Source of the DNA: Candidatus Parcubacteria bacterium
Lineage (GTDB): Bacteria; Patescibacteriota; Patescibacteriia; UBA1558; GWA2-36-10
Length of the DNA: 35,609 nt
Reading direction: 5' to 3'
Assembly: GCA_002869235.1 (NCBI GenBank)
Contig: PKTI01000027.1
Coordinates: forward strand, 1 to 35,609
The notes under the pieces: model-generated
Database searches by the model: none
The model's input: only the letters and a program-made list of their open reading frames with translations
Told to the model about the DNA's origin: nothing
Shown here: positions 1 through 35,609 of the stretch, piece after piece
Numbering within the stretch: the stretch's first letter is position 1
How the letters are laid out: each line of letters starts with the position of its first letter
Position numbers and translations under genes: made by a program

Positions 1-28
1 TTGACGTATCCTATCAGTATGATATTAT
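1..28 (+). promoter_or_regulatory. sigma70-type promoter of rod-like RNA
   Basis: TTGACG (1-6), 16-bp spacer, TATTAT (23-28). The predicted start near 35 lies just before the closing stem of the RNA that follows. Confidence 0.6.
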
Positions 29-34
29 GTATAT

Positions 35-216
35 ACAAAGATTGATAGAGAGAAATTCGTTAGGGATTGAGTATAGTTATTGAGGACGAAGTTTCTGAAA
101 CTTAAATAAACTTTAGGAAGCAGAAACTTCGCCCCCATAACTTCTCAACATTACAACACAACCAATATCCCCCAACGCTTTCTCATAACCAATATCCTAT
201 CAATCTTTTTTCTTTT
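35..216 (+). ncRNA. Putative rod-like structured RNA with terminator end
   Basis: The ends pair with each other: GATTGATAG at 40-48 with CTATCAATC at 197-205, directly followed by a T-run (206-216). Further inward, pairs continue on both sides: GAGAAA 50-55 with TTTCTC 179-184, CGTT 58-61 with AACG 174-177, GGGATTG 63-69 with CAA-T-ATCCC 163-171, TTGAG 80-84 with CTCAA 144-148, and an 11-bp block 87-97 with 121-131 closing a 23-nt loop. There is an AT-rich internal bubble around 70-80 and 149-162. A promoter lies at 1-28. A rod of about 180 nt with a central bubble resembles 6S RNA architecture, but I recognise no 6S sequence signature. A small palindromic transposon remnant is the main alternative. 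Confidence 0.5.
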
Positions 217-262
217 GTCTCAAAACATTCCTGAAGGGGTGTTTTTTTGGTATACTAAAAAT

Positions 263-643
263 ATGAACAATAATAAATACGCTGAATTTTGGAGCACAAA
301 AAGCTTAGATGAAAAGGCTGATTATATTTTTTATACTTTTTTGATTATTAGTTTTATTGCTGGATTATGGCCAGTGACTGTATTGCTATTTTTGTCCAAA
401 AACAAAATAGCTGATTATATGAAAAAAAATATCCAAAAATATGAAGAACAATATAAACAAAGCAGCAAAGACAGGGGAGATATCAATCCACCCAAACACA
501 CTGTCGTTATAGATCATAATCCCAATAATGTGCCACCAACTTCTCCTGTACAAACTGGCAATCTTTACCGTAGTATCATAGTAGTGGTTGTATTTTTGGT
601 TTTATTATTGATCAGTCTGCTTTATTTCTTTTTCCTTAGATAG
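263..643 (+). CDS. Hypothetical membrane protein, 126 aa
   Basis: Family not recognised. Two hydrophobic segments are visible, at about residues 22-44 and 103-124. They flank a polar, lysine/glutamine- and proline-rich stretch, so this is a small two-pass membrane protein whose middle is probably one soluble loop. I chose the ATG at 263 rather than the TTG at 215. The upstream extension would run into the terminator of the preceding RNA, and a -10 box TATACT (251-256) ends 6 nt before this ATG, which suggests a leaderless mRNA. There is no SD. It lies alone, followed by a small Cys-rich ORF of different character. Confidence 0.65.
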   Translation: MNNNKYAEFWSTKSLDEKADYIFYTFLIISFIAGLWPVTVLLFLSKNKIADYMKKNIQKYEEQYKQSSKDRGDINPPKHTVVIDHNPNNVPPTSPVQTGNLYRSIIVVVVFLVLLLISLLYFFFLR

Positions 644-646
644 ACT

Positions 647-675
647 TTGCCATATACAAAAATAAGTGCTAACCT
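647..675 (+). promoter_or_regulatory. Weak sigma70-type promoter
   Basis: TTGCCA (647-652), 17-bp spacer, TAACCT (670-675). It would give a leader of about 40 nt for the TTG-start ORF at 724. The -10 is poor. Confidence 0.3.
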
Positions 676-723
676 TAAATCATATCCGCCCCTTAATCTG
701 AAATCCAAACCAGGGAGGGAAGT

Positions 724-918
724 TTGAATCACTTGCTGGAATATCCGTCCGACCGAGAACCACAAGATCCCCAAAACAATAGTCCAAACACTGATATAAA
801 ACCTGACCCTAGCACCTGTGAAGGCTACTTTTGGGCCTGCGCCTCTTGCCCCGGCTGCCTACACATACTCCGCGAGGATCGTCATCAAGCACCCCTGGAC
901 AAAGATTTCCCCCAATAA
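724..918 (+). CDS. Small Cys-rich protein, 64 aa, TTG start, SD-led
   Basis: No family recognised. The N-terminal half is polar and proline-rich. Four cysteines lie near residues 32-45 in a C-x6-C-x2-C-x2-C spacing that could bind metal. The TTG start is chosen because a purine-rich SD (GGAGGG at 714-719) lies 4 nt upstream. Just after the stop comes a perfect terminator hairpin (925-944). The coding strand is clearly GC-richer than the neighbours and uses CTG, GCC and CGC codons that are rare around it. The promoter is weak and the ORF is short, so an untranslated RNA is the main alternative. Confidence 0.42.
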   Translation: MNHLLEYPSDREPQDPQNNSPNTDIKPDPSTCEGYFWACASCPGCLHILREDRHQAPLDKDFPQ

Positions 919-924
919 AATTCC

Positions 925-950
925 AGACGTACAAACGTACGTCTCTTTTA
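925..950 (+). terminator. Rho-independent terminator
   Basis: AGACGTAC (925-932), loop AAAC, GTACGTCT (937-944), then CTTTTA. It ends the 724-918 transcript. Confidence 0.7.
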
Positions 951-982
951 ATAAAAGCAAATATTTAGTACAATATAAATAT

Positions 983-1297
983 ATGAAAAATAAAGAAAAA
1001 CTTCATATTTTGATCTTTTTGTTGATGGCCAATGCTTTGCTCTGGGTATTTTTGGGTGTTTTGACTATTATTCCTTTCAATGCAGCTGTTATGTTTGGTA
1101 ATGCCTTGATATTTATGCTATTTGCCTACTTGGTACAACAAAAATACAAATTGGCTTATGATGTAGCCCTAGTTTATATATTGGTCAATGTATTTTTGAC
1201 TATTACTGATCAATTTGGAATTTATGATTTTGTGGCTTTGATTTTGAATATTACAACTCTATACTATATATACGAAGCTAAAAAACTCATCAAATAA
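983..1297 (+). CDS. Hypothetical 4-TM membrane protein, 104 aa
   Basis: Almost entirely hydrophobic after a short basic N-terminus (MKNKEK), with about four transmembrane helices and a basic C-terminal tail. No family recognised. The frame stays open upstream to 818, but that part is antisense to nothing useful and overlaps the 724 ORF and its terminator. The ATG at 983 lies 8 nt after a -10 box TACAAT (969-974), so a leaderless start is likely. It is the first gene of a three-gene run (983, 1299, 1514) with spacers of 1 and 11 nt, all small membrane-anchored proteins, probably co-transcribed. Confidence 0.7.
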   Translation: MKNKEKLHILIFLLMANALLWVFLGVLTIIPFNAAVMFGNALIFMLFAYLVQQKYKLAYDVALVYILVNVFLTITDQFGIYDFVALILNITTLYYIYEAKKLIK

Positions 1298-1298
1298 T

Positions 1299-1502
1299 AT
1301 GGAACCTGACTTGCAACAAAAAATAAATACTCTGGAAGAAAAATTAGACAGCGTACAAAAGACCTTGGACCAATTCAAAAACTACTTCAAGTGGACCATG
1401 ATCTTGTCTATTATATTTTTTGTCTTACCACTTATTGGTCTAATGATTATGCTACCAATGATGCTCAGTACCCTGACATCTGATTTATCTGGATTATTAT
1501 AA
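1299..1502 (+). CDS. Hypothetical coiled-coil membrane protein, 67 aa
   Basis: Residues about 4-28 form a heptad-like charged segment (QKINTLEEKLDSVQKTLDQF), predicted to be a short coiled coil. It is followed by a hydrophobic stretch at about 32-57 that could be one or two membrane passes. It starts one base after the preceding stop, with no SD and only an A-rich context. A short coiled coil plus membrane anchor suggests an oligomerising membrane partner of its neighbours, but no function can be assigned. Confidence 0.7.
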   Translation: MEPDLQQKINTLEEKLDSVQKTLDQFKNYFKWTMILSIIFFVLPLIGLMIMLPMMLSTLTSDLSGLL

Positions 1503-1513
1503 AAATAAAACAT

Positions 1514-1912
1514 ATGAAAAAAATCATCCAATTTTTGCTTATTGTTATTCTATTGGCAATCATCGGTCTAATCATAGTAGCAATTTTTAACCCCATGGGT
1601 AGTAGAGACAAGCTAGTAAGTAGTATGATAAATAGTTATTTGTCTGCCAATATTTCTGGTTATGAACCCTTGCCAGACAATGCACCTACTTTTGAACAAA
1701 GTGGATACAATCACCCGCTACTCAATGATACTCAAGAAAAAACACTCTATGACCTAGGAGTTGATACCAGCAAGTTGCCTACAGAAATATCAGATGAAAT
1801 GAAGGCTTGTTTTGTAGAAAAGCTAGGGCAAGAGCGAGCCAATGAACTAGTAAATGGCGCTAGTCCTACAAATACAGAGGTATACAAAGCTAGAGAGTGT
1901 CTAGGAAAATAA
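1514..1912 (+). CDS. Hypothetical membrane-anchored secreted protein, 132 aa
   Basis: A basic start (MKK) leads into a hydrophobic segment at about residues 4-26, which looks like an uncleaved signal anchor. The rest is soluble, acidic and presumably extracytoplasmic, with two cysteines (about residues 98 and 128) that could form a disulfide. No family recognised. It starts 11 nt after the previous stop without an SD and is the last gene of the 983-1912 run. It is convergent with the minus-strand gene at 1940-2149. The terminator between them has its T-tract only on the minus side. Confidence 0.7.
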   Translation: MKKIIQFLLIVILLAIIGLIIVAIFNPMGSRDKLVSSMINSYLSANISGYEPLPDNAPTFEQSGYNHPLLNDTQEKTLYDLGVDTSKLPTEISDEMKACFVEKLGQERANELVNGASPTNTEVYKARECLGK

Positions 1913-1933
1913 AAACCCGTCACCAAGGACGGG
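1911..1933 (-). terminator. Terminator of the 69-aa gene (minus strand)
   Basis: CCCGTC (1916-1921), loop, GACGGG (1928-1933), with A5 at 1911-1915, which is a T-run on the minus strand. The stop codon of the minus gene lies in a second hairpin just upstream (AGTGGTTTAACCACT on the minus strand). Confidence 0.75.
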
Positions 1934-1939
1934 GAGTGG

Positions 1940-2149
1940 TTAAACCACTTCAAACAGAGAACTATTGAACCATTGCCAAGAGCCTTCCAGACGAACAAAG
2001 GTATAAATAGGACCATCTTTTTGGCCCCAACCTGTTGATCGCACGACCGGCTCTTTTTTGATTTCAGCAATGGTGTAGGTACTACCAGCGTTGAGGCCAA
2101 AAGCACACCTGTCACCAACTCTAGCGCGAACTTGAAGACCCACTTCCAT
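1940..2149 (-). CDS. Phage-type small SH3-like protein, 69 aa
   Basis: The pattern is a short beta-rich protein: V-x-D near the start, then Leu-x-x-G-x-x-Tyr-x-Ile-x-Glu-Ile, later Val-x-Leu-x-Gly, and W-x-x-SLFEVV at the end. This resembles small SH3-like barrel proteins common in phages and mobile elements; that assignment is by pattern only. The start ATG at 2149 is fixed by a perfect SD, AAGGAG, 7 nt upstream. A longer frame to 2209 runs through a terminator and is rejected. A minus-strand terminator (2190-2207) lies in the would-be leader, so expression may depend on read-through from the promoter at 2310-2338. Codon use and GC differ from the AT-rich neighbours. Confidence 0.65.
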   Translation of the reverse strand: MEVGLQVRARVGDRCAFGLNAGSTYTIAEIKKEPVVRSTGWGQKDGPIYTFVRLEGSWQWFNSSLFEVV

Positions 2150-2156
2150 GTCAACT

Positions 2157-2162
2157 CTCCTT
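2157..2162 (-). promoter_or_regulatory. Strong SD site of the 69-aa gene
   Basis: AAGGAG on the minus strand, 7 nt before the ATG at 2149. It decides the start, and it is unusual here because most genes in the window lack any SD. Confidence 0.7.
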
Positions 2163-2178
2163 GAAACTGTAAAGAACA

Positions 2179-2207
2179 AAAAATAAAAAGTCGCTCTGTT
2201 GAGCGAC
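2179..2207 (-). terminator. Terminator / possible attenuator
   Basis: GTCGCTC (2190-2196), TGTT, GAGCGAC (2201-2207). On the minus strand it is followed by TTTTTATTTTTT. It lies after a 20-codon ORF and about 40 nt before the ATG of the 69-aa gene, with no clear promoter in between. Confidence 0.7.
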
Positions 2208-2236
2208 AAACTGATATCTAAAAAGTAAATAACAAA

Positions 2237-2299
2237 TCATCGCCCACCAAAGCGCTGCGCCATATACATAATATTAATTTGGCGATTGATTTGTTGCAT
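2237..2299 (-). CDS. Possible 20-aa leader peptide
   Basis: An ATG at 2299 opens a 20-codon frame (starts MQQINRQINIMYM, ends AQRFGGR), closed by TGA at 2237. A good promoter (2310-2338) places transcription start a few bases before the ATG, and a terminator follows 30 nt after the stop. This is the layout of either a small protein gene or a leader peptide with an attenuator controlling the 69-aa gene downstream. It is too short to judge by composition. It could also simply be an untranslated RNA of about 110 nt. Confidence 0.35.
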   Translation of the reverse strand: MQQINRQINIMYMAQRFGGR

Positions 2300-2309
2300 A
2301 TTGGAAATA

Positions 2310-2338
2310 ATAATACCTGATTTTTTATTTTTTGTAAA
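2310..2338 (-). promoter_or_regulatory. Promoter of the 20-aa ORF / 69-aa gene
   Basis: On the minus strand: TTTACA (2333-2338), 17-bp spacer, TATTAT (2310-2315). It overlaps the end of the previous terminator's T-tract. Confidence 0.6.
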
Positions 2339-2340
2339 AT

Positions 2341-2364
2341 AAAAAAGACGCGAATTTTCGCGTC
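2341..2364 (-). terminator. Terminator of the 197-aa gene
   Basis: GACGCGAA (2347-2354) pairs with TTCGCGTC (2357-2364), followed on the minus strand by six T. The stop codon of the gene (2364-2366) touches the stem. Confidence 0.8.
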
Positions 2365-2957
2365 TATGCAAGTCTCAGGGCCAAAATTGCCCAGACGACC
2401 AAGGTGGTCAAAAGAGCAATCATATCTACCTTTTTCTGACGAATCAGATTGAGGACCAAGGTCCCTAGGGTGATATGTAGACCCAGGATCACACTCACCA
2501 GACCAAGGTGCAGGGGATTGATGTGTTCAGTGTTGAAGTAAAACTGGATGATGAGAATCATCACGGCCAACATGTAAAAGTAGTGGATCCAACCAGCCTT
2601 GGTCAGACGGTATTCGTGATTGACCGTGGACTCAGCAACGATGGTCTGTGATACTCGGATGTTGTGATCTGCCGGACCATTGGCCAGCCAGAGGCTGTGC
2701 ATCAGATGATTGGCAAACAAGGCTACTAGAGTAGCAGGCCAATAATTTGCCCACTGATCGTAGTAAGTCCAGATGATACCACACATCCAGGGGAGTATGA
2801 GTATATCACTCCACACACCTAGGTGGGATATGCCCGAATGCTTTTGGCCGTAGTGCCTACGGTGAATTTGAGACATGGTCAAATCACCACGAAGATACGA
2901 AGCCACAAACATCGAAGCGGCAAAGGCGAAAAAGATCACAGCTACGCTGATATTCAT
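2364..2957 (-). CDS. Histidine-rich polytopic membrane protein, 197 aa
   Basis: No family recognised. Five or six hydrophobic segments are visible. His, Trp and Tyr recur near the membrane edges: HRRHYGQKHSG near residue 32, an H-x-x-x-H in NHLMHSLW near 83, and isolated His in later helices. That is compatible with metal or heme binding, but this is speculation. The start is fixed by an extended SD, GAAAGGGGGTGA, 6 nt before the ATG. The promoter TTGACA-17-TATATT (3011-3039) gives a leader of about 47 nt. GC content and codon choice (CTG, ACC, GCC) are visibly higher than in flanking genes, suggesting recent transfer or selection for strong translation. It has its own promoter and terminator. 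Confidence 0.7.
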   Translation of the reverse strand: MNISVAVIFFAFAASMFVASYLRGDLTMSQIHRRHYGQKHSGISHLGVWSDILILPWMCGIIWTYYDQWANYWPATLVALFANHLMHSLWLANGPADHNIRVSQTIVAESTVNHEYRLTKAGWIHYFYMLAVMILIIQFYFNTEHINPLHLGLVSVILGLHITLGTLVLNLIRQKKVDMIALLTTLVVWAILALRLA

Positions 2958-2963
2958 TGTTTT

Positions 2964-2975
2964 TCACCCCCTTTC
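2964..2975 (-). promoter_or_regulatory. Extended SD site of the 197-aa gene
   Basis: GAAAGGGGGTGA on the minus strand ends 6 nt before the ATG. It matches the complement of the 16S 3' end (GAAAGGAGGTGA) at all but one base. Confidence 0.75.
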
Positions 2976-3010
2976 AGAGACTAGAGTTTCTAGGTACGGA
3001 CGGACACGAT

Positions 3011-3039
3011 AATATATCATAAATAGCTATTTTTGTCAA
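3011..3039 (-). promoter_or_regulatory. Strong promoter of the 197-aa gene
   Basis: On the minus strand: TTGACA (3034-3039), 17-bp spacer, TATATT (3011-3016). The leader contains a small CTAGA/TCTAG hairpin. Confidence 0.75.
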
Positions 3040-3040
3040 T

Positions 3041-3066
3041 AAAAAAGACCAGATCAATCTCTAGTC
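3041..3066 (-). terminator. Terminator of the 74-aa gene
   Basis: On the minus strand GACTAGA (3060-3066) pairs with TCTGGTC (3047-3053), then six T. The stop codon TAG is inside the 5' arm of the stem. Confidence 0.7.
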
Positions 3067-3285
3067 TATATCGTAACCCATGGAAATATAGCCCCAATCT
3101 CTATATGTATGTTTTTTGCAACGAGGACAGTATATATTGATATATATGGTCCCTTGTTCAGGACTATCAATCTCGTCTGATTGGGTAAATATATTCCAGC
3201 AATGGCTACATTTATAGGTGAAAAAAAAACGAACAATTAAATAAAGCGCTACTACTGCTAGCAAAACCCAGAGTACAATTGGCAT
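3061..3285 (-). CDS. Membrane-anchored zinc-ribbon protein, 74 aa
   Basis: An N-terminal hydrophobic helix (about residues 2-23) is followed by a basic aromatic stop-transfer and a compact soluble domain. That domain has two cysteine pairs, CSHC (about 30-33) and CPRC (about 54-57), a typical zinc-ribbon knuckle spacing. The role is unknown; a membrane-tethered zinc ribbon could be an adaptor. The ATG at 3285 is chosen over the TTG at 3324 because a perfect SD, GGGAGGTGA, ends 3 nt before it. Promoter TTGGCT-17-TATAGT (3329-3357) lies back to back with the promoter of the + strand RNA at 3361-3390. Confidence 0.7.
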   Translation of the reverse strand: MPIVLWVLLAVVALYLIVRFFFTYKCSHCWNIFTQSDEIDSPEQGTIYINIYCPRCKKHTYRDWGYISMGYDID

Positions 3286-3287
3286 TT

Positions 3288-3296
3288 TCACCTCCC
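3288..3296 (-). promoter_or_regulatory. Perfect SD site of the 74-aa gene
   Basis: GGGAGGTGA on the minus strand, just before the ATG at 3285. It decides the start codon. Confidence 0.75.
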
Positions 3297-3328
3297 AGTT
3301 CAAAGTACAGTTGGTGGGGAACAAATAA

Positions 3329-3357
3329 ACTATACTTTAGTTTAAATTTTTAGCCAA
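3329..3357 (-). promoter_or_regulatory. Promoter of the 74-aa gene
   Basis: On the minus strand: TTGGCT (3352-3357), 17-bp spacer, TATAGT (3329-3334). Confidence 0.65.
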
Positions 3358-3360
3358 GTA

Positions 3361-3390
3361 TTGACAAAATATATAGCTTATGAATACAAT
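3361..3390 (+). promoter_or_regulatory. Promoter of the structured RNA at 3397
   Basis: TTGACA (3361-3366), 18-bp spacer, TACAAT (3385-3390). It is divergent from the promoter at 3329-3357, only 3 bp apart. Confidence 0.7.
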
Positions 3391-3396
3391 GTATAT

Positions 3397-3564
3397 GTAA
3401 AAGCACATACAAGACTCGGGGTGACTGGGGATTACGCTAGCTCGCGCGCATGCAAATTGGTTCAGGTGAACAAGTAATATGGCAGGAGGCCATTTGACAC
3501 CCGCGACAACGTTTTCCCCGGTTACCCCAGTAAGCTCACACCTCGTCTACGGATGAGGTTTTTT
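3397..3564 (+). ncRNA. Putative structured RNA / riboswitch-like leader
   Basis: Closing stems: CGGGGTG (3417-3423) with CACCTCG (3539-3545), and CTGGGG (3425-3430) with CCCCAG (3525-3530). Inner pairs include CGCG with CGCG, CAAAT with ATTTG, GTTC-AGGT-GAAC, and ATGGC-AGGAG-GCCAT. The outer stem shares bases 3541-3545 with the terminator at 3541-3564, so the two folds are mutually exclusive, as in a transcriptional switch. The next gene (3594, lipoprotein) starts 30 nt later. Two small overlapping ORFs lie inside: 3450-3497 (15 aa) and 3479-3556 (25 aa, preceded by AGGTGA). A short mRNA is therefore possible. No known RNA family recognised. Confidence 0.55.
3541..3564 (+). terminator. Terminator with UACG loop
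   Basis: CCTCGTC (3541-3547), loop TACG, GATGAGG (3552-3558), then T6. It competes with the outer stem of the RNA at 3397. Confidence 0.8.
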
Positions 3565-3593
3565 CTTTGGCCAAAAAATGATAAAATACATAC

Positions 3594-4178
3594 ATGAACA
3601 AAATACTAATATCATTTTTATTATTATCTATATTGATTGTGCCTGGTTGCGGCAAAAAAGATAGTAATACTGAGGCTAGCAAAGAGACAGATACTCAAGT
3701 ACAAGATACAACAAGTCAAAACAATCAAGGACAAAATAATGATAATGAAATCACTCAAGAAACAAATGACACTGTATCAGAAGCAGAGGATGCCCCTTTG
3801 GATCCTGAATTTACTGACCAAAAACCACCAGAACCAGTTAGTGAAAATACCGACAGCTATGGCTGCTTGGTAGATGCTGGCTATACTTGGTGTGAAAGTA
3901 AACAGGCCTGTGTCAAAAACTGGGAAGCAAATTGTAGCCCTGGATCAAAACCACCAGAACCCAACTATGATATGGATAGAGCCATACAAATAGCTAGTGA
4001 CTATTTCCAAAACTCAGAAGAATACCAAGGTGGAAACAACCTAAATATACTCAATGTTAGTCAAGAAAATTGCACTGGCTGTTGGACTATAGAATTTGAA
4101 TACCAAAAAACTATAGACAACGAAGAACAATTAGTTTCTACAGAACTTATTCTCAAAAATTGGCAAGTCCAAAATTAA
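3594..4178 (+). CDS. Putative lipoprotein with Cys-rich WC motif, 194 aa
   Basis: A signal peptide with lipobox-like end (VPGC, Cys near residue 19) indicates a lipid-anchored surface protein. A long, low-complexity Gln/Asn/Glu/Thr linker (about 20-88) follows. Next comes a compact motif, GCLVDAGYTWCESKQACV...WEANC (about 88-114), a Cys-paired module I have seen in other secreted bacterial proteins but cannot name with certainty. The C-terminal third (about 128-194) starts with an A-x-x-x-A-x-x-Y helix and beta strands reminiscent of PepSY-like domains. The ATG is 6 nt after TAAAAT (3582-3587), so the mRNA is probably leaderless; alternatively it is read through from the switch-like RNA upstream. 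Confidence 0.7.
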   Translation: MNKILISFLLLSILIVPGCGKKDSNTEASKETDTQVQDTTSQNNQGQNNDNEITQETNDTVSEAEDAPLDPEFTDQKPPEPVSENTDSYGCLVDAGYTWCESKQACVKNWEANCSPGSKPPEPNYDMDRAIQIASDYFQNSEEYQGGNNLNILNVSQENCTGCWTIEFEYQKTIDNEEQLVSTELILKNWQVQN

Positions 4179-4179
4179 T

Positions 4180-4207
4180 TTGACATTTCAAACAACTATC
4201 GTATAAT
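4180..4207 (+). promoter_or_regulatory. Consensus promoter of the RNA at 4214
   Basis: TTGACA (4180-4185), 16-bp spacer, TATAAT (4202-4207). Both hexamers are perfect consensus. Confidence 0.85.
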
Positions 4208-4213
4208 TAAATC

Positions 4214-4398
4214 ATAAACGCTCTATGAACGGGCTGCTGCTGGGGATGACCCGAAAACCACTACAATCAAGACCACTCTCAGATTACTCATGGATTGCCT
4301 CCTTTCGGCTGGAACCTCCAAAAACACGAACAACCATCACTCCAACCCCTCAGTAGCAGCCCGGCCACACCCGCCTTGCTTCGGCAAGGCCTTTTTTT
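4214..4398 (+). ncRNA. Putative small RNA with anti-SD loop
   Basis: It is driven by a perfect promoter and closed by a 15-bp stem: 4231-4245 with 4346-4362, one bulge. A strong terminator follows. The long interior strands (about 4249-4290 and 4320-4345) are G-poor and probably unpaired. Between them is a hairpin (GCC 4297-4299 with GGC 4307-4309, extended by UU/AA and GG/CC) whose loop is TCCTTTC. Bases 4298-4306, CCTCCTTTC, equal the anti-SD end of 16S rRNA. A second CCTCC lies at 4315-4319, and CGGCTGGA-ACCTCC (4306-4319) also resembles the 16S 3' terminus. A trans-acting RNA that binds SD sites is an attractive reading. It is not a T-box (no T-box core next to the terminator), and no Rfam family is recognised. 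Confidence 0.65.
4373..4398 (+). terminator. Strong terminator with UUCG loop
   Basis: GCCTTGC (4373-4379), TTCG, GCAAGGC (4384-4390), then C and seven T. Confidence 0.9.
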
Positions 4399-4435
4399 TA
4401 GACAATTTTTACTTATTTTTGTCAAATCAAAGACC

Positions 4436-4464
4436 TTGACTTTTTGGGCCAAATTTCCTAAAAT
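4436..4464 (+). promoter_or_regulatory. Promoter of alaS operon
   Basis: TTGACT (4436-4441), 17-bp spacer, TAAAAT (4459-4464). The predicted leader is only about 18 nt and has no SD. Confidence 0.7.
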
Positions 4465-4488
4465 TTAAAGGCTTTTACAGCTAATTTT

Positions 4489-6234
4489 ATGACAAGTTCT
4501 GAACTAAAAACTCAATTTTTCAAATACTTTGAAGCAAGGGGGCACAAAATCATAGATTCTGCCTCTTTATTGCCTGATAATGACCCAACAGTACTATTTA
4601 CTACTGCTGGTATGCATCCTTTGGTGCCTTATCTTATGGGTGAAAAGCATCCTGAGGGCACTCGCTTGGTCAATGTACAAAAATGTTTGCGTACTGGTGA
4701 TATAGACGAAGTAGGCGATGCTACTCATCATACTTTTTTTGAAATGCTAGGGAATTGGTCTTTGGGTGATTATTTCAAAAAAGAAGTAATAGAATTTTCC
4801 ACTGAATTTCTTCTGGGTATACTTAAATTAGATAAAGAAAAAATAGGGATTTCTATATTTGGTGGCAATGATGATGTCAAAGAAGCAGACACTGAATCTG
4901 AAAATCATTGGCTAGATCAAGGTTTTGATAAAAAAAGAATCCAACACATCAAAGAAAATTGGTGGGGACCAGCCGGAGAAACCGGCCCCTGTGGTCCTGA
5001 TACAGAGATGTTTTATTGGACTGGCCAAGGTGAAGCTCCTGAAGTATTTGATGAAAATGATGAGGGTTGGGTAGAAATATGGAATGACGTACTCATGCAG
5101 TACAACAAAACTGCAGATGGTAAATATGAAACTCTCAAACAGCAAAATATTGATACTGGCATGGGCCTAGAGCGAACTTTGGCTGTACTCAATGGCTTGG
5201 ACGACAACTACCTGACTGAACTTTTTCAGCCAATTATCAAAAAAATAGAAGAACTCTCTGGCAAAAAATACGAGGATGATAAACGTAGTTTTAGAATTGT
5301 AGCTGACCATATCAGAAGTGCTGTCTTTGTCATGGGTGATCCCAAAGGAATCACTCCATCAAACAAAGATCAAGGTTATGTACTCAGACGTCTTATCAGA
5401 AGAGCTATTCGCTTTGCCAAAAAGCTAGGCATAGACAAAAATTTTACTAGCGAACTAGTAGAAGTAATAATACCCATTTACCAAGATGATTATAGTGAGT
5501 TAAAAGACAATAAATCTTTTATTATTTCCGAGCTTATCAAAGAAGAAGAAAAATTTATTGAAACTCTAGAAAAAGGTTTACAGGTTTTTGACAAGTTGAG
5601 CAGTCAAAACAAGCTTGATGAAAAAACAGCTTTTGTCTTGTTTACTACCTATGGTTTTCCTGTAGAAATGACCTTAGAAATGGCTGCTGATAAAAATATT
5701 AAACTTGATAAAACAAAAATTGACAAAGAGCTCAAACAACATCAAGAACTATCGCGTACTGCTTCAGCTGGAATGTTTAAGGGCGGACTAGCAGATGATA
5801 GCGACAATACCAAACGTCATCACACTGCTGCTCACTTGATGCTAGAAGCTCTGCGCCGTATCCTGGGCGATCATGTAGAGCAAAAAGGTAGCAACATCAA
5901 TGAAGACCGTATCCGTTTTGACTTTTCTCATCCAGACAAGCTGACCGATGAACAAAAACAACAGGTAGAGGACATAGTCAACGAACAAATACAAAGAAAG
6001 CTTCCTATACACTTTGAAGAAATGACTGTTGACGAGGCCAAAAAAATAGGTGCTACTGGTGTTTTTGAACACAAATACGGAGACAAAGTAAAAGTATATT
6101 TTATGGGTGACTTTTCCAAAGAAATATGTGGTGGTCCCCATGTAGACAATACCGGCAAGCTAGGAGGATTCAAGATCAAAAAAGAACAATCTAGCTCTGC
6201 TGGAGTAAGAAGAATAAAGGCGACTTTAAATTAA
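4489..6234 (+). CDS. alaS: Alanine-tRNA ligase, short form
   Basis: Charges tRNA-Ala with alanine and hydrolyses mischarged Ser/Gly-tRNA-Ala. The class II catalytic core is complete: motif 1 region around residues 31-50, motif 2 (CLRTGDIDEVG) around 65-75, motif 3 (TGMGLERTLAVLNG) around 222-235, and the tRNA-recognition helices near 273-308. The editing domain keeps its four metal-site residues: H445, H449, C547 and H551. At 581 aa it is about 300 aa shorter than usual. It ends right after the editing domain, so the DHHA1/C-Ala region that aids dimerisation and tRNA elbow binding is absent. Bases 6235-6240 separate it from hpf, and the two are probably co-transcribed with secA. Confidence 0.95.
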   Translation: MTSSELKTQFFKYFEARGHKIIDSASLLPDNDPTVLFTTAGMHPLVPYLMGEKHPEGTRLVNVQKCLRTGDIDEVGDATHHTFFEMLGNWSLGDYFKKEVIEFSTEFLLGILKLDKEKIGISIFGGNDDVKEADTESENHWLDQGFDKKRIQHIKENWWGPAGETGPCGPDTEMFYWTGQGEAPEVFDENDEGWVEIWNDVLMQYNKTADGKYETLKQQNIDTGMGLERTLAVLNGLDDNYLTELFQPIIKKIEELSGKKYEDDKRSFRIVADHIRSAVFVMGDPKGITPSNKDQGYVLRRLIRRAIRFAKKLGIDKNFTSELVEVIIPIYQDDYSELKDNKSFIISELIKEEEKFIETLEKGLQVFDKLSSQNKLDEKTAFVLFTTYGFPVEMTLEMAADKNIKLDKTKIDKELKQHQELSRTASAGMFKGGLADDSDNTKRHHTAAHLMLEALRRILGDHVEQKGSNINEDRIRFDFSHPDKLTDEQKQQVEDIVNEQIQRKLPIHFEEMTVDEAKKIGATGVFEHKYGDKVKVYFMGDFSKEICGGPHVDNTGKLGGFKIKKEQSSSAGVRRIKATLN

Positions 6235-6240
6235 AAAAAT

Positions 6241-6600
6241 ATGGAAATAAAAATTTACAACAAAAATTTTGATTTGTCTGATTCATTTAGAGAATACTTG
6301 ATAGACAAATTTTCTACTTTGGATAAATATCAAGAAGATATTATTAATTTCAATGTAGACCTAGTCAGAGACCAACATCACAAAAAAGGTGAGGTATATA
6401 AGATAGAAGTCACTGTGACCTTGCCACAAAAAAAGGTCATTCGCGTCAAAGAAAAACACTCTGATCCTCGTGCAGCAGTGGATATGGCTCAAGAGAAAGT
6501 AAGTAGACAAATAGTCAAAACCAAGAAAAAACGTTTTAGTAAACTTCGTAAACAAGCCAGAAGATTTAAATCACTAAAATTTTGGAAAAGAGGTAGATAA
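6241..6600 (+). CDS. hpf: Ribosome hibernation factor HPF/RaiA, short form
   Basis: The short form (119 aa) matches HPF/YfiA: N-terminal beta strand MEIKIYNKNF, the S-x-x-x-x-Y-L-x-x-K-x-x-x-L-x-x-Y helix, a middle beta sheet, and the helix containing HSDPRAAVDMAQEKVSRQI. It binds the decoding centre of idle 70S ribosomes and blocks mRNA and tRNA sites. The long C-terminal dimerisation domain is missing. In its place is a very basic tail (KKKRFSKLRKQARRFKSLKF), which could bind rRNA. It lies between alaS and secA, without an SD; the ATG follows the A-rich sequence AAAAAAT. Confidence 0.92.
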   Translation: MEIKIYNKNFDLSDSFREYLIDKFSTLDKYQEDIINFNVDLVRDQHHKKGEVYKIEVTVTLPQKKVIRVKEKHSDPRAAVDMAQEKVSRQIVKTKKKRFSKLRKQARRFKSLKFWKRGR

Positions 6601-6629
6601 TACTTCTATACCTAAGTCCGTAAAAATAT

Positions 6630-9395
6630 ATGGGAATACTCGACAAGCTGTTTGGTGATGCCAACGAAAAATTCATCAAAAAACTTCAACCAGAGATAGA
6701 TGCTATCAATGATCTAGAAAAAGATTTTGAAAAATTATCTGACGAAGACATAAAAAACAAGAGCCTAGAGCTCAAACAACAAGTCAAGGATGGTACCAAG
6801 TTAGAAGAAATTTTGGTGCCAGCTTTTGCTTTGGTCAGAGAAGCAGCCAAACGTACACTAGGACAAAGACATTATGACGTCCAATTGATAGGTGGTATTG
6901 TACTACATCAAGGACAAATTGCTGAAATGAAAACTGGTGAAGGTAAAACTTTGACTTCTACTTTGCCGATATACCTCAATGCCCTAGAAGGCAAGGGTGT
7001 GCATGTAGTAACTGTCAATGATTATCTAGCCAAACGTGATGCTGTCTGGATGGCACAAGTATACAATTTTTTGGGGCTCAGTACTGGAGTAATTGGTCAT
7101 GAGTCTTCTTTTGTCTATGATCCCGAACACAAATCAGAAACCGATGATGAAGTACGCGATCAAGGTGTACAAATTGTCATGGATTATCTCAAACCAGTCC
7201 CTAGAAAAGAGGCTTATGCAGCTGATATTACCTATGGTACCAACAATGAATTTGGTTTTGATTATTTGAGAGACAATATGGCTCAGGACATCAAACAACA
7301 AGTCCAGAGGTCACTACATTACACCATAGTAGACGAAGTCGATAGTATTTTGATTGACGAAGCTAGAACTCCACTTATTATTTCTGCACCCGCTGAACAA
7401 TCCACTGCTATGTACCAACAATTTTCTCAAATGGTACAAAGCTTGGTAGAAAATACAGACTACAATATAGATGAAAAAATGAAAGCCTGTACCTTGACTG
7501 AAGAAGGTATTCGCAAGATGGAAAAGATGCTAGGTGTAGAAAATATCTACGAAAGTCATGGCATAGAAACAGTCCATCATATGGAGCAAGCTCTCAAGGC
7601 TAAAACTTTGTTTCAAAAAGACAAGGACTATGTAGTCAAAGATAATGAGGTTGTTATTATAGATGAATTTACTGGACGTATGATGGAAGGTCGTCGCTAC
7701 AGCGAAGGTCTACATCAGGCTATAGAGGCCAAAGAAGGTGTAGAAGTACAACGCGAAAGCATGACTCTAGCAACTATTACTTTCCAAAATTATTTTAGAA
7801 TGTACACCAAACTAGCTGGTATGACCGGTACAGCTGCTACTGAAGCAGAGGAGATGGCCAGAATATATAGTTTGGATGTAACTGTCATCCCTACCAACAA
7901 GCCTTTTGCCAGAGATGATATGAAGGATAGAATCTATCGTAGTGAAAGAGGTAAGCTCAAGGCTATAGTCAGAGAAATACAAGAACGTCATGAAAAAGGA
8001 CAGCCAGTTTTGGTTGGTACTATTTCAATTGAAAAAAATGAAGAACTAGGTAGGTATCTAGAAAAAGCTGGTATACCTCACAAACTACTCAATGCCAAAT
8101 TCCACGAAAAAGAAGCTGAAATAATTGCCCAAGCTGGTCGCAAGGGAGCTGTCACTGTAGCTACCAATATGGCTGGTCGTGGTGTGGATATTATATTAGG
8201 TGGTTCTCCTTATGAAAAAGAAAACTACGAAAACATCAAAGAGCTAGGTGGTCTACATGTCCTAGGTACAGAAAGACATGAATCACGCCGTATCGACAAT
8301 CAGCTCCGTGGTCGTGCTGGACGTCAAGGCGATCCTGGTTCATCTCAGTTTTATATTTCCATGGAAGACAACTTGATGCGTGTCTTTGGTTCAGATCGTA
8401 TGCAGGGAGTCATGGCCAGACTAGGTATTGCCGAAGACATGCCAATAGAAAACAACATGATATCCAAGTCTATTGAATCTGCCCAAAAGAAAGTAGAGGG
8501 TCATAATTTTGATATCAGAAAACACTTGGTAGAATATGATGATGTCATCAACAAACACCGTCAGGTGATATACAAAACTCGTCAAAATATCCTAGCTCTT
8601 TTGGATGAAAACAAAGAAGGGCAAACTTCTGAGGAATTTATCAAAGATTATATTGCCCAAGAAGTAGAAACTATTGTTTCTTTCCATACTCTAGGTGAAA
8701 ATACCAACGGTGATTTTGATCCAAAGGAAATCATAGAAACCATCCGCTCAATCTTCCCACTCAAAGAAGAGGAAGAAACCAAAATAAAAGAATTGTTGGC
8801 CAAGGACAAAAAAGAAACTAGCCATGATGATAGAACAAAAGTGATTGAATATATCACTGACTTGGCCGATGCCCGCTACGAAGCTCTGCGTGAACAAATA
8901 AACAGCCAAGTAGAGCTAGGAGAAAATGAAACCAAGACTCCAATGCAACTCATAGAACGCGGCATCATCCTCAAAAGTATTGATACTTTGTGGGTAGAGC
9001 ATTTGACTGCTATGGACAAACTGCGTACTGGTATTGGTCTACAAGGTTATGGCCAGAGAGATCCATTGGTAGAATACAAACGTGAAGCTTATAATCTTTT
9101 CAATCAATTGCTTATTTCTGTCCGACAAAAAATTGTTTACTCTATTTTCAAAATTGGCTTAGCTCAAAATCTAGCCAAAAGCAATACTCAACAAAAGAAT
9201 TTTCAAGAACAAAAATCTGGTTTTTCTGCCTTCAACAAACAAGTAAAAAACAGAGAAGACTCTGGCAAAGCACTGGAAACTTCCAAGCCACGTGATGATG
9301 AGGGCAATAAGGTGGGGCGTAATGATCCCTGTCCTTGCGGAGCTAAAAAACCAGATGGGAAACCTATTAAGTATAAAAATTGCCACGGTAAATAA
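6630..9395 (+). CDS. secA: Preprotein translocase ATPase SecA
   Basis: Motor of the Sec pathway, driving unfolded preproteins through SecYEG by ATP hydrolysis. At 921 aa it is full length. Walker A is MKTGEGKT (about residues 100-107) and the DEAD-type box is VDEVDSILIDEART (about 234-247). Helicase motifs TNMAGRGVDI and the QLRGRAGRQGDPG segment are intact. The C-terminus carries the zinc-binding CPCGAKKPDGKPIKYKNCHG signature that contacts SecB or lipids. Relative to E. coli or B. subtilis SecA there is an extra segment of roughly 30 residues before REAYAADITYGT (here KEAYAADITYGT, about residue 190). No SD; the start is preceded by AAAAATAT. Last certain gene of the alaS-hpf-secA run. Confidence 0.97.
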   Translation: MGILDKLFGDANEKFIKKLQPEIDAINDLEKDFEKLSDEDIKNKSLELKQQVKDGTKLEEILVPAFALVREAAKRTLGQRHYDVQLIGGIVLHQGQIAEMKTGEGKTLTSTLPIYLNALEGKGVHVVTVNDYLAKRDAVWMAQVYNFLGLSTGVIGHESSFVYDPEHKSETDDEVRDQGVQIVMDYLKPVPRKEAYAADITYGTNNEFGFDYLRDNMAQDIKQQVQRSLHYTIVDEVDSILIDEARTPLIISAPAEQSTAMYQQFSQMVQSLVENTDYNIDEKMKACTLTEEGIRKMEKMLGVENIYESHGIETVHHMEQALKAKTLFQKDKDYVVKDNEVVIIDEFTGRMMEGRRYSEGLHQAIEAKEGVEVQRESMTLATITFQNYFRMYTKLAGMTGTAATEAEEMARIYSLDVTVIPTNKPFARDDMKDRIYRSERGKLKAIVREIQERHEKGQPVLVGTISIEKNEELGRYLEKAGIPHKLLNAKFHEKEAEIIAQAGRKGAVTVATNMAGRGVDIILGGSPYEKENYENIKELGGLHVLGTERHESRRIDNQLRGRAGRQGDPGSSQFYISMEDNLMRVFGSDRMQGVMARLGIAEDMPIENNMISKSIESAQKKVEGHNFDIRKHLVEYDDVINKHRQVIYKTRQNILALLDENKEGQTSEEFIKDYIAQEVETIVSFHTLGENTNGDFDPKEIIETIRSIFPLKEEEETKIKELLAKDKKETSHDDRTKVIEYITDLADARYEALREQINSQVELGENETKTPMQLIERGIILKSIDTLWVEHLTAMDKLRTGIGLQGYGQRDPLVEYKREAYNLFNQLLISVRQKIVYSIFKIGLAQNLAKSNTQQKNFQEQKSGFSAFNKQVKNREDSGKALETSKPRDDEGNKVGRNDPCPCGAKKPDGKPIKYKNCHGK

Positions 9396-9410
9396 ATAGT
9401 GTATCTGCGA

Positions 9411-9436
9411 CGTCCCGAGCGTAGTCGAGGGGCGGT
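9411..9436 (+). repeat. Widespread intergenic palindrome (CGTAGTCGA type)
   Basis: The segment CCCGAGCGTAGTCGAGGGG (9414-9432) is a variant of the interspersed element CCCTGAGCGTAGTCGAAGGG known from many bacterial genomes. It can fold as CCC / GAG / CGTAGT / CGA / GGG, with tandem G-A pairs beside the loop. It is much GC-richer than its surroundings and lies in the secA-nudix spacer. If translated it gives the PERSRG string, which argues for the downstream ATG as the true Nudix start. Confidence 0.6.
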
Positions 9437-9461
9437 AGTGGTAAAAAATATAAAAAATGTC

Positions 9462-9893
9462 ATGGAAAATAATATCCTCCTACAAGTTGGCGTCAAAGCA
9501 CTCTTGAAAAACAAAGAAGATAAATTTCTTTTACTGCATCGCTCTTTGGAAAAATATCCTGAGGTGACCAAAAACCGTTGGGATATAGTCGGTGGACGCA
9601 TTGATCCTGGCTCTGACTTGATGACCAATCTAGACAGAGAAATTATGGAAGAAACTGGCCAAAAAATGACTAGCCCCGCCAAACTTATTGCTGCTCAAGA
9701 TATACTCAGAGTAAAAGGCAAACATATTGTCAGACTGACTTATATAGCTGATATAGACGGCGAAATAACTATAGACCCCGAAGAGCATGATGATTATCGT
9801 TGGTTTTCTCTAGAGGAAATAAGAAAACGTGATGATGTGGATCTGTACTTTATGGAAATTTTAAATAATGGCACCGTAGAAAATAATCTATGA
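9462..9893 (+). CDS. Nudix hydrolase, 143 aa
   Basis: Nudix fold enzyme hydrolysing a nucleoside diphosphate linked to some moiety; substrate unknown. The Nudix helix is visible as GGRIDPGSD...DREIMEETG (about residues 45-68). The REIMEETG part with the metal-binding glutamates is intact, but the first conserved Glu (G-x5-E) is replaced by Ser, so the box is slightly degenerate. I chose the ATG at 9462 because the longer GTG frame from 9399 would translate an interspersed repeat. The stop overlaps the next start (ATGA, 9890-9893), so it is translationally coupled to the GrpB-family gene. Confidence 0.85.
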   Translation: MENNILLQVGVKALLKNKEDKFLLLHRSLEKYPEVTKNRWDIVGGRIDPGSDLMTNLDREIMEETGQKMTSPAKLIAAQDILRVKGKHIVRLTYIADIDGEITIDPEEHDDYRWFSLEEIRKRDDVDLYFMEILNNGTVENNL

Positions 9894-10399
9894 TTGGTGT
9901 TGGCAGAGGGAAAGTAAAGCTATTACCATATGATCCAAAGTGGAAAAAAAGTTTTGAAAATGAAAAAAACAAACTAAAAAACTTTGGTCAGATAGAGCAC
10001 ATTGGCAGTACTGCTGTTCCAGGCTTATACGCCAAGCCAATTATAGACATAGCTATTGGCGTAGATTCCTTAAAAAATAATGAAGTAGAAAAATATAAAA
10101 AACCCTTAGCTGACATAGAGTACAAATACGTAAGAGAGGAACGTCCCGATGAACACCTCTTTGTCAAAGGTCCAGAAGAACTCCGCACACATTATTTACA
10201 TATGATAGAAATTAATAGTAAAGCCTGGAAAGATTATATACTTTTTAGAAATTATCTGATTGACAATCCCGAAGTAAGAGAGAAATACACAAAGTTAAAA
10301 AAAGAATTGTCCAAAAAATTTGCAGAAGACAGAAAATCATACACCGCTGGAAAGATTGATTTGGTCCAAAAAATTATCAAGCAAGCCAATGAAAAATAA
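9890..10399 (+). CDS. GrpB family (UPF0157) nucleotidyltransferase-like protein
   Basis: GrpB/UPF0157 proteins belong to the nucleotidyltransferase superfamily and are often fused to dephospho-CoA kinase. The hallmarks are visible: YDPKWKKSFENEK (about 14-26), then IEHIGSTAVPGLYAKPIIDI (about 39-58) with the GS and D-x-D-like active-site segment, and HYLHMIE (about 102-108). The full length of about 170 aa is normal. The function is not established for the family. It sits between two Nudix genes, with a 4-nt overlap before and an 11-nt overlap after, suggesting joint action on nucleotides or nucleotide-linked cofactors. Confidence 0.88.
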   Translation: MIGVGRGKVKLLPYDPKWKKSFENEKNKLKNFGQIEHIGSTAVPGLYAKPIIDIAIGVDSLKNNEVEKYKKPLADIEYKYVREERPDEHLFVKGPEELRTHYLHMIEINSKAWKDYILFRNYLIDNPEVREKYTKLKKELSKKFAEDRKSYTAGKIDLVQKIIKQANEK

Positions 10400-10847
10400 A
10401 AAAATAATGACCCTGACCATAATCCATCAAGACGATAAGCTTTTGTTGGGTATGAAAAAGAGAGGTTTTGGTATGGGTCGCTACAATGGTTTTGGTGGTA
10501 AAGTAGAAAAAGACGAAACTATAGAAGAAGCTGCCAGAAGAGAAGTATTTGAAGAAGTAAACCTAGAATTAATTGACCTGATTCAACTGGGCACTATCGA
10601 ATTTTCTTGGAAAGAAAAAAGTGAGGTTTTGGAAGTACATATTTTCAAATCAACAAAGTTCAACGGCATACCAGAAGAAACAGAGGAGATGAGACCTGAG
10701 TGGTTTGACATCAAAGACATTCCATTTAAAAAAATGTGGTCAGATGATCCATATTGGTTCCCTTTGTTTCTGGAAAACAAAAAATTTAATGGAAAATTTG
10801 TTTTTGATAAAAAAGATCAGGTAGTAGAACATAAAATAAATGAATAA
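10389..10847 (+). CDS. MTH1-like Nudix hydrolase (8-oxo-dGTP diphosphatase type)
   Basis: The canonical Nudix box is complete: G-KVEKD-E-TIEEAAR-REVFEEVNL (about residues 36-58). The preceding GRYNGFGGKVE matches the MTH1/NUDT1 signature (W/Y-NGFGGK), a clan that cleans oxidised purine triphosphates. The C-terminal region with MRPEWFDIKDIPFKKMW and DDPYW also matches MTH1-type proteins. At 152 aa it has the expected size. The ATG at 10389 overlaps the GrpB gene by 11 nt, and the stop overlaps the following glycosyltransferase by 8 nt. Confidence 0.88.
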   Translation: MKNKKIMTLTIIHQDDKLLLGMKKRGFGMGRYNGFGGKVEKDETIEEAARREVFEEVNLELIDLIQLGTIEFSWKEKSEVLEVHIFKSTKFNGIPEETEEMRPEWFDIKDIPFKKMWSDDPYWFPLFLENKKFNGKFVFDKKDQVVEHKINE

Positions 10848-12354
10848 AAATCACAAAGACTATTACAAATACCGTATTTTAGAGATTTTGCCAGGCGCCT
10901 TGGTCTGGCTTACTTTTATATTTGCTATTGGACTATCTTTTTACAATCCAATATACGGGGTTTATTTTGTCATAATATTTGATACTTATTTTGTTTTGCG
11001 TATTACCTATATGCTGATTTGGTTGATTATTTCTTGGATGAAATATCGCAAAACTATCAAAGTTGATTGGTGGAATTTTTTGCGCCACAATCACAAGACT
11101 TGGGATCAATATTACCACCTGATAATGTTGCCAACAGCTGGCGAACCATATGAAGTTGTGGCCAATTGTTTTGACAAATTACTACAAACCAACTATGACC
11201 ACAAAAAAATGATCATAGTTCTTGGTGGAGAAGAAAGGCTCAAGGATCATTTTGAGCCAATTGCTGAAAAAATACGTGAAAAATATAAAGATAAATTTTA
11301 TAAATTTATAATCACACTGCATCCTGGCGACCTACCTGGAGAAGTGGTTGGTAAGGGCTCAAATCTTTATCATATGGGTCATGAAATAAAAAAATATTTT
11401 GATGCTCATGATTTTGATTATAAAAAAATAATTGTTTCTGCCTTTGATATTGATACTGTTACCCATCCACAATATTTTGCTCATCTGACTCACAAATTTA
11501 TTTCTCACAAAAATCCATATCGAGCTAGCTTCCAACCAATGGCTTTTTATCACAACAATACATGGGAGTCAGATATATTTACTCGCGTAGTTTCAAACTC
11601 TACTACTTTTTGGTTGCTGACTGATCTAGCTCGGCCAGAGAGATTATTGACATTTTCTTCACATAGTATGAGTTGGAAAGCCCTGGTAGAGATTGGCTTT
11701 CACCAAAACAATATTGTCACTGAAGACTCTAGAATATTTTTGCAATGCTACATACACTATGAGGGTGATTATGAAGTAGTACCAATGCATATACCTGTGT
11801 CTATGGATACCGTCAATGTAGGCAAATTTTGGCGTAGCATCAAAAATCAATATAAGCAAATGAGACGTTGGGCTTATGGAGTAGAGCATTTCCCTTATAT
11901 GGTTTGGCATTTTGCCAAAAGTAAAAAAATACCTACCAACAAAAAATGGATCTATATCTGGAACCAAACAGAGGGTGTCTACACTTGGGCTACTGGACCA
12001 ATATTGGTAATGCTGATGGGTTATTTGCCTTTGTGGCTAGCTGAAAAACAGGGGGTAACTAGTGCTATTACACAAAATGCGCCGCTGATATTAGAAAACC
12101 TAATGCGTTTTGGTATGATAGGAATATTTTTGATATCTATATTCTCAGTTATCATACTACCACCAATGCCAGAAAAATTTAAAAGTAGTATTTTCAATGT
12201 GGCTCTCAGATATATATTGATGTTTGTTCAGTGGATTATCTTCCCAATAACCATGATAATATTTGGCTCTATACCAGCTGTTGATTCTCAGACTAGACTA
12301 ATGCTAGGTAAATACCTTGGATTCTGGGTAACAGAAAAAGGTAAGGCTAAATAA
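10840..12354 (+). CDS. Membrane processive-type glycosyltransferase (GT2-like), 504 aa
   Basis: Two transmembrane helices at the N-terminus (about 15-65) precede a cytosolic catalytic domain, and two or three more follow at the C-terminus (about 385-490). Recognisable GT2 features are an aspartate motif AFDIDT (about 203-208), TEDSRI (about 295-300) as the catalytic ED, and QMRRWAYG (about 342-349), the Q-x-x-R-W signature of cellulose/hyaluronan-synthase-like enzymes. It probably polymerises or transfers sugars across or onto the membrane, for cell-surface polysaccharide. The substrate is not deducible. It overlaps the Nudix gene upstream by 8 nt; the S41 protease follows after 28 nt. Confidence 0.85.
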   Translation: MNKNHKDYYKYRILEILPGALVWLTFIFAIGLSFYNPIYGVYFVIIFDTYFVLRITYMLIWLIISWMKYRKTIKVDWWNFLRHNHKTWDQYYHLIMLPTAGEPYEVVANCFDKLLQTNYDHKKMIIVLGGEERLKDHFEPIAEKIREKYKDKFYKFIITLHPGDLPGEVVGKGSNLYHMGHEIKKYFDAHDFDYKKIIVSAFDIDTVTHPQYFAHLTHKFISHKNPYRASFQPMAFYHNNTWESDIFTRVVSNSTTFWLLTDLARPERLLTFSSHSMSWKALVEIGFHQNNIVTEDSRIFLQCYIHYEGDYEVVPMHIPVSMDTVNVGKFWRSIKNQYKQMRRWAYGVEHFPYMVWHFAKSKKIPTNKKWIYIWNQTEGVYTWATGPILVMLMGYLPLWLAEKQGVTSAITQNAPLILENLMRFGMIGIFLISIFSVIILPPMPEKFKSSIFNVALRYILMFVQWIIFPITMIIFGSIPAVDSQTRLMLGKYLGFWVTEKGKAK

Positions 12355-12382
12355 TTAAACTCAAAATTAATAATCAAAATAT

Positions 12383-13933
12383 ATGAAAAAGATTTTAGTA
12401 TTATCACTAGCTTTTTTTGCTTTATTCTTTTATGGGCACAAAGCTTTGGCTGTAGATGTAGAATACGACATCCAATTTGGCGATCCTCATATCAAAGAAC
12501 GCTATGCTGGCTCAATAGTAGTAGCCAACAATCCTTTTACTGATCAATATTGGTATGTAGAACCAGATAGCCAAGAAAGGCTGCTAATAAAAAATGGTGT
12601 GACTGTTTCCCGTCTCCTCAAAAATTTTGCCACAGAAATATCTACTGAAGAATTAAATAAGCTTCCTGAAAATTTAGAGTCACCCAATGTAGATTATAAT
12701 CTTGTTCATAAATTCAAAGGACAATTTTTGCAAAACAACGATGAATATTGGTACGTCAATACTCTAGACGGATATAGATACAAAATACAAAATGGCGAAG
12801 AGGGTTTTGATACACTCAAAGACCTAGCTTTGGATATTAGCGTAGATAGATTAAATGCTATAAAAAAATCTACTAATCCAAATTTTGCTAGTGAAGAAAG
12901 GGAAGTCAACTTTGCTATATACGAGTCCACTATGAGGATTCTAAAAAACAATTATTATAATAGCAACGACATTGATAATAAAGAAATGTTTTATGGTTCA
13001 TTGGAAGGACTAGTATCCTCACTAGATGATCCTTATACTCAATTTTTCAGCCCTAGAGACAAGGAAAACTTTGAAGAACAAATAGAAGGTGAGCTAGAAG
13101 GTATCGGCGCTATGGTAGAAACATCAAATGGAGTACTCACTGTCATCAGTCCACTAGATGATAGTCCTGCACAAAAAGCTGGTTTGTTGCCCCAAGACCA
13201 AATCTGGTATGTAGATAGTACTGACATCAGAGGCTTTACTGTAGAGGATGCTGTAGAGCTGATCAAAGGACCAAGTGGTACTACAGTTGTACTTGATATA
13301 TATAGACCAAGCACTGGCAAGTATTTCAAAATGACGATTACTAGAGCCAAGATAGAAACACCTTCTGTAACTGGCCAAATTTTGGATGACAACATAGTGT
13401 ATCTAGGATTACACATGTTTTCCAGCAGTGCACCAAAAGAATTGGAAGAAAAAATGGCTCAATTGATAGACCAAAATACCAAGGGTATTATATTGGATTT
13501 GAGAAACAATCCTGGTGGTTATACCAATTCAGCTTTCAGTATAGCTGATCATTGGCTAGATTCAGGAGACATTATTTTCCAAGAAAAATATCCCCACAAA
13601 ACTTTTGTCTTCAAAGACAAGCAAGACAGAGAAATTGACTTACCAACTGTCATACTAGTCAACAAAGGCACAGCTTCTGCCTCAGAGATACTGACTAGCG
13701 CCCTAAAAAATCATCAAGCTGCTATAGTAGTAGGGGACACTACTTTTGGTAAAGGCACTGGACAAACAGTGCAAACATTTGTAGATGGCTCAGCTATCAA
13801 GTATACTGTATTTGAGTGGCTAGATTCCAATGACAAAAATATAAATGGTTCTGGCATTGAACCTGACTACCCAATACAAAACACAGCTTCACAAGATGTG
13901 CAGCTACAAAAAGCTAAAACATTATTAAGATAA
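12383..13933 (+). CDS. C-terminal processing peptidase (S41) with N-terminal repeat domain
   Basis: A secreted serine protease with a signal peptide ending around residue 24 (KALA-VDV). Two repeats of about 55 aa follow (about 38-92 and 108-163), each with Y-W-Y-V, a basic residue, I-x-NG and IS-x-x-x-LN. Then comes the CTP core: helical YxxxF-type region with SSLDDPYTQFFSPRD (about 211-225), PDZ domain (about 235-320), and catalytic domain with DLRNNPGG (about 372-379), the serine in GTASASEI (about 431-438) and the lysine in TFGKGTGQ (about 456-463). It probably trims or degrades envelope proteins. The repeat domain is unusual for the family. Confidence 0.92.
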   Translation: MKKILVLSLAFFALFFYGHKALAVDVEYDIQFGDPHIKERYAGSIVVANNPFTDQYWYVEPDSQERLLIKNGVTVSRLLKNFATEISTEELNKLPENLESPNVDYNLVHKFKGQFLQNNDEYWYVNTLDGYRYKIQNGEEGFDTLKDLALDISVDRLNAIKKSTNPNFASEEREVNFAIYESTMRILKNNYYNSNDIDNKEMFYGSLEGLVSSLDDPYTQFFSPRDKENFEEQIEGELEGIGAMVETSNGVLTVISPLDDSPAQKAGLLPQDQIWYVDSTDIRGFTVEDAVELIKGPSGTTVVLDIYRPSTGKYFKMTITRAKIETPSVTGQILDDNIVYLGLHMFSSSAPKELEEKMAQLIDQNTKGIILDLRNNPGGYTNSAFSIADHWLDSGDIIFQEKYPHKTFVFKDKQDREIDLPTVILVNKGTASASEILTSALKNHQAAIVVGDTTFGKGTGQTVQTFVDGSAIKYTVFEWLDSNDKNINGSGIEPDYPIQNTASQDVQLQKAKTLLR

Positions 13934-13938
13934 AAAAT

Positions 13939-14268
13939 ATGAGTATTGAAAACCCATTTGAAAATCAAGGCCATGAAGATGGCGTAGAAAAAGAAATTTC
14001 TATAGAAAGCACAACTTCTTTTCAGGAGGCAATTGCCAATGGAAGCCTAGAACAAGCCGAAACTTGGCTTGAAGAAGCTAAAAACCTAGAACAATATGAT
14101 GATCGTTGGTTAGACCATAGAGAACGTGACCTTTTCAAAGCTTACTATCAAGCAGAAGATTGGATTGGGGCCAAGAGAATTGTTGAAAAAACAAAAAACC
14201 CCGACAGCCAAGCCGGGCGTAAAGCTAGATTGGAAGAATTGTCAGGAATGAAATACGAAGAAATATAA
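13939..14268 (+). CDS. Hypothetical acidic helical protein, 109 aa
   Basis: A soluble, strongly acidic, all-helical-looking protein. The segments SFQEAIANGSLEQAETWLEE and LFKAYYQAEDWIGAKRIVEK look like paired TPR-type or HEAT-like helices (small residue at the crossing, A-x-x-W). No family named. It follows the S41 protease by 5 nt with an AAAAAT start context, so it is probably co-transcribed. Its stop lies 1 nt from the stop of the convergent fmt gene. It may be an adaptor, but no evidence shows this. Confidence 0.7.
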   Translation: MSIENPFENQGHEDGVEKEISIESTTSFQEAIANGSLEQAETWLEEAKNLEQYDDRWLDHRERDLFKAYYQAEDWIGAKRIVEKTKNPDSQAGRKARLEELSGMKYEEI

Positions 14269-14269
14269 A

Positions 14270-15193
14270 CTACAAATATTTTTGATAGCCGCGGACAAAG
14301 TCTGCGGTTTTCATTTTGCCTTTTCCAGCTGGCTGTAGCTGCAAGATCTCTAGAGACTTGTCTCCAGTACCAATATACAAATTATTATTTTCTACCAAGG
14401 TCTGACCAGCTTCAATATCTTTGTCTACTACTTTGGCCTCAAAAAATTTGATATCTATATCTCCCAGCTTAGCATAGGCAGATGGCCAAGGATTGTAAGC
14501 TCTGATCATATTATTTATTTCTTGGGCTGGTTTTGACCAATCTATTTTTCCATCAGCTTTTGCTATCAACTTACAAAAAGTAGCCCTGTCATCATCTTGG
14601 GGTAGAGGATTTATTTTGCCACTTAGATAATCTTTTATTTTTTCTTGAAGTATTTGCGCACCCACCTCAGACAAGCGCTCAGACAGTTGTAAATAGTTTT
14701 CATCTGGCTCTATTTTAGCCTCAATTTGGCCCAAAATTGGCCCGTGGTCCATTTTTTTGTCCAATTGCATCAAAGATACCCCAGTAGTATCAAAACCTCT
14801 TAGAAGAGCTGTTTGAATAGGGGATGGTCCACGCAATTCTGGCAACATAGAGGGATGGATATTGATGGGAATCAGCTCAGACAAATCCAAAACTTCTTGA
14901 GCTATTATTTTGCCATAAGCTACCACTACATATGTGGCTGGCAAATATTTTTTCAAATCATCTATAAAAGCCTGATCCAATTGAACCGGCTCTAATATAT
15001 CAATATTATTTTCTAAACAAAAATTTTTAACTGGTGAAGATACCAATTTTTTGCCACGACCAGCTGGCTTGTCTGGCTGTGTTACTACAGCGACCAACAA
15101 ATCCATCTGATGCAAAACTTTCAAACTAGGCACAGCAAAATCTGGTGTACCCCAAAAAATTATTCTTTTACTGAGCTTGGCCGAAGTATTCAT
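14270..15193 (-). CDS. fmt: Methionyl-tRNA formyltransferase
   Basis: Transfers a formyl group from 10-formyl-THF to initiator Met-tRNA. Motifs: IIFWGTPDFAVPSL (about residues 11-24), TQPDKPAGRGKKL (about 38-50), the folate-binding/catalytic HPSMLPELRGPSPIQTAL (about 113-130, with the conserved Asn replaced in the surrounding INIHPS motif order intact), and the C-terminal OB-like domain from about 205. Length of 307 aa is typical. The start overlaps the stop of def by 4 nt (ATGA), the classical def-fmt coupling: def removes the formyl group that fmt adds. Confidence 0.95.
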   Translation of the reverse strand: MNTSAKLSKRIIFWGTPDFAVPSLKVLHQMDLLVAVVTQPDKPAGRGKKLVSSPVKNFCLENNIDILEPVQLDQAFIDDLKKYLPATYVVVAYGKIIAQEVLDLSELIPINIHPSMLPELRGPSPIQTALLRGFDTTGVSLMQLDKKMDHGPILGQIEAKIEPDENYLQLSERLSEVGAQILQEKIKDYLSGKINPLPQDDDRATFCKLIAKADGKIDWSKPAQEINNMIRAYNPWPSAYAKLGDIDIKFFEAKVVDKDIEAGQTLVENNNLYIGTGDKSLEILQLQPAGKGKMKTADFVRGYQKYL

Positions 15194-15672
15194 TTTTTCA
15201 AACTATCCAAAATATCTTGACCTTTGGTGATTTTTTCAGCTCTATCGGTAAAAAGTACTCCATCTAGATGATCTGTTTCATGCTGAATCACAATTGCCTT
15301 AAGACCTTTGACTTTTTCTTTGATCACATTACCGTCCAAGTCTTGATATTTGAGGTGTATTTTTTTGGAACGACTGACAATGCCAAAAATTCCTGGCAAA
15401 GACAAACAACCCTCTTCATTGCTATGCTTGTCCTTGGAAAAGAAGGTAATTTCTGGATTTATATATACATCATAGTGATCACCCTTGCCATCACCAACAA
15501 GTATAATTCTTTTGCTTTGTGATACTTGGGGACCAGCCAGGCCAATACCATCGTCTTCAAACATAGCTTTGGCCATTTCTTCAGACAATTTTTTCAATTC
15601 ATCATCAAAATCACTAATTTTATTAGCGGTTTTTCTTAATATTGGATCTGGGTATTTAGCTATTTTCAACAT
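15190..15672 (-). CDS. def: Peptide deformylase
   Basis: Removes the N-formyl group from nascent proteins. All three motifs are present: GIGLAGPQV (about residues 44-52), EGCLSLPG (about 90-97) and QHETDHLDG (about 134-142). The Cys of motif 2 and two His of motif 3 bind the metal. Length of 160 aa is normal. The ATG at 15672 is chosen over the TTG at 15729: the promoter TTGACA-17-TATAGT (15680-15708) lies only 7 nt before it, so a longer start would be upstream of transcription. The mRNA is therefore nearly leaderless. Divergent from the gene at 15749. Confidence 0.95.
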   Translation of the reverse strand: MLKIAKYPDPILRKTANKISDFDDELKKLSEEMAKAMFEDDGIGLAGPQVSQSKRIILVGDGKGDHYDVYINPEITFFSKDKHSNEEGCLSLPGIFGIVSRSKKIHLKYQDLDGNVIKEKVKGLKAIVIQHETDHLDGVLFTDRAEKITKGQDILDSLKK

Positions 15673-15679
15673 ATTCAAT

Positions 15680-15708
15680 ACTATAATATAAATTAAGCAT
15701 TTTGTCAA
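15680..15708 (-). promoter_or_regulatory. Promoter of def-fmt, leaderless geometry
   Basis: On the minus strand: TTGACA (15703-15708), 17-bp spacer, TATAGT (15680-15685), then 7 nt to the def ATG. Confidence 0.8.
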
Positions 15709-15713
15709 TGTTA

Positions 15714-15742
15714 TAGGACAAAAAGCCAATCTTTGCTATAAT
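15714..15742 (+). promoter_or_regulatory. Promoter of 15749 operon, leaderless geometry
   Basis: TATAAT (15737-15742) ends 6 nt before the ATG at 15749. The -35 is weak (AGGACA, 16-bp spacer). Divergent from the def promoter. Confidence 0.6.
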
Positions 15743-15748
15743 TTTGAT

Positions 15749-16003
15749 ATGCAACAAATAGGCGATATATTTCAAAACAAAGCTCCACAAAAAAAAGCAC
15801 CAGCCTATCAATGGCAGGATTTGGCTTTGCGTATTATAGAAGAATTACATATACCAAACTTCAAACGCAATTCAGTGTTTAAAGTCTGCAAAGATTATGA
15901 CAAAAATTTTGTAGAAAAATGCCTAGATGATACCAAGGAGCTAGCTGAAGGAAAGGATAAGTGGAAATATTTTTTCAAACTAGTAGCTGACAATAAAAAA
16001 TGA
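15749..16003 (+). CDS. Hypothetical small soluble protein, 84 aa
   Basis: A short Ala/Pro/Gln start is followed by a helical, basic domain: WQDLALRIIEELHIP, then FKVCKDYDKNFVEKCLDDTKELAEG and KWKYFFKLV. I recognise no named family. The size and the C-terminal W-K-Y-F-F-K-L resemble small uncharacterised helical proteins (perhaps nucleic-acid binding) found next to replication or envelope genes. That is weak inference. It starts 6 nt after a TATAAT box and has no SD. The stop overlaps the next gene's start (ATGA at 16000-16003), so the two are translationally coupled. Confidence 0.75.
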   Translation: MQQIGDIFQNKAPQKKAPAYQWQDLALRIIEELHIPNFKRNSVFKVCKDYDKNFVEKCLDDTKELAEGKDKWKYFFKLVADNKK

Positions 16004-16611
16004 AAATAACAAACAATTTTATGGGTACAGCAATTTGCCAATCATGTGGCATGCCTATGGTAAAAGACAACGACTTTGGCACAGACAAAGATGGTAATCG
16101 TCAAAATGAATTTTGTCATTATTGTTTTCAAGCTGGAGGATTTACCAATCCAAATTTGACTCTAGAAGAACAAATAAACAAGCAAGCTCATATGGCTATG
16201 AGCAGACAAGCAATTTCAGAAAAAGATGCCTATGCCCAAGCCAAAAAAGTTTTACCAAATTTGAGACGCTGGCAAACTGAAAAACAAGAGCCAAACCCAA
16301 AACAAAAAAAGTTTGTTGTAATAGCTCTTACTCTAGCTATAATATTTGGTGTAGCTGTAAGTATAATAAATAAAAAGACCAAGGGAGGAGGCAGCTCGGA
16401 TAGTTCTGATGAATGGGCAGCTTTTAGTATGATACCAATTTGGGTAGCTGTTTTTATCCCAGCTATATTAGCCAAAAATAAAAAAATAAAAAAAGAGGGA
16501 GAAGTAGCTGATGTCAAAAATACTCTAAAGAAAAAACACCTCTTGACTCTAGTCATAGCTCTACTAGTACTAATAATGGCTGTCTATGTATCAATTTATC
16601 TAGACAATTAA
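16000..16611 (+). CDS. Zinc-ribbon protein fused to membrane segments, 203 aa
   Basis: Residues about 10-50 are a putative zinc-ribbon domain: ICQSCGMPM, then FGTDKDG and EFCHYCFQAGGF, giving C-x-x-C pairs, followed by a helical segment (about 54-92) typical of this small-protein family. This is usually a stand-alone protein of about 80-100 aa. Here a C-terminal extension adds three hydrophobic segments (about 104-122, 138-156, 180-200), so the ribbon is tethered to the membrane. Function is unknown; regulatory or redox sensing is possible. Coupled to the 84-aa gene and ended by a bidirectional terminator. Confidence 0.8.
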   Translation: MKITNNFMGTAICQSCGMPMVKDNDFGTDKDGNRQNEFCHYCFQAGGFTNPNLTLEEQINKQAHMAMSRQAISEKDAYAQAKKVLPNLRRWQTEKQEPNPKQKKFVVIALTLAIIFGVAVSIINKKTKGGGSSDSSDEWAAFSMIPIWVAVFIPAILAKNKKIKKEGEVADVKNTLKKKHLLTLVIALLVLIMAVYVSIYLDN

Positions 16612-16640
16612 AAAAAACAGCCCTAAGGCTGTTTTTTATT
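16611..16640. terminator. Bidirectional terminator
   Basis: AACAGCC (16616-16622), loop CTAA, GGCTGTT (16627-16633), with A-run before and T-run after. It serves the + gene at 16000 and the minus gene at 16636. Confidence 0.85.
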
Positions 16641-17424
16641 TTATTTCAAAGTTTGTCACTAGATATCCTATACCAAAAGGGGATTGATAACTTAGTTGTC
16701 TATGCTCATAATTTAGCTCATCTATTACACCCAATAGTACCAAAAGGGCCCTATGACCACACTCACCAGCTTCTTTTACTAGTTCTGGATCCAGATGAAT
16801 CACATCATCTACTTTTTTTTCTGCCAAAGCTTTGATAATTTTTTGATCAAATTCTTGACCTCTAGCAGAATAACCAGCTGGAGAATCTTTGTGTAGTTTG
16901 TGTGACAAGTCTCCAGAGGCAATTACAGCCACTCTCTTGCCAGCCAAATTTATCTGTTTTCTGATTATCTGACCAAACTTGAAGTGATCTTCTGAAGAAA
17001 GATTGCTGTAAGCAATGCTAACAACTTTTATATTTGGCAAATGCTGTGTCAAATAGAATAAAGGTACACCACTACCATAATCTAGTTCCTCTTGAGCTGT
17101 CATCATGACTGGAAAATAATCCTCACACAATTCTTTTATCTGATAGCCAAAACCAATATCATTTTTAAATTGCAAATTTGTTACCAAATCGCCAAACTTT
17201 TTAAAATTAACCTTAAAGTCGGGTGCTTGATTGACAGCAAAGGCTTCTTCACGTTGTTCAGCGTGTGAGGAAATCAAAATAATAGTATCAGGCTTAGCTG
17301 AATATATTTCGTGCTCCAAGGTCTGATAGGCTTTTATGGTATCTGACAACTTGTCCAAATTTTCTTTGCCCACTTCGGGAATAGCTATAGGTGGGTGGGG
17401 GACAAAGGCTGAAAAAACAATCAT
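16636..17424 (-). CDS. LigB/Memo-like class III extradiol dioxygenase family protein
   Basis: Family hallmarks: N-terminal FVPHPPIAIPEVGKE (about residues 7-21), ILISSHAE (about 49-56), DYGSGVPLFYL (about 116-126), SGDLSHKLHKDSPAGY (about 173-188) and EAGECGHRALLVLLG (about 220-234). Together these place the His/Glu/Asp residues as in LigB dioxygenases and AmmeMemoRadiSam protein B. Length of 262 aa fits a stand-alone B subunit. The partners AMMECR1 and the radical SAM protein are not in the window. It is likely a metal-dependent enzyme of unknown substrate, since aromatic degradation makes little sense in so reduced a genome. It is directly downstream (1-nt gap) of a secreted lysozyme-like protein. 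Confidence 0.85.
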   Translation of the reverse strand: MIVFSAFVPHPPIAIPEVGKENLDKLSDTIKAYQTLEHEIYSAKPDTIILISSHAEQREEAFAVNQAPDFKVNFKKFGDLVTNLQFKNDIGFGYQIKELCEDYFPVMMTAQEELDYGSGVPLFYLTQHLPNIKVVSIAYSNLSSEDHFKFGQIIRKQINLAGKRVAVIASGDLSHKLHKDSPAGYSARGQEFDQKIIKALAEKKVDDVIHLDPELVKEAGECGHRALLVLLGVIDELNYEHRQLSYQSPFGIGYLVTNFEIK

Positions 17425-17425
17425 T

Positions 17426-18886
17426 TTATTCTATTACTAATAATGGACGACCGACTTCATGTAAACGCAAAACTCTTTCACTAACTGTCATGATATCTGC
17501 CCAAGAATAACCCAATGTTAGGAAGGTATGTTCATCTTCTATTAGACGACGTTTTTGATCAGATATGACATATACCCTAGGATCATCTTCCATTTTGATC
17601 AAAGTGCCATCTTTGAGTTTGGCAGCTGATATTTTTCTATACTTTTCTAATTGAGCTGGAGTAGCCTCTACTATCGTCAGATCAGAGTATGATTTCAAAA
17701 TGTCAGGATCAACAATTGGAGCCTTGGTGTCATCCTTTATAAAATAAACACCGTTGGTAGAAGTGTCACGCATCAATTGTTCAAATGGACTTGGGTTGTT
17801 TTCATCCAAAACTTCACCATCTACATAAGAATCTAGCTCCCTATCACTTACTTCTATGATCTCAGCTGGATTGTAGCCTAGTTGACGAAAAGCTTCGTCT
17901 GAAATAATAAATCTTTTTTGCAAACCATCTATCAAATACCTATCACCATCTGGACTCTCCAAAACAGAATAATTGGCGTGGTCTATTGATTCACCGTCTT
18001 CATATTTTAACAATTCTTCTGGATTTATCTTCAAAACCTTATTTGGATCATAACGAGAGACTAAGGCTGTAGTAGAACCAAATGGTCTTTTTTCTTGTCC
18101 TAGGATAATGTAGACTGAGTCATCTTCACCTTCAATGGCCTGGACCAAAGCGCCATCAGGAAATATACCACCAAAATAATTTGAATCTCCCACAGTAGCT
18201 TCGTCAAAACCATAACGCTCCCAAATAGTAAAAAAAAGTTTATTACCATGAATATGAGGAGTGTAGACATACATGGCAGCTGTAATAGTGTTTTCTGGCT
18301 TTATCTCAGTACCAGCTGAAGTACAAGGTACATCTGGAGTTGGGTCATCAATACAAGAACGTTTTCCAGGTTGATAAGTGTACTCATGTATATTGTCTAA
18401 ATACCACCTAAATTGCAAAGCTGTAGAACGAACTTGCTTGCCAAATCCTTTGAAACGAGGATTGCAGGGTTGTCCGTCAAAACAATAATAGCCCATAGCA
18501 TAATTGAGTTGCCGTTCGCTAGGAGAATCATCTTCTACCAAACTTTGTTCCTTTTGCAGCATGGTCAACAAAAACCTAGGATTTATCTGTGCTTCGTAAG
18601 CTGCATTATATATTATCTCACTAGCACTTCTGCTTTTGATATATTCTTCATCTGGATCAATAGCTAGTTCGGTTGGACCTGGATTGTCGCCAGTATAAAA
18701 AAGCCTACCCAGGTAACTATCTTTCTCTCTGAGAAAATCCCTAATTTCTATTTGAGACATTGATTTATAATCTTGAGCAGCCTCATCAGATATTATATTA
18801 CTAGGATTAAACTCGGCAGCTTGAACAAATATAGGAAATATTAGAGCAAATAAACTAAAAATACTAATTGATTTTTTAGACAGCAT
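17426..18886 (-). CDS. Secreted lysozyme-like protein with C-terminal repeats, 486 aa
   Basis: Signal peptide (about residues 1-23, ending VQAA). Residues about 40-230 look like a lysozyme/transglycosylase-type catalytic module: FLREKDSYLGRLFYTG, an E-rich helix, INPRFLLTMLQKEQSLVE (about 116-133, where the Glu of KEQS is the likely catalytic acid), MGYYCFD, and YTPHIHGNKLFFTIWERYGF. Three or four repeats follow (about 255-480), each V/Y-x-I-x-x-x-x-K-R-x-x followed by F-x-x-L-G-Y/x and V-x-x-x-x-L-x-x-Y/H-x-x-G, which may form a cell-wall binding array. It probably remodels peptidoglycan. Transcribed with the LigB/Memo-like gene. Upstream sequence is very AT-rich. Confidence 0.8.
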   Translation of the reverse strand: MLSKKSISIFSLFALIFPIFVQAAEFNPSNIISDEAAQDYKSMSQIEIRDFLREKDSYLGRLFYTGDNPGPTELAIDPDEEYIKSRSASEIIYNAAYEAQINPRFLLTMLQKEQSLVEDDSPSERQLNYAMGYYCFDGQPCNPRFKGFGKQVRSTALQFRWYLDNIHEYTYQPGKRSCIDDPTPDVPCTSAGTEIKPENTITAAMYVYTPHIHGNKLFFTIWERYGFDEATVGDSNYFGGIFPDGALVQAIEGEDDSVYIILGQEKRPFGSTTALVSRYDPNKVLKINPEELLKYEDGESIDHANYSVLESPDGDRYLIDGLQKRFIISDEAFRQLGYNPAEIIEVSDRELDSYVDGEVLDENNPSPFEQLMRDTSTNGVYFIKDDTKAPIVDPDILKSYSDLTIVEATPAQLEKYRKISAAKLKDGTLIKMEDDPRVYVISDQKRRLIEDEHTFLTLGYSWADIMTVSERVLRLHEVGRPLLVIE

Positions 18887-18981
18887 ATTTATCTTTTATT
18901 TTATAATTTAAAATTTTTTAGTTACTATATTATAGCAAAAAATCACAGAAAAATCCAAACTTTTTTAAAAGTAGTTTTAGA

Positions 18982-19010
18982 TTGATTTTTACTACTATAT
19001 ACGATAAAAT
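18982..19010 (+). promoter_or_regulatory. Promoter of thpR operon, leaderless geometry
   Basis: TTGATT (18982-18987), 17-bp spacer, TAAAAT (19005-19010), then 6 nt to the ATG at 19017. Confidence 0.75.
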
Positions 19011-19016
19011 TAGCCT

Positions 19017-19568
19017 ATGGAAAACTTAAGATTATTCATATCTTTACCAGTCGATCCCAGCCTGACAAAGAGTATATTCAAGCAATTTGAGGGCCTAGAT
19101 CTACCCTGGGAAAAGCTAAAAGCCACAAAATTTGAACAACTGCACTTAACTATAAAATTTTTGGGAGAAACTCCAATAGAAAAACTCCCAGTTTTTATAG
19201 ATGCCCTACAAAATATTGATACGCAAGTAGGGGATATAGAATTGCACATAGAAGGACCGCAAATATTCAACAACAAAAAGCCTCAAGTTTTAACGCTCAA
19301 AATAGCTGAAAACGAAAAATTAAAAAAACTATACGATCGAATAGACAAGGGTCTATATGAAGCTGGTCTAGCTCATATGGAAAAAAGAAAGTTTTCTGCT
19401 CACCTGACTTTGGCTAGAGTCAAAAAATCAGCTGACTTTGAAGAATTTAAAGATTTTAAAAATTGGAATTTTAAAGCTAGTTTTATAACATCACATTTTG
19501 AATTGCAGCAAAGTGAATTGGATAAAAATGGTCCTGTATATACTGCGCTACAAACTTTTGATTTATGA
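19017..19568 (+). CDS. thpR: RNA 2',3'-cyclic phosphodiesterase (ThpR/LigT)
   Basis: A 2H-phosphoesterase: two H-x-T-x motifs, HLTI (about residues 43-46) and HLTL (about 129-132), in the expected spacing within a 183-aa protein. N-terminal RLFISLPVD is typical of the LigT family. It opens 2',3'-cyclic phosphates or seals tRNA halves in vitro. It starts 6 nt after its -10 box. Its stop overlaps the next start (ATGA 19565-19568), opening a three-gene coupled set with a WecG/TagA-type transferase and gltX, an unusual but compact arrangement. Confidence 0.92.
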   Translation: MENLRLFISLPVDPSLTKSIFKQFEGLDLPWEKLKATKFEQLHLTIKFLGETPIEKLPVFIDALQNIDTQVGDIELHIEGPQIFNNKKPQVLTLKIAENEKLKKLYDRIDKGLYEAGLAHMEKRKFSAHLTLARVKKSADFEEFKDFKNWNFKASFITSHFELQQSELDKNGPVYTALQTFDL

Positions 19569-20305
19569 TAAAGGAATACAAAATTTTAGGAGTAAAGGTT
19601 CAAGTGATAGCCAAACACATTCTCAGAGAATACCTGAAGAATTTCTTGGATTCTGACACTCAACACCAAGTCACAACCGTAAATCCTGAATTTATTGTTA
19701 CTGCCCAAAAAAACAAAAAATTCAAAGATGCTATCAATAATTCCAGCTTGGCAACTATAGATGGAACAGGTATAATTCAGGCTCTACAATTTGCTGGGCA
19801 AAAAATAGGCCTTGATCAAAGATTGACTGGAGTAGAGCTAACAGAAATAATTTTGGATATTGCTGTACAAAATAATCACAAAGTCATGTTTTGCCTCAGA
19901 AGTACTGGATTGACTTCACCGGATGTATTTTTTATGCACATAAAAGAAAAATACCCCGAACTTGATTTTCAAGTTTCCGACGAAAATGACGTTTTATACA
20001 AGACACAAGGATTTTTGCCAGAAATACTACTTGTAGGATTTGGTGCCCCAGATCAAGATCTATGGATAGCTGAAAATATAGATAAAATAAGTTCTGTCAG
20101 AATTGCAGCCGGTGTAGGAGGAACATTTGATTTTATGACCGGCAAACAAAAACGTGCTCCCAAAACTTTTCGTAGTTTTGGCTTAGAATGGCTCTGGCGA
20201 TTTTTCAAACAGCCATGGAGAATTGCTAGAATAAATCGTGCGATTTTTGTTTTTTACTACTTACTTATAAAAGAAAGATTAAAAAATAAGGAATATGAAG
20301 GTTAA
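19565..20305 (+). CDS. WecG/TagA/CpsF family glycosyltransferase (GT26)
   Basis: These enzymes add ManNAc, ManNAcA or similar sugars to an undecaprenyl-linked acceptor in wall or capsule polymer synthesis. Signature features: TVNPEFIVTAQKNKKF (about residues 38-53), IDGTGIIQAL (about 66-75), LTGVEL (about 87-92), VGFGAPDQDLWI (about 157-168) and AGVGGTFDFMTGKQKRAP (about 178-195). The basic, aromatic C-terminus (EWLWRFFKQPWRI) attaches to the membrane. Full length at 246 aa. It overlaps thpR by 4 nt and gltX by 11 nt. Confidence 0.93.
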   Translation: MIKEYKILGVKVQVIAKHILREYLKNFLDSDTQHQVTTVNPEFIVTAQKNKKFKDAINNSSLATIDGTGIIQALQFAGQKIGLDQRLTGVELTEIILDIAVQNNHKVMFCLRSTGLTSPDVFFMHIKEKYPELDFQVSDENDVLYKTQGFLPEILLVGFGAPDQDLWIAENIDKISSVRIAAGVGGTFDFMTGKQKRAPKTFRSFGLEWLWRFFKQPWRIARINRAIFVFYYLLIKERLKNKEYEG

Positions 20306-21719
20306 AACTAGATTTGCTCCCAGTCCAACAGGCTATCTACATGTAGGTAGCTTAAGAACAGCTCTATTCAACTATCTTTGGGCCAAAAGAAACAAAGGTG
20401 AGTTTGCTTTGAGGATAGAAGACACTGACAAAGAAAGATTTGTGGAAGGAGCACAAGAGAGCTTGATAAATACTTTGACAAAGATGGGCCTAGCTCCTGA
20501 CGGAAATATAATGGTGCAATCCACTAGACTTAATATTTATCAAAAAAATGTAGACAAATTGATAAAAGATAAGCACGCTTATCCTTGTTTTTGTACTGCT
20601 GAAAGATTGGAAAAAATGCGTCAAGATCAACAAGCTCAAAAACAAGTACCAAAATATGATGGTTTGTGTAGAAAGCTTGATTCCAAAGAAGTACAAGAAA
20701 GAATCAATCAAGGACAATCATATGTAATACGATTCAAAATACCAGAAGATCAAATTGTCAAAGCAGAGGACTTGGTTTATGGCAAAATATCCGTAAAAAC
20801 AGAAGATTTAGATGATTTCATCATACTCAAATCAGACAAATATCCAACTTATCATCTAGCTCACGTCATAGATGATATAGAGATGAAAATCACCCATGTC
20901 ATCAGAGGAGAAGAGTGGTTACCATCTTTACCTAAGCACATACTAATCTATCAAGCTTTGGGCCAAAAATTACCAGCATTTTGTCATCTACCACTTCTAC
21001 TCAATCCCGACAAATCCAAATTATCAAAACGACAAGGAGACGTCGCTGTAGAAGATTTCTTGGCCAAAGGTTATTTGGGACAAGCCTTGCTAAATTATGT
21101 AGCCTTACTCGGTTGGAATCCAGGTGATGACAGAGAATTATTTACTCTTGATCAATTAGTCAAAGAATTTTCTATTGAAAGAATAAACAAGGCTGGAGCA
21201 GTTTTTGATATAAATAAATTAAATTGGTTCAATGCTGAATATATCCGACTGATTATAAAACAGGGAGGCGCAAGGTACGAACAATTGATAGAACAGGTAG
21301 AAAAATTTGTACCCGCAGCCAAAGAAAAGACTGATGGTATCCTCAAATTATTTGGCAGTAGAATAAACAATTTGTCTGAGCTCAAAGAAATGAGCCAGTT
21401 TATATTCAATTTAGCAGATTATCCAGCTGAAATGTTGGTCTTCAAAAAATCTGATCTAGAAAAAACCAAACATGGCCTTGACCTAGCTCTGGGAGCATTA
21501 GGAAAATTTGAACCAAAATTCTGGCAAGAAGAAAAACTAAACGCCATGATACAAAATGTTGCCTCAGAACACAAATTGAGCCCTGGTGATATATTCTGGC
21601 CTATTAGAGTAGCTTTGTCTGGTCAGGAAAAAAGTCCCTCTCCTATAGAACTACTAGAATTCTTTGGTCCAGAAGAAAGTTTGTCTAGAATAAAACAAGC
21701 TATTGCCAAGCTCAATTAA
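20295..21719 (+). CDS. gltX: Glutamate-tRNA ligase
   Basis: Class I aminoacyl-tRNA synthetase. The N-terminus RFAPSPTGYLHVGSLRTALF (about residues 5-24) contains the HIGH-equivalent HVGS, and KLSKRQGD (about 239-246) is the KMSKS equivalent. Zinc-like CFC (about 98-100) with a downstream Cys is kept. 474 aa is normal. The ATG at 20295 overlaps wecG/tagA by 11 nt with no SD other than GGAATATG context. It could be a non-discriminating GluRS if the genome uses GatCAB; this window cannot decide that. Confidence 0.96.
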   Translation: MKVKTRFAPSPTGYLHVGSLRTALFNYLWAKRNKGEFALRIEDTDKERFVEGAQESLINTLTKMGLAPDGNIMVQSTRLNIYQKNVDKLIKDKHAYPCFCTAERLEKMRQDQQAQKQVPKYDGLCRKLDSKEVQERINQGQSYVIRFKIPEDQIVKAEDLVYGKISVKTEDLDDFIILKSDKYPTYHLAHVIDDIEMKITHVIRGEEWLPSLPKHILIYQALGQKLPAFCHLPLLLNPDKSKLSKRQGDVAVEDFLAKGYLGQALLNYVALLGWNPGDDRELFTLDQLVKEFSIERINKAGAVFDINKLNWFNAEYIRLIIKQGGARYEQLIEQVEKFVPAAKEKTDGILKLFGSRINNLSELKEMSQFIFNLADYPAEMLVFKKSDLEKTKHGLDLALGALGKFEPKFWQEEKLNAMIQNVASEHKLSPGDIFWPIRVALSGQEKSPSPIELLEFFGPEESLSRIKQAIAKLN

Positions 21720-21723
21720 CATT

Positions 21724-21752
21724 TTGGCATATTTTTAATTTTATGGTATAAT
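21724..21752 (+). promoter_or_regulatory. Strong promoter of M23 peptidase-capA operon
   Basis: TTGGCA (21724-21729), 17-bp spacer, TATAAT (21747-21752). The leader is about 17 nt. Confidence 0.8.
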
Positions 21753-21775
21753 ATAATATACCCTAGATTTAAACC

Positions 21776-23032
21776 ATGCAAAAAATAAAAACAAAGCTTA
21801 AAATCTTGACCCGTGCTACCTTAGTAATCTCTTTGTTGAGCTTGTTTTTTTATCCTGGAAATATAGGGGCAACTGAATATACACTGGACGATTATACCAA
21901 TCAAGAAATATGGGAAATAAATCAAGACATTAATGAAAGAAGGTCAGAAATACAAGAACTAAAACGTCAAATTGATGTCTACAAAAAAAATATTTCTGCC
22001 AAACAAAGAGAGTTGTACAATCTATCAAATCAAATCGGTACTCTCAATGAGAGTATTGCCAAAATAAATCTAGAAAGTCAAGCAACTGAACTAGAAGTAG
22101 AAACCTTGGAATTGAAAATAGAAAACACCGAGTTGAAAATCCAAGCTAAAGAAAGAGAAATAGGTGACCAAAAAAATATTTTGGCTAGAAATATACGACA
22201 ACTACACAAAGAACAACAAAATAACTCTGTTTTGGAAATACTACTACTCAATGAAAATTTTAGTGATTTTGTAGCTGAGCTTGATCGTCTAGAAAGTATG
22301 CAAGACTCACTAGTAGACGGTGTAGAGGAGCTCAATGAATTCAAAATAGCCCTTGAACAAGATCAAGATTCTTTAGAAAACGAAAAAACCGAAATAGACA
22401 CTCTAAAAGGTATTTTGGAAAACAAAAAAGCTAGCCTAGATGGCCAAAAAGTAGCCAAATACTACCTCATGTCTGCCACTCAAGGTGAAGAAGCCAAATA
22501 CCAGGAAATGCTAGAGGGCGCCAAAAAAGAGCAAGAAAAAATAAACAGCGACATTGTCTACATGGAGCAAGTCGCTAGAGAAAAACTAAATCGTCAATTA
22601 GAACAAATAGGAATAGAAGATAGTGAAGGTTTGATGTGGCCAGTACCTTCTAGAATAGTGACTGCTTATTTCCACGACGAAGACTATCCTTATCGTTATA
22701 TTTTTGAACACAACGCTATAGACGTTGCCACACCACAAGGCACAGCAATTCGCGCAACTGAATCAGGTTATGTAGCAAAAGTACGTGATGGTGGTCAATA
22801 TGGTTATAGCTATATTATGTTGGTCCACGCCAACAAACTTTCTAGTGTCTATGGACATGTAAATGTAATATCAGTAGAAGAAGACCAGTTTGTATCCAAA
22901 GGACAAATCATAGGTTATTCTGGTGGTCAACCAGGCACCAGAGGAGCAGGTCCATTTTCTACTGGAGCCCACCTACACTTTGAAGTACGTGTAAATGGTG
23001 TGCCAGTCAACCCGCTCAATTATCTGCCATGA
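21776..23032 (+). CDS. EnvC-like murein hydrolase activator, M23 peptidase
   Basis: Signal peptide (about residues 1-32, ending IGA). Residues about 40-285 form two long coiled coils rich in E/K/L/I. The C-terminal domain (about 300-418) is LytM/M23: HNAIDVATPQGT (the H-x3-D zinc ligands), GYGH-equivalent YGHVNVI, and HLHFEV at about 399-404. All zinc ligands appear intact, so it may cleave cross-links itself or activate amidases during division. Its stop overlaps the capA start (ATGA 23029-23032). Confidence 0.93.
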   Translation: MQKIKTKLKILTRATLVISLLSLFFYPGNIGATEYTLDDYTNQEIWEINQDINERRSEIQELKRQIDVYKKNISAKQRELYNLSNQIGTLNESIAKINLESQATELEVETLELKIENTELKIQAKEREIGDQKNILARNIRQLHKEQQNNSVLEILLLNENFSDFVAELDRLESMQDSLVDGVEELNEFKIALEQDQDSLENEKTEIDTLKGILENKKASLDGQKVAKYYLMSATQGEEAKYQEMLEGAKKEQEKINSDIVYMEQVAREKLNRQLEQIGIEDSEGLMWPVPSRIVTAYFHDEDYPYRYIFEHNAIDVATPQGTAIRATESGYVAKVRDGGQYGYSYIMLVHANKLSSVYGHVNVISVEEDQFVSKGQIIGYSGGQPGTRGAGPFSTGAHLHFEVRVNGVPVNPLNYLP

Positions 23033-24138
23033 GCACAGATAACAACAAATTATTAACCTTAATCTTGATCCTGCTAATTACTATGGCGGGATTGATTTAT
23101 ATTTGGTTAAATTTTGAAAACAAAAACTTTTTGACTACAAAAATATGGGTAGCCAAAGAATATGTTACTCCAAAAACTTTTTTTTCCAGACCTCCTGAAG
23201 AAAAGAAAGAATCCAATTGGCTTTTCTTTGGTGATTTGATGTTGGATAGAAATGTAGGGGCTACTATCAAAGAAAATGGCTTGAATTATATATTCAGCAA
23301 TATAATTTCTGAAAAAGAATATTTTTTTGAGGGTTATGATATTGTTTCGGCCAACCTCGAAGGAGCTGTCACAAAAGATGGAGAGCATTATGCGCCAGAT
23401 GTAATATATGATTTTGCTTTTTCCCCAGAGTTGATAAAAAAACTAAATCAAGATTATAATTTTAATTTTTTTACTATTGCCAACAACCATGTCACTGACC
23501 AAGGCACCACTGGCTTTCAAGAAACTAGAATAAATTTGGATAATCTAAATATAGACCATGTCGGTTGCCCAGATGCCCAAGTAGAGGAGTGCAACAAAAA
23601 AATATTGGACAAAGGAGATTATACTCTAGGTATGTTGGGTTATAGTATGGTCTATCATATGCTAGATAGTCAAAATGCTATAAAGCAAGTACAGGAAATG
23701 GCTTCATCTACTGACTTTGTGATAGTAAATATTCATTGGGGCGTGGAATATGAACATCAATTCAACAAAATACAGCAAAATCTAGCCCATGATTTTATAG
23801 ACGCTGGTGCTGACATTATTATTGGCCATCACCCTCACGTAGTCCAAGGTATGGAAATATACAAAGAAAAACCTATATTTTATTCATTGGGCAACTTTGT
23901 TTTTGATCAATATTTCTCTCTAGACACCCAAGAAGAGCTAGCTGTAAAAATAAATTATCAAAAAAATAAAATAGACTTAGAATTAATACCCTTAAAATCA
24001 AAAGCTAGCCAAATCAGACTAATGAATGAAGAAGAAAAACAAGAATTTTTGAATAAATTTTTCCTTTGGTCTCAAGCAAAAGAGGATTATCATGAACAAA
24101 TTATTTCTGGTAATATTAGCCTAAAAATAAATAAATAG
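23029..24138 (+). CDS. capA: CapA family poly-gamma-glutamate synthesis/metallophosphatase-like protein
   Basis: A type II membrane protein: one N-terminal helix (about residues 8-27), then an extracytoplasmic PGA_cap domain with calcineurin-like motifs FFGDLMLDRNVG (about 66-77), VSANLEGAV (about 107-115), ANNHVTDQG (about 151-159), IVNIHWGVEYEH (about 232-243), GHHPHVVQGME (about 263-273) and YSLGNFVFDQYFS (about 284-296). Family members anchor or export poly-gamma-glutamate, but many are in genomes without capBC, so the true role may be different. Co-translated with the M23 peptidase. Confidence 0.88.
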   Translation: MSTDNNKLLTLILILLITMAGLIYIWLNFENKNFLTTKIWVAKEYVTPKTFFSRPPEEKKESNWLFFGDLMLDRNVGATIKENGLNYIFSNIISEKEYFFEGYDIVSANLEGAVTKDGEHYAPDVIYDFAFSPELIKKLNQDYNFNFFTIANNHVTDQGTTGFQETRINLDNLNIDHVGCPDAQVEECNKKILDKGDYTLGMLGYSMVYHMLDSQNAIKQVQEMASSTDFVIVNIHWGVEYEHQFNKIQQNLAHDFIDAGADIIIGHHPHVVQGMEIYKEKPIFYSLGNFVFDQYFSLDTQEELAVKINYQKNKIDLELIPLKSKASQIRLMNEEEKQEFLNKFFLWSQAKEDYHEQIISGNISLKINK

Positions 24139-24158
24139 AGCTGAAGATAGACCAGGTA

Positions 24159-24187
24159 TTGACAAATAACTATATGTGTGCTATAGT
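24159..24187 (+). promoter_or_regulatory. Strong promoter of the RNA at 24194
   Basis: TTGACA (24159-24164), 17-bp spacer, TATAGT (24182-24187). Confidence 0.85.
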
Positions 24188-24193
24188 GTCATA

Positions 24194-24416
24194 TGATGCT
24201 TTAAGCACATTCAGATTGATGATGGAGGTTTCTCCAGTTAAGGACAGTTCAAGTGATTCTGCGAATCAACGCCTGATAGGCAACCCAACTTGAACATCCT
24301 TGACCCACGGGGTTTCTTCTTTCATCAAAATCCTCCTCGGGCAGAGGCGTAAACATCGGAGGTGCCAACCACCACAAGGATGTGTAGCAGGGTACGATAA
24401 CCCCTGCTTTCTTTTT
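24194..24416 (+). ncRNA. Putative multi-branched structured RNA, about 220 nt
   Basis: It has its own consensus promoter and terminator. Helices seen: GGAG-GTTT-CTCC (24224-24235 region). GTTCAAG (24247-24253) with CTTGAAC (24289-24295) encloses TGATTC (24254-24259)/GAATCA (24263-24268) and GCCT (24271-24274)/AGGC (24278-24281), a multi-way junction. CATCCTT (24295-24301) with AAGGATG (24376-24382) encloses CCC-ACG-GGG and CCTCC (24332-24336)/GGAGG (24358-24362). Ends in the terminator at 24386. This many nested perfect helices is not chance-like. No family recognised: it lacks RNase P, tmRNA and SRP signatures. The minus-strand ORFs across it are judged shadows. It is convergent with the SD-led membrane gene at 24500-24919. 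Confidence 0.65.
24386..24416 (+). terminator. Terminator of the RNA at 24194
   Basis: AGCAGGG (24386-24392) with CCCTGCT (24402-24408), then TTTCTTTTT. Confidence 0.8.
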
Positions 24417-24426
24417 GCCAAAATTT

Positions 24427-24469
24427 AGAGCCGCCCGTGACATCAAGTCAGTAGGCGGCTCTCAGGGGT
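24427..24469 (-). terminator. Possible terminator hairpin of the 139-aa gene
   Basis: GAGCCGCC pairs with GGCGGCTC around 24428-24463 with an 18-20 nt loop. On the minus strand only a weak T-rich tail (TAAATTTT) follows. Lies just after the minus-strand gene. Confidence 0.45.
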
Positions 24470-24499
24470 TACAAGGTTCCATGATTTTCTTCTCCTTAG

Positions 24500-24919
24500 T
24501 TAATTAGAACCATTGCGCTTGTTGAGGTAGAGACGTTTTTCAATCCTAGAAGCCACATAGACAACACAGACAAAGAACAGGTTGTCAAAAGTAGCCCGAG
24601 GAATCTGATAACGTCCATTACCAAAAGCGGCAACAACGTGAATCAACAGGGCATACAAAGCCCAGAGATACACAAACGTTCCGCCCTTTTTCCTCGGCAA
24701 AGCCTTGTGCGCCCAACGAGCGCTAGCTCTGACAACCGTGTAGGTCACCAGAACCACAAGGTAATACACCGGGAAAGTCGGCGGAATGGTGATAGGAATC
24801 GGAAACTCAAAGAATTTCCAGGTGATCAGCACCATCTGGGCGATCATCCAAGCAAAGCACAGCCAGAAGAGGTAATACCTAATCTGCTTGTGCACCTTAT
24901 TGTTGTTTCTGTTCCTCAT
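24500..24919 (-). CDS. Hypothetical 4-TM membrane protein, SD-led, 139 aa
   Basis: A very basic N-terminus (RNRNNNKVHKQIR) leads into four hydrophobic segments (about residues 15-38, 46-64, 82-102, 110-127) and ends in a basic tail. No family recognised. The start at 24919 is fixed by an extended SD, GAAAGGAAGGTGA, 5 nt upstream. The longer frame to 25000 is rejected, because it would place the SD and a leader hairpin inside the coding region. Leader: CTTTGGCA/TGCCAAAG hairpin at 24947-24966. GC content and codons (CGG/CGT, GTG, GCC) are like the 197-aa gene at 2364 and unlike the flanking capA and xer genes. Promoter weak (24991-25019). Confidence 0.68.
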   Translation of the reverse strand: MRNRNNNKVHKQIRYYLFWLCFAWMIAQMVLITWKFFEFPIPITIPPTFPVYYLVVLVTYTVVRASARWAHKALPRKKGGTFVYLWALYALLIHVVAAFGNGRYQIPRATFDNLFFVCVVYVASRIEKRLYLNKRNGSN

Positions 24920-24924
24920 TTTGC

Positions 24925-24937
24925 TCACCTTCCTTTC
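24925..24937 (-). promoter_or_regulatory. Extended SD site of the 139-aa gene
   Basis: GAAAGGAAGGTGA on the minus strand, 5 nt before the ATG at 24919. Same GAAAGG..GGTGA form as at 2964-2975. Confidence 0.75.
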
Positions 24938-24946
24938 AGGATGTAG

Positions 24947-24966
24947 CTTTGGCACTATTGCCAAAG
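24947..24966 (-). promoter_or_regulatory. Leader hairpin upstream of the 139-aa gene
   Basis: CTTTGGCA (24947-24954), 4-nt loop, TGCCAAAG (24959-24966). It has no T-tract on the minus strand, so it is not a terminator; it may protect or regulate the leader. Confidence 0.5.
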
Positions 24967-24990
24967 GCCTAGGTGTGGGGTTGGTGAGGA

Positions 24991-25019
24991 AGAATACCAA
25001 AAAATCAATACAGGCTAAA
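24991..25019 (-). promoter_or_regulatory. Possible promoter of the 139-aa gene
   Basis: On the minus strand: TTTAGC (25014-25019), 17-bp spacer, TATTCT (24991-24996). Poor -35, so tentative. Confidence 0.3.
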
Positions 25020-25036
25020 ATTCGCTTTTTACTCCT

Positions 25037-25068
25037 ATCTGGTTTTCAATGTGCCAGATTTTTGTTTT
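25037..25068 (+). terminator. Plus-strand terminator-like hairpin
   Basis: ATCTGG (25037-25042) with CCAGAT (25054-25059), then TTTTTGTTTT. No convincing + strand gene precedes it. In the rest of 25001-25217 I see only the hairpin at 25166 and a palindrome at 25200. Confidence 0.5.
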
Positions 25069-25165
25069 GCGATTTGTTTTTGTATTGATTTGTAACAAAA
25101 TCTATTCAATTGTATCTATAGCTATCTACTTTCAACGTAATATAGTTTTCTTTTCTTGTCAAATT

Positions 25166-25189
25166 TTTTTGGCTAACAGCAGCCAAAAA
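25166..25189. terminator. Bidirectional terminator downstream of xer
   Basis: TTTTTGGCT (25166-25174), loop AACAGC, AGCCAAAAA (25181-25189). U-tracts on both strands. It follows the xer stop on the minus strand. Confidence 0.65.
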
Positions 25190-25199
25190 TATATATATT

Positions 25200-25217
25200 T
25201 TAGCTAATATTAGCCAA
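25200..25217. repeat. Near-perfect 18-bp palindrome abutting xer stop
   Basis: TTAGCTAATATTAGCCAA is symmetric except for one base pair. It touches the stop codon of the recombinase gene. It could be a recombination core, an operator or part of a terminator. Confidence 0.4.
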
Positions 25218-26174
25218 TTATTGCTTCAAAGGGTGAAACTTGGTATGAATTTTCTCAGCATACCTATCAGAAGCATGTACATAACGAGTGGTGGTGTCCA
25301 ATGATTCATGACCAAAGAGTATTTGAATAGCAGCTGGATTAGCACCATTTTCCGCTAAATAAGTAGCAAAACTATGCCTAATTGAGTGAGCAGATATAGG
25401 CACATTGATAGAGAGGAGCTCCCGATAACGCTTTATTTTGTACTGTAAATAGTTGGTGGATATTTTTTTGTGTTTATCAGCATTATTGCGACCACGATAG
25501 GGAATAAACAAATAAGGCGTATCATCTGTCCTTGATTTGAGATAAGCACCAATATGTTTTATGGCTCTAGGAGTCAAATAAACAAAACGCTGTTTTTTCC
25601 CTTTACCCATGATATAGATGCGCCCACTTTGATCAAGTTGCTCACGCTTGAGAGAGAGTAATTCTGAAATACGCATACCAGTAGCAAACAAAGTCTCCAA
25701 CATAGCTCGATTACGCATAGCAATAACTGGATCCTTTTCAAACTTACTCGGAGATTCTATCAAGCCGATGAGCTCACGCATGTCTGGTACTTGTCCGGAC
25801 TTTTTTTCCGTCTTGAGCAATTTGACCGCATCAGCTGTAATGGGTGTTTTGTAATCTACATCAATCAAAAACTTCAAATAAGACCTTAAGGCTGATAAAA
25901 TTCTATTGATACTATAACTAGACAATTGTTTTTGACCTTTACCATCAGAGGCGGTATGTCTAGAAGTGGAGGAGAGGTAGGCCTTATACTTGATGAGTGA
26001 CCTTTTGGTCAGTTTGGTAAACGATGTCTTGATATCGTCTGTCAAAAAGTTTTCAAAAGTAATCAAATCTCTTTCATAATTATAAACTGTCTCGGCAGAG
26101 TAGTTGTTGGACTGTATATTTTCCAAAAACTCATCGAGAAGGGGGAGGGCTTGTTTTTTATTAGTTTTAGCCAT
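25218..26174 (-). CDS. xerC: Tyrosine recombinase XerC/XerD-like
   Basis: An integrase of the Xer type (318 aa). The N-terminal SAM-like binding domain spans about residues 5-115. The catalytic domain has R in ATGMRISELLSL (about 170-181), K in MGKGKKQRFVYL (about 193-204), H-x-x-R in SAHSIRHSFATYL (about 262-274), H in FGHESLDTT (about 286-294) and nucleophile Y in RYVHAS (about 296). It resolves chromosome dimers at dif in many bacteria, and Xer-like enzymes also move small elements. A consensus promoter (26181-26209) ends 6 nt before the ATG, so it is leaderless. Composition matches the native genes. Whether XerC, XerD or a single XerH-like enzyme cannot be told. Confidence 0.9.
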   Translation of the reverse strand: MAKTNKKQALPLLDEFLENIQSNNYSAETVYNYERDLITFENFLTDDIKTSFTKLTKRSLIKYKAYLSSTSRHTASDGKGQKQLSSYSINRILSALRSYLKFLIDVDYKTPITADAVKLLKTEKKSGQVPDMRELIGLIESPSKFEKDPVIAMRNRAMLETLFATGMRISELLSLKREQLDQSGRIYIMGKGKKQRFVYLTPRAIKHIGAYLKSRTDDTPYLFIPYRGRNNADKHKKISTNYLQYKIKRYRELLSINVPISAHSIRHSFATYLAENGANPAAIQILFGHESLDTTTRYVHASDRYAEKIHTKFHPLKQ

Positions 26175-26180
26175 GTTTAT

Positions 26181-26209
26181 ATTATATATTAAGCAATAGT
26201 CTATGTCAA
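26181..26209 (-). promoter_or_regulatory. Promoter of xer, leaderless geometry
   Basis: On the minus strand: TTGACA (26204-26209), 17-bp spacer, TATAAT (26181-26186), then 6 nt to the ATG. Both hexamers are perfect consensus. Confidence 0.85.
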
Positions 26210-26242
26210 ATTGAGTGTAAGAGTTATTATACTCAGTTCATA

Positions 26243-26276
26243 TTATATATACAAAGGCTAAAAAAACCTTTATATA
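26243..26276. repeat. AT-rich inverted repeat between ftsQ and xer
   Basis: TATATACAAAGG ... CCTTTATATA around a poly-A loop. It lies between the ftsQ stop and the xer promoter; it could act as a weak terminator. Confidence 0.4.
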
Positions 26277-26293
26277 CATTATTACTCAACAAA

Positions 26294-27127
26294 CTACTTA
26301 AAATAGACCTTATCCCCAAACCTTACATCTATATAATCTATATCTACACCCGTTATGTTTCCTGCTACCAATATTTGATTCAAATTGTTTATTTGTTTTT
26401 TTATACTCTCACTAGAATCAAGTTTTACATAAAAACCTGTTTCCGTATGCAACTCAATAAGACTCCAGTTGTCACTAATAACAATTCTGGTTAATTTTTC
26501 TTTATCAGCTATCTTGTCCATCCACTCCAGATAGATCTGGTTAATGATTTCTATCTCATCTGAGCTAAAAATATAATCCCCAGTAGGCCTGGTGTTACGA
26601 AAGTCCTCAATTATAAGGTATTTATCATCCCGAGCTTGTATTTGGCGATTTAAGGCCCCTTTGGCATCTAGGAGGTATAAAGTATCATCTTTGGCCCAAA
26701 TAAAATGAGAAATTTTTTCTACGACGTCTATTTGTATTTTGTCAGGCCAAACTTTGGTGACGCTAGCCTGATCCAAGTTAAATGTTTCTATCAATTCTTT
26801 TTCTACTGGTTGAGTATCAAACAAAAAATAATTTGAGTTTTTAAATACAAAGAACCTAGTAGCTGTAAGCTTATCTTCAAAGAATTCTTCAATTTCTTCC
26901 TGGGTCAAATCTTTATTATTTATCAATTCCAATTTTTCCAACTTCAAATATTGTATCTGAAAGATACTTTGACCAAGTAATATAGCCAAAATCAACCAAA
27001 TTATAATAACAATTCTTTTTTTGTAAGGATTTGTATTGTTACTATAATATCCTGATGACCGAAGCCTCTTGGGGCGTTGCGGCATATGTTGTTCCCAAGA
27101 TTTTGTGGATTTTATCCTGGATTTCAT
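26294..27127 (-). CDS. ftsQ: FtsQ/DivIB-like cell-division protein
   Basis: A bitopic membrane protein: basic cytosolic tail (about residues 1-37), one helix (about 38-57), then an extracytoplasmic POTRA-type domain (about 65-135; LEKLELINNKDLTQEEIEEF, then a VTKVWPDKIQIDVVEK strand pair matching the V-x-R-x-W-P-x-x-L/I motif) and a beta domain. It links FtsB/L to FtsW/I in the divisome. Sequence similarity is by motif, so confidence is moderate-high. It lies 48 nt after alr. The ATG follows AAAAAAGGGGAGAGAGT, an SD-like sequence that is rare among native genes here. Division and wall genes alr-ftsQ are adjacent, as in dcw-like clusters. Confidence 0.82.
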   Translation of the reverse strand: MKSRIKSTKSWEQHMPQRPKRLRSSGYYSNNTNPYKKRIVIIIWLILAILLGQSIFQIQYLKLEKLELINNKDLTQEEIEEFFEDKLTATRFFVFKNSNYFLFDTQPVEKELIETFNLDQASVTKVWPDKIQIDVVEKISHFIWAKDDTLYLLDAKGALNRQIQARDDKYLIIEDFRNTRPTGDYIFSSDEIEIINQIYLEWMDKIADKEKLTRIVISDNWSLIELHTETGFYVKLDSSESIKKQINNLNQILVAGNITGVDIDYIDVRFGDKVYFK

Positions 27128-27175
27128 ACTCTCTCCCCTTTTTTAGCTAAAATTATATGTGTCGTAAAATATTTA

Positions 27176-28312
27176 TTATACTATTATCCGAGGAAGTTCT
27201 GGATTTATTTTTGTGACAACTTCATAGTTGATTGTCCTTGACCATTGAGCTAAATCTTCAGCGCCAAGAGTTTCTTTTTTGCTATGACCTAGCAAGACTA
27301 CTTCCTCCCCTACCTTGATGTCAGTGTCTTGCGGCAATTCAAGCATACAAAGGTTCATGCAGATATTTCCTCTGACTTTGTAGCGCTGCCCCCTGATCAA
27401 TACCTCAGCCTGATTGGAAAACAAACGACTATAGCCCTCGTTGTATCCCACTGGTAATACTGCTATCTTACAATCTTCTTCGCACTTGTACGTACGATTA
27501 TAGCCTACTGTGTCTCCAGCCAAAGCATCTTTTAGTTGAATAATTTTTGTCTTCCATCTCAAAACTGGCTTGAGTTCTATACCTTGCGATTCACCATTTT
27601 GTCTGGCTGCCAAAGATGGCCACAGACCGTACAAGCTGATACCAAGGCGAATGATGTCTTGCTGGCTGTTTTCCATATTGATACTAGCAGCTGAACAAGC
27701 TGAATGTACCTTGATATCAAAATATTTACCAGCCACTTGATTGAATCTTTGTAGTTGTTGATTACTAAAGGTCAGGTCTTTGGCTTCTGATTCAGCATAA
27801 TGGGTAAACATACTAAAAACCTTAATATGTTTTTTGCTGCGTATATGCTCTATAGCCTTATCAGCTTCCTCTGCTCTAAAGCCTAATCTAGTAGTACCAG
27901 TATCAATCTTTATGTTTATCCAAAAATCTTTTTTCAATTTTTTGCCCAGATCATTCAATTGATCAATGGTCTCATAATCATAAACTGGCAAGGATATTTT
28001 GTGCCGATTGGCAGTAACCAAACCTTTTTTGTCCCAAGAAAAGTAACTAAGAACCATTATAGGTTTTTTGCTAATTTTGTTTACAGCCACTGCTTCATCT
28101 AGATTGACCACCGCAAAGCCACTGACGTTTTTGTCTTTGTCTAGGACCTTGACTACTTCCTTGAGTCCATGACCATAGGCATTGCTTTTGACTACTGGCC
28201 AGATTTGCGAATTAGGAGCAATTTTTCTAAATTGCTCCACGTTGTGTAAAAGATTTTTTTTGTTTATCTCCAACCAAGTTATTCTATTGTCTTTTGATTT
28301 TAGTATAGACAT
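27176..28312 (-). CDS. alr: Alanine racemase
   Basis: PLP enzyme that converts L-Ala to D-Ala for peptidoglycan. The PLP lysine is in VVKSNAYGHG (about residues 40-49). TTRLGFR (about 140-146) and the second catalytic Tyr in GDTVGYNRTYK (about 262-272) are present. Length of 378 aa fits. The start overlaps the serS stop (TAATG), so it is translationally coupled. Presence shows that the organism makes D-alanine itself, consistent with the M23 and lysozyme-like envelope genes. Confidence 0.95.
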   Translation of the reverse strand: MSILKSKDNRITWLEINKKNLLHNVEQFRKIAPNSQIWPVVKSNAYGHGLKEVVKVLDKDKNVSGFAVVNLDEAVAVNKISKKPIMVLSYFSWDKKGLVTANRHKISLPVYDYETIDQLNDLGKKLKKDFWINIKIDTGTTRLGFRAEEADKAIEHIRSKKHIKVFSMFTHYAESEAKDLTFSNQQLQRFNQVAGKYFDIKVHSACSAASINMENSQQDIIRLGISLYGLWPSLAARQNGESQGIELKPVLRWKTKIIQLKDALAGDTVGYNRTYKCEEDCKIAVLPVGYNEGYSRLFSNQAEVLIRGQRYKVRGNICMNLCMLELPQDTDIKVGEEVVLLGHSKKETLGAEDLAQWSRTINYEVVTKINPELPRIIV

Positions 28313-29559
28313 TATTTTCCAATAACTTTTTTGCCCATGTATTTTTGCAAAACTTTTGGTACTAACACTGTGCCATCTGATTGTTGATTTTGCTCCAAAA
28401 TAGCTGGTAGGATTCTACTGGTAGCTAATCCAGAAGCATTTAATGTGTGAACAAATTTGTTTTTTCCGTCTGTATCTTTGAAGCGAACATCACCCCGTCT
28501 AGCTTGATAGTCCAAAGCATTGGATACACTAGACACTTCCTTGTAGCCGCCCATAGATGGAATCCAAACTTCGAGATCCACTGTTTTGGCCATAGCAGCA
28601 CTACAGTCTCTAGCGGCCAATTGTACTGTATTGTAATGAAGGTCCAGACCTTCTACCAATTGCTCTGCGTAGGAAAGCAATTCGTCAAAAGCAGACCATG
28701 AATCATCTGGTTTAGTAAAATGAAACATTTCAATCTTGTTGAATTGGTGACCACGAACCATACCTCTCTCCTCTGTCCTATAAGCACCAGCTTCGCGCCT
28801 GAAACAAGTTGAAAATGCAAAATATTTGAGAGGCAAGTCTTCTTCAGCTAATATTTCTTCACGATGATAATTTCCTAACATCATCTCTGAAGTGGCATTG
28901 AGACAAAGCTTACCCTCCTCTGTCCAAAATAAATCCTCCCTAAATTTGGGTAAATGCCCAGAAATATAAGCTGACTTTTCACTCAAAAGAAATGGCGGAA
29001 TCATAAATTTGTATTCTGGATGGCTACGATGAAAATCTACAAAATAATTGAGCAAAGCCCATTCTAATAAAGCTCCATCGCCTACATATACCCAAAATCC
29101 AGCTCCAGACATCTTGGCGGCTCGAGGGTAATCTATAATATTCAAATCAGTAGCTATATCTACATGATTTTTGACCTCAAAATCAAACTCTATTTGGTCC
29201 TTAAAGCTCTTTATAACCTTGTTGTTTTCCTTATCACCAGCTACTACATCTTCGGCTGGAATATTTGGCAAAGCCGCCAAAGCTTCAGTAAAATCTGTTT
29301 CAACCTTGAGCACTTTTGTTTCCAAATCTTTTATTTCTTTGCCAAGCTTTTTCATTTTTTCTATAGTCTTGGCGTCTGGTTTTGTTTTGGAAGATTTGTT
29401 TCTTTCTGCCTGTAGCTCTTCCAATTTTGGCAAAAGCTCTCTACGTTCCTCGTCAAGCTTGAGGATTTTTTTGAGATCCAAATCCTTTTTATCCATGCGC
29501 TTGAGTAGCGCTGCTTCAACTTCCTTGGTTTTTTCTCTGATCAATTTTATATCCAACAT
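28312..29559 (-). CDS. serS: Serine-tRNA ligase
   Basis: Class II synthetase with the N-terminal tRNA-binding coiled coil (about residues 25-100). The catalytic core shows motif 2 FRREAGAYRTEERGMVRGHQ (about 255-274), then FNKIEMF (about 275-281), and motif 3 LNASGLATSRILPAILE (about 373-389). Ser-binding residues appear conserved. 415 aa is typical. It lies 2 nt after the cyclophilin gene and overlaps alr by one base, in the lysS-nudix-rdgB-ppi-serS-alr-ftsQ operon. Confidence 0.96.
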   Translation of the reverse strand: MLDIKLIREKTKEVEAALLKRMDKKDLDLKKILKLDEERRELLPKLEELQAERNKSSKTKPDAKTIEKMKKLGKEIKDLETKVLKVETDFTEALAALPNIPAEDVVAGDKENNKVIKSFKDQIEFDFEVKNHVDIATDLNIIDYPRAAKMSGAGFWVYVGDGALLEWALLNYFVDFHRSHPEYKFMIPPFLLSEKSAYISGHLPKFREDLFWTEEGKLCLNATSEMMLGNYHREEILAEEDLPLKYFAFSTCFRREAGAYRTEERGMVRGHQFNKIEMFHFTKPDDSWSAFDELLSYAEQLVEGLDLHYNTVQLAARDCSAAMAKTVDLEVWIPSMGGYKEVSSVSNALDYQARRGDVRFKDTDGKNKFVHTLNASGLATSRILPAILEQNQQSDGTVLVPKVLQKYMGKKVIGK

Positions 29560-29561
29560 AA

Positions 29562-30164
29562 CTATTCGTTAATGATGATAGTTTCTATTTTATCTCCTTG
29601 TACTATACTATTTACCACATCTTGACCTTCTGTTACCTTACCAAAGACTGCGTGAGCTCCATCAAGCCAAGGAGTAGCTACATGAGTAATGAAAAATTGT
29701 GAACCGTTGGTATTTTTACCTGAATTAGCCATAGAAAGCACACCTGGTCCATCGTGCTTGAGGTCTGAATGAAACTCATCGTCAAATCTATAGCCAGGGC
29801 CACCAGTACCAGCCACTGGCAAGCCACTTCCATCTCTTTCATAAGAAAAATCTACACCTGGAGTACCTTTGGCTTGAGGATCGCCAGTTTGTATCATAAA
29901 ATCCTCTATTACTCTATGAAAGTAAATTCCATCATAAAATCCTTCTTTGGATAATTTTACAAAATTGTCTACAGTATTTGGCACTTTACCTTTGTAAAGT
30001 TCTACATTTATATCACCTTTATTTGTTTTGATGGTTGCAGTTATCATTTCGTTTTCGTTAATTATATTTTCGTTTGTATTTACATTGGTGTTGCTATTGT
30101 CTGTTTTGGTACAAGCGCTAAAAACTAGCAATATAGCTGCCAATAAAAATATTTTTTTTGTCAT
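29562..30164 (-). CDS. Lipoprotein cyclophilin-type peptidyl-prolyl isomerase
   Basis: Signal peptide with lipobox VFSAC (Cys at about residue 18) makes it a surface lipoprotein, followed by an Asn/Thr-rich linker (about 20-40). The cyclophilin domain (about 41-200) has [15 protein letters not shown] (about 101-115), [20 protein letters not shown] (about 141-160) and [14 protein letters not shown] (about 166-179). It catalyses proline cis-trans isomerisation, aiding folding outside the cytoplasm. The start overlaps the rdgB stop (TAATG). Confidence 0.93.
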
Positions 30165-30760
30165 TATTTTTGTAATTCCTCTATTAATTTTTTAAGTGAT
30201 TTGCCACGATGGCTAATTTTGTTTTTTTCTTCTACACTGAGTTGCGAAAACACTTTGTCATATCCGTCAGGATAAAATACCGAACTCCAAGGTATGCCTG
30301 GCTTTACTTCACAAGCCAGTTCCAAGCCTATTTTACCCAAGCTTTCTCCTCTGCTTATTATAGATTCTTTGCCGTCAAACAAAGCACTAATAGCCACAAA
30401 TCTAGCTGTTCTTTTTTCTATTGGCACTCCGTCTAATTTGGCAAAAAGCATGTCCAAAAGCTCTTGATCACTAGCTTCATAACCTGGCCAACGTCGGGAT
30501 AGTACGCCTGGTTCTCCGTCTAAAGCATCTATCTGTAATCCTGCATCATCTGCCAAGGTGGGAATACCTGATAATTTATAATAAAATCTAGCTTTAGCTA
30601 AGGCATTTTCCTCAAAAGTGCTACCTGTTTCTTCATAATCCTCCGTAATACCTACATCATCAAGTGAAAGTATTTCCATATCCAAAGGACTAAGTTGATT
30701 TTTTATTTCTGTTAGCTTGCCTGGGTTGTGTGTTCCGACTAGTATCTTATTTATCTGCAT
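30164..30760 (-). CDS. rdgB: RdgB/HAM1 family dITP/XTP pyrophosphatase
   Basis: Hydrolyses non-canonical purine triphosphates (dITP, XTP) to keep them out of DNA and RNA. Signature features: [13 protein letters not shown] (about residues 8-20), [13 protein letters not shown] (about 49-61), [18 protein letters not shown] (about 69-86) and [10 protein letters not shown] (about 183-192). 198 aa is normal. The ATG at 30760 is chosen over the TTG at 30775. It overlaps the upstream Nudix gene by 14 nt; both are nucleotide-pool cleaners. Confidence 0.94.
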
Positions 30761-31163
30761 ACTGGGAAAAATCAATATTTTGTTTCAATAAATTTTTTAC
30801 TGGTAAGAATAAAGGTTGTGGTAAATTATTTGGATCATACCAAGTCCAGTCTTGTGCTTTTTCTGGCTCATTATTGAACAATGGGCCTGACTTATAATCA
30901 CAAGCAAAAAACAAAGTAATATAGTGTCTATCAAAATCCTTATAAATATCGTTGGTGACTCCTACAAAGCGAACATTTGTAACGTCCAAATTTGTTTCTT
31001 CTTTAGCCTCTCTTAGTACTGTAGTTTCAAAGTCTTCAAAGAGATCAACCTTACCTCCAGCAAACTGCCATTCATTGTGCCCTATTTTCTTTTTTCTAAG
31101 ACCAAGGAGAATCTTGCCTTCTTTAAAAATAATTATCCCTGTACCTACAATTGGTCTATCCAT
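30747..31163 (-). CDS. Nudix hydrolase, NUDT15/MTH1-like
   Basis: A complete Nudix box, GGKVDLFEDFETTVLREAKEETNL (split for length: GGKVDLFED, then LREAKEETNL, about residues 36-59). The N-terminus VGTGIIIFKEGKILLGLR and the EWQFAGGKVD context resemble bacterial NUDT15-like triphosphatases. 138 aa is the standard length. Substrate not deducible, but adjacency to rdgB suggests nucleotide sanitation. It starts 4 nt after lysS and has no SD. Confidence 0.9.
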   Translation of the reverse strand: MDRPIVGTGIIIFKEGKILLGLRKKKIGHNEWQFAGGKVDLFEDFETTVLREAKEETNLDVTNVRFVGVTNDIYKDFDRHYITLFFACDYKSGPLFNNEPEKAQDWTWYDPNNLPQPLFLPVKNLLKQNIDFSQYADK

Positions 31164-31167
31164 ATAC

Positions 31168-32661
31168 TTAATCGTTTTTTGGTCTCATGGTTGGGAATAA
31201 AATAACTTCCTTGATGTTTTCTATATCACCCAAAATCATTACTAATCTATCTATGCCAATGCCTAGGCCAGCGGTTGGCGGCATGCCATGTTTGAGAGCT
31301 TCAACAAATTCCATATCAGCTCCTTGAGCTTCTTCATCACCGGCATCACGCAAACGTTTTTGCTCTTGGAATCTCTCCTCTTGATCAAGTGGATCGTTGA
31401 GCTCAGAAAAGGCATTGCACATTTCAGCTGTTTTCACTACCAATTGGAATCTTTCTACATAATTTTCTCTGCCTGGTATTTTTTTGGCTAGCGGTGAAAG
31501 CTCCAATGGATGATTGATGAGGAAGACTGGTTGGATCAATTTGACACGTACAAATTTTTTGTACAGCTCATCAAGCAACTTTCCTCTGCCCCAAGATTTG
31601 TCTACTGGTAGCTTGGCTTTTTTGGCCATAGTCATCAATTCTTTATCATTGGTCTTTTCTAAATCTATTTTAAGTTCTTTTTCCAAGGCTTCTTTGAAAT
31701 CCAAGCGTGGATAAGGAGCTTTGAAGTCTAGGGTATCCTTGCCGTTTTTTATTTTGGTAGAACCACCAGTAATTTTTTTGACCAAAAATTCCATCAACTG
31801 TTCTACCAATTTCATATAATCTTCATAATCTTTGTAAGCTTCATAAGCTTCTATCTGAGTAAATTCTGGATTGTGCTGGTGATCTATGCCTTCATTTCTA
31901 AAACAACGAGCAATTTCATAAACCTTATCATAACCACCAATTATTAATCTTTTGAGATAAAGCTCTGGGGCTACTCGCAAGTACAAAGGAATATCTAGAG
32001 CATTGTGGTGGGTAATAAATGGCTGAGCAGTAGCACCTGATGCAATGTGTTGCAACATTGGGGTGTCTACTTCAGTATAGCCATCTTTGTCAAAAAATTC
32101 ACGAATCAATTTGGTGATCTGACTACGAAGATCAAAAACTTCTTTTACTTCTGGATTGACCAATAAATCTAAATATCTTTTTCTAAATCTAGTATCAGGA
32201 TCTTTGAGGCCATAATACTGATCTGGTATTTGCAAGAGAGCTTTTGACAAAAGATTTACTTTGCTGACAAGTATTGTGGGCTCTTTGGTCTTGGTGACAA
32301 AAGCTTGTCCATCAAACTGGACAAAGTCAGCTGAATCTACATAAGACTTAAAATTTTTGTACTCCTCTTCTCCAATCTGATCTTTTCTGATGAAGGCCTG
32401 AACTTTTCCGCTGCCATCTCTGAAATGCAAAAAACAAGAACCACCCTGCAAACGAATACTAATAACTCTACCAGTCAAACTGAGCTTCTTTTTAGACTTA
32501 ACCAGCTTATCAAAATCATTCAAAAAATCAGCCACTGTCATAGTCTGCTTGCTTTGGGCTGGAAAAGGGTCTTGACCCTGAGATTTTAGTTCTTCTAGCT
32601 TTTTGAGCCTTTGTTTGTATTCATCATTGATATTGAGCTCTTTTTCTGTGTTTTTTGCCAT
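31168..32661 (-). CDS. lysS: Lysine-tRNA ligase (class II)
   Basis: Class II LysRS with the N-terminal OB-fold anticodon-binding domain (about residues 55-155, including SLTGRVISIRLQGG and LHFRDGSGKVQAFI) and the catalytic core. Motif 2 is around FRNEGIDHQHNPEFTQIEAY (about 253-272), and motif 3 around PPTAGLGIGIDRLVMILG (about 465-482). Full length at 497 aa. First gene of the seven-gene operon. Upstream is a terminator of the preceding GT cluster, and no clear consensus promoter could be read. Confidence 0.96.
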   Translation of the reverse strand: MAKNTEKELNINDEYKQRLKKLEELKSQGQDPFPAQSKQTMTVADFLNDFDKLVKSKKKLSLTGRVISIRLQGGSCFLHFRDGSGKVQAFIRKDQIGEEEYKNFKSYVDSADFVQFDGQAFVTKTKEPTILVSKVNLLSKALLQIPDQYYGLKDPDTRFRKRYLDLLVNPEVKEVFDLRSQITKLIREFFDKDGYTEVDTPMLQHIASGATAQPFITHHNALDIPLYLRVAPELYLKRLIIGGYDKVYEIARCFRNEGIDHQHNPEFTQIEAYEAYKDYEDYMKLVEQLMEFLVKKITGGSTKIKNGKDTLDFKAPYPRLDFKEALEKELKIDLEKTNDKELMTMAKKAKLPVDKSWGRGKLLDELYKKFVRVKLIQPVFLINHPLELSPLAKKIPGRENYVERFQLVVKTAEMCNAFSELNDPLDQEERFQEQKRLRDAGDEEAQGADMEFVEALKHGMPPTAGLGIGIDRLVMILGDIENIKEVILFPTMRPKND

Positions 32662-32694
32662 ATTTTCGATAAATAATTACAAAATAATGATACT

Positions 32695-32718
32695 AAAAAA
32701 TGCCTTAAAAATCAAGGC
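32695..32718 (-). terminator. Terminator after the glycosyltransferase cluster
   Basis: GCCTT (32702-32706), 7-nt loop, AAGGC (32714-32718), with A6 at 32695-32700, which is a T-run on the minus strand. Confidence 0.7.
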
Positions 32719-32756
32719 AAAATTGACAAATGTTTTGAATAATTGCTTAATCAAAA

Positions 32757-33566
32757 TTAATTTGTCTTGGGTAAGCTTTTTCCTTTAAATTTTAACAAAT
32801 ATTTTACAAAACTAATTATATGATGACGAGCTGTTTTGGACATCATAGTTTTGGGTAAGCTCTCAGCTGCTGATTGACGACGATGTAGATGAATTACTTC
32901 TGCCTTACCTATATAAGCAACCTTATAGTCATTTTCCCAAAAACGTCTAGACCAATCCAAATCTTCCATATACATAAAATATCTTTCATCAAGTAGACCT
33001 ACCTTGGCCAGTGCGTCTTTTCTAAAAATCATACAAGCACCAAAAATAGTTGGTACATAATTATTTTGATAGTGATCCAAATCTTTCATCAAATAATCTT
33101 CAAGCCATTTTTTGCCAGTTTTGGTATTGGCCAAAGTAGTACGACGATAAAAAGGTAAACGCCAATCAGGGAAACGAGTGCAAGAATACTGAACACTTTT
33201 GTCAGCATTGATAAGACGAGGTCCAGCCAGACCTACTTCTGGATGACTTTCCATATACTCGTACATGACCTCTATGCCATCTGACAAAATAGCTAGGTCT
33301 GGATTCATAATCATTATGTATTTTCCTGAGGCAACTTTTATGCCTAGATTATTACCATAGGCAAAACCGCCGTTTCTATCACTTTGGACAAACCTAACCT
33401 GAGGAAACCTTTCTTTAATTATATCCTCTATGCCATCATGTGAATCATTATCAACCACAATGATTTCATATTTGTAAGGCAAATCCAACTCTGAAGTTAA
33501 GTTTTTCAACAACTCTTTGGCCAAATTTTTGTTATGATAATTTAAAATTATAATTGATAAATCCAT
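32757..33566 (-). CDS. GT2 family glycosyltransferase (rhamnosyltransferase-like), 269 aa
   Basis: GT-A fold: SIIILNYHNK (about residues 4-13), VDNDSHDG (about 46-53), SDRNGGFAYGNN (about 67-78), the DxD-like MNPDLAIL (about 92-99), PTIFGACMIFRKD (about 168-180) and EDLDWSRR (about 198-205), then a W. This order matches rhamnosyltransferases and other O-antigen transferases that add sugars to lipid-linked glycans. The ATG at 33566 overlaps the upstream gene's stop (TAATG). Last gene of the minus-strand glycan cluster. Confidence 0.92.
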   Translation of the reverse strand: MDLSIIILNYHNKNLAKELLKNLTSELDLPYKYEIIVVDNDSHDGIEDIIKERFPQVRFVQSDRNGGFAYGNNLGIKVASGKYIMIMNPDLAILSDGIEVMYEYMESHPEVGLAGPRLINADKSVQYSCTRFPDWRLPFYRRTTLANTKTGKKWLEDYLMKDLDHYQNNYVPTIFGACMIFRKDALAKVGLLDERYFMYMEDLDWSRRFWENDYKVAYIGKAEVIHLHRRQSAAESLPKTMMSKTARHHIISFVKYLLKFKGKSLPKTN

Positions 33567-34564
33567 TATTTTGTAAACCACTTATAAATATCTTCAGCCT
33601 CTACCTTTTTGTGCTTCATTATATATTTTCTCTTCTTTGATAATCTAGGCATCTTTTTTACAAACTCCCCTATCCCAGCTAAGGTACCTGATTCAAAAAT
33701 CAAAAGATAAACAAATTTTTTAAATTCATACCATTTGATTTGAAAATAATCTTTGAATAAATTCTTGTAAAAAGAATTTTTGTAAAGCAGCATCAAGTGA
33801 TTTCTATATGATAGCTTATTGGCCATACCACGCTCTTTGCGCATTTTTTTTCTATCTCCTTGAGCATGTAGGCTTCTGTGATGATAAGCTTTGACAGTAG
33901 AAACTAGCCAATTATCATAGCCCATCAGTCTCAGTCTCCAGGCCAAATCAATATCCTCTTTATAAGCAAAAAAATCTTCATCAAAATATTCCTGATGATT
34001 ATTATCTCTCTGAGTGGCTACTATATCCAAGGCTTTCCGCTTGTATATTGCTGCTGTAGCTGAAACACCAAAAACTGGTTGGTTGGCTATATCAAAATCT
34101 TTTTTACCTTGCCAAGCATCTACTACTTGTCTTTTTCTGTCTATTTTAAGACCAAAAGAATCTATCCTATTTGTCTGTTCACCCTCTTCAAAATCCCAAT
34201 ACATAAGCTTGCCTGAACATGAAGCAGCGTTGGGATTTTTTTCCATAAAAGCAATCAAGCCAGCCAAGTAATCTGGTGCCAAAACAATGTCTTGATTTAA
34301 TACCAATATATAATCCGAATCCGACCAATTGATCAAAAGATTGTGCCCTCTGGCAAAGCCCAAATTGTGTTTTTGTGTTACCACTCTAGCTTTGGGATAA
34401 TGCTCTCTTACTATTTCCACTGAATCATCTGAAGAAGCATTATCCAAAACCAAAAGATCCCACTCCTTAAAGGTTTGGTTTTTGAGACTATTGAGCAACC
34501 AAGGTAAATACCTGGCGCCATTATAGGTCAAAAGACTAATAGTAAGTTTGTTCTTGTTGAGCAT
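33566..34564 (-). CDS. GT2 family glycosyltransferase, 332 aa
   Basis: Same family as the next gene, with ISLLTYNGARYL (about residues 9-20), VLDNASSDDS (about 39-48), KHNLGFARGHN (about 66-76), VLNQDIVL (about 91-98; DxD-like) and YKEDIDLAWRLRL (about 203-215). The C-terminal part is longer, basic and amphipathic, perhaps membrane-associating. Together with the 269-aa enzyme and the O-antigen-ligase-like protein it forms a surface polysaccharide gene set. It overlaps the upstream ligase-like gene by 29 nt. Confidence 0.92.
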   Translation of the reverse strand: MLNKNKLTISLLTYNGARYLPWLLNSLKNQTFKEWDLLVLDNASSDDSVEIVREHYPKARVVTQKHNLGFARGHNLLINWSDSDYILVLNQDIVLAPDYLAGLIAFMEKNPNAASCSGKLMYWDFEEGEQTNRIDSFGLKIDRKRQVVDAWQGKKDFDIANQPVFGVSATAAIYKRKALDIVATQRDNNHQEYFDEDFFAYKEDIDLAWRLRLMGYDNWLVSTVKAYHHRSLHAQGDRKKMRKERGMANKLSYRNHLMLLYKNSFYKNLFKDYFQIKWYEFKKFVYLLIFESGTLAGIGEFVKKMPRLSKKRKYIMKHKKVEAEDIYKWFTK

Positions 34565-35609
34565 ATTTGCTTACAAATATAGTTAAAAACATTAGCATAC
34601 CCAAACCAAGTGGATGATTGAGGTAAGGACTAAAAATATGGATAAATATAAGATAACTTATAAGAGTCACAGATATAAAAGCTACTTCCGGATAATGGTT
34701 TATCAAATTCAAACTTCTTTTATAAATTAGCAGAACCCAGAGCATAAAACAAGCTACAAAAATGGCACCAGCCTTGAGCCATTGATCAAGCCAACCCCAC
34801 TCAAATGAATATGTTGTATAATTTCCTTCTGGATTATCAAGGTTTTTTATCCTAGGGTCAGAACTCTGGTAAGTCAGTTGCTTACCAAAACCGTGCCCAA
34901 TGATGGGCTGTTCTTTGATAGCGTCCCACATCACTGGTAGCAAAGCTTGCCGACTACTGACAGCTGCTTCTGAGCTATCTACCTTTCTTTGGGTAAAAAT
35001 ATTCAAACTATTATACTTTGGCAAATTATACAAAAGGTCTGTAAAAACAAAGCCAGCTAATATTGAACCTAAAATAATCAGATAAACAAATAGGTGCGGC
35101 AATCTACGTTGATACAAAAACAAGCTAATAAACAAAAATATAATTGCTACGACTCCGCCCAACCAAAAACTACGTGAAAGACTAATGATCAAGGCTGAAG
35201 AAAATAAGGATAATAACAAAAAATTATTTTTATTTTTAAATCCTTCTATATATTTTATCAAAGTCACAAACCAAGCAGCTAAAACATAAATTTGTGATTG
35301 CATAAATACCCTGACAAAATTGCTTTCAAAAGGAGTAACCTCCCCTGTCCTAGTATCTCTGATCCATTTATAAATAGAATTTGTGTCCAAAAATGAATAA
35401 TCATGGACAAAAATATTGAATATTATCAAAGTCTTGACCGAAACAACTACTGCTGCAGTTTGCAAAATAATAATAATGTTTTGTAAATATTTTTTTTGAT
35501 AAATCTGATACCAAATTGGTAAATACATCAAATACAAATAAGCATTGGCATCTTTGAAAACATCATTTATAGGATAATCATTGTAATAAGCTGAGGCTAG
35601 ACCACCCAA
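34536..35609 (-). CDS. O-antigen ligase/polymerase-like membrane protein (partial)
   Basis: The last 357 codons of a gene that continues beyond the window; the true start is not seen. Nine or so hydrophobic segments are visible. A large loop (about residues 192-280) contains SSRQALLPVMWDAIKEQPII-GHGFGKQ, where GxGFG-type glycine-rich sequence and the R-x-x-L-W-x-x-A-x-x-x-I-x-x-x-P pattern are typical of Wzy/WaaL-type proteins. It polymerises or transfers undecaprenyl-linked glycans. C-terminal end overlaps the downstream glycosyltransferase by 29 nt. Confidence 0.85.
   Translation of the reverse strand: MGGLASAYYNDYPINDVFKDANAYLYLMYLPIWYQIYQKKYLQNIIIILQTAAVVVSVKTLIIFNIFVHDYSFLDTNSIYKWIRDTRTGEVTPFESNFVRVFMQSQIYVLAAWFVTLIKYIEGFKNKNNFLLLSLFSSALIISLSRSFWLGGVVAIIFLFISLFLYQRRLPHLFVYLIILGSILAGFVFTDLLYNLPKYNSLNIFTQRKVDSSEAAVSSRQALLPVMWDAIKEQPIIGHGFGKQLTYQSSDPRIKNLDNPEGNYTTYSFEWGWLDQWLKAGAIFVACFMLWVLLIYKRSLNLINHYPEVAFISVTLISYLIFIHIFSPYLNHPLGLGMLMFLTIFVSKYAQQEQTYY

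Follow-up and report, generated by a model that had tools for sequence, protein, structure and literature searches.

The window, that is the whole stretch of 35,609 nucleotides from a Candidatus Parcubacteria genome (G000) that was analysed, contains a gap of 361 nt between the end of capA at position 24138 and the end of a membrane ORF on the minus strand. A previous reading made from the letters alone (the sequence-only reading) had proposed that this gap holds no coding sequence but a structured RNA with a consensus promoter and a terminator, higher in GC than its neighbours, and our analysis agrees with most of this. The longest ATG ORF in sense direction within the gap has 24 amino acids and is not kept in the homologue from G001, the one with which it was compared. 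The promoter matches the consensus closely and the terminator can be recognized both in the sequence and in the fold (Table 1), a simple scan having overlooked it because its loop comprises 9 nt. Only half of the claim about base composition holds, as the GC content of the RNA (0.47) is above that of capA (0.32) and of the window (0.36) but equals that of the downstream membrane ORF (0.47), so that the contrast is one-sided and no special mark of the RNA.

Table 1: Features of the RNA unit and its surroundings, with positions in the window.
Feature	Position	Strand	Remarks
RNA unit, promoter to terminator	24159-24416	+
Sigma-70-type promoter TTGACA-17-TATAGT with TG extended -10	24159-24187	+	11/12 consensus bases
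Structured RNA transcript, 223 nt	24194-24416	+	putative start, placed from the -10 box
P1, possible closing helix, 5' strand GCACAUUC	24205-24212	+	partner strand in the minimum-energy fold at about 24378-24385
P2, long bulged arm with apical helices	24216-24330	+	inner helix GUUCAAGU/ACUUGAAC, compensatory changes in G001
P3, small hairpin CCUC-loop-GAGG	24333-24348	+	by eye, outside the covariance model
Conserved 3' module: P4 (ACAUC/GAUGU) enclosing P5 (GGUG/CACC), ACAAGG between	24352-24384	+	includes ACAAGGAUGU (24374-24383)
Intrinsic terminator GCAGGGUACGAUAACCCCUGC-UUUCUUUUU, conserved loop UACGAUAA, then U-run	about 24388-24416	+	sequence and fold
Small membrane protein gene	24500-25000	-
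Palindrome TTAGCTAATATTAGCCAA	25200-25217

In order to find relatives of the RNA, 53 genomes were searched by BLAST, which gave two of them. A covariance model (R1) made from the sequences of the window and of G005 was then applied to 36 genomes of the order and matched once each in G001 (E 1.5e-13), G012 (4.8e-8) and G017 (2.2e-6). For the 3' module a covariance model identified homologues in four relatives with E values from 2e-24 to 2e-6. The refined model R2 was used on 380 genomes of the class and showed strong matches only in the same five genomes and no convincing new member; those of its weaker matches that were inspected proved to be terminators of other genes or to lie inside ORFs. 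The homologues, which the sequence-only reading had suggested to seek downstream of capA, share one chromosomal slot, with the RNA following capA or an M23 peptidase gene and pointing at a convergent Xer-type recombinase gene, although in G012 other genes intervene between the RNA and the recombinase gene. Inspection of this slot in 17 members of the family revealed nine (the window and eight relatives) in which the TTGACA is perfect, the spacer has 17 nt and a folded transcript of 185–256 nt is predicted (z from -2.5 to -5.6). In the remaining members the slot is empty or occupied by small protein genes, and the RNA is absent from it in G004 and G014, both rated 100% complete. Five of the nine slot RNAs possess the 3' module according to the model and G016 has a readable variant of it. 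Those of G008, G019 and G020 resemble the others in their position, their promoter and their foldedness (z -4.5 to -5.6) but have neither the 3' module nor much sequence similarity, and they may be unrelated.

The surroundings of the slot are themselves variable. The small genes between capA or the M23 gene and XerC differ from species to species, the small membrane protein gene of the window having relatives in the same slot of G007 and G012 but not of G001. The palindrome TTAGCTAATATTAGCCAA adjoins the Xer-type recombinase gene at its 3' end, with near copies at the same place in G007, G008, G014, G016, G017 and G019, and is possibly a Xer recombination site or another binding site. In G005, G017 and G016 (L077, L073 and L085) the upstream M23 gene has a terminator hairpin that includes the TTGACA of the RNA promoter, one short element both ending this gene and starting the RNA. 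The terminator loop UACGAUAA was also considered as a mark of the family, which is weakened by the loop UACGAAAA in terminators of other genes from two distant class members (L050 1561-1584 and L051 1553-1576); the likeness of the two loops perhaps reflects a common terminator-loop preference.

The plus strand folds with -75.4 kcal/mol (z -4.35, 0/200 shuffles as good) and the minus strand less strongly (z -2.64). The feature noticed before is real, but what had been described as at least six nested perfect helices is rather one long bulged arm, two to three small hairpins and the terminator. Pairing similar to P1 is predicted in G001, G012 and G017 but not in G005. P1 and P4 compete for one strand, with P1 favoured in G000 and P4 in G001, G005, G012 and G017 according to the predictions, so that it is uncertain whether a helix links the 5' end with the 3' module. 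Counterparts of P3 could be read by eye in G005 (CUCUCC/GGAGAG) and G017 (UCCCGC/GCGGGA). No conserved stretch is longer than ACA[AC]GGAUGUG. A pseudoknot between the apex of the arm and the stretch after P3 (ACGCCU/AGGCGU) would, from inspection by eye, be possible in G000 and G001 and has a counterpart in G012 (GUGCCC/GGGCGC), but it was not seen in G005 or G017 and we do not claim it. In the complete genome G017 a simple scan revealed 26 intergenic promoter–terminator units, several of them folded equally strongly. The promoter–terminator units L150 and L111 of this genome (minus strand at about 1011947 and 233291, 285 and 208 nt, z -5.5 and -9.0) gave tRNAs as their only gathering-level Rfam matches. 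Structured sRNA-like units are therefore not rare in these genomes, and it is its conservation that sets the RNA described here apart.

Compensatory substitutions are present in the homologues. In an alignment of five sequences, which was fitted to its own structure and shares two of them with R1, six of the 15 pairs in the 3' module are changed on both sides (0/500 shuffles) and 98.6% of the cells are paired, compared with 32–59% with slid partners. All four pairs of P5 vary with changes on both sides, and two terminator pairs do likewise. P4 is invariant in the five sequences, while in G016 one of its pairs would be C-G instead of the A-U found elsewhere; as there is hardly any variation in the ACAUC and GGAUGU strands, P4 is backed by this one compensatory change only, and the minimum-energy fold of G016 does not contain P4. 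The long arm, too, shows compensatory changes, at three adjacent pairs between G000 and G001. A MAFFT alignment of the six P4–P5 modules was too poor for use. Since there are few related sequences (six), the covariation rests on few events, and the support that it lends to the 3' module is good but not overwhelming.

Regarding the identity of the RNA, Rfam 15 gave no match in the window at gathering or permissive thresholds and chance-level matches only at ten homologous loci. Neither of the two outcomes by which the sequence-only reading would have been refuted, an Rfam hit to a known class or a lack of compensatory substitutions, was observed. The sequence features generally expected from a bacterial intergenic sRNA gene were found, namely its own promoter, a terminator, a conserved structure and no conserved ORF. 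Of the two proposals of the sequence-only reading, a new family or a diverged housekeeping RNA, the first is supported for one bacterial family, and the comparison points to an sRNA family that is new and lineage-specific but of a known general kind, in the Komeilibacteria (Patescibacteria). Regulatory RNAs of Patescibacteria were not described in what a shallow search of the literature gave. From the sequences promoter, terminator, lack of a conserved ORF, synteny and a compensated 3' module are established, and we infer that the RNA is transcribed and acts in trans. A regulatory RNA that docks to a protein seems the most likely general mechanism, and we lean towards a free-standing non-coding RNA gene of this type, in which a module is presented to a protein and the long arm is mainly a scaffold. 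Such a gene would be inherited in its one slot, behind either capA or the gene of the M23 peptidase, within one family of the Patescibacteria, its own strong promoter starting and its own terminator ending an sRNA of about 220 nt. The conserved 3' module would be the part offered to the protein, with its helix P4, its hairpin P5 and the intervening strand ACA[AC]GG, which is invariant, and the fast-changing arm would mainly hold this module in place. In species that possess CsrA, this protein would be the best single candidate for the partner, leading but unproven.

CsrA was considered because ACAAGGAUGU within the 3' module matches the SELEX consensus RUACARGGAUGU of CsrA, in which ACA and GGA are invariant and GU nearly so and whose ligands carry the GGA in a loop with AC/GU as its closing pairs (PMC7652899). 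A more specific reading is that the hairpin AC-A[AC]GGAN-GU captures the CsrA dimer and so titrates the protein off mRNAs, similar to CsrB, RsmZ or McaS, which we regard as rather unlikely. The ACA-N-GGA-N-GU core is present in all six carriers of the 3' module and absent from the three other slot RNAs. CsrA genes above the Pfam cut-off are rare and occur in only five of the 36 genomes of the order, all five with a slot RNA (p = 0.03, uncorrected for relatedness). Motif and CsrA are found together in G000, G005 and G017, that is in three of the five CsrA genomes and three of the six carriers, but G019 and G020 have CsrA without the motif and G012 (96% complete) has the motif without a detectable CsrA, as have G001 (84%) and G016 (69%). 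The association between motif and CsrA is not significant (Fisher p = 0.28). Furthermore, GGA is not enriched, with 2–7 copies per RNA being about the shuffled expectation (4 against 4.6 expected in G000), the GGA site is mostly paired in the predicted folds with a cost of 0.7–9.4 kcal/mol for the CsrA-type hairpin, and the likeness to the consensus was noticed after the fact. As in CsrB, CsrC, RsmZ and McaS there is a stand-alone sRNA with a terminator, an ACA-N-GGA-N-GU in a possible hairpin and, in three of the six carriers, CsrA in the genome, but the RNA differs from them by one conserved site instead of many (CsrB has 22 GGA; PMC7652899), by the unenriched GGA, by the site being mostly paired in the predictions and by the missing Rfam match. 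A single-site CsrA binder gated by structure, with P4 hiding the GGA site and an alternative hairpin exposing it, is a version that we consider unlikely. The csrA gene of G000 is cut by a contig end (L045, start of G000:C3), and csrA neighbourhoods differ between G000, G005, G017 and G019/G020. For ultra-small groundwater microbes csrA has been reported to belong to the highly expressed genes (PMC9938205).

Alternatively, the RNA might pair by exposed segments with mRNAs elsewhere in the genome, as do the base-pairing antisense RNAs that represent the commonest class of bacterial sRNA. Short exposed stretches are indeed available before P4 (GCGUAAAC) and in the terminator loop (UACGAUAA). The first, however, varies among the homologues (GCGUAAAC, GCGUUAC, GCGCUUAC and ACGCCAAC), a loop similar to the second occurs in the unrelated mRNA terminators of L050 and L051 from two other genomes, and the most conserved part of the RNA is structured and has no free seed, which makes this explanation rather unlikely as well.

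A diverged RNase P, tmRNA, SRP or 6S RNA, the second proposal of the sequence-only reading, is very improbable, even if the RNA is syntenic and has a strong promoter and the searches of G000 itself gave no RNase P, SRP or 6S RNA. RNase P RNA lies at other places in 31 of the 36 genomes, among them each of the eight relatives with a slot RNA, and its absence from G000 is thus most likely an assembly gap. The RNA shares with bacterial RNase P RNA that it is a structured RNA gene, but RF00010 and RF00011 do not match here and the conserved core strings are missing. It has no tRNA-like ends with a tag ORF, and an ordinary tmRNA is located at G000:C4. With 6S RNA it has in common a length of about 200 nt and a long bulged arm, but it differs by the lack of a match to RF00013 and of a clear central bubble and by extra hairpins between arm and terminator. 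SRP RNA was rejected as neither RF00169 nor RF01854 matched and no helix-8 motif was present. As the sequence-only reading had stated, none of these signatures is recognizable: models failed to match also at the homologous loci, and the RNase P, SRP and tmRNA strings are found in 0/9 slot RNAs. The slots without RNA in G004 and G014, rated 100% complete, also argue against a housekeeping function. 6S and SRP RNA are excluded only through models and motifs, neither RNA having been located elsewhere in these genomes and an SRP motif search of the complete genome G017 having given no convincing place. That a short mRNA or leader is made for the tiny ORF MC[SCG]RVR with its stop in the terminator loop is hardly credible, since despite a six-amino-acid ORF (ATGTGY...GTRCGATAA) in G000, G001 and G012 and small protein genes in the slot of other species, frame or sequence are lost in G005, G016 and G017, a spaced ribosome-binding site is missing and the compensatory changes track helices and not codons.

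Returning to the protein-docking RNA, the locus adds to the Patescibacteria a predicted sRNA that is conserved, structured and family-specific and whose 3' module is clear. Should it control CsrA, regulation by Csr sRNAs would extend past the established groups into genome-reduced bacteria, and if a CsrA from the CPR binds the RNA, post-transcriptional control by a protein-titrating RNA would reach minimal genomes. If CsrA does not bind, the 3' module would still be a defined bait for an RNA-binding protein in Patescibacteria.
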